The notes under the pieces are model-generated. The model searched no databases. It saw nothing but the letters and a program-made list of their open reading frames with translations, and was not told where the DNA came from. Positions 1 to 55,287 of a DNA stretch of 55,287 nt are shown here, piece by piece. The first letter of the stretch is position 1. Each line of letters opens with the position of its first letter. The stretch lies in the NCBI RefSeq assembly GCF_000472905.1, contig NZ_AXAR01000002.1, forward strand, positions 239,604-294,890, written 5' to 3'. The position numbers were made by a program, and so were the translations under genes. This DNA is from Alicyclobacillus pomorum DSM 14955. Its GTDB lineage: Bacteria > Bacillota > Bacilli > Alicyclobacillales > Alicyclobacillaceae.

Positions 1-916
1 CCTGGAGCCACTGTTGCGCCACATCCGCAGGCTTCTTGTGCTGCAGGTCCACCTCTTCGTTCAGCTTCTGCATTTCCGTGTCCGTAATCTTCCCTGCCAG
101 TTTGTTGAGCACCGACCGAAGTTCTGGGTGTGCCTTCAGAACGCTGTCCCGGATGATGGGCACCGCGTAATACGGTGGGAACAGGTGTTTATCGTCCTGA
201 AGCAACACCAGGTGGTTGGCAGGAATGTTTCCGTCGGTCGAAAAGGCGTCAATGACGTCAACCTTCTTGTTGTTGAGTGCCTGGTACTTCAGACCAATCT
301 CCATTGACTTGACCGATTTGAAATTCGTTCCGTACAGTTTCTCCATGGCTGGCAAGCCGTCGGCGCGTGTGATGAAGTCCTGCTCCGTCCCCAACGTCAA
401 TTGATTGGACTTCTCTGCGAGTTGTGAAATGCTGGTGATCCCCAGTTGCTTCGCCTGGTCAGCACGCATCGCCATCGCATAGGTGTTGTTAAATCCTATC
501 GGCTGGAGCCACGTGATGTGATACTTCTGCTCAAACTGCTGCTTGACTGTGTCGTACACCTTTTGTGGATCCGTCATCGGCTTCTCTTTGAGAATGTTGG
601 CGAGTCCCGTGCCGGTATACTCCACATACACATCAATGTTGCCGCTCTGCATGGCGTTCCAGACCACGTTGCTATCCAGCCACGACTTCATTTTCACGTG
701 CAGCTTCGTATCATGTTCAATCAGGTCCCTCATCATGTTTGCCATGATGTCCTGTTCGGTAAAGTTTTTGCCGCCCACGACAATCGTATCGGATCGGTCT
801 TCGATAATTCCACACGCACTGACACACACTGTCAGCCCGAGCGCCATGGCGACAGCCATCGCACCACGGGTGACTCGCTTTGACCACATTTGCTTGAACT
901 TGCTCGCTATATTCAA
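1..916 (-). CDS. opuCC: Osmoprotectant ABC transporter substrate-binding lipoprotein (3' end outside window)
   Basis: This binds quaternary amine osmolytes (glycine betaine, choline or carnitine class) outside the membrane and delivers them to the OpuC permease. The frame reads leftward off the window edge, so the C-terminus is missing. I chose the TTG at 916 because a GGGGTGA ribosome binding site lies 8 bases upstream; an ATG at 889 is the alternative. A basic hydrophobic signal peptide ends in a lipobox VSAC with Cys at residue 35. The mature start (VVGGKNFTEQDIM) is the classic OpuAC/ProX-type choline-binding opening. It follows the permease gene closely, giving the order ATPase-permease-binding protein. 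A second permease, as in Bacillus opuC, would lie beyond the window. Confidence 0.9.
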   Translation of the reverse strand, partial: MNIASKFKQMWSKRVTRGAMAVAMALGLTVCVSACGIIEDRSDTIVVGGKNFTEQDIMANMMRDLIEHDTKLHVKMKSWLDSNVVWNAMQSGNIDVYVEYTGTGLANILKEKPMTDPQKVYDTVKQQFEQKYHITWLQPIGFNNTYAMAMRADQAKQLGITSISQLAEKSNQLTLGTEQDFITRADGLPAMEKLYGTNFKSVKSMEIGLKYQALNNKKVDVIDAFSTDGNIPANHLVLLQDDKHLFPPYYAVPIIRDSVLKAHPELRSVLNKLAGKITDTEMQKLNEEVDLQHKKPADVAQQWLQ

Positions 917-942
917 ATCAAGGTTCACCCCAATTTCATGCC

Positions 943-1665
943 TTAGGCACCGCGATTTACCCGAGTCTGCACCTCGTCCAGCCTACGAGCGTCGATGTCG
1001 GCTTTGTTGCTCTGCGACGCTTTCGCGTCCACGCGCAGTCCACGAGGTGTCAACCGACGGTCTAGCCACATCAGCAGCACGTCAAAGACAATCGCCAACA
1101 GTGCCGCCGGGATAGCGCCTACGAGGATGGTCGGCGTGTCAATCATGTCAATGCCCCGCATGATGATGTCCCCCAACCCGCCAGCACCAATAAACGTGGC
1201 CAGTGTCGCGACGCCAATGGTGGTCACCGCCGAGGTTCGCACGCCGGCAATGATGATGCCGCGCGCCATCGGCAGCTCAACCATCCACAAGATCTGGCGC
1301 TTGGTCATGCCCATGCCTGTACCAGATTCAATCAAAGCAGGATCCACCTCTTTGATGCCGGTGTACGTGTTGCGGACAATCGGAAGCAACGCGTACAAAG
1401 TCAGGGCAATCAATGCAGGCAATGTGCCAATGCCGAGCAGCGGAATCATAAATCCGAGCAACGCGAGGCTGGGAATCGTCTGAATGACCGATACAACAGT
1501 GATGACAGGCGTTGCCAGGCGTTCGTGCCGCGTCAAGTAGATGCCGAGTGGAACCGAAATCACGCACCCCAGCAACAGGGCAACCAAGGACAGAAACATG
1601 TGTTGGGCAAGGCCTTGGATCAAATCATCCCAGTTCTGAGACAAGGCCTGCATCAGCGTACTCAA
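943..1665 (-). CDS. opuCB: Osmoprotectant ABC transporter permease (OpuCB type)
   Basis: Integral membrane permease subunit for compatible-solute uptake. It has 240 residues with about five or six hydrophobic segments and the cytoplasmic EAA-like loop (around ALIESGTGMGMTKRQILWMVELP) that contacts the ATPase. The TTG start at 1665 has AGGGGGAG just upstream. The first 41 bases overlap the end of the ATPase gene, which suggests translational coupling. The C-terminal charged tail after the last membrane helix is typical of the family. It sits in one leftward operon downstream of a c-di-AMP riboswitch. Confidence 0.9.
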   Translation of the reverse strand: MSTLMQALSQNWDDLIQGLAQHMFLSLVALLLGCVISVPLGIYLTRHERLATPVITVVSVIQTIPSLALLGFMIPLLGIGTLPALIALTLYALLPIVRNTYTGIKEVDPALIESGTGMGMTKRQILWMVELPMARGIIIAGVRTSAVTTIGVATLATFIGAGGLGDIIMRGIDMIDTPTILVGAIPAALLAIVFDVLLMWLDRRLTPRGLRVDAKASQSNKADIDARRLDEVQTRVNRGA

Positions 1666-2797
1666 CGTCCACTCCCCCTTTGTACGTTTCTGCGACGAGG
1701 CGGATCAAACTCGCGCGCGTAATGACACCTAACAACCGCTCTTCGCGGTCGAGTACAGGGATGTATCCTCTGCCGTCCGTTTCCATCAGGTCAAGAACAG
1801 TCTTCATTGGAGTGTCCGCAGAAACAACCGGAATGGAACGGTTCATCACATCGGCCACCGTCTTGTGCTCATTTCCGTAGTGCTTGCAAATTTCTACAGT
1901 GCCGATGGCGCCGAGATAGCGGTGGTGGGCATCTGTCACGATGAGTCCATTCACCCGATACCGACCCATGAGCCGCACCGCTTCCGCCAATCCGCGATTT
2001 GCCGAAACCGTGACTGCATTCGTCATGGCATCGCTGGCCACAGCGGCCCAAGCAGCTTGCTGAAAGCGTTTCTCGCCGACGAATTCGCGAACAAAATCGT
2101 TCTTGGGATGACGCAGAATCTGATCCGGCGAATCCGCTTGTACCATCTCGCCGTCCTTCATAATCACGATTTGGTCGGAAATCTTGATGGCCTCATCCAT
2201 GTCATGGGTTACGAAGATAATGGTTTTCTGCAACGTGGCCTGCAGTCGAATCAATTCATCCTGGAGGCTCTCCCGGTTGATGGGATCCAGCGCGCTAAAG
2301 GGCTCATCCATCAGGACAATCGACGGATCCGCAGCCAACGCCCGGGCCACGCCGACACGTTGCTGTTGACCGCCACTGAGCTCCCGCGGGTATCGGTGGC
2401 GAAATTTTGCAGGGTCTAGTCCGATAAGGTCCAACAACTCCTCTGCGCGCCGCTGTGTCTTCCCTTTGTCCTGGTGGTTCAACCTTGCCACCAGTGAAAT
2501 GTTCTCCTCAATGGTCATGTGCGGAAAAAGTCCAATCTGTTGAATGACGTAGCCAATGCTGCGCCTCAGTTCGACCGGATTGCGCTTGCGGACGTCCTGC
2601 CCTTCGACGTAAATGATCCCGGATGACGGTTCAATCAAGCGATTGATCATTTTCAGCGTCGTCGTTTTTCCACACCCAGACGGTCCAATGACGGTGACCA
2701 GCCGACCGGCGGGTATGGCAAGAGTGAGATCCGTCACGACCCGGTGACGCCCATACGTCTTGGAAACGTTCTGAAATTGCACAGCACAGGACTCCAT
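1625..2797 (-). CDS. opuCA: Osmoprotectant ABC transporter ATP-binding protein with tandem CBS domains (OpuCA type)
   Basis: Energises osmolyte import by ATP hydrolysis on the cytoplasmic face. Residues about 1-240 form the ABC domain with Walker A GPSGCGKTTT, signature LSGGQQQR and Walker B IVLMDEP. Residues about 255-380 carry two CBS repeats, which in OpuA/OpuC proteins sense ionic strength or bind cyclic dinucleotides. The length of 390 fits the family. The ATG at 2797 has a strong AAGGGGGAT site. It is the first gene of the operon, 215 bases downstream of a c-di-AMP riboswitch. Two layers of c-di-AMP or osmotic control (RNA leader and CBS domain) are therefore possible; the second is inference. 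Confidence 0.93.
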   Translation of the reverse strand: MESCAVQFQNVSKTYGRHRVVTDLTLAIPAGRLVTVIGPSGCGKTTTLKMINRLIEPSSGIIYVEGQDVRKRNPVELRRSIGYVIQQIGLFPHMTIEENISLVARLNHQDKGKTQRRAEELLDLIGLDPAKFRHRYPRELSGGQQQRVGVARALAADPSIVLMDEPFSALDPINRESLQDELIRLQATLQKTIIFVTHDMDEAIKISDQIVIMKDGEMVQADSPDQILRHPKNDFVREFVGEKRFQQAAWAAVASDAMTNAVTVSANRGLAEAVRLMGRYRVNGLIVTDAHHRYLGAIGTVEICKHYGNEHKTVADVMNRSIPVVSADTPMKTVLDLMETDGRGYIPVLDREERLLGVITRASLIRLVAETYKGGVDVEYADAGLVSELG

Positions 2798-3011
2798 GGT
2801 ATCCCCCTTTTTCTTCTACATGGTCGTTGGCCATGTGGTACTACCCTACAAGGCAGGGATAACCAAGGACGGATATCAATAAGGTGGGTGCAACAAAGCA
2901 GGTTTACATCACGCACGTGAATACGCCATGGAAAACCACGTTGCGATAGAAGTTCGTGCAGCTGGTGTACGTTGAATCATCGATGAGGATCTCCAGCAAT
3001 CCCACAGTATT

Positions 3012-3140
3012 CGCCTACGAGGTTAGCTGACGGGTTTGGCGCAATCAACGCCTATGCTCTGCTCACTGGCGTGAGAAAGCAATTCACCCCAGATAATGGT
3101 TCCCCCGTTTTTGAGTGTCTCCACCCAAAATTCGGCCCGT
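3012..3140 (-). promoter_or_regulatory. c-di-AMP riboswitch (ydaO/yuaA class) upstream of the opuC operon
   Basis: Read on the minus strand, the segment holds the hallmark conserved blocks of the ydaO-yuaA riboswitch. These are CGGGGGAACC, then GGGGTGAATTG, then a variable hairpin, then CCCGTCAGCTAACC followed by CTCGTAGGCG. The class binds cyclic di-AMP and normally switches off osmolyte uptake, K+ transport or wall hydrolase genes. It lies between the start of lrgA and opuCA and is oriented toward opuCA. I see no U-tract terminator in the 215 bases before the ATG, so the expression platform is unclear. The 5' boundary is approximate. Confidence 0.9.
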
Positions 3141-3152
3141 CCCTAGATTGCC

Positions 3153-3180
3153 TTGTGTGGAAATGAATAGGTTTTATAAA
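3153..3180 (+). promoter_or_regulatory. Candidate sigma-A promoter for lrgAB with adjacent palindrome
   Basis: TTGTGT at 3153-3158 and TATAAA at 3175-3180 are separated by 16 bases and point at lrgA. An imperfect palindrome (CATAC-aac-GTATG, 3187-3199) lies just downstream, where an operator could overlap the transcription start. No regulator gene is adjacent, so the palindrome's role is inference. Confidence 0.4.
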
Positions 3181-3343
3181 GTGTAACATACAACGTATGC
3201 TATGTCGAATTTCTCAGTCCAGTGACACAACTTCCCGTGGCGATGTATTTCCACACCATTCGAAGGTCACATGACGAATGAATGACTTCGATTGGACAGA
3301 TGAATGGATTCCGCGTAGGCTTTTGATCAGGAGATGATGTGTC

Positions 3344-3730
3344 GTGAAAATCGTCAGAGTGGCGTTGCAAATCAGCTTGCTGACTGCATTATCTATGTTC
3401 GGCAACTGGGTCTCTGGGCTGACACACTTGCCGATTCCCGGAAGTATCGTCGGGTTGATTCTCCTGTTCGCTTTGTTGCAACTGCGGATGGTCAAACTAC
3501 AATGGGTTGAGGTCGGCGGAAACTGGCTGATCTCCAACATGTTGTTGTTCTTTGTACCGTCCGCGCTCGGCATTATCCAATACGGGTCACTTGTGAAAAC
3601 GGAAGGCTTGCAACTCGTGCTCGTCATTGGCATGAGCACGGCCGCTGTGATGATTACCACCGGACTGTTTGCGGAAAAGTTTACTCAGTGGAAACGTAAA
3701 GGAGAGAAGCAGCGTGCTCTCACTGATTAG
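3344..3730 (+). CDS. lrgA: CidA/LrgA family holin-like membrane protein
   Basis: Small membrane protein of 128 residues with four hydrophobic segments. The family motif around NWVSGLTHLPIPGSIVGLILLFALL is clear. LrgA/CidA proteins act with LrgB/CidB in murein hydrolase control and in export of small metabolites such as pyruvate. The GTG at 3344 is preceded by AGGAGAT. The gene overlaps the start of lrgB by 17 bases, so the two are one transcription unit. Together with the nearby c-di-AMP-controlled wall hydrolase, the area is rich in wall and osmotic functions. Confidence 0.88.
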   Translation: MKIVRVALQISLLTALSMFGNWVSGLTHLPIPGSIVGLILLFALLQLRMVKLQWVEVGGNWLISNMLLFFVPSALGIIQYGSLVKTEGLQLVLVIGMSTAAVMITTGLFAEKFTQWKRKGEKQRALTD

Positions 3731-4391
3731 TTTGTTGGTGACCATCGTCGTGTACTGGATCTGCCGGAGCATCTACACACGCTGGCGTTGGACGGTGCTG
3801 AATCCGATGGTGGTGAGCCTGGTCGTACTCGTGATATTCGTGTCCTTGACACGGATCCCGTACTCCACCTATGTGAGCGGTACACACGTACTCACATTCA
3901 TGCTGGGCCCAGCTACGGTGGCCTTTGCCATTCCACTCTATAAACACTTCCACCTGCTCAAGAAACACGCGCTCGAAATCGTCACAGGTCTATGTCTGGG
4001 CTCTGTGATGGGTATTGTGACATCGGTTGTGTTTGGACGCGCGCTGGACTTGAGTCACATGGTGACAAATAGCCTTGCGCCCAGGTCCGTCACCACGCCG
4101 ATTGCAATCCAAATCTCCCAGCAGATTGGAGGCAGTCCGGTGTTGACCGCCGTATTTGTGATTGTAACGGGGTTAATAGGGTTAATCCTAGGTCCACTAT
4201 CCATTCGCTGGTTTCGAATTCAGTCCGCAGTGGCCAAAGGCATGTTGATGGGCATGGGGGCTCATGCAATCGGTACATCCCGGGCGTTTGAGTTCGGTCA
4301 ATTGGAAGGTACGTTTTCCAGCTTATCCATGATTGTCGCTGCCGCGTTCACCGTACTCGCTGCACCGTTGTTGCTACCCCTTCTTGGATGA
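3714..4391 (+). CDS. lrgB: LrgB/CidB family membrane protein
   Basis: Polytopic membrane partner of LrgA, 225 residues. The family signatures are TFMLGPATVAFAIPLYKH and the TPIAIQISQQIGG segment, plus a conserved GMGAHAIGTSRAFE motif near residue 185. I chose GTG at 3714 because AAAGGAGAG precedes it by a normal distance and the protein then begins in the first membrane helix. A longer reading from 3669 would add an unlikely basic extension. The gene ends 146 bases before a strong hairpin terminator. Confidence 0.9.
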   Translation: MLSLISLLVTIVVYWICRSIYTRWRWTVLNPMVVSLVVLVIFVSLTRIPYSTYVSGTHVLTFMLGPATVAFAIPLYKHFHLLKKHALEIVTGLCLGSVMGIVTSVVFGRALDLSHMVTNSLAPRSVTTPIAIQISQQIGGSPVLTAVFVIVTGLIGLILGPLSIRWFRIQSAVAKGMLMGMGAHAIGTSRAFEFGQLEGTFSSLSMIVAAAFTVLAAPLLLPLLG

Positions 4392-4536
4392 TTCCCGTAC
4401 TGCGGAATGGTATCAAACACGCATTGGGTCACATTCCCCGGGCAATGGACAACTGCGCTCAGGATTCGCTCAACGTCCGCTCTACCAATATGACATGTCT
4501 CATCAGCTCGATACCCGAAAAGGAATCCACCAACAC

Positions 4537-4579
4537 GCAAAACGCCACTCGGCCGACGTGCGACCCAGTGGCGTTTTGC
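4537..4579. terminator. Bidirectional hairpin terminator between lrgB and the wHTH gene
   Basis: A 13-base-pair perfect stem (GCAAAACGCCACT and its complement) encloses a 17-base loop. The A/T runs inside the arms give U-rich ends on both strands, fitting convergent transcription from lrgB (+) and the gene ending at 4611 (-). Confidence 0.8.
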
Positions 4580-4610
4580 AATTGAAATCCACAGAGGAAG
4601 AGACCGTGAT

Positions 4611-5075
4611 TCAGTTCGCGTATTGGCGAAGTTCTGTAAACTCCTCTAAATATCCGTAGCGCTTCAGCTCGCGCAGCGCTTTGCGGATGCTGTGTTCATC
4701 ATCACCGGATTGGCTGGACAGTTCCAGCAGTTCTTTCAGGCCGACTTGCGGATGGTCTTTACAGTAAGCAAGGACACCCTTTGCTGCCCACGAGAGGCGG
4801 TCGTCTGAGAAATCTCCAACAATCTGGCGAAACAACTTGTGTGGGAGGATTTTTAACTCAACCAAGCTTTGCAAAGCCCTGGTCGCCTGCTTCGGATTCA
4901 TCCGACCCTGCCGAGCAAGATCCTTTAGCGTGGGCAAGTTGGATTCAGCGGAGTAGGCGCGTAGAACGATACACACCATCTGCGCATAGATATCCAAATT
5001 CGGGTGTTCAAAGATCTCGGTTGAGAGCATGAAATTACGTGGACCTTCTGTCGCAGCTGGTTGCTGATTACTCAT
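4611..5075 (-). CDS. Tandem winged-helix protein, replication-initiator-like
   Basis: Not a named family that I can assign firmly. The 154 residues appear to hold two winged helix-turn-helix modules. One (about 14-80) has the pattern of a coupled HTH (LPTLKDLARQGRMNPKQATRAL). The second (about 88-150) begins LSWAAKGVLAYC and ends IRKALRELKRYGYLEE. The pattern xLSWxAKGxLAY...ALxELxxxGY is common in plasmid and phage replication initiators and DnaD-like helpers of Gram-positives. The start at 5075 has AAGGAGGA 10 bases upstream. It lies 24 bases after the lytic transglycosylase gene and probably shares its transcript. Function is inferred from fold pattern only. Confidence 0.7.
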   Translation of the reverse strand: MSNQQPAATEGPRNFMLSTEIFEHPNLDIYAQMVCIVLRAYSAESNLPTLKDLARQGRMNPKQATRALQSLVELKILPHKLFRQIVGDFSDDRLSWAAKGVLAYCKDHPQVGLKELLELSSQSGDDEHSIRKALRELKRYGYLEEFTELRQYAN

Positions 5076-5099
5076 ACTGCATTCTCCTCCTTGATGGCT

Positions 5100-5912
5100 C
5101 TACAGACGTGCCAGCGCCATAATTCGCTTCACGTACGCAGTAGAATGGTTGTAGGCATAGATTGCACCGGCCGGATTGCTGGAGAAACCGTCCATCGCGA
5201 GCATGTGCGCTGCCGTGTAAACGGCGTCGCTGACATCGTGAATGTCCGGCCGACCATGGTGTCCTGGTGCCGCTACGCCGTACGCTGCAAAAGTGGATGG
5301 AAGGAACTGCATCGGCCCCATCGCACCTTCGCTGCTCACTGGACAATTGGATACCGCAAAATCCGTCTCCGTCTTATGAATGGCGGCCAGAACCGTCCAC
5401 GGAATTCCGTATCGATTGCCTGCTGCTTTGTACAGCGGGATGAGATTTGACGGAACTCCCGGAATGGATGCTGTGGTGTTCGCAATGTCACGTGAGGGGC
5501 TTGCGTCACCAGCCGACCGGGTAGCATTTGGTTGTGTAGAGGTACGCGTTTTGGCATACACTTGCCATTTTTGCGGTACCTGCAAGCGTTCACCAGCGTA
5601 GATGGTGGTGTTTTGCATGCTGTTGATCTGTTGCAGAGCCGATATGGACAGCCCGCTGACGTGCGCTATCTCCCACAGCGTATCGGACGGCTGCACCGTG
5701 TACGTACTGAGTTTGATAGAGGGAGCTTTCGGACCGGTGATGTGCGTTCGATGAACGCTGTCATTCTTGATGCGCTGTTGTGAATCTATTTGAGGCTGAG
5801 ACGTGTGAACTTGATGGAAGACGTTGGCTGTTCGTGCTTGCGTAGTGAATGGTAGACCGAGTAGGCATATCGCGCCCATCAGTAGGACAACGCCATGACG
5901 AAGGTAGTACAT
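5100..5912 (-). CDS. Secreted LysM-lytic transglycosylase
   Basis: Cell-wall hydrolase of 270 residues. Residues 1-27 form a signal peptide (hydrophobic core then TQA). Residues about 70-113 are a LysM peptidoglycan-binding repeat (YTVQPSDTLWEIA...GERLQVP). After a Thr/Ser-rich linker, residues about 155-268 are an SLT-type transglycosylase domain. Glu182 in IHKTETDF is the expected catalytic acid, followed by GAMGPMQFLPSTF. It would cleave the MurNAc-GlcNAc bond to give anhydro ends. The start follows AGGAGATATTTT. A c-di-AMP riboswitch ends about 19 bases before the ATG, a common arrangement for resuscitation or wall-remodelling enzymes. Confidence 0.92.
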   Translation of the reverse strand: MYYLRHGVVLLMGAICLLGLPFTTQARTANVFHQVHTSQPQIDSQQRIKNDSVHRTHITGPKAPSIKLSTYTVQPSDTLWEIAHVSGLSISALQQINSMQNTTIYAGERLQVPQKWQVYAKTRTSTQPNATRSAGDASPSRDIANTTASIPGVPSNLIPLYKAAGNRYGIPWTVLAAIHKTETDFAVSNCPVSSEGAMGPMQFLPSTFAAYGVAAPGHHGRPDIHDVSDAVYTAAHMLAMDGFSSNPAGAIYAYNHSTAYVKRIMALARL

Positions 5913-5930
5913 AAAATATCTCCTTTCTTT

Positions 5931-6035
5931 CGCCTACGAGGTTAGTTGACGGGTTCGGGCAGAAAGGTTGCCCTAGACATGAAGTCCTTCACCCCAAAAG
6001 AAAATCTCCCCCGCCCGCTGACGGTTCGGCGCTTC
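5931..6035 (-). promoter_or_regulatory. c-di-AMP riboswitch (ydaO/yuaA class) upstream of the lytic transglycosylase
   Basis: On the minus strand the blocks GCGGGGGAGA, GGGGTGAAGG, a GGGCAACC...GCCC hairpin and CCCGTCAACTAACC followed by CTCGTAGGCG occur in the canonical order. The closing helix can form between CGCC near 6029 and GGCG at 5931-5934. Only a few bases separate the aptamer from the AAAGGAGAT ribosome binding site and no terminator hairpin fits between. Control of translation initiation is therefore more likely than attenuation (inference). Confidence 0.92.
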
Positions 6036-6132
6036 TTTGGTTCATTCAATATGCATTTATGGTATACAGTCTTCGACTTATACTTTTCGTCAAGGTTACT
6101 AGATTTACGTCCGTTGTGTCCACTGGAAACAA

Positions 6133-6158
6133 TTGGGCCACCCGTGCGGGTGGCCCAA
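6133..6158 (-). terminator. Hairpin terminator after parR
   Basis: An 11-base-pair perfect GC-rich stem (TTGGGCCACCC and complement, 4-base loop) lies 15 bases past the parR stop. On the minus strand it is followed by TTGTTTCC, a weak U-tract. It separates the parMR unit from the riboswitch-controlled gene downstream. Confidence 0.65.
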
Positions 6159-6172
6159 GATGGTTTGTCACT

Positions 6173-6625
6173 TTAGTGGTTTTCCCGGGACTCGAGCAGT
6201 CGTCCGGAATTACGTTGCGCCTGCAGAAAGATTTGCGCCAAATCGAGTTTACTTCGCGGCGCCGGATCTGAACTCTCCTTGGCCACTGGCGGTTCCATTC
6301 GAAGGTCTTCCGTCCGCGGTGGTTCAACGTCTGAATTCGGCTCCATGGACATCTCGTCGCCTGGCGCCGGCCATTCGGGTGAGGTGGCAAGGTCGGACAT
6401 TGCAGATAGGTCCTCATTCACTCGGGTATCCATATCGTTCGATACGTGAACGGATCCCTGTTGTTGAACGTACCTCGTCAAGATTTCCATTACACCTTGG
6501 CTGAAGGTCCCTTCTTCTTTGAGGTGGTTTAAATAAGCGATGACCTCAGGCGGTGTTTCCGCTGGAACGTACAGTGTGACGTCCTTTCCCGGCCGCACGT
6601 AGACGGTGGAACGACGCTTTTTCAA
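6173..6625 (-). CDS. parR: ParR-like DNA-binding adaptor of the ParM system
   Basis: Probable centromere-binding partner of the actin-like protein encoded just upstream. The TTG start at 6625 overlaps the parM stop (TTGA), so the two are coupled. Of 150 residues, the first ~55 are basic and fit a ribbon-helix-helix fold: a strand TVYVRPGKDVTLYVP, helix PEVIAYLNHLK, helix FSQGVMEILTRYV. The rest is acidic, Pro/Ser-rich and probably disordered, ending in a helix (LDLAQIFLQAQR) that could contact filament ends. Length and layout match plasmid ParR/StbB proteins. Assignment rests on context and fold pattern, not on a recognised signature. Confidence 0.7.
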   Translation of the reverse strand: MKKRRSTVYVRPGKDVTLYVPAETPPEVIAYLNHLKEEGTFSQGVMEILTRYVQQQGSVHVSNDMDTRVNEDLSAMSDLATSPEWPAPGDEMSMEPNSDVEPPRTEDLRMEPPVAKESSDPAPRSKLDLAQIFLQAQRNSGRLLESRENH

Positions 6626-7815
6626 TGGGCATCGCTCTCTCCCTCTGCCTTAGTTTCCTTCCGGGCAGTGACTGCCACCTCACCTGTGTGTTTGAGTGCG
6701 TGATCTAACAATAGAAAGGTCCCGCGTGCATTGCGGAATTGACTGTATTCAGCGGAATCGAAACGAATGGGCAACCCAAGTTCCGCGTTGAGTTTTTCAA
6801 TCCAGGGTTGCAACACAATGGATCCACCGCCGATAAACCAAAACTCGTTCGCGTAGCGCACGTGCTTCCAAGCGTTGCGAGCAGACTTCAGCACCTTTTC
6901 TGCCAGGATGCGCATGTGCCTGTTCACGAGATTGGTCATATCAAACACAACTTTGCCTTCCGCGTAAATTTCGTATTCCTTATTCACAAGCATTTGCGTG
7001 AGTTCCGCGGTACTCGCAATCAGTTCCTCGCCCTGTGCGTTCACTTCGTTGCGAATGTTCTCCAACGCGTCGTTGAGGTGAATTTTTGTCCCCGTTGAAT
7101 GCCGTTGGTCGAGCTCAAGGCCGGGCCGGAAGAAGGCAATATCCATGTCGACGCCACCGACGTCCGCAATGCCAAACCCCTTGTGTGAAAGCGGCGATTT
7201 CGAGGTTGCCTCGATGTCGTAGACGCCGGACACATCGTCAATCGCAATGTCAATGGGAAGTGTGAATTCCAATTCCACAGTCACGCCTTTAAACAACGGG
7301 GTCGTAACGAAGGTAACCGAGTGGACGCCGCTCGTAATCTTCGCTGCAAATTCAGTGCGGAATTTGGCAATTTCACTAATGGGCAATCCAATCGCCAGGT
7401 GAACCGTGGCCTTAATCCGCTTCACACCCCGTTTGATGTTTTCCTCGTGCTTCTTGGCCACGGCGTATGCCGCTCCGGTCAGCAGTGTGACCATGGTCTC
7501 CGGCCGTTGCGCCTTTTTCTGCGCGGCTTTGTCTCCGACAATTTCATGGACGACGCCTTCGTCGCCAATCGCCAAGTTCCCTACGTAGACATGGCGATAT
7601 TGCTCGCTCTCAATCGCTGGCGATGTGACTTGTACGTCTAGGAAATCCAGTGGATCTCCCTTGTCGGTTAGGAGGAAGCGTTCGCCAACCGGTTGCGATA
7701 CCACGTTCGGGAAAATGAATGTGTTGTTCAAGTCGTCGTAGATACCTTTGATATGGCTGCTTCCGTTGTCCATGGACAGTGCGATACTCGTCACGAAAGT
7801 TTCGTTCTTGGCCAA
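6622..7815 (-). CDS. parM: ParM/StbA-type actin-like ATPase
   Basis: Actin-fold filament-forming ATPase, 397 residues from a TTG at 7815. That start has AGGAG upstream; a longer reading from 7872 lacks such a site. Visible motifs are phosphate-1 D16-N-G-S...K23, the ParM-like AIGLPISE segment at 141-148, phosphate-2 D218-V-G-G-V-D-M-D225, and the adenosine-binding FIGGGSIVL at 328-335. The mid-protein AEGKVVFDM region and the C-terminal helices are ParM-like. These proteins push replicated plasmid copies apart when capped by ParR bound to parC. A chromosomal copy close to oriC is unusual. The upstream repeat block and overlapping parR complete a three-part par locus. Confidence 0.88.
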   Translation of the reverse strand: MAKNETFVTSIALSMDNGSSHIKGIYDDLNNTFIFPNVVSQPVGERFLLTDKGDPLDFLDVQVTSPAIESEQYRHVYVGNLAIGDEGVVHEIVGDKAAQKKAQRPETMVTLLTGAAYAVAKKHEENIKRGVKRIKATVHLAIGLPISEIAKFRTEFAAKITSGVHSVTFVTTPLFKGVTVELEFTLPIDIAIDDVSGVYDIEATSKSPLSHKGFGIADVGGVDMDIAFFRPGLELDQRHSTGTKIHLNDALENIRNEVNAQGEELIASTAELTQMLVNKEYEIYAEGKVVFDMTNLVNRHMRILAEKVLKSARNAWKHVRYANEFWFIGGGSIVLQPWIEKLNAELGLPIRFDSAEYSQFRNARGTFLLLDHALKHTGEVAVTARKETKAEGESDAH

Positions 7816-7910
7816 GTTGGTTCTCCTCTCATCAAACGAAATTCGTATTCGATATAAATGTTCGACATACAAAGAGTTCTACCTGCTTATTTTGTTTCTG
7901 AGGGTAAGCG

Positions 7911-8165
7911 TGAAAGTTTACCTTTTAAAAGGTAAACGTTAAGGTTTGAATGTTAAAGTGTCACCTTTAAAGTTTAAACCGTAAATTTTAGAGTTTACAC
8001 TTCAAAGTTGATACGGGAAGGCGATGTCAAATCATCCACATGATGCCCCTGATGACGGCGCTCACAGCTTTAAACTTCACGATTTACCTTTCAAACTTTA
8101 CACTTTAAAGCTTAAACTTTAACCTTTAAGGTTTAACTTTTACAGTTTAAGCTTTAAGCTTTCAA
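7911..8165. repeat. parC-like centromere: two AT-rich repeat arrays around a unique spacer
   Basis: This is the gene-free stretch upstream of parM. About 100 bases on each side (7911-8011 and 8067-8165) consist of degenerate short repeats of AAAGTTTAAAC type, spaced roughly 10-12 bases apart. Examples are CTTTAAAGTTTAAACC at 7965-7980, CTTTAAAG at 8103-8110 and CCTTTAAGG at 8123-8131. The left array mostly shows GTTTA on the plus strand and the right array mostly TAAAC, so the arrays are inverted. The spacer (8012-8066) is GC-richer and holds a minus-strand TTGACA (8025-8030) facing parM, without a clear -10. Two repeat blocks flanking the par promoter is the plasmid R1 parC design. Confidence 0.75.
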
Positions 8166-8194
8166 TAGACACATCCCACTATGGGGGTGTAACA

Positions 8195-8234
8195 TAAAAA
8201 GCCCCAAAACAAGGATGGAATCCTCGAGGGGGCT
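8195..8234 (-). terminator. Rho-independent terminator after the KOW-like membrane protein gene
   Basis: On the minus strand AGCCCCC pairs with GGGGCT around an inner AGGAT/ATCCT stem and is followed by TTTTT. It ends the gene that stops at 8283, insulating it from the parC-like block and parM. Confidence 0.8.
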
Positions 8235-8282
8235 GTGCATGATGGATATCAATGAATCGATTTATTTGATGCCAAGGATGAA

Positions 8283-8612
8283 CTAATGGTGTAATACGAG
8301 AACCAGTAGCAAGATAAGGACAATGGCTACGAGAGACACCTGGATGGACGTATGTCTCAAGACGGAGGTGGTCGGTCGTGATTCAAACATCGCGAGGTCC
8401 ACAGACCGTCTCAGGCTTTCCAAGTCACTCTTTTGAAACGCGCCGATATATGTACTTCGCACCTTGGAACCGGGCGGCTTGTAGCGGATTCTTACGTCGC
8501 AGATGCTTCCCGCGACGTGCATGATGACGCCATCATGTCCGGCAAACTCACTGTCTGCACTAGCCCGGATACGAACACGTTGGCCTGCGCGAAAGACTCC
8601 GTCTTGTCCCAT
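8283..8612 (-). CDS. Small KOW-like protein with C-terminal membrane anchor
   Basis: I do not recognise this gene. The 109 residues have an N-terminal half resembling a KOW/SH3-like barrel (FRAGQRVRIRASADSEFAGHDGVIMHVAGSICDVRIRY). A basic linker follows, and residues about 88-107 form one hydrophobic helix at the extreme C-terminus (VSLVAIVLILLLVLVLHH). That is a tail anchor with the body in the cytoplasm. The ATG has AAAGGAGGAG upstream and the gene has its own terminator. It sits directly upstream of the parC-like arrays, but no functional link is shown. Confidence 0.7.
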   Translation of the reverse strand: MGQDGVFRAGQRVRIRASADSEFAGHDGVIMHVAGSICDVRIRYKPPGSKVRSTYIGAFQKSDLESLRRSVDLAMFESRPTTSVLRHTSIQVSLVAIVLILLLVLVLHH

Positions 8613-8747
8613 GGCCCTCCTCCTTTACCAGCGCTGCGGTACGACACTTAATAACGTATGCCCGCCACCGCAGAATGATGACGCCTCCGTCCTCTTGCAA
8701 CACTGGCATGGACCTTTGCTACAACATGGTACGCCTACAGCGCAGCC

Positions 8748-9116
8748 TCACATCGCTAAAGCCACTCCAATGGCAAACAGTGCCCATCCTCCAAGGAAGC
8801 AGAGCCCGCCTAGGGGCGTAATGGCACCAAATCCTCGTCTCCCGGTTATACTCAACACATATAGACTGCCAGAGAACAGGAGGATGCCCACCACGAACAA
8901 CCAACCAGCGACCTGCACCATGGAATTACCGATTCCCAACCGCAGCATGATTCCCACCGCTACCAACGCCAACGAATGGTACATTTCATACTGTGCCCCT
9001 GTATGGAACACCTCTAACATCGTCTCCGATATCTTCCCTTTCAACGCATGCGCACCAAACGCACCCAGTGCTACCGACGCAAAAGCCAACACGGCTCCGA
9101 CGAATGCGAATCCCAA
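8748..9116 (-). CDS. DUF423 family membrane protein
   Basis: Small integral membrane protein of unknown function, 122 residues with four hydrophobic helices. It carries the family signature LGAFGAHALKGK near the N-terminus and FSGSLYVLSITG near residue 90. I prefer TTG at 9116, which has GGAGG 8 bases upstream and gives the usual family N-terminus; an ATG at 9131 lacks a ribosome binding site. It stands alone on the minus strand between the KOW-like gene and a decayed lipoprotein gene. Confidence 0.88.
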   Translation of the reverse strand: MGFAFVGAVLAFASVALGAFGAHALKGKISETMLEVFHTGAQYEMYHSLALVAVGIMLRLGIGNSMVQVAGWLFVVGILLFSGSLYVLSITGRRGFGAITPLGGLCFLGGWALFAIGVALAM

Positions 9117-9424
9117 TTCCATCTCCTCCATTGAACCGAATTGCCGTTATAGGTCAGCGATACGCAACAGCATGACTCGACGCGACGAGAGCGCTTTGCA
9201 AATCGCTCAAACATGTCACGCATGACAAATACCGAACCTCATAAACCCCAATCTGCATCCAACCTAGACTCAATTCAACTCTACCACACAACTCCTGCCA
9301 CATCGCTCACGTTTCGCCAACATGTGACTCCCTACTGGTGGTACACTGTCTCAGAAACAAGTGAGCCTGGTCAAGCATGCGAAACATCAAGAGATTCTGG
9401 TTCTCATCATCAGAGGGTGTTGCC
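9117..9424. other. Intergenic stretch without identifiable features
   Basis: About 300 bases upstream of the DUF423 gene and of the plus-strand lipoprotein remnant. I see no convincing gene, hairpin terminator, tRNA or known riboswitch here; it presumably holds the divergent promoters. Confidence 0.5.
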
Positions 9425-9791
9425 ATGAGTTTCCAAACAGCAAAAAGAGGTATCATCACACTGTTTTCCATATTCCTCATACTGATGATTGGATGCGGAA
9501 CGCCCAACGTGAACACATCACAAAATACGCCGTTCAAATATAGATGCTCTCAAGCCAGTCATTTCTACCCCTGCGAAGGATTCTGAACATCGGGTAGCCA
9601 CCATGAATCGACAAGAGCCAAATGTAAGCGCAATCCCTATGCTACAACCTGGGGCCACAGGCCATCCCGTGCTCTGGTTGACCGAAGCGTTGGCAGCACT
9701 GAATGAACTCCCTGTGCAATTTACGCCTGCAAGCGGGGCACCCACGGCTGTTTCGGCTACTTATGGTACGGTTCGCCCCGCGCAATTTTGA
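9425..9791 (+). pseudogene. Frameshifted, truncated lipoprotein with peptidoglycan-binding-like segment
   Basis: The ATG at 9425 opens a lipoprotein N-terminus (hydrophobic stretch LFSIFLILMIGCG with the lipid Cys). That frame closes at 9586 after a nonsense tail. A one-base shift near 9535-9540 restores a sensible reading (ALKPVISTPAKDSEH... to 9791). It contains LQPGATGHPVLWLTEALAALN, which resembles the start of a peptidoglycan-binding domain such as those preceding L,D-transpeptidases. The product stops abruptly inside the rlmH gene on the other strand, so any catalytic domain is gone. I read it as a decayed wall-enzyme gene. A sequencing error could explain the shift but not the truncation. 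Confidence 0.5.
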
Positions 9792-10236
9792 TTCCCCGGT
9801 AAATCTGTTCCAGCAGTAGCACTCGCGCCAGTTGATGCGGCAACGTGATGGGGCCGAAGCTCCATCGAAACACCGCTCGCTTCAAAAGCCTGTCCGCCAA
9901 CCCCAAGGAGCCGCCAATCAAAAACACAATGCGCCCATATCCTCCGCTTTCTAGCTGTGCAAACTGTTTGCTCCACGCTTCCGAAGTGCACGCCTTGCCT
10001 CGGATGTCCAGTGCCACAATCGCGTCGCGGTCCCGAAGCCACTTCTCCATCCTATCGGCTTCACGCGCCAATACCTGCTCACGCTCCACATCCGATGGAT
10101 GGTCCGGCGTCGGTTCGTCCGCGACCTCCACGAGTTCCAACTTCACATAACCGGAAAGGCGCTTGGCGTATTCAGCCAGCGCCTCGCGCCAATACCGTTC
10201 CTTGACTTTCCCAACAGCGATAACCACGACTTGCAT
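9757..10236 (-). CDS. rlmH: 23S rRNA (pseudouridine1915-N3)-methyltransferase RlmH
   Basis: SPOUT-class methyltransferase acting on pseudouridine 1915 of 23S rRNA in the 70S ribosome. It has 159 residues from the ATG at 10236, exactly the family length. The N-terminus is MQVVVIAVGKVKERYW, a SAM-knot segment FLIGGSLGL follows, and the end EQIYRGIKIARGEPYHK is diagnostic. The start lies 4 bases after the htrA stop, so it is probably translationally coupled. It is the usual last gene of the walRKHIJ-htrA block. Confidence 0.95.
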   Translation of the reverse strand: MQVVVIAVGKVKERYWREALAEYAKRLSGYVKLELVEVADEPTPDHPSDVEREQVLAREADRMEKWLRDRDAIVALDIRGKACTSEAWSKQFAQLESGGYGRIVFLIGGSLGLADRLLKRAVFRWSFGPITLPHQLARVLLLEQIYRGIKIARGEPYHK

Positions 10237-10240
10237 ACTC

Positions 10241-11515
10241 TCAATACCCGAAGAAGTTGGGCACCGAAAATGGACTGTCGGAGCTGCTACCATCGTTGGA
10301 CGGAGTATCCGCGGTATTCACCGACTTCATCTCGCCCAATTTCACTTTTACGTTCAGCTGTTGGCTGCCGCGATACAGTCGAAGTGTAACCGTCTGACCC
10401 GGCTGCTTCTGAAACAAGTACGTCCGCAGATCTGCCATGCTCTTCACAGTGTGGCCGTCAATGCTGACAATTACATCTTGAGATTTGATACCCGCCGCCT
10501 TCGCGTCACTTGAGTCTGCAGCGCGGACCCAAATGCCGTAGTCTACCGGAACGTCGGGCCAGTACTGCTCGGGTACAGCGTTTAACGAATATCCCGATAT
10601 GCCGAGCGCCGGATGCACCGCGTGGCCGGTTTGGAGAATTTGCTCCGCGATACTTCTGGCTTCGTTGGCGGGAATGGCAAATCCCATGCCCTCGAAGTTT
10701 TGAGCCACAATTTTACTACTGTTGATACCTATCACTTCACCGTGAATATTGATCAGTGGACCGCCACTATTTCCCGGGTTAATGGCTGCATCCGTCTGAA
10801 TGACCGCCTGATAATCAAGGGTCTGCTGCGTCTGCGGCTCTTCCACAGGCATAATCCGCTTTTTCGCGCTGACAATCCCGGCTGTCACAGAATCCGCGAA
10901 GTCCAGGCCCATCGGCGTACCGATAGCGATGGCGGGTTCTCCAACTTCGATGTTATCGGAATTTGCAAAACGCGCAGGCTGAATGTTCTTTACCGCGGTG
11001 ACAGGGACCTGCAGGACGGCCAGGTCGGTGTATGGGTCGGTTCCAACAACCTGAGCCTGAACGTGCTTCCCAGACCCGAGCACGACTTCCACTTTGGCTG
11101 CGCCGTCCACCACGTGATTGTTGGTGACAGCATATCCGTATTTATCCTTCTTGTAGAACAGAACCCCCGTTCCAACGCCGGTGGCCTGCAGTTTATTGTT
11201 CTGTGAAAAAAAGTCCGACACCTGGGAATAGTTCACCACGCCCATCACAGCGGGTTCAACCTGCTTCACAGCTTCCGTGATGCCGTCCGATACATTCACG
11301 TTCACAGAGGTCGGCAAGGTCTGAGATAGCCCTCCGGTGTCATCTGTAGAAGCTTGAATGGAAGCAGGAATCACTCCGTGGTTTGCGAGCATGGGAATGG
11401 TTGCGAACGTGGCAGCGGATCCTACCAAAGCAGAAACCACGACAACTGCAACCCACTTCACGGCGTTGCCTTTTTTCCAATCCGGCCTGTCATCACCTTT
11501 GCCGTAAAATCCCAC
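10241..11515 (-). CDS. htrA: HtrA/DegP-type membrane-anchored serine protease with PDZ domain
   Basis: Quality-control protease at the outer face of the membrane, 424 residues from a GTG. A short cytoplasmic basic segment is followed by one transmembrane helix (about 19-42). The trypsin-like domain covers about 80-285 with the triad His134 (TNNHVV), Asp164 (YTDLAVL) and Ser250 (GNSGGP). A PDZ domain at about 300-395 includes GIKSQDVIVSIDGHTV. The C-terminal tail is short and Ser-rich. Its place between walJ and rlmH matches the Wal regulon gene order, and wall-stress control is likely. Confidence 0.95.
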   Translation of the reverse strand: MGFYGKGDDRPDWKKGNAVKWVAVVVVSALVGSAATFATIPMLANHGVIPASIQASTDDTGGLSQTLPTSVNVNVSDGITEAVKQVEPAVMGVVNYSQVSDFFSQNNKLQATGVGTGVLFYKKDKYGYAVTNNHVVDGAAKVEVVLGSGKHVQAQVVGTDPYTDLAVLQVPVTAVKNIQPARFANSDNIEVGEPAIAIGTPMGLDFADSVTAGIVSAKKRIMPVEEPQTQQTLDYQAVIQTDAAINPGNSGGPLINIHGEVIGINSSKIVAQNFEGMGFAIPANEARSIAEQILQTGHAVHPALGISGYSLNAVPEQYWPDVPVDYGIWVRAADSSDAKAAGIKSQDVIVSIDGHTVKSMADLRTYLFQKQPGQTVTLRLYRGSQQLNVKVKLGEMKSVNTADTPSNDGSSSDSPFSVPNFFGY

Positions 11516-11573
11516 GTTTCCTCACCCTTCCTTTCGCGTACCGATGAGCGTGTGCCATCTTTTCCGTTTTCTA

Positions 11574-11747
11574 TTATAAAATCCCTGGAAACAAGGCCTC
11601 AACACGTCGGTAAGAGGGTTTGCCACCGAGCATGACCCCATCACAGTCGACACATGTTTCCTGTCCGAACTCGACAGCGGCAAAGTACAGTCTACCCCCT
11701 CGGCTCACATCTATGCGTTGCGTACTTGAACCTTTCTCAACGAGAAT
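11574..11747 (-). CDS. Possible small CxxC protein in frame after the walJ stop
   Basis: The frame of walJ continues open for 57 codons beyond its TGA and reads like a real protein (RLYFAAVEFGQETCVDCDGVM..., with one CxxC pair), stopping at 11574. A GTG at 11708 would give 44 residues but has no ribosome binding site. An ATT at 11747 has GAGGGCGC upstream. A small CxxH/CxxC protein is known near htrA in Bacillus, and the position and CxxC are suggestive, but the CxxH half is missing. It may be a small gene with a rare start, a readthrough extension, or chance. Confidence 0.35.
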   Translation of the reverse strand: MLVEKGSSTQRIDVSRGGRLYFAAVEFGQETCVDCDGVMLGGKPSYRRVEALFPGIL

Positions 11748-11753
11748 GCGCCC

Positions 11754-12551
11754 TCATAAGGCGCGCAACGTGGTCGCAGTATGTCGAGCCGTGCGATGCA
11801 ACCGAACCTGCTCTCCATAGCTCGATTTGATTTCGCGAAGGACGGATTGCACTGTAAGTTCCGCCAAATCAGGCTGGTTGTTTTCTTCGCTCAAGTGAGC
11901 GAGGTACACTTCCACCAGCCGATCTCCAAGAATATCTGCTAAAGCTACAGCACAATCGTAGTTGGACAAGTGCCCTTTATCGCCGAGAATGCGGCGTTTC
12001 ACGCTCCACGGATACCGGCCCGCACGCAGCATGTCCACATCGTGATTTGCCTCCCACACGTATGCAGCACAATCCTGAATCACTTGCTTGATGTGGTCAC
12101 TGACGTAACCTAAGTCTGTCACTACCGCGAGGCTGTCGTCCCCCGCATCAAAGCGATACGCTACCGGTTCTTCCGCATCGTGCGACACGCTGAACGGCGT
12201 CACCTTGATATCGCCTACAGTGAACGGTTGATCCGCAACAACCCATGTGACGCGGTCGGGACTACAGTGTTCCTCGACCTGTCGATACACGTGGTGCCAC
12301 GTGCCCTGTGTGGTATAGATTTTCGCGTCTGAAACCTTCACCGCCTGTTTGAGTCCCCGTACGTGGTCTATGTGTTCATGCGTGACGAGAATGGCGTCTA
12401 TGTCTTCTAGTTTGGCATTGGCCGCGGCTTGTAACCGCTGTTGAACCTGTCTGCCGCTAATACCCACATCCAGCAACAAGGACGTCTGGTCTGTCTTTAT
12501 GTACACCGCATTGCCAGAGCTTCCGCTGGCAAGCACACTGAATTCCAACAC
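11754..12551 (-). CDS. walJ: Metallo-beta-lactamase fold exonuclease-like protein WalJ (YycJ)
   Basis: MBL-fold hydrolase of the walRK operon, linked in Bacillus-group bacteria to DNA processing and to coordinating division with replication. It has 265 residues from the GTG at 12551, which has AGGAGG 7 bases upstream; the earlier reading at 12599 lacks this. The N-terminus LEFSVLASGSSGNAVYI is diagnostic. The metal motif THEHIDHVRG gives the HxHxDH set, and later VWEANHD and LAHLSEENN add ligands. Confidence 0.93.
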   Translation of the reverse strand: MLEFSVLASGSSGNAVYIKTDQTSLLLDVGISGRQVQQRLQAAANAKLEDIDAILVTHEHIDHVRGLKQAVKVSDAKIYTTQGTWHHVYRQVEEHCSPDRVTWVVADQPFTVGDIKVTPFSVSHDAEEPVAYRFDAGDDSLAVVTDLGYVSDHIKQVIQDCAAYVWEANHDVDMLRAGRYPWSVKRRILGDKGHLSNYDCAVALADILGDRLVEVYLAHLSEENNQPDLAELTVQSVLREIKSSYGEQVRLHRTARHTATTLRAL

Positions 12552-12665
12552 CCGGATTCCTCCTGCCCTGAAGATAAAAACTACCATTTGGCACATCATT
12601 CATGGCACTTGGATGGGCTCGGACTTGAAAGAAACACTCGAGCTTGAAGTACGATGAATGACAGT

Positions 12666-13526
12666 CTAGGAAGGGGTCTCCACTTCACCGGTAAACGCGT
12701 TCACATAGAAAATCTCCCGTGCGGTCATCACCCTCCACACAGGAAACCAGTAAGACGTGGTCGACACATGCTCTGTCTCTGTGGAAGAACCCGGTATTTT
12801 ATGGTAGTAGCCCAACTGTATGCTTAGTATTCTATTATCCTGCCGCTGCGTCGATTTGTCCACCGTGCTAGCCAGGTTGTTCAGTGCATCCAGTGCGGAT
12901 ATGGTTGGTTTCTTATCTCCACTCGCAGTCACATTGGTGAGATAGATTTGTGTGTAGCCGAGTAGTTGATGATCTTTGACATCTAGAGTGACCGGTACAT
13001 CAAAGAAGGGAAACGAGTCAAATTGCATGATGAACAAGGGCCGGTTGCTGTTCGCGATGTCTCCACTTGCGAAGCCGGTGTCGCGGATATAACTATCCCC
13101 ATGCCAGACGTAGTGAAGCGCGGTGGAGAGGTCTGCATCAGACACTTTCGGACATACTGTGTATCTGACTTTCCACGCGCCTGGGTTTGTCACCTGAAGT
13201 GTGCCGTCAGTGGATTGCACCATCCGGGCACCGTCGTCATCGTTCGAGTTCCTCGCTGAAGGAAATGCGGTATTCCCCAACAGTTGCAACGACGGTGTCG
13301 CATAGGTGGCTCGCACAAACGGCATATCCGGATGCTGAGCGGGGACAGTAGCACTCAAACTAAACCCGTGCTCGGCCAGCAAGGTCTTCGTATTTGCAAG
13401 CTGATCCGGATATGATTCTACGTACCCCATCAGTTCCCGATGACTTTGGTAGACCTGTACCCCGAGAATCAAGTCGAGTATGAAAAACGAGACGATAAGC
13501 CAGGTTTTCGCCATTTCCCAGTTCAT
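12666..13526 (-). CDS. yycI: YycI-type regulator of WalK
   Basis: Membrane-anchored extracytoplasmic protein of 286 residues that with YycH modulates the WalK sensor kinase. An N-terminal helix (about 5-25, WLIVSFFILDLILGVQV) anchors it. The extracellular part includes a C-terminal two-domain region with YYHKIPGSST and FPVWRVMTAREIFYVNAFTGEVE, typical of the family. The start at 13526 overlaps the yycH stop by 4 bases, and the gene lies within the conserved Wal cluster. Confidence 0.9.
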   Translation of the reverse strand: MNWEMAKTWLIVSFFILDLILGVQVYQSHRELMGYVESYPDQLANTKTLLAEHGFSLSATVPAQHPDMPFVRATYATPSLQLLGNTAFPSARNSNDDDGARMVQSTDGTLQVTNPGAWKVRYTVCPKVSDADLSTALHYVWHGDSYIRDTGFASGDIANSNRPLFIMQFDSFPFFDVPVTLDVKDHQLLGYTQIYLTNVTASGDKKPTISALDALNNLASTVDKSTQRQDNRILSIQLGYYHKIPGSSTETEHVSTTSYWFPVWRVMTAREIFYVNAFTGEVETPS

Positions 13527-14830
13527 CGTTCATTCATCCCTTTGCTGACTTTTCCAGTCTGTGCATCCACGAGCGCCAGCAACGTACCGCCTTCTGTAAC
13601 AAAATACATCGGCGTCAAGGAAGCCGAGTCTTGCCCAGGATTGACACGCATGGAATACCCAAGTTCGACGGATACGCTGTGCTGCAGTTTCCATGGCGTA
13701 TCCTTTGGCACCACGGTCTTCAACGCTTCCGTCAACTCTTCGATACCAATGACTTTCACCGTAGTCGCGGAAATCCGGGCGCCGATATCCAAGAGCGGTC
13801 TCTTATATTGAACCACTTTTCCGTTCTGCACTTGGACCTGATACTCTTGGTTGCTCCCTAAAATCGGCAATCCATTGATGTACGTGCGCAGTGTAAAAGA
13901 GGTCGGGCTCCCCGCATTGTCATTGACGTATAACACGGTATTTGGGCGTGCACCTCCGTGATTGCGCATGAAGTCCACTGCTGCGGAAACATCGGGCTGC
14001 GCACTTTGTGTGGTTTTGGAGACGTTTGGATCCGCATAAGTCAATGTCTGCTGCGCCGAACTCCACCACACCACTTGGCTCCCGTCGGTCCACAACACCG
14101 TGCCGTTTCCCTCCTGAACCCGCGTTAGAGCCTGAGGATTGACAAAAAAAGAGTGCACTAAGGGCACAATCGATGGGGATGACACGGTGACCTCAAACGC
14201 CTGAGCGGTGGTATCTCGCGCTGGAACAAAGTGATTCGTCGCGGTGTTCCACAGCTTCCACGGACTCTGTCTGACCAGCGTCGCCACATCGTGTGTAAAC
14301 CTCGCAACGTTAAGGTTTGTTTCCCCTTCATAGGTGGCATTTTCTGTGTCGTATCGGAGATACACGGACTTTGTGGACGCTCCGGATACATACAAGATGA
14401 CGCGCCTCACGTTTCCCGCCACAGCATTGGTGGCCAGATTCGGGAGCTGTTGTGCGACGTCCCCACTTTGCAGATTATCGCCAAAATCAAACTCTACAGA
14501 AGTGCCTGTTGGCCGTTGGCTGGATGAAGGAACCTGGCGCCAGCCAGTGATGGTCGCATGGGTCAAACGCCGTATCCATTCTGCATACAACGGCGTAGCC
14601 GGCATGACGATGGTGTTCAACCTTGGATTCTCGGCCGAAGTGAAAATCATTTGATAAGGGACGGCCACATCGCCCACTTGAGGCGACTTGACGGTTGAGA
14701 AGTTCTGCCCCACGGTGAACGAGACGCCGCTGCTGTTTTGCCAGTTCCCCCGCCACAACACGTAGCTCAGCAGCATACTCAGAGTCACGAGAAAGGCCAA
14801 CACTCCGGTTTTTATGTGAGCCAGTTTCAT
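13523..14830 (-). CDS. yycH: YycH-type regulator of WalK
   Basis: Single-pass membrane protein of 435 residues. Its N-terminal helix (about 8-27) associates with WalK and YycI to set kinase activity. Most of the protein is extracellular and beta-rich with weak primary conservation. The assignment relies on the N-terminal KTGVLAFLVTLSMLLSYVLW segment, length and strict gene order. It overlaps walK by 4 bases (ATGA), indicating coupled translation. Confidence 0.9.
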   Translation of the reverse strand: MKLAHIKTGVLAFLVTLSMLLSYVLWRGNWQNSSGVSFTVGQNFSTVKSPQVGDVAVPYQMIFTSAENPRLNTIVMPATPLYAEWIRRLTHATITGWRQVPSSSQRPTGTSVEFDFGDNLQSGDVAQQLPNLATNAVAGNVRRVILYVSGASTKSVYLRYDTENATYEGETNLNVARFTHDVATLVRQSPWKLWNTATNHFVPARDTTAQAFEVTVSSPSIVPLVHSFFVNPQALTRVQEGNGTVLWTDGSQVVWWSSAQQTLTYADPNVSKTTQSAQPDVSAAVDFMRNHGGARPNTVLYVNDNAGSPTSFTLRTYINGLPILGSNQEYQVQVQNGKVVQYKRPLLDIGARISATTVKVIGIEELTEALKTVVPKDTPWKLQHSVSVELGYSMRVNPGQDSASLTPMYFVTEGGTLLALVDAQTGKVSKGMNER

Positions 14831-16572
14831 GACTTTTCCCCCTCGGATCTGGGTAACCGAACAAACACTTGCGTCCCTTCCCCAACCTGGCTGGACAAAG
14901 CCACCGTCCCCCCGTGTCGCTCTGTAATTTCGCGTACCAGCGCCAGGCCAAGCCCGGTCCCTCCCATTCTCCTGGACCTCGCCTTGTCCACCCGGTAAAA
15001 CCGCTCAAAGACGTGAGGTAAGTCTTCCGCAGGGATGCCAATCCCGTTGTCCGATACACAAATCTCAACGTCGTCTGGTTCCACGGTTACCGCCACCTCT
15101 ACGCGACCGTTGTCTGGCGTGTACTTGAGGGCATTACTCAAAAGATTGTCCATCAACCTGTCAAGCCAATCTCTGTCCCCCTTTACGTTGGCATCCTCAG
15201 GACAGGTTAAGGTGAGTTGAACATTGCGTGATTGCGCCTGGAACTGAAATCGATGGACAGCGTCGAACAACCACTGTTGTACCGGAATGACACGCTCGTT
15301 GAACGGGGCTTTTCCCATTTCCAGTCCTGACAGTTGCAAAAGGTCTTCCGTCAGACGGACCATACGGTTGGTTTCCTGTTCAATCACACGTAAGAACGTC
15401 TCCCGCAACCCAGCGTCTGTCTGGTCATCCTGCAACGCCTCTATGTACGACTTAATGCTGGTCAACGGCGTTCGCAACTCGTGGGATACGTTGGCTACAA
15501 AGTTTCTTCGCGCGTCTTGCAGCTTCTCTTGCTCAGTCACATCGCGCATGACCGCAACGTAGCCTTCGGTGTCGCCGTTTTTGTGTATCGAGGTAAAGTG
15601 CACATGTAACACGGTCGTTCCCACGGGCTTCAGAAACGCGCGCTCGGCGACTCCCTCTGCGACCAGTTTCGAGATGCCCAATACGTCCGCCGCAGGTTCC
15701 TCCGTGTTGCGCAGGAACCCTTCTGCTGCTCTGTTTTGGAACACAGGCTGCAAAGATGCATCAAACGCAATCACGCCGTCACCCATGTAGGTAATGACAG
15801 CGCGCAAACGTTCCTTTTCCCGTGTGTTTTCAGACAGTGCTTCTTCCAACTTGTCCGCCAAATCGTTGATGGCTGTGGACAGGTCTCCAAGCTCGTCGTC
15901 ACTGTGGACACTCACACGTTGCGTGAAATCTCCCGCAGCCATGTTTCGGGCTTGCTTGATGACGTCGAGAATGGGCCGTGTCATGGTCCGTGACAGCACC
16001 ACGCCTAGAACCGCAGTCAGTGTGAGCACGAGTGCACTGCCTGTGTAGAAAATGGTTGTCACTTGCCGGACCGTGTTGTACGTGGCTTGAATGGGCACGA
16101 CGTATTCCGCAATCCCTACGAATTGCCGCTGGCTTACGATAGGAACGGCGATAGCCAACAGGTGCTGCCCTGTGACCGTATCGTAGTGAATCGCGACGGC
16201 GCGCGCATGCGCGACCATCGCTTGCGTTGCGACGGAATCCAGCAGCTTCTGTCCAATCAACGCCGCTCCAGCGCTGCTGTCGATAACGACTCCGTCCTTA
16301 TTGAGGATGTAGACGGCACCGCTGAACAACTGCGGCAAGGTACTGATGATGGATGGATGCGGCTTCCCTGGCTGCTGGTTGCTGTTGATCTCTGGCGCTG
16401 CAATCGTGGCGATTAACTGCGCCTGGTTTTCCGCCGCGTCCGTAGCTGAGTGAATTAAGGACACAGTCAATGTGCGCACGAAATACGCGCCAATGAGTTG
16501 CATGGCGAACAGGATGAGGAGCAAGTACACAATGACAAATTTTGTGCGAATGCTCCGCAATCCGCGCCACAC
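14827..16572 (-). CDS. walK: Cell-wall sensor histidine kinase WalK
   Basis: Essential membrane sensor of peptidoglycan state, 581 residues. The GTG at 16572 lies 4 bases after the walR stop with GAGGTAGG upstream; the longer ORF start at 16776 overlaps walR deeply and is rejected. Order: TM1 (about 12-33), extracellular sensor domain (34-172), TM2 (about 174-195), HAMP (196-248), PAS (about 255-345), HisKA with NVSHELRTPLTS (phosphorylated His364), and HATPase with N, G1 (SDNGIGIP) and G2 (GGTGLGLA) boxes. Confidence 0.96.
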   Translation of the reverse strand: MWRGLRSIRTKFVIVYLLLILFAMQLIGAYFVRTLTVSLIHSATDAAENQAQLIATIAAPEINSNQQPGKPHPSIISTLPQLFSGAVYILNKDGVVIDSSAGAALIGQKLLDSVATQAMVAHARAVAIHYDTVTGQHLLAIAVPIVSQRQFVGIAEYVVPIQATYNTVRQVTTIFYTGSALVLTLTAVLGVVLSRTMTRPILDVIKQARNMAAGDFTQRVSVHSDDELGDLSTAINDLADKLEEALSENTREKERLRAVITYMGDGVIAFDASLQPVFQNRAAEGFLRNTEEPAADVLGISKLVAEGVAERAFLKPVGTTVLHVHFTSIHKNGDTEGYVAVMRDVTEQEKLQDARRNFVANVSHELRTPLTSIKSYIEALQDDQTDAGLRETFLRVIEQETNRMVRLTEDLLQLSGLEMGKAPFNERVIPVQQWLFDAVHRFQFQAQSRNVQLTLTCPEDANVKGDRDWLDRLMDNLLSNALKYTPDNGRVEVAVTVEPDDVEICVSDNGIGIPAEDLPHVFERFYRVDKARSRRMGGTGLGLALVREITERHGGTVALSSQVGEGTQVFVRLPRSEGEKS

Positions 16573-16576
16573 TGCC

Positions 16577-17263
16577 CTACCTCGTAGCGTAATACCCGAC
16601 ACCTCGCTTCGTGCGAACGTAGACTGGGGCACCTGGGTTGTCCTCGAGTTTTTCCCGCAAGCGGCGCACGGTGACGTCGACTGTCCTGTCATCGCCGACG
16701 TAATCCGTTCCCCATACCTGAGTGAGCAGATGGTCCCGGGTAAACACAACATCTGGCCGCGCAGCCAAGTATGCAAGCAACTCGAATTCCCGGTGTGTCA
16801 AGGGAATCGGAATCCCACGCTTGGTGACGCTGTACGTGTTGTAGTCAATCACAAGTTCGCCGAGGGTAATTTTTTCACGCAAGTCGAAGCGCGTCTCATC
16901 CTCCGCGAACGAGCGCCTCAGGTTGGCTTTCACGCGCGCGAGCAGTTCCCTCGTACTAAATGGCTTCGTTACGTAGTCGTCCGCACCTAATTCCAGGCCC
17001 AGAACTTTGTCAATCTCAGAATTGCGGGCCGTCAGCATAATAATCGGCACTGTACTGAATGTCCGAACCTCGCGACAAACCTCGAAGCCGTCCAGTTCTG
17101 GAAGCATGACATCGAGGAGAATCAAGTGTGGATCCACCGTTTTTGCAAGTCGAATGGCCTCCTGGCCAGTACATGCCGTGTCTACCGTATACCCCTCTTT
17201 TTCCAGCGTAAATTTGAGAATGTTGGAGATGGGTTCCTCGTCTTCAACCACCAGAATGTGCAC
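16577..17263 (-). CDS. walR: Cell-wall response regulator WalR
   Basis: OmpR-family response regulator of 228 residues paired with WalK. It controls autolysin and wall-remodelling genes. The receiver domain (1-120) has acidic residues E7/D8 and phospho-acceptor Asp51 (LILLDVMLPELDGF), and the KPF motif is present. The winged-helix effector (about 130-228) contains LTHREFELLAYLA and GDDRTVDVTVRRLREKLE. It is the first gene of the operon and is divergent from the unknown gene at 17367, leaving about 100 bases for promoters. Confidence 0.96.
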   Translation of the reverse strand: MHILVVEDEEPISNILKFTLEKEGYTVDTACTGQEAIRLAKTVDPHLILLDVMLPELDGFEVCREVRTFSTVPIIMLTARNSEIDKVLGLELGADDYVTKPFSTRELLARVKANLRRSFAEDETRFDLREKITLGELVIDYNTYSVTKRGIPIPLTHREFELLAYLAARPDVVFTRDHLLTQVWGTDYVGDDRTVDVTVRRLREKLEDNPGAPVYVRTKRGVGYYATR

Positions 17264-17366
17264 TGTCAGACACCCTCCTTCGTTGCCGAGAAAGTGCAGG
17301 ATTTCCGTGGATGTTTTGTTCTGCCCCGCTCCAAACTAACGACGTCAGACTAAGGGGGGACAGTAC

Positions 17367-17735
17367 ATGCGGGAGCGAACGATATTGTCTTCGTTTTTTT
17401 CAGAATCTGAGGCCAATCGAGCGGCTCAGAAAATTCGTGAAATGGGTGTCGAGGTGGCTCAGGTGGACCAATTGCACGCGTACGGAGGCAGGGTCCCAGA
17501 GCGCAGATTTTACGCGATTACCGGTGACTTACCCAGCCTCGCGGCGCTTTCCTTGAACACAGATGTCACATCACGCGATACCGGAATTCTACTGGGCGCT
17601 GATCCAAGCGCCAGCGGGATGTCGGACGGGCAAGACAACGTGACCGGGCGGAATTGGCTACTGACCGTAGTCTGTCCCGAGCATCAAGTGGAAGACGCAG
17701 TACGAATCATAAAAGAGTGCAATGGATACACGTAA
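17367..17735 (+). CDS. Conserved hypothetical small alpha/beta protein
   Basis: I cannot name it. It has 122 residues with no signal or membrane helix. The pattern is beta-alpha-beta (ILSSFFSESEANRAAQKIREMGVEVAQVDQL), then a glycine-rich segment (GILLGADPSASGM). A C-terminal beta-alpha (NWLLTVVCPEHQVEDAVRIIKECNG) follows. Two ferredoxin-like halves of this kind recall general-stress proteins of the YflT/GSP17M type, but no signature is clear. The ATG follows AAGGGGGG. It is one of few plus-strand genes on this arm and is divergent from walR. Confidence 0.75.
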   Translation: MRERTILSSFFSESEANRAAQKIREMGVEVAQVDQLHAYGGRVPERRFYAITGDLPSLAALSLNTDVTSRDTGILLGADPSASGMSDGQDNVTGRNWLLTVVCPEHQVEDAVRIIKECNGYT

Positions 17736-17745
17736 CAGACCTTGG

Positions 17746-18165
17746 TCAGTGTCTGGAAACCCAGACAAACTGCGGACTTTCAGCGTATTTGCCCAGTTCA
17801 TCCAACAGCACCTGATACGGTTCCGTAGACTTTATCGAACTCACCCCGTACTTGCCTAAATCGAACAGAGGGGGCCCGAACCACCACGGTTTGACCGTAA
17901 TGTACATGTCGACGTTGGCAAGGGCCCCCCGCTCTGCATAGAGCGGGATGCCGTATACAACAGCGAATCTCGCCCAGAACGCCAACGCCAGAAATCCGGC
18001 GGCAAAGGCGGTACACCGGATCCAAAATCGAATACTGCGAATCGCCTTCAGGACACGAATGCGCCGTGCCCGGGCCAATCTGCGTTTTCGCCGGCGGCGC
18101 TTTTGCCGCGCCAACGCTTGCTGATGGCTGCGGCGATTGAGATGCGGCCGAACTGTATCTGTCAT
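17746..18165 (-). CDS. Hypothetical protein with highly basic N-terminus and one membrane helix
   Basis: Unknown family, 139 residues. The first 45 are extremely Arg/Lys-rich (QKRRRRKRRLARARR). One transmembrane helix (about 50-70) follows and the rest is a small extracytoplasmic domain. The basic tail would lie inside the cell, where it could bind nucleic acid or anionic lipid. The start overlaps the dnaB stop by 4 bases (ATGA), so it is cotranslated with the replicative helicase. A role near the replisome or membrane is possible but unsupported beyond this context. Confidence 0.75.
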   Translation of the reverse strand: MTDTVRPHLNRRSHQQALARQKRRRRKRRLARARRIRVLKAIRSIRFWIRCTAFAAGFLALAFWARFAVVYGIPLYAERGALANVDMYITVKPWWFGPPLFDLGKYGVSSIKSTEPYQVLLDELGKYAESPQFVWVSRH

Positions 18166-19544
18166 TCTGCAGAATGCACCTTTTCCAGATTCACAAATTT
18201 GTTGTAGTTCTTCAGAAATACAAGCTCAATCTTCCCAACGGGACCGTTTCTCTGTTTCGCAATGATGATTTCGATAATGTTCTTCTTCTCCGACTCAGGA
18301 TCATAGTAGTCGTCACGATACAAGAACGCAACCACGTCGGCATCCTGCTCAATGCTTCCAGACTCACGGATGTCCGACAGCATCGGTCGCTTGTCCTGCC
18401 GCTGTTCAACACTACGGCTCAACTGAGCGAGGGCGACAATCGGCACCTCAAGTTCGCGTGCCAGTTGTTTGAGTGAACGAGAAATCTCGGAAATCTCCTG
18501 TTGCCGACTCTCTGAGGAGTTGCGGCGACCGTGAATCAGCTGCAAGTAGTCAATGGCCACAAAGGACAGTCCGACTTCCATTTTCAATCGGCGCAATTTG
18601 CTCCGCATCTCAGATATCGTGATGCCCGGCGTGTCGTCGATGTAAATGGGCGCATTGCTGAGCGTACTGACACCCATGGACAGTCTGGGCCAATCATCGT
18701 CATCCAGTTTTCCGGTGCGCAACTTGTGCCCATCAATGTATGTTTCCGCACACAGCATGCGCTGCACCAACTGATCCTTCGACATTTCAAGGCTGAAGAT
18801 GGCCACTGGCAGACCCTCGCGCACGGCGATGTTCTGTGAAATATTCAGGACGAACGCCGTTTTCCCGACAGACGGACGCGCAGCAACGATAATCAGATCC
18901 GACTTCTGAAATCCACTCGTCATGCGGTCGAGATCACTATAGCCGGTCGGAACCCCGGTGATCTGTCCTTCGCTGTTGTACAGCTGTTCAATCCGTTCAA
19001 ACGTGGTCTCCAATACGTCGGAGATGTGCGTGAAATCGCGAACGCGGCGGTTTTGCGACAGCTCCATAATCTTGCGCTCCGCCTCTGCCAGCACATCCAT
19101 GGCGGGCGCACCAGAGTATCCAGAGTTCGCCAACTCCGACGCAGTTGCAATGATCCTCCGCAACATCGCCTTCTCGCTGATGATGTTTGCGTAGTGTTGG
19201 ACGTGAAGCGCGGTGGGCATCAAAGCGGCCAAGCCCGCAATGTACTGCGTCCCTCCCGCAGCTTCCAAGGCCCCCTCTTTCGATTGAAGTTTGGCGGTGA
19301 CCGTAATCACATCGACCGGTTCACCGCGCTCGGCCAAATCCTGTATCGCATCGAACAAGACCTGGTGCTCTCTCTTGTAAAAATCACGCGCATCCAGTAT
19401 TTCCAGCGCCTCTGCCACCGCTTCGGAAGACATCAGCATCGCACCGAGTACATGTCGCTCCGCCTCAATGTGCTGTGGAGGCAAGGCAATCGCGGAATCC
19501 TGACTGGACGCGACGGGTTCCCGGTACACATCTAATCCTTCCAC
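18162..19544 (-). CDS. dnaB: Replicative DNA helicase DnaB (DnaC in Bacillus nomenclature)
   Basis: Hexameric 5'-3' helicase at the replication fork, 460 residues from a GTG with AGAGGGTG upstream. The N-terminal DnaG-interaction domain (about 20-125) includes PPQHIEAERHVLGAML. The RecA-like ATPase domain (about 190-455) includes Walker A ARPSVGKTAFVLN, LSMGVSTLSNAPIYIDDTPGI and the conserved IDYLQLI. It follows rplI, as in many Firmicutes. Confidence 0.96.
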   Translation of the reverse strand: MEGLDVYREPVASSQDSAIALPPQHIEAERHVLGAMLMSSEAVAEALEILDARDFYKREHQVLFDAIQDLAERGEPVDVITVTAKLQSKEGALEAAGGTQYIAGLAALMPTALHVQHYANIISEKAMLRRIIATASELANSGYSGAPAMDVLAEAERKIMELSQNRRVRDFTHISDVLETTFERIEQLYNSEGQITGVPTGYSDLDRMTSGFQKSDLIIVAARPSVGKTAFVLNISQNIAVREGLPVAIFSLEMSKDQLVQRMLCAETYIDGHKLRTGKLDDDDWPRLSMGVSTLSNAPIYIDDTPGITISEMRSKLRRLKMEVGLSFVAIDYLQLIHGRRNSSESRQQEISEISRSLKQLARELEVPIVALAQLSRSVEQRQDKRPMLSDIRESGSIEQDADVVAFLYRDDYYDPESEKKNIIEIIIAKQRNGPVGKIELVFLKNYNKFVNLEKVHSAE

Positions 19545-19623
19545 GGTTACACCCTCTTAGCATCATGCTTGCTGTTTACCCATTGATGTGGATTGTGCCC
19601 GCGTCTTACGCAGCGCGGCATCG

Positions 19624-20067
19624 TTACTCCGCTTCGACGAACACGGTAATGGTGGCGGTCACTTCCGGATGCAATTTAACATGTACTTGGTGTCCACCGA
19701 GGGACTTAATCGGTTCAGGCAATTGGATTTTTCGCTTGTCAATGTCGTACCCAAGCTTGGCCAGCGCGTCTCCAATGTGCTTGGTTGTGATGGCGCCAAA
19801 CAGCCTTCCGCCTTCACCAGCCTGCGTGTGTACTGTGACTTTTAGGTCGGACATTTTCTCGGCCAGCGCCTTGGCAGCCTGCAACTCCTCGGCCTCCTTG
19901 CGGGCCTGTGCTTCTTTTTCCGCCTGTAATTGCTTCAGGTTTGCCTCCGTCGCCTCTTGCGCGAGGTTTCGTGGAAACAAGTAGTTCCGTGCGTATCCTT
20001 CGGATACGTTTTTAATATCGCCTTTTTTCCCCTGTCCTTTGACGTCTTGCAACAGAATCACTTTCAT
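19624..20067 (-). CDS. rplI: 50S ribosomal protein bL9
   Basis: Large-subunit protein binding near the L1 stalk, 147 residues from the ATG at 20067; the longer frame upstream overlaps yybS and is spurious. The N-domain [30 protein letters not shown] is diagnostic, followed by a long charged helix (about 45-78) and the C-domain. It is placed between yybS and dnaB, but directly adjacent to yybS without gdpP. Confidence 0.97.
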
Positions 20068-20081
20068 CAGACGATGCCCCC

Positions 20082-20978
20082 TTACCTCATGCGGTTTGCA
20101 CGGTTCATCAGATCCAGCAATCCCGCGAGAATGTAAATACTGTGTACAAAGGGTATAGGCGCCAAAATCAATAAAAGAACAAGAATCAGCCACTTGCTTC
20201 GCATGGGTTGAACCATTCGCCAACACCATGACAGCCCTTGAATTCCAATGAAAAATCCACCGAGGTAAGCCGCGTTGACGCAAGCTTGCCACCAGAATGA
20301 TGTACTATCTCCTGGTGGGAAGAGAAGCGCCACCGATGCAATCACGTAGACAGCAACGACGGTTTGTGGCAACTGGTATTGAGTCAATAGGCCGGTTGCA
20401 CAAGACCTGGGTCCCAAGATCAGTTTCGCACCCAGTACGTTGGCCAAGGAAATCAAAAAGCCTGCGACGCAAAGTATGGCAGGTGTCAATAGGTGAACCC
20501 TATCCACCAAATCGGCTATCAGGTTGCGAGCTGCTTCCTGCGGCATCGAAGACGACTGCTGTACACTCTCCAGCAGGACCGTTCTGAATGTCGCGTAGAA
20601 ATCCAAACCCATGGAACGCAACATCGCAAATCCGACCAATTCCAGCATGACGACAGAGAGCGTCCCCACCACCAGCGACTGATACGGTGCACGATTTGAT
20701 TTTAACGCTTCTCCCATGGACCAACCCATAAAGTACACCACGAGTCCAAACAACGGAGAAAACCATGTATATCCTAAAACAGCCATCAGCAGAGCTGATA
20801 ACGCAGCCATCCCCACAGGTGCCCAGCGAATGTTTTTTACCGTGAGTACAATCAAAGGAACTGGCAACAGGGATGTTGCAAGAATGCGTGTGGTCGGCGT
20901 GACAGCGAATCCCAACAAGGCAACGTATGCCACTCCAGCCAGGATCACTTCACGACTGACTGAATCCGGTGAATTCAA
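20082..20978 (-). CDS. yybS: YybS family (DUF2232) membrane protein
   Basis: Polytopic membrane protein of about 298 residues with eight or so hydrophobic helices. It resembles ECF-transporter S-component-like YybS proteins of unknown substrate. I prefer TTG at 20978 because GAGGTGA sits 6 bases upstream; GTG at 20987 is possible but lacks a site. The ribosome binding site overlaps the stop codon of the MazG-like gene, implying coupling. In Bacillus, yybS precedes gdpP and rplI; here rplI follows directly. Confidence 0.85.
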
Positions 20979-20983
20979 TCGGT

Positions 20984-21286
20984 TCACCTCGAAGCGAGAT
21001 ACCGTTGGACGTAATGAAATTCGCCGGAGTGCATGACTTCATGCCCCAGCGAACGCGGCAAACCACTCTGAGCCTCTCGGTCAATCACCGGGAGATCTAC
21101 GCCCAGCTGTTGTCCCATAAAATATGCAATGGCGACCAAACCTCCGAGAGATTCCGCGATATCGCGCTCGTTACCGGACTGAATACCGCGAAACACCTCG
21201 GAGACTTGTTGAACCAATTCAATCTTCGCCGTCTCAATCGAACGGATTTTGCGGGCAATCTGCATGTGGGGATCCGTGTTCGGCAC
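20984..21286 (-). CDS. MazG-like family protein
   Basis: Small helical protein of 100 residues resembling the MazG-like nucleotide pyrophosphohydrolase family (PF12643 type). A helix IARKIRSIETAKIELVQQVSEVFRGI is followed by ERDIAESLGGLVAIAYFMGQQLGVDLPVID. Full MazG metal-binding EExxE motifs are not evident, so catalysis is uncertain. The GTG start has GAGGAGGG upstream. It heads the yybS-rplI-dnaB unit. Confidence 0.75.
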   Translation of the reverse strand: MPNTDPHMQIARKIRSIETAKIELVQQVSEVFRGIQSGNERDIAESLGGLVAIAYFMGQQLGVDLPVIDREAQSGLPRSLGHEVMHSGEFHYVQRYLASR

Positions 21287-21457
21287 AGCGATGCCCTCCT
21301 CTGTCGTGGTAAGTGTAATCCATGAACATGTTCATATTCCACGCTGTCTATTGAATATCCTTCCCCCGGCACCGGGCAAATCGCGTGCATCATTGGCGAT
21401 AATGGCATACTCTGGCCTCCAAACGTGCACCCTTCACCACAGGATGAGCTGGACATC

Positions 21458-21706
21458 ATGAACAAGGAGTGGTGTGCGTTGACAAAGGAGACGTTGGTCG
21501 CACTGTTCTCATTACATTACACCCGCAACGTCTTGGCGTTGATTTTCGTCACGGGCTGGATTGTGTACTATGTGGACTACAAAAAGATGCGCAACAACAT
21601 GCCCCAGAGTCGCGAGGTGAAGGTAGCCCACATCGCGTGTATGGTGTACATGTTCGGGAGTCTCGCAGGTTTTATCATACTACAGGTGTTTAACTGGTTG
21701 GTCTGA
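21458..21706 (+). CDS. Small two-helix membrane protein (CLC_0170-like)
   Basis: About 82 residues from ATG 21458, or 75 from TTG 21479, which has AAGGAG 9 bases upstream. Helix 1 (NVLALIFVTGWIVYYVDY) and helix 2 (MVYMFGSLAGFIILQVFNWLV) flank a basic loop KKMRNNMPQSREVK. The DYKKxxxNNMPxxxEVKxA pattern recalls small CLC_0170-type proteins of spore formers; the function is unknown. It is convergent with the gerC gene. Confidence 0.7.
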   Translation: MNKEWCALTKETLVALFSLHYTRNVLALIFVTGWIVYYVDYKKMRNNMPQSREVKVAHIACMVYMFGSLAGFIILQVFNWLV

Positions 21707-21780
21707 GGTGTTGACTGCATCCCGACGATTTGCAAAGCGCCACCGACTGAACCTGTTGTCCCGTGAACTGCAAAGTACCA

Positions 21781-22989
21781 TCACCGTGCCGACATGCCGG
21801 ATCTCCGTATGTACACCCTAGGATGCACACGAACTTGCAGCGTTTTGAACACCTCTTCCCACTGCTTTCCATTTCCAATCCGAGCCCAGTACGCCGGCTG
21901 AGTGGCCCGTACATACTCTCCGAACCCGAATATATCCACACCCAACGACTGCACCCTGGCAATCAATTCCTTTTGTCTTTGTGCAACCATCGCTGTGAGT
22001 TCATCCTGTACTTTGCCAATCCCCGTTTCAAATGGCTTTTCAAACGGTTTGTCTCCAGTCTTTTCCTCAATGTTTGAATCAATTCTAGAATACACATCAA
22101 AGACCGGGCGACCGCCCACGATGTGCACAGCACGTTTGGACGAACGTGTCGTCCCACGAACTGTTATGCTGTGCGACGGATCTGAGGGTCTTGGCACCGC
22201 CACCGCGTAACCAGACCGCCGCTCGTTCTGTATTTCCATGTACGTGGACGTTTCTAGTCTGTTCAATGTTCCCACCATTTTCCCGTGGTGGAAAATGGCG
22301 AGACCTTGGGTTCGGATCTCATCCTCTCGTACCGAGATCACCGGCAGTACTGGCGTCTGCCCCCTTGAGGACAAGACCGACCAAAAACTGCCGAGATATA
22401 CATTGGGCAAGGTCCCCAACTTGACCGACTGGTCCATCATGTTTACCAGGTATAAAGTCGGGACCCGCTCCAGCTTCGGCGACGAGTTCATCGCTTCTTC
22501 TGCGTTTCCAGTTGAGACCAAAAGCCAGGCCAGTCTCCGAATTTCCGCATTTCTACGCAAAAAGTCTTGGATGTCATTGAACGCCTCGGATTTCGCGAGT
22601 TCTTGGTTCACGATGATAACGCGCAGATGCCCTAAGAAGATCTTCTCTGCGAGCTCCTGTTGCAAGCTGCTCACAGCGTCGTCCATGGTCTTCCCAGTGG
22701 CCTGAATGACCCATACAGGTTTGTCTGAGGCGGCGCCCCCTGAACCGCCGCCTGGCCCCAAAGGAATTCGTCCAGGGATTGCGATTTGCGCCGTCACTTT
22801 AAAGCCAGGACCTTCGCCGCGCGCGGCCGGACCCGTGACGCCGCGAACATCGGATTCATCTGGAGGATCAATCGCCATGCCCAATACGGTTGCACGTTGC
22901 TCAATTTCAATTCGGTCCCAACACCCGGTGACCGTAAACAGAGTAACCAATGTCGTGATGAGTATGACTGCGGCGCGTCGGAACCTCAT
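21781..22989 (-). CDS. gerC: Ger(x)C family spore germination lipoprotein
   Basis: C subunit of a nutrient germinant receptor, 402 residues from ATG 22989, overlapping the B-subunit stop by 4 bases. The upstream in-frame extension lies within that gene and is rejected. The signal sequence ends in VTGC with lipidated Cys23, followed by the family hallmark WDRIEIEQRATVLGMAID. A Gly-rich insert lies near residue 75, and the C-terminal domain ends with VRVHPRVYIRRSG. It anchors to the inner membrane of the spore and cooperates with the A and B subunits. Confidence 0.93.
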   Translation of the reverse strand: MRFRRAAVILITTLVTLFTVTGCWDRIEIEQRATVLGMAIDPPDESDVRGVTGPAARGEGPGFKVTAQIAIPGRIPLGPGGGSGGAASDKPVWVIQATGKTMDDAVSSLQQELAEKIFLGHLRVIIVNQELAKSEAFNDIQDFLRRNAEIRRLAWLLVSTGNAEEAMNSSPKLERVPTLYLVNMMDQSVKLGTLPNVYLGSFWSVLSSRGQTPVLPVISVREDEIRTQGLAIFHHGKMVGTLNRLETSTYMEIQNERRSGYAVAVPRPSDPSHSITVRGTTRSSKRAVHIVGGRPVFDVYSRIDSNIEEKTGDKPFEKPFETGIGKVQDELTAMVAQRQKELIARVQSLGVDIFGFGEYVRATQPAYWARIGNGKQWEEVFKTLQVRVHPRVYIRRSGMSAR

Positions 22990-24104
22990 GCCCGCTTCAC
23001 CTGTTTCCGCTTCAATGCACCGGTGCCGAAATGCAGCGCGAAGAGCAAGGCGGGAATACCGACCGTCAGAACCAGGCCGCTCAAACCCACCCATTGCACC
23101 ATTCGGTATACGTCGACAATGTTCGAAGGCTGCATCGCTGCGAGAAAAACCACGGGAACTAAAAGCGACGTGAAGGCCCGATGATCCTGAAAGTTGAATA
23201 GATGGACGAGCCCTTGAATGGAAAAGTAGTAAGAAGCAAAAATCGCCGTGAACACGGCGGTCACCCAGACTGCCAAGAAGACGGGGTCCAACCGTTCGAG
23301 AAAGAACAGGGGAATCGCAGCCGTCTTGGCCAATTCCAGTGTTGGCCAAATCAAGTTCTTCATTTCCTCTGTTCCAAACACGGCCAACGTCGCCACGTCG
23401 AGGATTAAATAGACCGCACCTGCCGCTACGACACCGATGAGCGCGCCTTTCCACGCCTTGTTCGTCTGATACATGTACGGCGTCAGGAGACCCGTAATCA
23501 TGTAGTTCTGAAACAGACAGGCCACGAACAAAATCGCATATACGTAGTTTGAAACATTGGTTTGATATCCAAAGGAAATGATAGGAAGAATGTTTGTCAG
23601 TCGAGCGCTGCGCAGGGTAAGTGCGATGAGGACCAGTACCGGAATGTATACGAATGGCATGTAGAACGTCAGGATACGAGAAAACACCGTGACGTCATTG
23701 CGCGCTGCGGTCGCTGCGAGGACCAACATAATGAGAATGGTAATCTCCAGCGGTGTCCGCTGTAACACAGAAGTGACCACGACTTCTCCAAACTCCCGCG
23801 CTGCCATCGCCTCCAGTTCCAAGAAGTACAAGACCAATGCCAAGGTCACAATGCGTCCCAGCCAACGACCGAGCAGTTTGTCACTGTATTCAAACAGAGT
23901 CATGTTTGGGTACTGATGGCCCAGATACGACAGCATGAGGGCGCATCCCAACATGAGCAGGACTCCAAATAGCGTCGCCAGAGGCGCGCCAGTTCCCGCG
24001 TGTTGAGCCGTAATCCTCGGAAATGCCAAGAGGCCCACTCCGATAATGGTGGTCCCAAGGTTCATGGCAAATTGCATGACCGTGATGGTTTTTGGCTTGT
24101 TCAT
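22986..24104 (-). CDS. gerB: Spore germination protein GerB (GerAB/GerKB type)
   Basis: B subunit of a germinant receptor, an APC-superfamily membrane protein of 372 residues with about ten helices, thought to bind the germinant. Start ATG 24104 has GAGGGGGACCCT upstream. The N-terminal TVMQFAMNLGTTIIGVGLLAFPR is the typical helix-1 break motif, and SYLGHQYPNMTLFEYS follows helix 2. It sits between gerA (46-base gap) and gerC (4-base overlap). Confidence 0.93.
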   Translation of the reverse strand: MNKPKTITVMQFAMNLGTTIIGVGLLAFPRITAQHAGTGAPLATLFGVLLMLGCALMLSYLGHQYPNMTLFEYSDKLLGRWLGRIVTLALVLYFLELEAMAAREFGEVVVTSVLQRTPLEITILIMLVLAATAARNDVTVFSRILTFYMPFVYIPVLVLIALTLRSARLTNILPIISFGYQTNVSNYVYAILFVACLFQNYMITGLLTPYMYQTNKAWKGALIGVVAAGAVYLILDVATLAVFGTEEMKNLIWPTLELAKTAAIPLFFLERLDPVFLAVWVTAVFTAIFASYYFSIQGLVHLFNFQDHRAFTSLLVPVVFLAAMQPSNIVDVYRMVQWVGLSGLVLTVGIPALLFALHFGTGALKRKQVKRA

Positions 24105-24150
24105 AGGGTCCCCCTCATCGTTTCTTGTCGGCCCTGTTTTTGTTTGACGC

Positions 24151-25998
24151 CTAACTGCTGGAACCCTGACTGCCAGATCCCTTACTGGATCCCTGACTAC
24201 TGGACCCCTGGCTACCGGATCCCTGGCTACTGGATCCTCGGCGACCGGACCCTCCACTACCAGACCCTCCACTACCGGCCCCTTGGCTGCCAGACCCTCC
24301 TCCGGCGCTGGTGCCGGCGGAATTTGGCTGTTGCCCGTTCTGCATCTGCGAGTTGCGTGGATCCAAGGGGCTCTGTTTCTGTTCCGCGAGATCCTGTAAA
24401 CCGACGTTGACGCGGACGGTGTCATCTGTGGCTAATTGCTTGGGTCGCTTTCTCATCGACCACACGGGCGCTCGGATCACCGTATCCTGCAGTCCGGACG
24501 CGTCCGCAGGAACAACCGGGCTTAAGTACGGCACACCAAACGATTCGAGAGAGTTTAAGTGGTTGATGATGAAGATGATGCCCACCATCACACCGTAGAG
24601 TCCGAACATGCCGGCCAGAATCATCACCGGAAACCGCAGCATTCTCAGCGCAACAGCGGCATTGTAGGCCGGTGTCGCAAACGAACCAATGGTGGTCATG
24701 GCAACAATGACAACGGTGATAGGACTGACGAATCCAGCTTGCACCGCAGCCTCACCAATGACGAGAACCCCTACAATCGACAACGCCCCTCCAATCTGCT
24801 GCGGCAGGCGAATGGTGGCTTCCCTCAGAATTTCCATCACCAATTCCAATCCAAAGATTTCTGCAATCGCTGGGAACGGAACCCCAGCTCGACCCCCGGC
24901 CACCGCAACTGCGAATTTCGTTGGAATCATTTCCGGGTTGTACGAGATCAGAGACACGTACAGCGACGGAAATATCAGCGAAAAGATGAGGGCTAACAAG
25001 CGGATCCCACGGATCATACTCGCCATGTGAAAGCGCGTATCGTAGTCCTCTGCCGTCTGATAAAATTGCGAGAACACGGCAGGCACAATCAATGCGAAAG
25101 GCGATCCGTCCACGAGGATGACCACTCGCCCCTCCAACATGGCCGCTACGGCCTTGTCCGGCCTCTCCGTGTTTTGCACCTGCGGAAACGGCGAGTAGTG
25201 ATTGTCTTCAATGAACTGCTCCAAGTACCCGGATCCGTACAGCGCATCTGTTTCCACGAGGCGGAGACGACGTTCCACTTCATTGATCAGTTCCTGGTTG
25301 GCGATGTTCGCGTGGTAAAGATAGGCGATGTTTGTCGTCGTGCGTTGGCCAATCTGCATTTGGCGAACCCGCAGGTCTGGCGACCGCATACGGCGCCGAA
25401 TCAAAGATACGTTGGTTCCCAGAGATTCGATAAACGCCTCGCGCGCACCCTGAATGACCTGTTCTGTTCCCGGAGGTTCAATCGCGCGTTCCTTGAATGC
25501 CTGGGTGCAAAGGCCGATGCCCTTCACCACACCATCCATGAATAGCACGGAGTTCCCAGAAATCACCCATGTTGCCGCCTGTTTCATGCTTGTGATATCG
25601 CTGACGTCAGCGTATGGAATGCACTGCGAGATCACCATCTCAAAGAGAGTAGGCCCAGATTGTTCACTTTTATCCAGGTCGAACATGAGACTCGCCAGAA
25701 TTTTGTTGATGTCCGATTTGGACGACGCGTTGTCGAGGTACACGAGCGCGCATCGATGTGTCCCATGGTTGATTTGAATGCGGAACTGTCGTATGAGTAA
25801 GTCCATATCCATACCAAGAATGGATTTCATACCAGCAAGGTTTTCGTCCAAGTCAGCAGATAAGCGGTATTCCGATACAGCCTCTGCCGACGGCCCGTCC
25901 TGTCCGTGCGCTCGCCCCGAATGCACCTGCACGCGTGACGGCCGGACGTCGCCAACTCGTATGGATTTCCGGTATTTTAACTTCCCGATTAACGTCAT
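24151..25998 (-). CDS. gerA: Spore germination protein GerA with Ser/Gly-rich C-terminal tail
   Basis: A subunit of a germinant receptor, 615 residues from ATG 25998 (AGGTGG 5 bases upstream; GTG at 26007 is possible). The soluble N-terminal region (to about 275) includes DLLIRQFRI and VDGSPFALIVPAVF. The membrane region (about 285-480) contains GGRAGVPFPAIAEIFGLELVMEILREA and PQQIGGALSIVG. After KRPKQLATDDTVRVNVG comes a 50-odd residue low-complexity tail of GSGSQGS-type repeats. The tail is encoded by an imperfect tandem DNA repeat and is longer than usual for GerAA. Confidence 0.93.
   Translation of the reverse strand: MTLIGKLKYRKSIRVGDVRPSRVQVHSGRAHGQDGPSAEAVSEYRLSADLDENLAGMKSILGMDMDLLIRQFRIQINHGTHRCALVYLDNASSKSDINKILASLMFDLDKSEQSGPTLFEMVISQCIPYADVSDITSMKQAATWVISGNSVLFMDGVVKGIGLCTQAFKERAIEPPGTEQVIQGAREAFIESLGTNVSLIRRRMRSPDLRVRQMQIGQRTTTNIAYLYHANIANQELINEVERRLRLVETDALYGSGYLEQFIEDNHYSPFPQVQNTERPDKAVAAMLEGRVVILVDGSPFALIVPAVFSQFYQTAEDYDTRFHMASMIRGIRLLALIFSLIFPSLYVSLISYNPEMIPTKFAVAVAGGRAGVPFPAIAEIFGLELVMEILREATIRLPQQIGGALSIVGVLVIGEAAVQAGFVSPITVVIVAMTTIGSFATPAYNAAVALRMLRFPVMILAGMFGLYGVMVGIIFIINHLNSLESFGVPYLSPVVPADASGLQDTVIRAPVWSMRKRPKQLATDDTVRVNVGLQDLAEQKQSPLDPRNSQMQNGQQPNSAGTSAGGGSGSQGAGSGGSGSGGSGRRGSSSQGSGSQGSSSQGSSKGSGSQGSSS
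24155..24305 (-). repeat. Imperfect tandem repeat encoding the GerA tail
   Basis: Short units around GGATCCCTGGCTACT-like sequence recur with drift, encoding Gly-Ser-Gln-Gly-Ser-Ser blocks on the minus strand. Such arrays vary in length by slippage. The reading frame stays open throughout and ends at the gerA stop. Confidence 0.75.
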
Positions 25999-26028
25999 AA
26001 CGACCACCTATGGTTGGGCTTTCATGTA

Positions 26029-26057
26029 TAGCATGACCAAGTCGGCTATCCCTATCC
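26029..26057 (-). promoter_or_regulatory. Candidate forespore (sigma-G-like) promoter for gerABC
   Basis: On the minus strand GGATA (26053-26057) and CATGCTA (26029-26035) are 17 bases apart. This resembles the sigma-G pattern GNATA-N17-CATNNTA and places transcription start about 25 bases before the gerA ATG. ger operons are classically sigma-G dependent. The matches are imperfect. Confidence 0.4.
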
Positions 26058-26094
26058 GTTGTGCTTACTCAATTCCTCGCCCCATAGGCAGATA

Positions 26095-26142
26095 AAGTAA
26101 AGGAGTGCACCCTTCGATATCGAAGAGTGCACTCCTTTACTT
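26095..26142. terminator. Long perfect hairpin between rpsR and gerA
   Basis: A 16-base-pair perfect stem (AAGTAAAGGAGTGCAC and complement) with an additional inner TTCGATATCGAA pairing lies just past the rpsR stop. On the minus strand it is followed by TTATCT. It terminates the rpsF-ssb-rpsR operon before the sporulation-controlled ger operon. Confidence 0.85.
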
Positions 26143-26154
26143 GGTTGTTACATC

Positions 26155-26385
26155 TTACTCGGTTGTATAAGCCATTAACGCGACTTGACGTGCGCGCTTG
26201 ATAGCGACGGTCACTTGGCGTTGGTGGCGTGCACAGTTCCCGGAAATACGTCTAGGCAAAATCTTGCCGCGGTCCGTCAGATACTTCGACAAACGATTCA
26301 CGTCTTTGTAATCGGCGTGATCAATTTTGTCCACGCAGAACTGACAAACCTTACGACGCTTTCCGCCACGGCCTTTACGCGGCAT
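26155..26385 (-). CDS. rpsR: 30S ribosomal protein bS18
   Basis: Small-subunit protein that pairs with bS6 on the platform, 76 residues from ATG 26385. The N-terminus contains CQFC, a Cys pair retained in some bS18 paralogues that can bind zinc; only two Cys precede the CARHQR motif Cys. Core: [24 protein letters not shown]. It is the last gene of rpsF-ssb-rpsR. Confidence 0.97.
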
Positions 26386-26456
26386 TGAAATCAACTCCTC
26401 GTCGTAATTGTCTTTGGCGAACACACCTTGCAGGTGCAAGCGATACAACGACCGTC

Positions 26457-26918
26457 TCAGAACGGTAAATCATCTTCTGAAATATCGATCATCTGACTGT
26501 CGTCTGCAAATGGATCATCTTCAAAGCGCGGGCTACGCTTGCTCTCCGGATTGACTCGTGGCCCTCCAGACGGCGCTGCTCCACCGCCCATCCCCTGATC
26601 ACCACGATCCAGGAAGCGAACTGATTCTGCGACCACTTCGGCAACGCGAACCTTCTGGCCTTCGCGGTTTTCGTAGCTGCGGATTTGCAGCCGTCCATCC
26701 ACTGCAGCAAGACGGCCTTTGTGCAAGTATTGTGCACACAGCTCAGCCTGCTTTTGCCAGACGACAATGTTGATAAAGTCGGTTTCACGTTCCCCGTTTT
26801 GATTGGGTCGCGGACGATCTACGGCGAGTCCAAACGAAGCTACCGCCGTACCTGAATTCGTGTAGCGCAGCTCAGGGTCTTGTGTGAGGCGCCCAATGAG
26901 TATCACCCGGTTCAGCAT
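26457..26918 (-). CDS. ssb: Single-stranded DNA-binding protein SSB
   Basis: OB-fold protein of 153 residues. It coats single-stranded DNA at forks and recruits partners through its acidic tip. N-terminus [25 protein letters not shown] core to about 105, Gly/Pro-rich linker, and the conserved C-terminal DDLPF tip. It lies between rpsF and rpsR, the standard Firmicute arrangement. Confidence 0.97.
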
Positions 26919-26938
26919 GCATACCCCTCCAACGAGAT

Positions 26939-27226
26939 CTATTCGCCCAAACGCACGGTGAGATAGCGGATAACTTTATCCTCGAGTCTCAGCATGCGTT
27001 CCAGCTCGCGAGTGAAGTCCGTGTCAGCCGAGAATTGCATGAGCACGTAATAGCCTTCGCGGTAACGATTGATCTCGTAAGCCAATCGGCGCTTACCGAT
27101 TTCCTGAAGTTGATCGATCTGTCCGCCGTGCTCAGTGACGAGGGATTGGTATTTTTCAACCAACTCTTTGATCTGTTCCGCTTCCAGGTCAGGCTTCAAG
27201 ATGTACATCGTTTCGTACTGGCGCAT
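26939..27226 (-). CDS. rpsF: 30S ribosomal protein bS6
   Basis: Platform protein of the small subunit, 95 residues from ATG 27226 with AAGGAGGTGAAATAC upstream. Core motifs are YETMYILKPDLEAEQIKELVEKY and GKRRLAYEINRYREGYYVL. Upstream in-frame codons are part of a structured leader, not coding. It heads rpsF-ssb-rpsR, and the leader can hide its ribosome binding site. Confidence 0.97.
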   Translation of the reverse strand: MRQYETMYILKPDLEAEQIKELVEKYQSLVTEHGGQIDQLQEIGKRRLAYEINRYREGYYVLMQFSADTDFTRELERMLRLEDKVIRYLTVRLGE

Positions 27227-27232
27227 GTATTT

Positions 27233-27283
27233 CACCTCCTTGTGGACTGTGGCCCGGCCATGCCGACCGAGCAAGGACAGGTG
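27233..27283 (-). promoter_or_regulatory. rpsF leader hairpin sequestering the ribosome binding site (S6:S18-type autoregulation candidate)
   Basis: On the minus strand CACCTGTCCTTG (27272-27283) can pair with CAAGGAGGTG (27233-27242), burying the ribosome binding site of rpsF. An inner stem GGTCGGC (27262-27268) with GCCGGGCC (27251-27258) closes the structure and exposes CCG sequences. Leaders of rpsF that bind the S6:S18 complex through a CCG motif are known in bacteria. The structure is drawn by hand; the ligand is inference. Confidence 0.55.
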
Positions 27284-27348
27284 CGGCACAAACAAGCGTG
27301 CCAAGGCTACATGATACCACGTACGCCTAGAAACTACAAGACAATCCT

Positions 27349-28449
<1,101 letters not shown>

Positions 28450-28667
28450 TCGAGCACCTCTTTCCAACTTGTTGCTTGCCCCATTATATTGAATGTAGTA
28501 CGACGAAACAATGATGCGTGGTACGAAAACTTGTGATTTTGCAAGGTTCTTGCGCGCTTTTTTGCAACAACGGGCGCCGAGCGCGCCCAAATCCACCTCA
28601 GGTCATTCAGATGAGTGGATACAACTTTGCATCTATGGCAAACTAGTTCTGCAAGGAGGTGTTGGTT

Positions 28668-28781
28668 ATGCTCCGCCGTTTGATTCGGAAGCTGCGGCTA
28701 CGCAAAGTACCGACAAAGGCGTTAGCTGCCACAGTATTGTCCCCCAAGAAGCCATCGCGTTCTTCTCTGCACTGCGCGTAA
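28668..28781 (+). CDS. Candidate 37-residue basic small protein
   Basis: ATG 28668 has a near-perfect AAGGAGGTG 6 bases upstream and the frame closes at 28781. About 29 bases later comes an intrinsic terminator on the same strand. The peptide is strongly basic (MLRRLIRKLRLRKVPTKALA...) with an amphipathic N-terminus and no membrane helix. An overlapping alternative frame ends at 28789 but lacks a placed start. I know no family. The ribosome binding site plus terminator make a real transcription unit likely; it could encode a small protein or be a small RNA. Confidence 0.5.
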   Translation: MLRRLIRKLRLRKVPTKALAATVLSPKKPSRSSLHCA

Positions 28782-28809
28782 TGGAGTAGAACTTATGACA
28801 TGTCATCTT

Positions 28810-28830
28810 GAGCCCTACCTGGGCTCTTTT
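28810..28830 (+). terminator. Intrinsic terminator of the small plus-strand unit
   Basis: Stem GAGCCC/GGGCTC with a 5-base loop is followed by TTTTC on the plus strand. It lies between the 37-residue ORF and the convergent oxidoreductase gene. Confidence 0.75.
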
Positions 28831-28834
28831 CATG

Positions 28835-30856
28835 TCATTCCTCGGCAGTCATGGGCTCCACGTTCACAGTGCAGTCATACTGTGCGGTCTGGTCTCCGAA
28901 ATCTGCCTTGTGACGCTTCGTAAAATGGTTCACCGTGATACCCTGTCCCCACCAACCAGACTCTAGTTTTACTGTGTAGGGATGTCCTCCCGCCTTGATT
29001 TTTACGCGAACTGTCAATTCGGCCTGGTCATTCCACACCCGAGCCAGCCCGTCCTGCTTCAATCCTCTCTCTGCTGCGATCGCCGACGATACCTCCAGTG
29101 TAGGAATCGGTGGAACGTTGGGCGCATCTCGGTGTTGAGAGTTTTCTGAGACTCTCGGGTGAATGGTCAGCATGGGGTACGGAAACCGCGCTCTGCCGGA
29201 ACCAGATTCCTCGCACCGCGCTCCATGTGAGCCGATTTCTCTCGGTTTCACATATGTGGCATGCCCACTGTGTCCTTCGGCACGCGCCGTTTCCGACACA
29301 AACTCGTACTTTCCAGACGGAGTGCGGAATTGATAATCAGACCAAGGGACATCCGGCGTCGGCACTCGAATGGTTCCTTGCTGTTTCAGTTCCTGCAACG
29401 TAATCCCGTGTTCGCGAAGCGGATGGAGCGCCAGACTCATCCACTCCTCCACGGGACGCCTCATCTTGTCCCCAAATCCCAGTTCGTCCGCCAGTGCCGC
29501 AAAGATTTCCCAGTCCGGTCGTGCCTCGCCGCGAGGTTCACAGACCCGGTGGATGTACGTCACGTAATTGTGCCACATCGTCGAGTACACGAAGTCCTCC
29601 TCTTCGAGGACACTCGTGCACGGAAGGAAGTAGTCTGCCAATTCCGCAGTCTTGGTCATAAACATATCGACCACAACGATGCAGGGAATACGTTTGTACG
29701 CCTCGAGGAGCCTCGCCGTGTCAGGAACTTGCGTCACCGGGTTGGTGCGCGTGACGAACATCAACTCGATAGGTGGGTTGGCAGAGAGAATCTCGTCTGC
29801 TTGCTGCCCCCGCGAAAACTCGCGCACATCTGCACCATCGCGCGCAGTCAGAGCGCTGTCATTGAGAAATTCCGACATCATCCGGTTCGCGTAATTGACG
29901 CCTCCCCCTGGGATGCCCACGTGGCCCGTCGCAGCGACAAGTGCGTCAATGGCGCGAATCGCGTTGCCTCCCCCTGGGTACCGCTGCATACCAAGTCCGA
30001 GAAGCGTAGCTACAGGCCGGGTGGTACCATAGAACTCCGCGAGGCGTACGATGTGCTCGATGGGAACGTCCGTTTCTTGCTCGACGACGTCCAGCGTGAA
30101 CTGGTCCAGATAGGCAGAAAACTCGGCCCACCCCACAGCGTGCTGTCTGAGGAACGTCTCATCCAGCCAGCCGCAGTCTTTGCAGTGCTTCAGGACACCC
30201 AGTGCCAAAGCACCGTCCGTGCCGGGGCGAGGAGCAATGACGAGATCTGCCCGCGGGTGAAGATCGGTAGGTAAAGGATTCACAATACACAGTTTCGCGC
30301 CGTTCGAGATGGCTTTTTTTAAGAATGGCGTCATGTGAATGTTCGTCACACTCACATTTCTCCCCCAAACCACAATCCCACTGGCGTTCGTGAGATCGTT
30401 CGGAGCATGACTTCTCGCTTGTCCGAAATCGTAGCGTTGCGCCTCGAGTCCGGCTTCCCAGCACAAACTGCCGACGGTCTCCGTACACCCACCAAGCAGG
30501 TAGAAGAAGCGTTGATTGAGATTCTTGAGGACTGTACCTGAGCCCCAGTCATACGCGTGCAAAATCGCATGGTGCCCATGTGTCGCTAAGACATGTTGAA
30601 TTTTATCTGCAATTTCCCGGAGTGCCTGTTCCCACGAAATCCTCGTCCAACTGCCGGCTACCTTTTTCAGCGGGTGCAGAACTCTGTCGGGATGATACAT
30701 CCGGTCTTTCAGACGCCGCCCCTTGTTACAGAGAAAACCCCGTGTGACCGGATGATCCGGATCGCCCACGAGGTCTTTCACCACACCGCCTTCCACGTGT
30801 GCGATGATGCTGCACGTGTCCCAGCAATCCAGTGGACATGCGGTCTTTATGTTCAT
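28835..30856 (-). CDS. Molybdopterin-dependent oxidoreductase (YyaE/YoaE-like, DMSO reductase family)
   Basis: Cytoplasmic Mo/W-bisPGD enzyme of 673 residues. The N-terminal [4Fe-4S] site is Cys7, Cys11, Cys15 and Cys43 (C-x3-C-x3-C-x27-C). Cys132 in SLCWEAG is the expected metal ligand. The C-terminal domain (about 545-670) binds the dinucleotide cofactor. There is no Tat signal. The physiological substrate is unknown; members are annotated as formate dehydrogenase-like. It is adjacent to ychF as yyaE is in Bacillus, so the locus is inherited rather than acquired. The ribosome binding site overlaps the stop of the preceding DUF951 gene. Confidence 0.88.
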   Translation of the reverse strand: MNIKTACPLDCWDTCSIIAHVEGGVVKDLVGDPDHPVTRGFLCNKGRRLKDRMYHPDRVLHPLKKVAGSWTRISWEQALREIADKIQHVLATHGHHAILHAYDWGSGTVLKNLNQRFFYLLGGCTETVGSLCWEAGLEAQRYDFGQARSHAPNDLTNASGIVVWGRNVSVTNIHMTPFLKKAISNGAKLCIVNPLPTDLHPRADLVIAPRPGTDGALALGVLKHCKDCGWLDETFLRQHAVGWAEFSAYLDQFTLDVVEQETDVPIEHIVRLAEFYGTTRPVATLLGLGMQRYPGGGNAIRAIDALVAATGHVGIPGGGVNYANRMMSEFLNDSALTARDGADVREFSRGQQADEILSANPPIELMFVTRTNPVTQVPDTARLLEAYKRIPCIVVVDMFMTKTAELADYFLPCTSVLEEEDFVYSTMWHNYVTYIHRVCEPRGEARPDWEIFAALADELGFGDKMRRPVEEWMSLALHPLREHGITLQELKQQGTIRVPTPDVPWSDYQFRTPSGKYEFVSETARAEGHSGHATYVKPREIGSHGARCEESGSGRARFPYPMLTIHPRVSENSQHRDAPNVPPIPTLEVSSAIAAERGLKQDGLARVWNDQAELTVRVKIKAGGHPYTVKLESGWWGQGITVNHFTKRHKADFGDQTAQYDCTVNVEPMTAEE

Positions 30857-30859
30857 CCA

Positions 30860-31060
30860 TCATCCCTCACTGTCAGCAGGCTTGAGCAACTTCCGCACAA
30901 TCCTATCAAAGCGGACGCGCGGAATGAGAACACTGTGCCCACACCGCGCACACTTCACGCGAATGTCCATGCCCATGCGGATGACGACCCATTCGTTCGC
31001 CCCACAGGCGTGCGGTTTCTTCAGTTGAACGGTGTCTCCCAATGCGTAGTTCACGGTCAT
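30860..31060 (-). CDS. yyzM: DUF951 family protein (YyzM)
   Basis: Small soluble protein of 66 residues from ATG 31060 (AAGGGGG upstream). It carries LGDTVQLKKPHACGANEWVVIRMGMDIRVKCARCGHSVLIPR, whose Cys residues (one in HACG, two in CARC) suggest a metal-binding beta fold. The role is unknown. It is placed between the mechanosensitive channel gene and the oxidoreductase, the same neighbourhood as in Bacillus. Confidence 0.9.
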   Translation of the reverse strand: MTVNYALGDTVQLKKPHACGANEWVVIRMGMDIRVKCARCGHSVLIPRVRFDRIVRKLLKPADSEG

Positions 31061-31095
31061 CGTGTGGCCCCCCTTGGTTCCCCATCGCGATGTTG

Positions 31096-31986
31096 TCAAG
31101 ACTCAGACGTGTGTGCCGATTCCAAAACGGCGTTGGCGTGTGCCTTGTCCGGTGGCGCTTGCACGCAGATCATCCGCGTTGCACCTGGTATTTCAATGCC
31201 TTCTTGATCAAACGCTTCTTTGACCCGCTGATAGGCTAAGCGCTGAACACCGTACTGCGTCGTCGGGCGACACTCCGCCGTCACGCGAATGACAATATGG
31301 TTTTCTCCGAGAGATTGTACGCCTTGAATCTGTACATCGCCCACGATGTTGTCGTTTTCGGCCTTCACGCGGTCCATTGCCATTTGAATCACTCTCATGG
31401 CATGCTTCAGGTCTGCTTCATAACTGACCGCAATGTCAATCACGGCGATGGAATTGTGCCTGGAGTAATTCGTGACCTGTTGAATTTGACCGTTGGGGAT
31501 AATTTCGACTTCCCCAGTCCAGGCCTTGATGCGCGTCAGTCGAAGGCCAATACTCTGCACCGTACCTGTAAACTGGTTGATTTTCACGAGGTCGCCCACA
31601 CCGTATTGGTCTTCAAACAAAATAAACAACCCCGTCAACACATCTTTGATTAAACTCTGCGCGCCAAATCCTACGGCAAGTCCAGCGATGCCTGCACCGG
31701 CGAGCAAGGTCTCAACGTGGATATTTATCGAAGTCAGGGCTTCCACGACGAAGATGAAGTAAATCAGGTAACGCACCACGTTGTCGAGCAAGGACGTCAA
31801 CGTGTTTCTTCGACGCTCGTCCATTCGCATCGTCTGGGACTTCATCAGCCGGTTGATGACTGAAATCGAAATTCGAATGGCGATGCGAGCGAGGATAAAG
31901 TAGACAATCACGAGAATGATGTGGCCAAGCACGGTGACAATCGGATAGTTCCGCGAGTCTGCATACCAGTCGAGTAAGTACTGCAC
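31096..31986 (-). CDS. Small-conductance mechanosensitive channel (MscS family)
   Basis: Tension-gated channel releasing solutes on osmotic downshift, 296 residues. I prefer GTG 31986, which has AGGAG 8 bases upstream; a longer reading from 32016 is possible. Three N-terminal helices are followed by the pore-lining TM3 region LLAGAGIAGLAVGFGAQSLIKDVLTGLFIL. The beta domain follows with DLVKINQFTGTVQSIGLRLTRIKAW, then the C-terminal cage. It ends in the DUF951 intergenic region. It adds to the osmotic genes of this window. Confidence 0.92.
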   Translation of the reverse strand: MQYLLDWYADSRNYPIVTVLGHIILVIVYFILARIAIRISISVINRLMKSQTMRMDERRRNTLTSLLDNVVRYLIYFIFVVEALTSINIHVETLLAGAGIAGLAVGFGAQSLIKDVLTGLFILFEDQYGVGDLVKINQFTGTVQSIGLRLTRIKAWTGEVEIIPNGQIQQVTNYSRHNSIAVIDIAVSYEADLKHAMRVIQMAMDRVKAENDNIVGDVQIQGVQSLGENHIVIRVTAECRPTTQYGVQRLAYQRVKEAFDQEGIEIPGATRMICVQAPPDKAHANAVLESAHTSES

Positions 31987-32077
31987 TATGCTATCTCCTG
32001 CCTTTCCCGTCTCCATGATAGCACAGGGCCATGAATCCCGACAAAGTAACTGTGTTTTTGCACAGCAGTCATAAGGC

Positions 32078-32656
32078 TTACGTATGCCAGTGGGTTTGGG
32101 CCAGCAGATTCACCGCTACAGAATGCTGGAGCATGCCGGACAAGAGCGGAAGTCCCTTGAACCAAGCCAAATTGATAAACAGTAAACAGGTCATCAAACA
32201 GACGTATAGTCCGCAGCCTGCCCCCATCAGCGCAGTGGATATCCTGTTTTTCTCTCCGTCCAACGTACTCGGCCCATCCCACAACACTTCCGATAAGTAG
32301 CCTGTAATCACAAACGCCAGGAAGATGGCGGTGGTGATGGCTGCGAAGAGAATGCCTTGGATGATGTGAAGGGCAAGCCACTGTAATTGATCTATCCCAG
32401 AAACAGCCGGCTCCGGCGGCACAAATCGAGAGAGTGCAGAAACTGTCTGTGTATTCAGCGAGATTTGGGACTGAATCCAATGAAATGCGGAACTGGTTGG
32501 GGGTATGAAAGCAGTGGCCAGCCACCGTGTCAGGTTTGCAGCCACGTACCCTGCAGAAATGATCCCCCCGGCGTACAGGACGGCTCGCCGAAGCCCCTTG
32601 TTGCGAAACCAGACCACCATCCACGTGATCTCTGCGAGCAAAAATACGTCTATCAA
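32078..32656 (-). CDS. CvpA-like membrane protein
   Basis: Integral membrane protein of about 192 residues with four helices; the layout (LIDVFLLAEITWMVVWFRNKGLRRAV at the start, then long hydrophobic helices) resembles CvpA family proteins. I chose TTG 32656 because AAGGGGAG precedes it; the frame is open further upstream to 32704. The family call is tentative because the PHHHH-like motif is degenerate. It is upstream of the mscS gene and divergent from yyaC. Confidence 0.6.
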   Translation of the reverse strand: MIDVFLLAEITWMVVWFRNKGLRRAVLYAGGIISAGYVAANLTRWLATAFIPPTSSAFHWIQSQISLNTQTVSALSRFVPPEPAVSGIDQLQWLALHIIQGILFAAITTAIFLAFVITGYLSEVLWDGPSTLDGEKNRISTALMGAGCGLYVCLMTCLLFINLAWFKGLPLLSGMLQHSVAVNLLAQTHWHT

Positions 32657-32706
32657 TGTCGTCTCCCCTTCTATGTCTACACTCAATTGAGCGGACAAAC
32701 ACACAG

Positions 32707-32735
32707 GTATAGTTGATGGTACGCCTACGTATACT
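32707..32735 (+). promoter_or_regulatory. Candidate sporulation promoter for yyaC
   Basis: GTATA (32707-32711) and CGTATACT (32728-32735) are 16 bases apart, resembling sigma-F/G patterns (GYATA, then GGNNANAMT). It lies about 25 bases upstream of the yyaC ribosome binding site region. Matches are partial. Confidence 0.3.
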
Positions 32736-32766
32736 GGGAATATTCCGAGTTAGGAGGATTTCCGGA

Positions 32767-33378
32767 GTGGACAACGTTCAATCTTCCGAAGTGTGCGGTA
32801 CCAGCGGCGAGTTTCCTGCGTTCCGCGTCTCATTTGACGACGACGACGCGGTAGAAAGACTCAGTCGTGCAATGGATAGTCTCCTTGAATCGGCTGGCCG
32901 TCGTGAAGTCGTCATTGTTTGCGTCGGCACCGACAGGTCGACCGGGGATTCGTTCGGTCCCATCATTGGGTCCAAGTTGTACTCTGTAGTGGGCGCGAAA
33001 GTGTACGGCACGTTGGACGAGCCTGTTCATGCGGTAAACTTGGCCGCAACACTTGAATACATCGCCAAATCACACAAGGAGAACCCGTTCGTCATCGCGG
33101 TTGACGCGTGTTTGGGGAAGTTTGACCACGTCGGACAGATCATCGTTGAACGTGGGCCTTTGCGGCCGGGAGCAGGTGTGAAGAAAACGTTGCCGGAGTT
33201 TGGGGATTTCACCGTGACCGGGGTCGTCAATGTGTCGGGATTTATGGAGTACTTTGTGTTACAAAATACGAGACTCGGCATTGTGATGAAAATGACGGAC
33301 ATTGTCGTGGAAGCCATCAGGAATGGTTTGTTTCGCCGCAACATGCGATTGGGCATTTCACAGGCCATGCGCAGCTAG
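32767..33378 (+). CDS. yyaC: Spore protease YyaC family protein
   Basis: GPR-related sporulation protein of 203 residues. The GTG start at 32767 has TAGGAGGAT upstream; the frame is open to 32713. Conserved segments are VIVCVGTDRSTGDSFGPIIGSKL, YGTLDEPVHAVNLA, FVIAVDACLG and RGPLRPGAGVKKTLPEFGD. The hydrogenase-maturation-protease-like fold with GTDRSTGD is characteristic. It is one of the few plus-strand genes on this arm. Confidence 0.93.
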   Translation: MDNVQSSEVCGTSGEFPAFRVSFDDDDAVERLSRAMDSLLESAGRREVVIVCVGTDRSTGDSFGPIIGSKLYSVVGAKVYGTLDEPVHAVNLAATLEYIAKSHKENPFVIAVDACLGKFDHVGQIIVERGPLRPGAGVKKTLPEFGDFTVTGVVNVSGFMEYFVLQNTRLGIVMKMTDIVVEAIRNGLFRRNMRLGISQAMRS

Positions 33379-34259
33379 AGTTCTGCCGGTGTAATCACGC
33401 GCAGGCCGCCCGGTTGCACAGTCGCTGTAATTTCTTCATAGGTCCTTCCCACTTCACCGTCAAATTCACTACGTCTGGCTGTGTTGCGAAAGTGAATGCG
33501 TACCTCCTGCCCTTGAAAAAAGGTAACAGCAGGATGACGGATGTGCTGTCCACGGTATACAGAAGGGAAAAGTCTCAGGAGACTGAATTTCGTCAGGTCA
33601 GACACAATACAAATGTCACACCGTCCGTCGTTCATTACGGCGTGCGGTGTGATTTGCATTCCACCACCAATACTCCGTCCATTGGAGAGCACCACTAGGG
33701 AAACGTGATGAAATGCAAACGATTGTCCATCCACAACCAACTCCATTGCAAACGGACGATAGTGATACAAGGTTTTCGGCATGATGATGCCATAGGCCAA
33801 TCTGCCAAGTCGCTTCACTTTTGGACTCTGTTCAACATGGTGGACAACGTCAGCATCCAATCCAAACCCGCATGCATTCACCGTCCAACCGTCGTTGACC
33901 TGGAGAACGTCCAGCCGTCGTATCGGTTGGGACATCGCAGTAAGTAAGGCAGCGTCCAACGAGGTTGGAATCCCCACATTGCGGACAAAATCGTTCCCTG
34001 TGCCGGCAGGAATCACCGCCAGTGGGCGGTTTTGAGCAATGGAGACTTGAGCCACTCGATGCACAGTCCCATCACCGCCCACTGCAACGAGCACTGTGTC
34101 GTCGTCTGCGGGAATCTCGTCCTGAACGTCGTACGCAACAGTGTAAGGCACCGCGCGAAATCGCTCATGTTGCTTCAAGTATGCTTCAATTTTCGACCAT
34201 GTTTTCAGTGAACGGCCTCGTCCTGCGGCCGGATTCACAATGAAGTGTAAACGCCTCAT
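33375..34259 (-). CDS. Diacylglycerol kinase-family lipid kinase (YegS/BmrU/DgkB-like)
   Basis: Soluble lipid kinase of 294 residues, probably phosphorylating diacylglycerol or a related lipid with ATP. N-terminal FIVNPAAGRGRSLKTW, nucleotide-binding VAVGGDGTVHRVAQ and PAGTGNDFVRNVGI are the family hallmarks. The C-terminal beta domain follows. The start overlaps the preceding DUF4446 stop (ATGA) with no separate ribosome binding site, so translation is coupled. The exact lipid is not deducible. Confidence 0.9.
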   Translation of the reverse strand: MRRLHFIVNPAAGRGRSLKTWSKIEAYLKQHERFRAVPYTVAYDVQDEIPADDDTVLVAVGGDGTVHRVAQVSIAQNRPLAVIPAGTGNDFVRNVGIPTSLDAALLTAMSQPIRRLDVLQVNDGWTVNACGFGLDADVVHHVEQSPKVKRLGRLAYGIIMPKTLYHYRPFAMELVVDGQSFAFHHVSLVVLSNGRSIGGGMQITPHAVMNDGRCDICIVSDLTKFSLLRLFPSVYRGQHIRHPAVTFFQGQEVRIHFRNTARRSEFDGEVGRTYEEITATVQPGGLRVITPAEL

Positions 34260-34768
34260 ACGTTCACGCTGCGCCTCGACTCAACCTTTTCATGGTCTCC
34301 ACGAATCACTTGTAACTCTTCATCTGTCAGTGTGTAGGTGGACGTCCCGGCCTTCACAGGTTTTGCATATGTACGCGATTCGTCTCGGCCGTAAATGGAA
34401 GATATCACGACCCCATCGCCATTGTCGTCTAACAAAGCCACAGAAAAGCTTAAGTCGCTGCCGGTCTCGGCAAACGCGTTGTACCTCATCACTCTGGCCG
34501 TCGACACTTTACTCCGAACTTGCTCCTGCAGTTGTTCAATGATCTGACGCGTTCCCCCAAGTTCCTGGCGCAATTGTTCCACCTGTTTCACGGTGCGGTC
34601 ATAGACCTCTTCGAGGTCCGCAGTAGCTCGGATGGATTTCCACCTTTTCAAACGTCGCTTCAATGCGCCGTTGGCGAATACGGCAACCAGAGCAAGTACA
34701 AATCCGATGATGGAGATGATTGCTGATAAGGCAATCACATAAAGTTGATACTGTTGAAAGTATGGCAT
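34256..34768 (-). CDS. DUF4446 family membrane-anchored protein
   Basis: 170 residues. One N-terminal transmembrane helix (about 10-33) is followed by a coiled-coil (about 40-85, VYDRTVKQVEQLRQELGGTRQIIEQLQEQV). A conserved domain follows, with VRYNAF-type RVMRYNAFAETGSDLSFSVALLDDNGDGVV. DUF4446 genes commonly neighbour parB in Firmicutes, as here. Function unknown. Confidence 0.9.
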   Translation of the reverse strand: MPYFQQYQLYVIALSAIISIIGFVLALVAVFANGALKRRLKRWKSIRATADLEEVYDRTVKQVEQLRQELGGTRQIIEQLQEQVRSKVSTARVMRYNAFAETGSDLSFSVALLDDNGDGVVISSIYGRDESRTYAKPVKAGTSTYTLTDEELQVIRGDHEKVESRRSVNV

Positions 34769-34933
34769 GGTTCCCCTCTCCGTTTCTGTTCCTAGGCCTT
34801 TTCAAAATCTGTTGCACCCTTCTGATTTCACACACGTGCGATGGCAGCCACTCGCGGTGCGCCATGATATCGCTTAGTATCTGTAACCCCCTTCTATCCT
34901 TGCCATCCAAATTTCACTAAAGATACGGACTGG

Positions 34934-35647
34934 CTACAGGTGCAACCAAGACAACACCGTAGGTACGCCCCATTTCAAGGTTGGCGCCACCAACATGGCC
35001 GGAAGTAAATTGCCGACGTTGATTCTTTTCAAACCCATGAGGTTGATACCAATCCCAACAATCAGCAGTCCACCGGTCGCGGTCATGCATGCAATGACCG
35101 AAGGGTTTTGTAAGACAGCGCCCGCGAAGTGCGAGATGGTGGCAATCAGTCCTTCGTACAGCAACACAGGGATTGCTGCAATCGCCACGCCTACGCCGAG
35201 TGTGGTCGTAAAGATAGTCGCGGAGACCATATCTAACAGAGACTTGGCGTAAAGGATCTTGTGAACGTCGCTCACACCACTCTGAATCGCGCCCACAACG
35301 GCCATGGCACCGATGCAAAATACCAGGCTGGCTGTGACAAATGCCTCCACGACTTGGCCAGTTTGCCACTGACGCGTCCTCGTTTCAATGGCTTGACCCA
35401 TTCGAAGGAGTGCTCCTTCAACGTTCCACCATTCACCAATCAAGCCACCTATCACGAGACTCAGAATGATGTACATGACATCTTGGCTATCGTGTAGCGC
35501 CATATCGAGTCCGATGAGAGCCACAGCCAGTGATAACCCCTGCATCGTGGTCTCCTGTACTCGGTCTGGCATCTTTGGAATGATCAGACCTACCGCAGAA
35601 CCGAGCAGAATGGCACCCGCGTTCACCAGACTGCCAAGTAAAAACAC
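34934..35647 (-). CDS. DUF554 family membrane protein (YdfK/YqgA-like)
   Basis: Polytopic membrane protein of 237 residues with six or seven helices. GTG 35647 has AGAAGGTGG 8 bases upstream and gives the typical MFLLGSLVNAGAILLGSAVG N-terminus; reading from 35659 is less likely. It follows parB by 15 bases in the parAB operon, a conserved arrangement. The substrate or role is unknown. Confidence 0.88.
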   Translation of the reverse strand: MFLLGSLVNAGAILLGSAVGLIIPKMPDRVQETTMQGLSLAVALIGLDMALHDSQDVMYIILSLVIGGLIGEWWNVEGALLRMGQAIETRTRQWQTGQVVEAFVTASLVFCIGAMAVVGAIQSGVSDVHKILYAKSLLDMVSATIFTTTLGVGVAIAAIPVLLYEGLIATISHFAGAVLQNPSVIACMTATGGLLIVGIGINLMGLKRINVGNLLPAMLVAPTLKWGVPTVLSWLHL

Positions 35648-35662
35648 GCGGGTCACCACCTT

Positions 35663-36511
35663 CTAATGAAGATTGGAAAACAGATTGAGAATACGTTCTA
35701 AATCGTCCGGCGAAAAATATTCAATTTCAATCTTACCCCGTTTCTTTCCCTGATGAATTCTTACCTGTGTACCGAGGAACGTGCGAAGTCGTTCTTCATA
35801 GTGTTTAATGTGCGTGACGTTCTTTTGAGGTACTGTTTCACGTGAAACATTCTTTTTCGGAGAATAGATGAGTGATTCCAGTTTCCGTACACTCATGTCT
35901 TCCTTTACAACCTTTTCGGCCAACTCCGCCTGCTTTTTCTCGTCCTCCACTGCCAGCAGTGCGCGGGCATGACCCATAGACAATGTTCCACGTGAAACAA
36001 GTGTACGAACCTGTCTAGGCAGTTGCAACAACCGCAACATGTTGGCCACGTGACTTCGGCTTTGTCCCACCCTCTTGGCAAGCTGCTCTTGTGTCAGCTG
36101 TGCCTTATTCATTAACTGAGCATAAGCTTCGGCGATTTCTATCGCATTGAGATCCTCGCGCTGGAGATTCTCAATCACGGCAATTTCCATCAATTCGACG
36201 TCGCTAAACTCGCGCACAACTGCAGGCACAGTGGTGAGTCCAACCATTTGTGCGGCACGAAAGCGGCGCTCCCCCGCCACAATGTCATAACCCCGAATGC
36301 TGCTCTTGCGAACCACCAAGGGCTGAATGATACCGTGCTCGCGAATGGAATCTGCCAGTTCCTGCAGCTTTTCCTCGTTAAAATCTTGCCTTGGTTGATA
36401 GGGATTCGGTCTGAGATCACGCACATCCAAGTGGGCAACAGCGTCCGACTCCGAAACGTTTAACTGTGGAAGAAGTGCCTCCAGTCCCTTTCCGAGTCCC
36501 CGCTTATTCAA
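35663..36511 (-). CDS. parB: Chromosome-partitioning protein ParB (Spo0J)
   Basis: CTP-dependent DNA clamp that loads at parS, 282 residues from a TTG overlapping the parA stop by 8 bases. The N-terminal ParA-activating segment MNKRGLGKGLEALLP, box I NPYQPR, box II GERRFRA (CTP-binding), the HTH around LTQEQLAKRVGQSRSHVANMLRLLQLP, and the C-terminal dimer domain are all present. Two parS sites lie inside the gene itself. Confidence 0.97.
   Translation of the reverse strand: MNKRGLGKGLEALLPQLNVSESDAVAHLDVRDLRPNPYQPRQDFNEEKLQELADSIREHGIIQPLVVRKSSIRGYDIVAGERRFRAAQMVGLTTVPAVVREFSDVELMEIAVIENLQREDLNAIEIAEAYAQLMNKAQLTQEQLAKRVGQSRSHVANMLRLLQLPRQVRTLVSRGTLSMGHARALLAVEDEKKQAELAEKVVKEDMSVRKLESLIYSPKKNVSRETVPQKNVTHIKHYEERLRTFLGTQVRIHQGKKRGKIEIEYFSPDDLERILNLFSNLH
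35834..35849. other. parS site 1 (within parB)
   Basis: TGTTTCACGTGAAACA is a perfect 16-base palindrome identical to the Firmicute parS consensus. It is the ParB loading site. Confidence 0.97.
35984..35999. other. parS site 2 (within parB)
   Basis: TGTTCCACGTGAAACA matches the consensus TGTTNCACGTGAAACA. It lies 150 bases from site 1, so the pair forms a local loading cluster. Confidence 0.95.
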
Positions 36512-37271
36512 CCTTTACCACTTCCTTCGCGAGATCCATATAGGTCTCCGCTCCTTTAGATTTCGGGTCATAATAGATAATTGGTTGGCCGTGACTCGGC
36601 GCTTCACTCAACCGAACGTTTCGCGGAATGATGGTTTGGTACACCTTATCCCGGAAATATTTCTTCACATCTTCAATGACTTGAATTCCTAGATTTGTGC
36701 GCGCGTCCAACATCGTCAACAACACGCCCTCCACTTCCAAGGACGTGTTCAGGTGCTTCTGTACCAATCGAATGGTGTTGAGCAATTGACTCAAACCTTC
36801 CAGCGCGTAATACTCGCACTGAATCGGGATCAACACAGAATCCGCCGCCGTCAGCGCATTGACCGTCAGTAAACCGAGTGAGGGAGGGCAATCAATGACG
36901 ATATATTCAAACTGCTGTCGCATCGGTTGAATGGCGCGGCGCAACCGAACTTCCCTAGATATCGTAGGAACAAGTTCAATTTCTGCACCTGCAAGCTGAA
37001 TCGTCGCAGGCAATACAGATAGATTGTCGACACAAGTGGGCAAAATCGCTTCCTGTATCGGTACATCATTAATGATGACGTCATATACGCAGTAACGCAC
37101 ATCTGCCTTGTTTACGCCGATTCCAGAAGTCGTGTTGCCTTGCGGATCAATATCAATCAACAGAACTCTTTTTCCCAAGTTTGCTATACACGCCGCGAGA
37201 TTGACCGCAGTTGTGGTCTTACCGACGCCGCCTTTCTGGTTCGCAACTGCTATCACTCGACCACTGGCCAC
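36504..37271 (-). CDS. parA: Chromosome-partitioning ATPase ParA (Soj)
   Basis: Deviant-Walker ATPase of 255 residues that forms nucleoid-bound dimers, positions ParB-parS and in Bacillus also regulates DnaA. GTG 37271 has AAGGAGG upstream; the longer frame to 37376 is non-coding. Deviant Walker A ANQKGGVGKTTTAVNLA, Walker A' DIDPQGNTTSG and Walker B DCPPSLGLLT are intact. The N-terminus is short, without a DNA-binding HTH, as expected for chromosomal ParA. Confidence 0.97.
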   Translation of the reverse strand: MASGRVIAVANQKGGVGKTTTAVNLAACIANLGKRVLLIDIDPQGNTTSGIGVNKADVRYCVYDVIINDVPIQEAILPTCVDNLSVLPATIQLAGAEIELVPTISREVRLRRAIQPMRQQFEYIVIDCPPSLGLLTVNALTAADSVLIPIQCEYYALEGLSQLLNTIRLVQKHLNTSLEVEGVLLTMLDARTNLGIQVIEDVKKYFRDKVYQTIIPRNVRLSEAPSHGQPIIYYDPKSKGAETYMDLAKEVVKVE

Positions 37272-37596
37272 TGATGCATCCTCCTTAAACCCGGTGCCTA
37301 CTTCGTCCCGATTTGCTAACAAACATTGTACTCCAAATGACGAAGTGCGTGGACACCTGATTGTTTTCCCATCCACGGAATTTCGTAGACAGAAGAAATG
37401 ACCCTGATTGGTGAAAAAGAAGCGACGGCACCATCCCTGGGCCGCCGGTGTGAATGGTATCTATATGAGCGTTTTGCGAAATGCCATGACAGTGGTGAAA
37501 CACCACTACATCTCGCGAACGATTTGGAATTTCAGTATGAATATCTTCAATACACATGACAATGATGATTTCATGTAACCAATGAAAAACGTGGTC
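37272..37596 (-). promoter_or_regulatory. noc-parA intergenic region with candidate parA promoter
   Basis: A minus-strand TTGTCA (37557-37562) and CATACT (37534-37539), 17 bases apart, point at parA. A 7-base-pair hairpin (AGTGGTG/CACCACT) lies near 37491-37507. An open frame (37285-37557, His-rich) spans part of it but has no ribosome binding site and is probably chance. No terminator with a U-tract is seen after noc. Confidence 0.4.
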
Positions 37597-38427
37597 CTAT
37601 TTTTTAGGAACCCGTATGACAAATTCGTAGAACTCTGAGTCGTCGTTCTCCTGACATTCAATCGTTAGACCCGATTGTTGAATCATTTCCAACGACTGAC
37701 GAATGGTGTTCACGGCTAGTCTCACGTCTCGGGAGAGCCCGCGTTTGCGTGGCTTTCTCCGAGTCCCTTCCTGCATTTTCGAGAGGATGCCTTTCACCCG
37801 CTCTTCCATTTGCTTGACGTTCCAGCCCCGCTCCACGCACTCCTCGTACAATTTGATCTGAAGATCCTCACTGGGCAGCGCAAGGAGAGCTCGAGCGTGA
37901 CGCTCCGTAATCTGACGCGCCAACAGACCTTGCTGAACCGCTTCCGGCAGGTTCAACAACCGCAATTTGTTGGCGATTGTCGATTGACCCTTTCCAAGCC
38001 GCTGTGCAAGACTCTCCTGTGTCAATCCGTGCAACTCCAACAATTGCTGGTACGCGACAGCTTCTTCAATCGGGGTGAGTCCTTCTCGCTGGAGATTCTC
38101 GATGAGTGCGGCCGAGGCAGTCTGGGCGTCATTCATGACTCGTACAATCGCAGGAATCGTACGCCACCCTAGCGACTTGACCGCACGCCACCTTCGCTCA
38201 CCCGCAATCAGCTCATAGTGCCCCTTTTGCCGCCTCACAACAATCGGTTGAATGATCCCATGCGTCTGAATGGTCTTGGCCAGTTCCTGAATACTGTTTT
38301 CGTCAAACACCGTACGCGGCTGATACGGGTTGGATACAATCTCGTCAACACCAATCTGGACCACGTTCGACTCGTCGCCACCATCACGAGACCCAAGCAG
38401 TCTACCCCAAGCTTCACGCATAGCCAT
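37597..38427 (-). CDS. noc: Nucleoid occlusion protein Noc
   Basis: ParB paralogue of 276 residues that binds Noc sites and blocks division over the nucleoid. It begins with a short amphipathic basic segment (MREAWGRLLGSR), the membrane-targeting helix of Noc. Then come NPYQPRTVFDE, GERRWRAVK and the HTH LTQESLAQRLGKGQSTIANKLRLLNLP. The RxxR-rich region near 215-230 and acidic C-terminus complete it. It lies upstream of parAB, the standard order, and starts at ATG with GAGGGG. Confidence 0.94.
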   Translation of the reverse strand: MAMREAWGRLLGSRDGGDESNVVQIGVDEIVSNPYQPRTVFDENSIQELAKTIQTHGIIQPIVVRRQKGHYELIAGERRWRAVKSLGWRTIPAIVRVMNDAQTASAALIENLQREGLTPIEEAVAYQQLLELHGLTQESLAQRLGKGQSTIANKLRLLNLPEAVQQGLLARQITERHARALLALPSEDLQIKLYEECVERGWNVKQMEERVKGILSKMQEGTRRKPRKRGLSRDVRLAVNTIRQSLEMIQQSGLTIECQENDDSEFYEFVIRVPKK

Positions 38428-38556
38428 CTATACCCCTCAATTCGTTCCTACGGTGTCTGCACGGAGTCTTCCACGACAACAGTTGTTCAACGCCGACAGC
38501 AGCGAATCCTTCCCATTGACAAAGGATCTATCGGTTCAGCACAATTCGACAATCAC

Positions 38557-39252
38557 CTACAGTGGTTGTTTCTTCGGCGTTCCCGGCTTCCGAGGGTATG
38601 CTTTTGGCGTGGGCTTGTCCTGGACCATGACAACGATGGTTCGCTCACCAAATTCCCCAGGCAATGCTCGAACGTACGTCGTAGCGATTCGCCCACCGAG
38701 CACGTGCGCAGCTCGCTCTCCATCCGCCATCTCATCGTCCACGTGTGGACCTTTGTAGGAAAACACAAATCCTCCTGTTTTCACAAAGGGTAAAGTGAAC
38801 TCCGCAAGTACATTCAATCGCGCCACCGCACGGGAAACCACCGCGTCGAACCTGTTTCGGAACTCCGAATCACGGGCTAAGTCCTCAGCTCGACCGTGCA
38901 CCGCATGGACGTTCTTCAAACCTAATTCTGCACAGACGTGCTGGACAAACTGAATGCGCTTCTGCAGCGAATCACATAGAACGAAGGACAATTCTGGATG
39001 ACAAATGGCAAGCGGTATCCCGGGAAATCCGGCACCAGTGCCAACATCCGCGACAGATCCTCGTGTATCCACCACCTGCTTCCATTCCGACGTGTCCACA
39101 ATCAGAACACTATCCACGAAATGTTTATAGTACACTTCCTGTGGATCCGTAATGGCAGTGAGGTTCATCCGTTCGTTCCACTCGATAAGCAACTCATAAT
39201 ATCTCCGGAACGACGCCTCGTTTGCCTTCACCAACGTCAACGCATCAGCCAT
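38557..39252 (-). CDS. rsmG: 16S rRNA (guanine527-N7)-methyltransferase RsmG
   Basis: SAM-dependent methyltransferase of 231 residues from ATG 39252; the long upstream extension overlaps mnmG and is rejected. Motifs [31 protein letters not shown] and the SAM loop [14 protein letters not shown] are diagnostic; [13 protein letters not shown] follows. It adds m7G527 in the 530 loop. It overlaps the mnmG stop by 8 bases. Confidence 0.96.
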
Positions 39253-41134
39253 TTGCCGCCCTGCCCTTTCTCTGCTCCAAGTACACCAAGAGGATGGAAA
39301 TGTCCGCAGGTGTGACTCCCGGAACGCGTGACGCCTGTCCCACCGTATGAGGGCGAACTGCCGAGAGTTTCTGGCGTGCCTCCGTAGCCAATCCTCGAAT
39401 GGAGTGAAAATCGACGTCTGCTGGAATGACCCGTTGGTCCAACTTAGACAGTCGTTCAATCTCCTGCAATTGTTTCTGGATATATCCAGAGTACTTTGTC
39501 TGAATTTCAACCTGTTCTATGACGGCCGGGTCAAGCGACGTATCGGCACTGTCCCCCTCCATCTCCTGGAGGTGTTTGTATTCCACCTCAGGACGGCGCA
39601 ACAATTGCTCTAACGTTACGGCATCATCCACTGGACGAGATCCAGCCGCCTCCAAAACCGGGTTCGCCTGCGCCGGCTTGACACGCGTACGTTTCAACCG
39701 AGCGATTTCCTGCGCGATACCATCCCGCTTTCTCATCATGGCATCGTATCGCTTCTCTGGTAACAGACCGACCTTTCGACCGAACTCCATAAGCCGCAAA
39801 TCCGCATTGTCATGGCGCAACAGTAGGCGGTACTCCGCGCGTGACGTCAACAAGCGATATGGCTCGTTGGTCCCTTTCGTCACAAGGTCATCAATCATCA
39901 CAGCGATATACGCATCGGATCTGGATAATATGAGCGGTTCACGTCCAAGTACCTTGCAGGCCGCGTTAATCCCAGCCATAATCCCCTGACCTGCAGCTTC
40001 TTCGTAACCTGACGTACCATTGATCTGCCCTGCCGTAAACAACCCTTCGATGGATTTGGACTCCAGTGTGGGCCACAACTGAGTAGGTACAATTGCATCG
40101 TACTCAATGGCATATCCAGGCCGAATCATTTCGGCGTTTTCCAACCCGGGTATCGTGTGCAAGACCGCTAACTGGACATCCTCCGGAAGGCTCGTCGACA
40201 ACCCCTGAACATACCACTCAGCGGTACGCTTTCCCTCCGGTTCCAAGAACACCTGGTGATTCGGGCGCTCACGAAAACGCACGACTTTATCCTCGATGGA
40301 CGGACAGTACCGAGGTCCTGTGCCCTTGATTTCTCCAGAATACATGGGCGCTCTGTGCAGGTTCTCCAGAATCAATTCGTGCGAATGTTCATTCGTGTAG
40401 GTCAGCCAACACGGGACCTGTTCACGAGGGGGCACGTCCGGATCGAAAGAAAAGTGTTGCGGTTCGGGGTCCCCTGGTTGGACAATCAAGTGGTCAAAGT
40501 TGATGGAGTTGCGGTTCACCCGCGGCGGCGTGCCAGTCTTAAAGCGCACCAACTCAAAGCCCAGATCCAGCAGACTGTCCGTCAGTTTGATGGCTGGCAT
40601 CTGCCCATTCGGACCACTCTCATATGACACGTCGCCGATGAAGACTCTCCCGCGCAGATAGGTTCCTGTCGTGAGGACAATCGCACGCGCATGGTACTCC
40701 GCACCGGTTTTCGTCACTACCCCTTTGACCCGTCCACCTTCGGTGAGAATCTCCTCTACCATGCCTTGCTTCAACGAGAGGTTTGGCTGGTTCTCCAGCG
40801 TGTATTTCATGTTCAAGCCGTACAACGCTTTGTCCGCCTGCGCGCGCAACGCTTGAACTGCAGGCCCTTTGCCCGTGTTCAACATCCGCATCTGAATATA
40901 TGTGTGGTCGATGTTGCGTGCCATTTCTCCACCAAGCGCATCGATTTCGCGGACTACAATCCCTTTGGCCGGGCCACCAATCGAAGGATTGCACGGCATG
41001 TACGCGATGGTGTCGAGGTTAATGGTCAGCAACAGCGTCTTGCAACCCATGCGCGCGGCAGCCAAGGCAGCCTCGCATCCGGCATGTCCGGCTCCGATCA
41101 CAATTACTTGGTATTCGCCGCTGAAAAACCTCAT
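39245..41134 (-). CDS. mnmG: tRNA uridine-5-carboxymethylaminomethyl modification enzyme MnmG
   Basis: FAD-dependent subunit that with MnmE modifies U34 of tRNAs, 629 residues from ATG 41134 with GAGGCG upstream. Dinucleotide-binding [17 protein letters not shown]; family signatures [13 protein letters not shown] and [16 protein letters not shown]-terminal helical domain ending RKGRAANG. It sits between mnmE and rsmG as in most Firmicutes. Confidence 0.97.
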
Positions 41135-41165
41135 GCATTTTCGCCTCACTTGATTCGATTGAGCA

Positions 41166-42554
41166 TTATTTCCCCAGACAAAACCTCGAAAAGATTTCAT
41201 CCAGAAGATCTTCCCCGACTTCTTCACCAATCACGCGCCCAAGCGCCGCATACGCCGACTGCAACTGGACAGCGATGATGTCCAGTGTCGCCCCGGCCCG
41301 CGCAGCATCCACAGCGGCAACCAGATCCTCGCGTGCCGCTCGAAGCAGCTCAGATTGTCGGGCGTTGGTCATGTAACTGATATCGCCCCTGTCGGCCATT
41401 CCCCCCATGACCAACTTCTCCATCGCTTCCTCCAATGCCGCCAGACCCTCTGCCTCTTTTGCAGAAATCTCTACCACCGGCGACTCCCCTGCACGGGACC
41501 GAATATCTGAGATATCCAACGCCGCCGGCAGATCTATCTTGTTCAACACCACGATCCGCGGCACATTTGCAGTTTCCTCCATCAATTGTACATCTTCCGG
41601 AGTCAACGGTTCGTTCCGATTCAGCACCAGCAATACCAACTGGGCAGACTGAACCATTTGCCGCGATTTCTCTACGCCGATTCTTTCGACCACATCTGCG
41701 GTGTCGCGTATTCCGGCCGTATCTGCGAGTCGGAACGGAATCCCGCGCACGTTCACATACTCTTCCAGCACATCTCGCGTTGTACCGGGAATGTCAGTCA
41801 CAATCGCCCTGTCCCTGCGCAACAACGCGTTCATAATGGACGACTTACCGACGTTTGGGCGGCCCACGATGGTGGTCACCACCCCTTCCCGGAGGATCTG
41901 ACCGACCTCTGCATTTTCAATCATTGCCTCAATCTCAGTCAACAGGTGACATCCGGTGTCGACCACCTGCGCACAAGCGACACTTTCCACATCATGCTCC
42001 GGATAATCAATGGTGACTTCCACGTGTGCTTGCAACTCAATCAACGTTTTGCGAAGCGCACGAATCCGCTCGCTCAACCGCCCGTTGACCTGGCTCAGTG
42101 CCGACCGGCTCGCCAAATCCGTTTTTGCGCGAATCAGGTCCATGACAGCTTCCGCCTGAGATAAGTCAATCCGTCCGTTCAAAAAAGCCCGCTTCGTAAA
42201 CTCCCCGGGTTCAGCGAGTCTTGCGCCTGCCTTCAACACAGCTTCCAGCACCATCTGAACGACACGGATACCCCCGTGCACCTGAAATTCAACCACATCT
42301 TCCGCTGTATAACTCCGGGGTCCTGGCATCCACAACAGGATGCATTCGTCAATTTGAACTCCGGTGAACGGATCCACCACCTGTCCGTAATACAGGCGCC
42401 TGGTATCGTGCCACTTTGGAACAGCGCCGTTTCTCAGCCGAAACGCCTTAGACGCCACATTTTTTACACCATCTCCACTCACTCGTACAACACCAATACT
42501 CGCTTCACCGAGCGAAGTCGCAATGGCGGCAATCGTATCCTCCTGTGTGAGCAA
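41166..42554 (-). CDS. mnmE: tRNA modification GTPase MnmE
   Basis: Partner of MnmG, 462 residues. I chose TTG 42554 because it gives the usual length before DTIAAIAT. It also places a run of nine Gs 6-7 bases upstream as ribosome binding site; the alternative GTG 42575 would put the G-run inside the gene. N-terminal folate-binding domain, then the G domain with [17 protein letters not shown] and NKID. The C-terminus ends FSRFCLGK with the catalytic Cys. Confidence 0.95.
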
Positions 42555-42662
42555 CCGTGTCCCCCCCCCTTGCACATATGTAGTGATTTAACAACATTCC
42601 ACGAGTCGTTCAGCTCGACCAAATGTCACTTGCGTTCTAAAAATCTCTGAAGTACAGAAACA

Positions 42663-42688
42663 CCACCCTTCTCCGTAGAGAAGGGTGG
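42663..42688 (-). terminator. Hairpin between jag and mnmE
   Basis: An 11-base-pair perfect stem (CCACCCTTCTC and complement, 4-base loop) lies 25 bases past the jag stop. On the minus strand it is followed by TGTTTCTGT, a weak U-tract. It may partly attenuate readthrough into mnmE. Confidence 0.65.
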
Positions 42689-42712
42689 ATACTTACCCAT
42701 ACTATACACACT

Positions 42713-43384
42713 TTACTTTGCAGAAACACCCTTTGACGGTCCAGATTGTACGAGAGGCACGACAACGACCTTCCGGTTGGGTTCGGAACCCTCACTGGAC
42801 GTCGTCACATCGCTTCGCTCCTGCAGATACGTGTGGACAAACTTTCTGTCCGACGCCGACATTGGATCCATTGCCACCGGGCGCCTCATGCGCACGGCGC
42901 GCAACGCGGCCTTGTCCGCCATCCGCTGCAACCCTTCCATTCGCCGCCTGCGATAATCGCCAGCATCCACCACGACCTTCAAGTACCCTTCCTGACCTTG
43001 GTTTACCACTACGTTCGAAAGGTATTGAAGCGCTTCCAATGTACTACCGTGCCGTCCAATGATCACAGGCAAATCATTTTCATCACAGACAATCTCCACG
43101 TGCAACAGGGATTTCCCTTCTTCTTCGCCCATACGCGTTCGAATCCGAGCTTCAATCCCCATCCTCCGCAACGTCCCTTGCAAAAATTCACGCGCCATTT
43201 CCTCTGGTGAGAGGCGAATGGACACTTCTACTTCTGCATCCTTTGCGCCAATAATGCCAAACAGACCTTTGACTGGCTCGCGCAGGACGCGAATGCTTGC
43301 TTGGGACCGGGTCGCCCCTAGTTTGACGAGTGCGGATGTCACTGCGTCATCAACGGTACGTCCTGTGGCAATTACTTTCTTCAT
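42713..43384 (-). CDS. jag: RNA-binding cell elongation regulator Jag (SpoIIIJ-associated)
   Basis: 223 residues. Jag_N domain (about 1-50, VIATGRTVDDAVTSALVKLGATRSQA), KH-II domain (about 85-160, DLPVIIGRHGSTLEALQYLSNVVV) and R3H domain (about 160-205, including the conserved R..AVRMRRPVAMDPMSASDRKFVHT). It binds RNA and is linked to peptidoglycan synthesis control. The gene follows yidC by 34 bases. Confidence 0.95.
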   Translation of the reverse strand: MKKVIATGRTVDDAVTSALVKLGATRSQASIRVLREPVKGLFGIIGAKDAEVEVSIRLSPEEMAREFLQGTLRRMGIEARIRTRMGEEEGKSLLHVEIVCDENDLPVIIGRHGSTLEALQYLSNVVVNQGQEGYLKVVVDAGDYRRRRMEGLQRMADKAALRAVRMRRPVAMDPMSASDRKFVHTYLQERSDVTTSSEGSEPNRKVVVVPLVQSGPSKGVSAK

Positions 43385-43418
43385 CGCAATCCCCTCTTAC
43401 GCGACCGACTGGACCGAA

Positions 43419-44174
43419 TTAACTCCCCTCAGCGCGCTCCCTTTGCATAGGCCGCACGCGGATGAAATATGTCTGCACTGCAGTGAAAATGTTGGTGTAC
43501 ACCCAGTACAACGCCAGACCTGCCGGGAACCGGCTGCCAATTAAGAAAATAAATACTGGCATGATGAACAACATCATCTTCTGCTGTGGGTCAGTTGACG
43601 CCATCGTCACACGGGACGACAAATAGGTCGTAATCGCGGCAAGTAAAGGCAAGATGTAATAATGATCTGGTTGACCCAGCTTGAAGATCCCCAGGAATGT
43701 ACTGTGGAACAGACCGACATTCCCCTCAATCGCCCCAAATAGTGCGTACAAAATGGGCAACTGAATCAGCATTGGGAAGCAACCCGCCATCGGGTTGACA
43801 CCGGTCTCTTGGTACAACTTCATGATTTCTTCCTGAATCTTTCGGTTGTCGCCTTTGTATTTGGACCGAATTTTCTGCAACTCCGGCTGCATCTGCTGCA
43901 TCATTTTCGACAGGCGGATTTGCTTCACCATGAACGGCAACACCAAGATACGGACAATCACGGTCACTACCAGCAACGCCAGACCGTAATTGCCCCATAA
44001 ATGATTGGCAAAAAAGTCAATCGTACGCGACACAAACTGCAGGGCATCTCCCCAAGCGCCAGACGGCCATTCACCGGGCTTCCTCGGATACATCGAGCAC
44101 CCGGATAAGGTTAACATGAGGAAGCCACTGATCCCCCACAACCACTTTGAATTCGATGTTTGTTGCAAGTCCAA
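43419..44174 (-). CDS. yidC: Membrane protein insertase YidC (SpoIIIJ type)
   Basis: Oxa1-family insertase of 251 residues. TTG 44174 follows AGGAGG by 9 bases. The lipoprotein signal ends LTLSGC. Five membrane helices follow, with the hydrophilic-groove Arg in the VTVIVRILVLPFMVKQ helix and the conserved MKLYQETGVNPMAGCFPMLIQLPILYALF. The tail is short, typical of Gram-positive paralogues, one of which is required in the forespore. Confidence 0.95.
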   Translation of the reverse strand: MDLQQTSNSKWLWGISGFLMLTLSGCSMYPRKPGEWPSGAWGDALQFVSRTIDFFANHLWGNYGLALLVVTVIVRILVLPFMVKQIRLSKMMQQMQPELQKIRSKYKGDNRKIQEEIMKLYQETGVNPMAGCFPMLIQLPILYALFGAIEGNVGLFHSTFLGIFKLGQPDHYYILPLLAAITTYLSSRVTMASTDPQQKMMLFIMPVFIFLIGSRFPAGLALYWVYTNIFTAVQTYFIRVRPMQRERAEGS

Positions 44175-44187
44175 TCGACGATTCCTC

Positions 44188-44397
44188 CTACTTATCTGTG
44201 GGTACAGGATCGTATCCACCTTCGTGCCAAGGTCCACACTTGATGAGTCGCTTCAACGACATCCATCCGCCGCGAAACGCTCCGTATCGGCGTACAGATT
44301 CCAACGCATACTGCGAACAGCTCGGCACAAACCGGCATCGCGGTGGAAAAAGGGGAGATATGACGACCTGGTAGAGACGGATCAAACTCATCAACAC
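44188..44397 (-). CDS. yidD: Membrane protein insertion efficiency factor YidD
   Basis: Small amphipathic peripheral membrane protein of 69 residues. The family signature is [36 protein letters not shown], followed by [17 protein letters not shown]. The start is uncertain: GTG 44397 or ATG 44391; no strong ribosome binding site is close, so coupling to rnpA is possible. It is set between rnpA and yidC as usual. Confidence 0.95.
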
Positions 44398-44429
44398 GTA
44401 ACGAATCTTTCACCAACTCCTAGGGACCA

Positions 44430-44771
44430 TCATACCATGATCTTCGCTTTACGGAGTAGTCGAGATAATTCTGTACGCATTTCTTCATATGTCGTATCCG
44501 CTGCCGACTTCCGACAGACTACCACGAAATCCATATGCGTCTCTACCAGTTGCGGAGTCAACTCATGAAAACACGCGCGCAAACGCCGTTTCAGCCGATT
44601 CCGAACCACAGCATTTCCAACCTTCTTGCTCACGGAAAAACCCACGCGAAAATATGGTGTGCGTTTGTTTTCTAACCAATACAATACAAACTGTCCACCC
44701 GCGACCGATTTTCCACGAGTGAATACCCGCCGAAAGTCCTTGTTTTCTTTCAACCGATATATAGATTGCAA
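44430..44771 (-). CDS. rnpA: Ribonuclease P protein component
   Basis: Protein subunit that assists the RNase P RNA in tRNA 5' maturation, 113 residues. Core FTRGKSVAGGQFVLYWLENK, GFSVSKKVGNAVVRNRLKRRLRACF (the RNR motif) and the C-terminal DFVVVCRKSAA. It is separated from rpmH by a terminator-like hairpin. Confidence 0.96.
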   Translation of the reverse strand: MQSIYRLKENKDFRRVFTRGKSVAGGQFVLYWLENKRTPYFRVGFSVSKKVGNAVVRNRLKRRLRACFHELTPQLVETHMDFVVVCRKSAADTTYEEMRTELSRLLRKAKIMV

Positions 44772-44835
44772 CGTCGACGCCCTCTCATAGGCAAATCGTA
44801 CCTATAACATATCATGGATAACTCATAAAACGAAA

Positions 44836-44873
44836 CAAACCCGTTCCCCGCCAGATGCGAAGAACCGGGTTTG
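44836..44873 (-). terminator. Terminator/attenuator between rpmH and rnpA
   Basis: On the minus strand CAAACCCGGTTC pairs with GGAACGGGTTTG around a 14-base loop, followed by TTTCGTTTTAT. Partial termination would set a high rpmH to rnpA ratio. Confidence 0.75.
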
Positions 44874-44908
44874 CCCTTTCTTATGTGGAAGATCCATGTC
44901 AGGCGCTG

Positions 44909-45043
44909 TTACGCCGACAAGACCTTACGTCCCTTCCTGCGGCGAGCGGCTAATACCTTCCGTCCATTCTTGGAGCTCATACGTTTACGAAAGCCGTGCA
45001 CTTTCTTCCGTTTCCGCGTATTGGGCTTATACGTCGGTTGCAT
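44909..45043 (-). CDS. rpmH: 50S ribosomal protein bL34
   Basis: Very basic 44-residue ribosomal protein: [38 protein letters not shown], ending RKVLSA. It is too short for standard ORF lists but unmistakable. ATG 45043 has GGGAGGGTGG upstream. A strong promoter sits about 40-70 bases before it. Its divergent position next to the dnaA region is conserved across bacteria. Confidence 0.97.
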
Positions 45044-45083
45044 GTGCGGCCACCCTCCCTTCAATCAACAGACACTGCCTGCC

Positions 45084-45113
45084 ATTATACTGAAGCGCCC
45101 CGACAATTGTCAA
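45084..45113 (-). promoter_or_regulatory. rpmH promoter
   Basis: On the minus strand TTGACA (45108-45113) and TATAAT (45084-45089) are both perfect hexamers 18 bases apart, ideally placed for rpmH. Confidence 0.9.
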
Positions 45114-45119
45114 CGGAAC

Positions 45120-45530
45120 CCCGTGTTCAGTCACCATCAAATATCCACAACCACTTCAACACCAAGTTTCGACACCCCGCGACATTATCCACACCCGTAT
45201 TCAGAGTTATTCACATCTGAACAACTTCTGCAAAACCGTTTTTGCACAACGTGAAAATTGTGGATAAATCGATCTCATCATTGCACTTTCCCTGTTATAT
45301 CTGCTATGATTGGCGTTGCTACACGGCACCAGCTTGTGTATAAGTGGAATTCATCCACAACACTATCCACATGCTGTGGATAACTTTACACACATCCTTG
45401 TGTTTCTGTGCACAACTCCCAGAACAGTTATCCACATTATTCACACCGCAAGCAGCGACAAATTTCGTCACGTCTTGTCGGGACAAGGGAATTATCAACG
45501 TCATCTTATCCACAGATTATCGACAAGACC
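45120..45530. other. oriC, upstream DnaA-box cluster (incA/B-like)
   Basis: The gene-free region before dnaA holds many DnaA boxes. TTATCCACA occurs at 45185-45193, 45428-45436 and 45506-45514. The reverse form TGTGGATAA is at 45259-45267 and 45375-45383. One-mismatch boxes are TTATTCACA at 45207-45215 and 45437-45445, CTATCCACA at 45363-45371 and TTATCGACA at 45517-45525. With the cluster after dnaA this makes a bipartite origin as in Bacillus. Boxes overlapping the dnaA leader imply autoregulation. Confidence 0.92.
45281..45310 (+). promoter_or_regulatory. dnaA promoter
   Basis: TTGCAC (45281-45286) and TATGAT (45305-45310) are separated by 18 bases, inside the DnaA-box cluster. Transcription would start near 45317, giving a leader of about 265 bases that contains several boxes. 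Confidence 0.65.
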
Positions 45531-45581
45531 TACACATGCTGCGCAACCTTTCTGCAGCTCAGGAGGTCCGCATTTACTGCC

Positions 45582-46952
45582 ATGACGACTGCATTTGACT
45601 CTCGGTTTTTCAACGAAATCTGGGAACAAGTTTTGTTGATGATGAAGGAGCGCATGAGCGGCCCCACCTTTGAAACGTGGTTCACCGGTACCCGCATTGC
45701 CTCTTACGACGAGAAAACGAATCGGCTGGTGGTGCACGCGCCGAACTCGTTTACGCGCAACTGGCTGCAAAAACATTACACGCGCGTGATTGAAAACGCC
45801 TTGACCGCACTGACAGAACACGAATTTAGCGTGCATTTCGCTGTATCTACCGAATCTACTGAAAATTCAAATGAAAAGACCAACGAGACTCAATTACCAG
45901 AGTCAGGAAACGCCGCCGGCCCCACACATCCACTCAATCCTAAATACACGTTTGAGACGTTTGTCATCGGAGCCAGCAATCGTTTTGCGCACGCAGCCAG
46001 CCTCGCTGTGGCTGAAACACCGGCGAAAGCCTATAACCCGCTGTTTATCTACGGCGGCGTAGGTCTAGGAAAGACCCACTTGATGCACGCCATTGGCCAT
46101 TACGTGTTACGCCATACTCCGCACGCGAAAGTCCTGTACTTATCTTCAGAGCGGTTCATCAACGAGTTTATCAATGCCATACGCGACAACTATACGGAAG
46201 AGTTTCGCAACCGTTATCGGTCCATCGACGTCCTGCTGATTGACGACATCCAGTTCCTCGCGAAAAAGGAGCAGACGCAAGAGGAATTTTTCCACACGTT
46301 TAACGCGTTGCACGAGGCTGGAAAACAAATTGTCATCTCCAGTGACCGACCGCCTAAGGAAATTCCGACCTTGGAGGACCGACTGCGCAGCCGGTTCGAG
46401 TGGGGACTCATTACAGATATTCAGCCACCTGACTTGGAAACGCGAATTGCCATTCTGCAACGGAAGGCAAAATCGGATGGATTACAGGTCCCCGAGGAAG
46501 TCGCGTACTTTATTGCAACGCAGATCAACTCCAATATCCGCGAGTTGGAAGGTGCGCTGATCCGCGTCATGGCGTATTCTTCATTGGTCAATCAGGATAT
46601 CTCGATTGACCTCGCTGAACAGGCCTTGCGAGACATTATTTCTGCTGACAGGCCAAAAGTGATTACCGTCAGTCAAATTCAAAAGGTCGTCGGTGACCAC
46701 TTTGGTCTCAAAGTGGACGAACTTAAAGCGAAAAAGCGTACCAAGAACATTGCGTTTGCTCGCCAAATTGCCATGTACCTGACACGAGAGCTAACCGACT
46801 TATCTCTACCTAAGATTGGAGATGCGTTTGGTGGACGGGATCACACCACCGTCATTCACGCATGTGAAAAGGTGGCTGAGGAAATGGCCAAAGACCCTTC
46901 GCTCAAGTCGACCGTGGAACGGCTGGCGGAAGCAATTCGGACGTTGTATTAA
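45582..46952 (+). CDS. dnaA: Chromosomal replication initiator DnaA
   Basis: 456-residue initiator ATPase. Domain I begins [29 protein letters not shown]+ domain with Walker [16 protein letters not shown] and Walker [11 protein letters not shown]. The DNA-binding domain IV carries [16 protein letters not shown] start at ATG 45582; the best upstream site (AGGAGG, 45561-45566) is 15 bases away, longer than usual, and no better in-frame start exists. It lies between the two halves of oriC. Confidence 0.97.
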
Positions 46953-46984
46953 TCAGAATTCAACCAGAGAAGCATCTGTGGGCC

Positions 46985-47150
46985 ACGCTCTGTGTATAAC
47001 GGCACAAGTTTCGCATGATTTGTGCACAAGTTATCCACACTGTGGATATCTCATCAATTCTCGATCTTTCCAACTTGTCCACAGTACGCACATGGCCTAT
47101 TACTATTACTACTATGTTTATGTAACTCAAAAACATATATGCTAATAAAG
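46985..47150. other. oriC, downstream cluster with unwinding element and DnaA-trios (incC-like)
   Basis: Between dnaA and dnaN are TTATCCACA (47031-47039), TGTGGATAT (47041-47049) and TTGTCCACA (47075-47083). A 12-base GC-containing spacer follows, then TATTACTATTACTACTATG (47098-47116), a run of DnaA-trio steps. AT-rich sequence continues to about 47150. This box-spacer-trio order is the basal unwinding element described for Bacillus, so strand opening probably starts here. Confidence 0.88.
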
Positions 47151-47241
47151 GACAACGATTCATTCTTCGCCTGACGGCGAATTTACATGGATTCATTCCT
47201 GGATGTTAATCATGCTTATGCGGGAAGGGGTTCCTCCATTC

Positions 47242-48369
47242 ATGAAATTCTCTATTCGTCAATCGTCTTTGCTGCAAACCATTCAGACCGTGTCGAAAGC
47301 CGTCGCAGTACGCACCACAAAACAGGTCTTGACGGGTATCCTCCTCCAAGCCAAGGGAGACACCCTGACAGCCACCGCGTACGACTTGGAGTTGGGCATA
47401 CAAGACAAAGTGATTGCCAGTGAAGACACCGGGTTGAACATTGTCGATGAGGGCTCCATTGTGCTCCCTGCCCGCTATTTCGCAGACGTGATTCGCAAGC
47501 TCCCTGGTCAGGAAGTTTGGATTCGAGTGAACAACAACTACATGACGGAAATCCGATCCGGACAAGCCGAGTTTCACTTGCATGGCATTGATGCAGCGGA
47601 GTTCCCAAAATTGCCCGTTTTTCACGGTGCGCAATCCATCCAAGTTGCCAGTGATCTCCTGAAGGAACTCATCCGTACCACTGCGTTTGCGGCAGCCAAC
47701 TCGGAAGTGCGTCCCATCCTCACCGGGATTCACGTGGTATGTAAAGAAAACCAGATGACCTTCACGGCAACAGACGGTTTGCGCCTGGCTACTCGTACCG
47801 TATCTGTCAACACGCCTGAGGGTCAGGAGTGGAACGCCATCCTGCCTGCCAAATCCTTAGGAGAACTGGCAAAGCTGCTTCCAGACGACGAACGTCCCAT
47901 CACGGTGCAGCTCACCAACAGCCACAGTTTGTTCATCATTGATGACACCTATTTCTACACTCGGCTGATTGAGGGAACATATCCAGACACGTCACGCATC
48001 ATTCCGACTTCTGCCAAAACGGACGTGACAGTGAAAGCGGCAGAACTTACAGATGCCATCGACCGTGCTGCGCTGATTGCACGCGACAGAGACAATCACA
48101 TGGTGCGCTTGGAACTGACGGACAATACCCTCGTCTTGTCTTCAAGTTCTCCCGAAATCGGCAACGTTTCGGAAAGCGTTCAAGCAACATCAAAAACAGG
48201 CGAAGACATGTCCATTGCTTTCAACGCAAAGTACGTTCTCGACGCATTGAAGGCCATGTCGGCCGATGAAATCAACGTTCGGTTTAACGGATGGAATCAA
48301 CCTTTCACATTCCGTGAGGTAGGGAACGAAAACGGATTACAGTTGATTTCACCTGTGTTAATGCGGTAG
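47242..48369 (+). CDS. dnaN: DNA polymerase III beta sliding clamp
   Basis: 375-residue ring-forming clamp that tethers polymerases. ATG 47242 gives MKFSIRQSSLLQTIQTVSKAV, the usual N-terminus, with AAGGGG 11 bases upstream; the longer frame to 47203 is not needed. Three clamp domains follow, with TATDGLRLATR and the C-terminal LQLISPVLMR. Confidence 0.97.
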   Translation: MKFSIRQSSLLQTIQTVSKAVAVRTTKQVLTGILLQAKGDTLTATAYDLELGIQDKVIASEDTGLNIVDEGSIVLPARYFADVIRKLPGQEVWIRVNNNYMTEIRSGQAEFHLHGIDAAEFPKLPVFHGAQSIQVASDLLKELIRTTAFAAANSEVRPILTGIHVVCKENQMTFTATDGLRLATRTVSVNTPEGQEWNAILPAKSLGELAKLLPDDERPITVQLTNSHSLFIIDDTYFYTRLIEGTYPDTSRIIPTSAKTDVTVKAAELTDAIDRAALIARDRDNHMVRLELTDNTLVLSSSSPEIGNVSESVQATSKTGEDMSIAFNAKYVLDALKAMSADEINVRFNGWNQPFTFREVGNENGLQLISPVLMR

Positions 48370-48491
48370 GCGCTCTGCTGAGTTGCGGTACAGCGCCCCA
48401 CACAGCGTGTGAGAGCAACGATATCGTCTGGAATACATGTTGTGTGGACGCCGTACTGAATCTGAATTCCGCGGGCGCCGGAGGTGAGAGA

Positions 48492-48701
48492 TTGGACGTT
48501 CAAATTTACACCCCCTATATCACGCTCGGACAACTGCTAAAAATGGCGGACATCGTAAGCAGTGGCGGTGAAGTCAAGGGATTTCTCGAGGATGAGCAGG
48601 TGTTGGTGAACGGTCAACCAGAGCAACGCAGGGGACGAAAGCTGTACCCTGGCGACCAAATCACCATTCTGGGCAAGCAGTACGAGATTCGGGCGAAGTG
48701 A
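48492..48701 (+). CDS. yaaA: S4-domain protein YaaA
   Basis: 69-residue S4-like RNA-binding protein found between dnaN and recF, with a suggested role in ribosome assembly or RNA binding. TTG 48492 has GGAGGTGAG upstream; the longer frame is rejected. Core ITLGQLLKMADIVSSGGEVKGFLEDEQVLVNGQ and GRKLYPGDQI. recF starts 1 base after its stop. Confidence 0.94.
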   Translation: MDVQIYTPYITLGQLLKMADIVSSGGEVKGFLEDEQVLVNGQPEQRRGRKLYPGDQITILGKQYEIRAK

Positions 48702-48702
48702 C

Positions 48703-49818
48703 ATGCGTATCGAAACGTTAACATTAAGCAACTTCCGCAACTACAGCCAACTGCAACTCGATTTCGCAAAGTCCCTCAACGTGTTTGTCGGGGAAAACGC
48801 GCAAGGCAAAACGAACGCGCTCGAGGCGATTTACTTCCTTGCGATGGGAAAATCCCACCGGACACATAAGGACAGCGACTGTATCATGTGGGGACAAGAC
48901 CATGCGGACATTCGTTCGAATATCGTGGTTCGGGATAGACCGAGAGAGTTGCACATCGCCCTTCGGGTTGGCTCCAAGAAGGCCAGTGTGAACGGCGTTA
49001 ATCAGGCGAAAATGACGGATTTTGTCGGTCATTTCCAAGTTGTATTGTTCGCTCCCGAAGATTTGCAACTTGTCAAAGGCGGGCCAGGAGGAAGACGTCG
49101 GTTTATTGACATGGAGCTCGGTCAAACGCACCCGAAGTACCTGTATCACCTGAGCCAATACCAACGCGTGTTGCAACAACGAAATGTCCTGTTGAAGCAA
49201 GGACCTCACCAGTCGGACGTCATCGACATTCTCGATGAACAACTTGCAGAACACGGTAGTGAAGTGTTGCTTCGCAGGTTCCGGTTCCTTGAGCAGATGA
49301 AGGTGTTGGCCGCAGACATTTACAATTCCATTGCGGATGGACGGGAAACGTTTACGTTTCAGTACGAGTGCTCTATCCCTGGAGTCGAATTCGAGGGGGA
49401 GCAAGAGAAGCCATTGATTGTGGAGCAGTTTTTAAAGGCGCTCGCGCAAAAACGAAACACAGATCTTCACAACGGTCATACTACCGTTGGACCGCACCGC
49501 GACGATTTGGTGTTTTATCTCAACGAACAACCCGTTCAGTCCTTCGCGAGTCAAGGTCAACAGCGAACCATCGCGCTAGCCCTCCGGTTGGCTGAGATAG
49601 ACTTCATCCGCCAGGAAGTCGGCGAATACCCAGTCCTCTTACTCGATGACGTCCTGTCGGAGCTCGACGACACTCGGCAGAAGAACCTGGTTCTCAATAT
49701 GAGTGAGAAGGTACAAACAATTGTTACTACAACCAGTCTTTTTCAGTTGCGCGACAAGCTGCACGACGATGTACGTTTGTTTCAGGTACGTTCTGGTATA
49801 ATACAGAATGAGGGGTAG
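48703..49818 (+). CDS. recF: DNA replication and repair protein RecF
   Basis: 371-residue SMC-like ABC ATPase that helps load RecA at gaps with RecO and RecR. N-terminal LSNFRNYSQLQLDF, Walker A GENAQGKTNALEAIYFL, signature SQGQQRTIALALRLAE and Walker B PVLLLDDVLSELD. ATG 48703 is directly after yaaA. Confidence 0.97.
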   Translation: MRIETLTLSNFRNYSQLQLDFAKSLNVFVGENAQGKTNALEAIYFLAMGKSHRTHKDSDCIMWGQDHADIRSNIVVRDRPRELHIALRVGSKKASVNGVNQAKMTDFVGHFQVVLFAPEDLQLVKGGPGGRRRFIDMELGQTHPKYLYHLSQYQRVLQQRNVLLKQGPHQSDVIDILDEQLAEHGSEVLLRRFRFLEQMKVLAADIYNSIADGRETFTFQYECSIPGVEFEGEQEKPLIVEQFLKALAQKRNTDLHNGHTTVGPHRDDLVFYLNEQPVQSFASQGQQRTIALALRLAEIDFIRQEVGEYPVLLLDDVLSELDDTRQKNLVLNMSEKVQTIVTTTSLFQLRDKLHDDVRLFQVRSGIIQNEG

Positions 49819-49826
49819 GTGTTTCT

Positions 49827-50096
49827 GTGTTCATACATATCGGTGGAGACACCATGGTTCGCATGAAAGATATCATTGGGATCTTTGATATACATGTGCA
49901 GACCAGCCCGTATACCGCACGATTTATCGAGTATGCGAAGCATAACGACGCGATAGAAGTCGTTGAAGTTGGCGACATTAAGTCGTTCGTCGTAACGGAA
50001 AAGAAACTGTATTACTCGCCGATTTCTTCCCTGACGTTAAAAAAACGGGCGAATATTCTTGATCACGGAGGCAAGGCCGACTCCGAATCCGTATAA
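49827..50096 (+). CDS. remB: Extracellular matrix regulator RemB (DUF370)
   Basis: 89-residue small regulator whose Bacillus homologue (YaaB/RemB) sits in the same recF-gyrB gap and influences biofilm matrix genes. Start GTG 49827 after GAGGGGTAGG. N-terminal FIHIGGDTMVRMKDIIGIFDI and KSFVVTEKKLYYSPISSLTLKKR are characteristic. It lies 8 bases past recF. Confidence 0.93.
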   Translation: MFIHIGGDTMVRMKDIIGIFDIHVQTSPYTARFIEYAKHNDAIEVVEVGDIKSFVVTEKKLYYSPISSLTLKKRANILDHGGKADSESV

Positions 50097-52067
<1,971 letters not shown>

Positions 52068-52150
52068 AGAACTTGACAGACGTGGATTATCACCGAGGTT
52101 GTCGCGATTGCGGTAACCCTGTACGACAGTTTCGGTAGGAGTGACTCTCA

Positions 52151-54601
52151 TTGGCAGACGGTACAAGCAGCAAAGTACTGCCCATTGAACTTAGTCAGGA
52201 AATGAAAAACTCGTTCATCGACTATGCGATGAGCGTCATTGTCAGTCGAGCCATACCTGACGTACGAGATGGCTTGAAGCCTGTTCATCGCCGAATCTTG
52301 TACGCGATGTACGAAGTTGGCATGACACCCGACAAACCGTATAAGAAATCCGCACGCGTCGTAGGTGACGTGTTGGCGAAGTACCATCCTCACGGCGACG
52401 CTGCGGTCTACGATTCGCTCGTTCGCATGGCACAGGATTTTTCCACGCGCTATGTCCTCGTTGACGGGCACGGGAACTTCGGTTCCATCGACGGTGACTC
52501 TGCAGCTGCAATGCGTTACACGGAATCACGCATGTCTCAGATTGCGATGGAATTGTTGCGTGACATTAACAAAGAGACCGTCGACTTTGGTCCCAACTAC
52601 GATGAGAACGAGCAAGAGCCGCTTGTTCTTCCTGCTCGGTTTCCGAACTTACTCGTCAACGGGTCTTCCGGTATTGCCGTAGGTATGGCAACGAACATTC
52701 CCCCTCACAACTTGGGGGAAGTCATTGACGGCGTCGTGATGATGATTGATAACCCGGATGTCTCCATTGATGACCTGATGACGGTCATCAAAGGACCAGA
52801 CTTTCCCACGGGGGGTATCATCCTCGGAACGGATGGAATCCACAACGCATTTCGTACAGGTCGTGGATCCATTACCATCCGGGCGAAAACACAATTTGAG
52901 GAAGCCCCCGGCGGCAAAACGAGAATCATAGTCAACGAGATTCCGTATCAACAAAACAAGGCGCGATTGATTGAAAAAATCGCTGAACTTGCTCGTGACA
53001 AGAAATTGGACGGTATCACCGACTTGCGGGACGAGTCGGACAGAAACGGTATGCGTATCGTCATCGAGCTGCGCCGAGACGTGAAGCCGCAAGTTGTCCT
53101 GAACAACCTATTCAAACACACGGGATTGCAGAGCTCGTTCGGTGTCATTATGTTGGCGCTGGTGGATGGACAACCGAAGGTCCTGAATCTGCGCGATATG
53201 ATACACCTCTACTTGGAGCACCAAAAGGATGTGGTCAGGCGGCGGACGCAGTTTGACCTGAACAAGGCGGAAGCGCGTGCACACATCCTGGAAGGTTTGC
53301 GGATTGCTCTGGATCACATTGACGAAGTCATTGCGCTGATCCGTGCTTCTGAAACCACCGATATCGCTCGCGAAGGACTCATGACGCGTTTTTCGCTCAG
53401 CCATGAACAGGCACAGGCTATCCTGGATATGCGCCTGCAGCGATTGACCGGTTTGGAACGAGAGAAAATTGACAATGAATACAACGAATTACTGAAACTG
53501 ATTGCTGAACTGAGAGGGATTCTCGCGGATGAAGCACTGCTCATGGGCGTCATTCGCAAGGAAATCCTTGAAATCAAGGAACGATTTGCTGATGAGCGCC
53601 GCACCAGCATTGTGAGAGCTGAGGGCGAAATCAACGAAGAAGACCTAATACCTGTGCAAGACGTTGCCATTACCATTACTCATGCTGGGTACGTGAAGAG
53701 AATTCCCGTCACGGTCTATCACAGCCAGCGGCGCGGAGGTCGCGGTATGACGATGATAGGTACCCGCGAAGAGGACTTCGTGGAACACATGTACATCACA
53801 TCGTCGCACCATCACTTGTTGTTCTTCACGAACAAGGGCCGGATGTACGCATTGAAAGCGTACGAAATTCCGGAGTACAGTCGTCAGGCAAAGGGTCTGC
53901 CCATCATCAACCTCATTCAGATTGACCAGGACGAAAAAATTTCGGCCGTGATTCCGGTTCGGTCCATGGACCCGGGTCAAAGTGAAAACCTGAACCTCTT
54001 CTTTGCTACGCGGAACGGCATTGTGAAGAAGACGCCACTGTCGGACTACGCGAACGTACGGAAGTCCGGTATCATTGCCATCAACCTGCGCGAGGACGAC
54101 GAAGTGATTGGCGTTCGTCTCACGGAAGGCACGCAGGACATCATCATGGCAACAAAACACGGCTTGTCCATTCGCTTTCACGAGACGGATGTGCGGAGCA
54201 TGGGACGGCAAGCCACCGGTGTCAAGGGCATTAACCTGGGCGAAGGCGACGAAGTCATTGGTATGGACGTGGTCTACCCTGACATGGATGTTTTGGTCGT
54301 CACAAGCCGCGGCTATGGAAAAAAGACACCATCCGATGAGTACCGTGTGCAGAGCAGAGGCGGCAAAGGCATCAAGACCATCCACTGTACTGGCAAAAAC
54401 GGTTATGTGGTCGGTTTGAAGATGGTGCATTCGGATGACGATTTGATGATTATTACCAACGCAGGGGTGGCCATTCGAATTCACGTAAACTCAATTTCCA
54501 CCCTCAGCCGCAATACACAAGGCGTGAAATTGATTAACGTTCCTGAGGGAGAAGAAGTCGCCACCGTGGCACGCGTTGTCAACCACGACGATGAAGAGTA
54601 A
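52151..54601 (+). CDS. gyrA: DNA gyrase subunit A
   Basis: 816-residue breakage-reunion subunit. TTG start with AGGAGTG upstream. Catalytic Tyr123 in [10 protein letters not shown]. The quinolone-binding stretch reads [10 protein letters not shown], so the position equivalent to E. coli Ser83 is Ala84. The C-terminal beta-pinwheel contains the GyrA box QRRGGRG near residue 525-531, confirming gyrase rather than topoisomerase IV. It follows gyrB by 83 bases. Confidence 0.97.
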
Positions 54602-54702
54602 TCTAAAGTGCAGCGTGTATTGAACCATCCCGCATCCGTACTTGCACGGGTGATGTACATTGAATCAGGTAATCAGCGGATGAAAGGCACAGGTGATGAA
54701 CA

Positions 54703-54813
54703 GTGAGTCCGTTAGAGCAACTCATCATCCATCAGGCCGCCATGTTTCTTGGATTGGCCGTCGTGATGGGCATCGGTTACTTGTTCTTTAACTCCGTAGT
54801 GGGTCGTCGGTAA
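54703..54813 (+). CDS. 36-residue single-helix membrane peptide
   Basis: GTG 54703 has AGGTGATG 4 bases upstream, and the frame encodes a short hydrophilic start (SPLEQLIIHQ). One transmembrane helix (MFLGLAVVMGIGYLFFNSVV) and a GRR end follow. It ends 17 bases before a strong terminator, so it is the last cistron of the gyrBA transcript or its own unit. No family recognised. Confidence 0.6.
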   Translation: MSPLEQLIIHQAAMFLGLAVVMGIGYLFFNSVVGRR

Positions 54814-54830
54814 CACATTCTCATGACCCA

Positions 54831-54884
54831 AAAAGTCGGTTCCATGTGAGGTACATTGGTTGTACCGATGTGGAACCGACTTTT
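54831..54884 (+). terminator. Strong terminator between gyrA unit and the rRNA operon
   Basis: A 14-base-pair stem (AAAAGTCGGTTCCA and complement, with inner GGTACA/TGTACC pairing) ends in TTTTATTT on the plus strand. Confidence 0.88.
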
Positions 54885-54987
54885 ATTTGGGCGTCATACA
54901 CGTCGTCAGAGAACGTGTGCGAAAACAGTGTTCCTGCCCCACAAGAATTGAAATCGCAATTTGTAATAAGAATTTTTATCTAGGCTA

Positions 54988-55016
54988 TTGACTACGTGTG
55001 TAAACCGTGCTATATT
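54988..55016 (+). promoter_or_regulatory. rRNA operon promoter P1
   Basis: TTGACT (54988-54993) and TATATT (55011-55016) are exactly 17 bases apart, preceded by an AT-rich UP-like segment from about 54945. It lies about 210 bases before 16S. Confidence 0.88.
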
Positions 55017-55075
55017 ATTCGACGTCGCTTCGACAACGAGTGAAGCGGTCGGACAGCAAAACCAAACATTTCCGC

Positions 55076-55105
55076 TTTACTTGAATGAGTGGAATGTGGT
55101 AATAT
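55076..55105 (+). promoter_or_regulatory. Candidate rRNA operon promoter P2
   Basis: TTTACT (55076-55081) and TAATAT (55100-55105) are 18 bases apart, about 65 bases downstream of P1. Tandem promoters are usual for Firmicute rRNA operons. The leader then contains CCTTGAAAACTAAACA, a common rRNA leader element. Confidence 0.55.
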
Positions 55106-55228
55106 AGTTGAGCTGTCTCGGGGCGGAGACTCCGGTCGATGCTCCAATACAGAGTGGTTCCTTGAAAACTAAACACGCGCAGAGAGTGATTCAAAACACG
55201 CAAGTGTTTTCGAAATGAGCACCAAATT

Positions 55229-55287
55229 CTATTTGAGAGTTTGATCCTGGCTCAGGACGAACGCTGGCGGCGTGCCTAATACATGCA
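55229..55287 (+). rRNA. rrs: 16S ribosomal RNA (5' end only)
   Basis: The universal 5' sequence GAGAGTTTGATCCTGGCTC begins at 55235 and is followed by GGCGGCGTGCCTAATACATG. Position 1 is set at 55229 by alignment to E. coli numbering; the gene continues past the window. Confidence 0.98.

Follow-up and report, generated by a model that had tools for sequence, protein, structure and literature searches.

The window analyzed here is a stretch of 55,287 nucleotides from Alicyclobacillus pomorum DSM 14955. It lies on a 295-kb contig that also carries dnaA, and not on a plasmid. The locus under study consists of the following features:

4611..5075, minus strand: hth36, gene of a 154-amino-acid HTH_36 protein (HTH_36 match, E 2.1e-7)
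6173..6625, minus strand: parR-like adaptor gene, 150 amino acids, TTG start, with a 4-bp overlap with the end of parM, recovered by tblastn in relatives
6622..7818, minus strand: parM-like gene of an actin-family ATPase, 398 amino acids, TTG start, recognized by its domain matches
7819..7910, minus strand: leader between array and parM, containing a ribosome-binding site and, partly conserved in 38 aligned upstream regions, a CGAAT..T-rich block
7911..8007, no strand: left arm of the array, with about 14 adjoining heptads (lag-7 identity 0.54; score 62.7 over 7896-8007)
8068..8165, no strand: right arm of the array, with about 14 adjoining heptads (lag-7 identity 0.66; score 80.5 over 8061-8165)

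ParM is assigned to the actin superfamily on the basis of its matches to the Pfam families ALP_N (28.8 bits, cut-off 26.3) and Alp7A_like_C (43.3 bits, cut-off 22) and to the partition protein PHROG 691 (E 2.1e-25). The residues D17-N-G-S-S, D219-x-G-G and G330-G-G, which we take to be the phosphate and nucleotide motifs of actins, are invariant among 33 aligned sequences. The TTG start codon is preceded by GAGGAG. In a profile search of the PDB the sole match of ParM was Dh-cParM1 (E 0.15), and phage records gave no match. Structure modelling had been proposed in a preliminary description of the locus. With a pLDDT of 53, the model of ParM is of poor quality and supports no claim, yet it retrieves the BtParM structure 4xe7 (E 4.5e-5); ParR matched no fold in Foldseek.

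The parR-like gene is translationally coupled to parM and was located by tblastn 3' of parM in 34/34 loci, including the window. Alignment of the window protein with those of 26 of the other 33 loci (the remaining seven are known by tblastn only) showed that both ends of ParR are conserved, namely the N-terminus and a C-terminal motif around FSLAQIFRQ, and that the linker between them is variable. Helices are predicted by AlphaFold2 at residues 26-38, 41-59 and 129-143. No Pfam family matched ParR, and a profile search of the PDB returned only three matches, all to unrelated proteins (E 1.1-4.1). The hth36 gene is located near parM-parR in 26 of 34 loci, in many relatives directly 3' of parR, and its product matches replication-initiation PHROGs (best E 2.1e-8). 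In the window, a LysM-SLT gene (5100-5912) separates parR from hth36. A c-di-AMP riboswitch at 5916-6041 (minus strand) precedes this gene, and a second one is located at 2997-3147 (minus strand). Tandem repeats with periods of 15 and 30 occur at 24158-24300. The window also harbors genes which, judging from their translations, we take to be dnaA, soj, spo0J and noc; homology of window genes to dnaA and ParB genes of other genomes was found. Two perfect parS sites are present at 35834 and 35984 (0.38 expected at up to two mismatches). The genes flanking the locus are presumably ordinary near-origin genes.

The repeat unit of the array is a heptad, [GC]TTTAAA with the core TTTAAA, and about 28 units extend over 250 bp 5' of parM. 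Both arms are AT-rich. Their lag-7 identities compare with shuffle means of 0.29 (left) and 0.305 (right), and none of 2000 dinucleotide shuffles reached either value. Identity was 0.59 and 0.67 at lag 14 and 0.61 and 0.69 at lag 21 for the left and right arm, respectively. The unit of R1 parC is 11 bp long, and the preliminary description had read the array as R1-like repeats of an 11-bp unit, AAAGTTTAAAC. This reading was rejected, as the period is 7 and not 11: lag-11 identity is only 0.045 in the left and 0.046 in the right arm, values that all 2000 dinucleotide shuffles exceed. Thus the actin-like parM, the coupled parR-like gene and the place of the upstream array were retained from that description, whereas the repeat unit had to be replaced. 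Within the window the array score peaks at the two arms, with the next best place reaching 9.7, and the genome contains no second array of this kind. At up to one mismatch, TTTAAASTTTAAA was found at five places genome-wide, three of them inside the array, compared to one place for a control pattern. The inverted appearance of the arms is probably due in large part to the near-palindromic unit.

The CGAAT..T-rich block of the leader may contain a promoter. Within 5900-8400 no sigma-70-like promoter was found on the strand of parM. Two promoter-like sites occur in this region, at 8008-8035 in the spacer and at 8166, both on the plus strand and at chance level. A promoter for parM in the spacer was rejected, since only the plus-strand site is present there.

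Scanning of genome contigs with ParM, which reaches close relatives only, yielded 33 loci, all from Alicyclobacillus, Paenibacillus or Gordonibacillus; with the window and four further loci added, the set comprises 38. The corresponding genomes, which carry the subfamily of the window, are nine Alicyclobacillaceae, 24 members of a Paenibacillus family and five others. ParM identity to the window protein is 75-88% in 32 aligned loci. The alignment (A1) contains the window and 32 of the 33 loci; L031, in which the parM frame is broken, was left out and is hence absent from the trees. A heptad array is present 5' of parM in all 38 loci, L031 included. The lowest array score among them is 31.3, compared to maxima of 23.7 in 1900 shuffles and 15.9 in 522 other 700-bp windows of the same loci; the scoring matrix was trained on the arrays it scored, and the lag and period tests are independent of it. 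In a model-free test of periods 5 to 13, a period of 7 was best in 37 of 38 loci and a period of 12 in one. The two-arm layout of the preliminary description holds for the window, where the arms are about 60 bp apart, but is not a conserved trait; in many relatives about 7-17 heptads form a single main block, and in some there are two or three blocks.

The parM gene is under purifying selection. Its dN/dS ratios in three close pairs (0.038, 0.017 and 0.030) are like those of dnaA in the same pairs (0.021, 0.008 and 0.035); the pair of the window and A. contaminans is saturated. These ratios do not support the earlier suggestion of a relic. A recent integration of a plasmid in a single strain, which had been named as grounds for refutation, is at odds with array-bearing relatives in 38 genomes and with the plasmid collection, in which all 27 ParM matches are less than 60% identical.

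The distribution of ParM is patchy. In the Alicyclobacillaceae, the family of the window, 17 of 41 genomes contain one match each at 1e-20, nine of them with the subfamily of the window and eight with a sister subfamily that is 40-48% identical. At 1e-60, ParM was detected in 24 of the 104 genomes of one Paenibacillus family. A class-wide draw gave matches in 51 of 398 genomes at 1e-10; the 39 outside the family are far weaker, except for a relic in G089, and the weak match of G030 was left unplaced. Arrays of the sister subfamily (L112-L119) have a best period of 8 bp in 8/8 loci, each above 200/200 shuffles. No hth36 was seen in the stretches examined of these loci. The relic in G089, a member of another Bacilli family, is a decayed parM of the window's subfamily (L050, 1420-2280) with a broken frame and a part missing. 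It lies behind a vestigial 7-bp-periodic stretch (0.48, a value without shuffle test) and 55 kb from dnaA. Alicyclobacillaceae with either ParM subfamily have larger genomes (median 4.3 vs 3.05 Mb; Mann-Whitney p 0.001, kinship uncorrected; 37 of 41 genomes, the four under 90% complete being left out).

In the window, parM is located 37.8 kb from dnaA, which agrees with the chromosomal ParMRC-like locus about 38 kb from the origin reported in the preliminary description. Both genes share a contig in 26 of 38 genomes, at distances of 31-146 kb in every case. In 24 of these, parM is on the upstream side of dnaA and is oriented away from that gene; in the remaining two, which belong to one genus code, it lies downstream at 37 and 77 kb. 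Genomes with dnaA on another contig (12 of 38 in the window's subfamily, two of eight in the sister subfamily and 19 of 39 distant matches) are silent on distance. Because shared draft contigs favor short distances, chromosome-scale contigs provide a fairer test. On these, the window's subfamily is found at 37-105 kb from dnaA in 7/7 cases, in 4.9-8.3 Mb (Kolmogorov test against a uniform distribution, 5e-10, kinship uncorrected). In the sister subfamily three of four chromosome-scale cases lie at 63-94 kb and the fourth at 548 kb; in drafts, two more parM genes are located 37 and 62 kb from dnaA.

Distant Bacilli relatives, which were taken as a control, are also origin-near, so that nearness is not special to heptad systems. 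In genomes of one to six contigs, six of eight distant parM genes (relic excluded) are within 132 kb of dnaA; the exceptions are G204, at 3 Mb, and G389, at 3.5 Mb along its contig (one direction measured). On shared contigs 18 of 20 (relic included) lie upstream of dnaA within 281 kb, and 17 of these 18 point away from it. Across all groups, 16 of 19 parM genes on chromosome-scale contigs are located within 150 kb of dnaA. P. soyae deviates from this trend, with no parM found over 219 kb upstream of dnaA. Irregular GTWTACA-like upstream sites (identified by eye in most) are present in the 13 distant intact loci examined; their periods are at best slightly above shuffles, and in eleven loci a different RHH-like ParR candidate comes after parM. 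The distant Bacilli loci L051, L053-L061 and L063 possess their own chromosomal parM-parR near dnaA, with GTWTACA-like upstream sites and ParR ends resembling GDFLAQMNK. It has been shown for P. aeruginosa that parS is functional only when located in a zone of some 650 kb surrounding oriC (PMC5098823). Given this limited zone, the origin-near place of the array fits a cis-acting site.

A parM is carried by a plasmid of A. acidoterrestris (PMC9713406). Among the 20 matches listed from the plasmid collection, the best is 30.5% identical to the window protein. No clear array was found in the ten of 27 plasmid records examined, although in two of these ten the periodicity just attains the maximum of 100 shuffles (0.45 vs 0.44 at period 6; 0.41 vs 0.41 at period 7). 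Between the two orders of Alicyclobacillus and Paenibacillus, the median identity of ParM is 77%, compared to 60% for DnaA, and the tree distance is 0.83 compared to 3.14, whereas at short range both proteins change at the same rate. A careful ParM tree, however, places the two orders on either side of one branch (support 92/95), and a quick tree places the window beside Paenibacillus (support 83); G027, which has one internal stop, was left out of the trees. A single clade of the window and A. contaminans received a p-AU of 0.059. On balance, parM was likely transferred horizontally between the two orders.

The preliminary description knew of no chromosomal system of this kind in the group. 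Chromosome-encoded ParMs, Dh-cParM1 and Cb-cParM, have been published, with filaments of two (PMC12270681, J Biol Chem 2025), but its main text contains no Alicyclobacillus, Paenibacillus or heptad; oriC appears there only in a reference title, and no distance to oriC was found in it. As described in that text, a chromosomal ParM is strongly conserved in Desulfitobacterium, and Cb-cParR binds its parC (PMC12270681). Like these systems, the window locus combines a chromosomal ParM with a neighboring ParR, and the pair is conserved between species. In Clostridium, the conserved surroundings of cParM include a putative replication initiation factor (PMC12270681), which is comparable to hth36 in the window's subfamily. 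The sequence link of the window ParM to Dh-cParM1 is weak, however (E 0.051 in phmmer, 0.15 in the profile search), and Cb-cparC has three palindromic repeats (PMC12270681) instead of a heptad array. No description of the locus, of heptad or octad arrays or of an origin-near placement was found in the open-licence literature searched. Thus the kind of system is known, but the variant with heptad or octad arrays is new.

The ParMRC systems of R1 and pSK41 have the order array-parM-parR, as does the window locus, and an RHH-like adaptor with a ParM-binding tail (PMC5016525); the window ParR may correspond to this adaptor by its position and its two conserved ends, but its fold has no database match. 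Tandem repeats upstream of the operon, a hallmark of ParMRC, are present in 38/38 loci, but a unit of 10-11 bp is absent. Plasmid ParMRC has a 10-bp unit (PMC5016525), compared to 7 bp in the window and 8 bp in the sister subfamily, and the systems of R1 and pSK41 are plasmid-borne whereas the window locus is chromosomal. Contiguous 7-bp units are also found in the omega/delta system (type Ib) of pSM19035, there beside a small RHH-type DNA-binding protein, but its motor is a ParA ATPase and not an actin-like ParM, and its unit is WATCACW (PMC9499535). The AlpC-AlpA-alpS system of CGP3 likewise consists of an actin-like protein, a DNA-binding adapter and sites on the chromosome; it belongs to prophage CGP3 (PMC4446434, PMC5539076), whereas the window ParM matches no phage record.

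The genes, the array with its 7-bp period, the conservation of the set, the purifying selection, the origin-near place and the coexistence with ParB homologues are directly established, and from them we infer binding of ParR to the array, autoregulation, filaments and a force on the origin. We consider the chances about even that the locus is a functional chromosome-resident cassette for actin-type DNA segregation, with the array acting as an origin-linked centromere and as an operator. ParR dimers would occupy adjacent 7-bp units of the array through their N-terminal segment, and this binding would repress the operon. In the resulting nucleoprotein fiber the conserved C-terminal helices of ParR, in the FSLAQIFRQ region, would point outward and cap ParM filaments, whose growth would move the origin-proximal DNA that carries the array. 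B-DNA has 10.5 bp per turn, and 7-bp units thus rotate by about 240 degrees each. Consequently, ParR dimers could not all share one DNA face, unlike those on 10-bp units. Omega is a known RHH protein on contiguous heptads, and its model shows a left-handed spiral that leaves the DNA nearly straight (PMC9499535); by analogy, the complex of ParR and array is expected to be a straight fiber. The cassette would assist in the separation or placement of origins, perhaps during a phase of growth or sporulation in which ParABS is insufficient on its own. As ParB homologues are present in 12/12 genomes checked, it would add to ParABS and not replace it.

This reading is supported by parM, parR and array being kept together (parR in 34/34 loci, array in 38/38) and by the conserved ends and variable linker of ParR, which correspond to the plan of plasmid ParR (PMC5016525). 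Further support comes from the constant period within each subfamily, the dnaA-like selection on parM, the origin-near place and the restriction of the array to one site per genome. Against it stand the ParR fold without database match and the low pLDDT of the ParM model, the presence of ParB homologues in all genomes checked, the genomes with parM far from dnaA (one of the sister subfamily and two distant relatives) and the result for P. soyae. The presence of ParM of the window's subfamily in just 9/41 and 24/104 genomes of the two families further indicates that it is dispensable over long times. That ParABS exists alongside would suit an alternative in which ParMR no longer serves DNA segregation, its filaments being used for cell shape or for spore or membrane anchoring and its array being only an autoregulatory operator. 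The chromosomal ParM relative CorM of Anabaena, whose filament structure is solved, shapes cells together with its partner CorR; CorM was not found in the open-licence literature. An operator role also agrees with the location of the array, which immediately precedes the operon and has no counterpart of such strength in the rest of the genome. However, both the number of units in the window and the 7-17 or more of other loci would exceed the common need of an operator, and a role outside segregation leaves the origin-proximal place unexplained. We regard this alternative as unlikely.

The origin nearness itself could simply have been inherited, an ancient Bacilli cassette having stayed in its original place whatever its role. 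This is consistent with distant relatives of other families lying on the same side of dnaA and, with one exception, pointing away from it (one of them a relic), and with two Alicyclobacillus groups in which one flank of parM has retained the same genes; three genes on one side are common to the window and four Alicyclobacillus loci. Flanking genes within 6 kb are otherwise mostly not common to relatives, one group has parM on the other side of dnaA, and the greater similarity of ParM than of DnaA between the orders hints at transfer followed by settlement in the same kind of place. We judge inheritance rather improbable, a little more so than a role outside segregation. A trapped partition locus of a plasmid or mobile element, with no present role or acting against related plasmids, would account for ParM relatives on Bacilli plasmids (27 records), for the patchy presence across genomes, for the decayed copy in G089 and for the broken frame in L031. 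It is highly improbable in view of the dnaA-like selection on parM, the low identity of the plasmid relatives listed, the lack of clear arrays in the ten plasmid records and the absence of ParM matches in phage records.

The segregation cassette may be part of a wider pattern. Tentatively, and with considerable doubt, we propose that Bacilli possess a widespread, unrecognized second machine for origin segregation, in which ParM acts on a centromere 30-280 kb beside oriC alongside ParABS, and that in the Alicyclobacillus/Paenibacillus branch ParR spirals on straight DNA as omega does, and not in the superhelix of plasmid ParR. If this is true, an actin motor would operate on a new kind of segrosome, and with units of 7 and 8 bp the complex of ParR and DNA would have a novel geometry. 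Direct tests of the question are possible thanks to the conserved array, its conserved place near oriC and the tractable soil bacteria that host it. Should actin filaments move origins in some Bacilli, these bacteria would possess a second motor for chromosome segregation.
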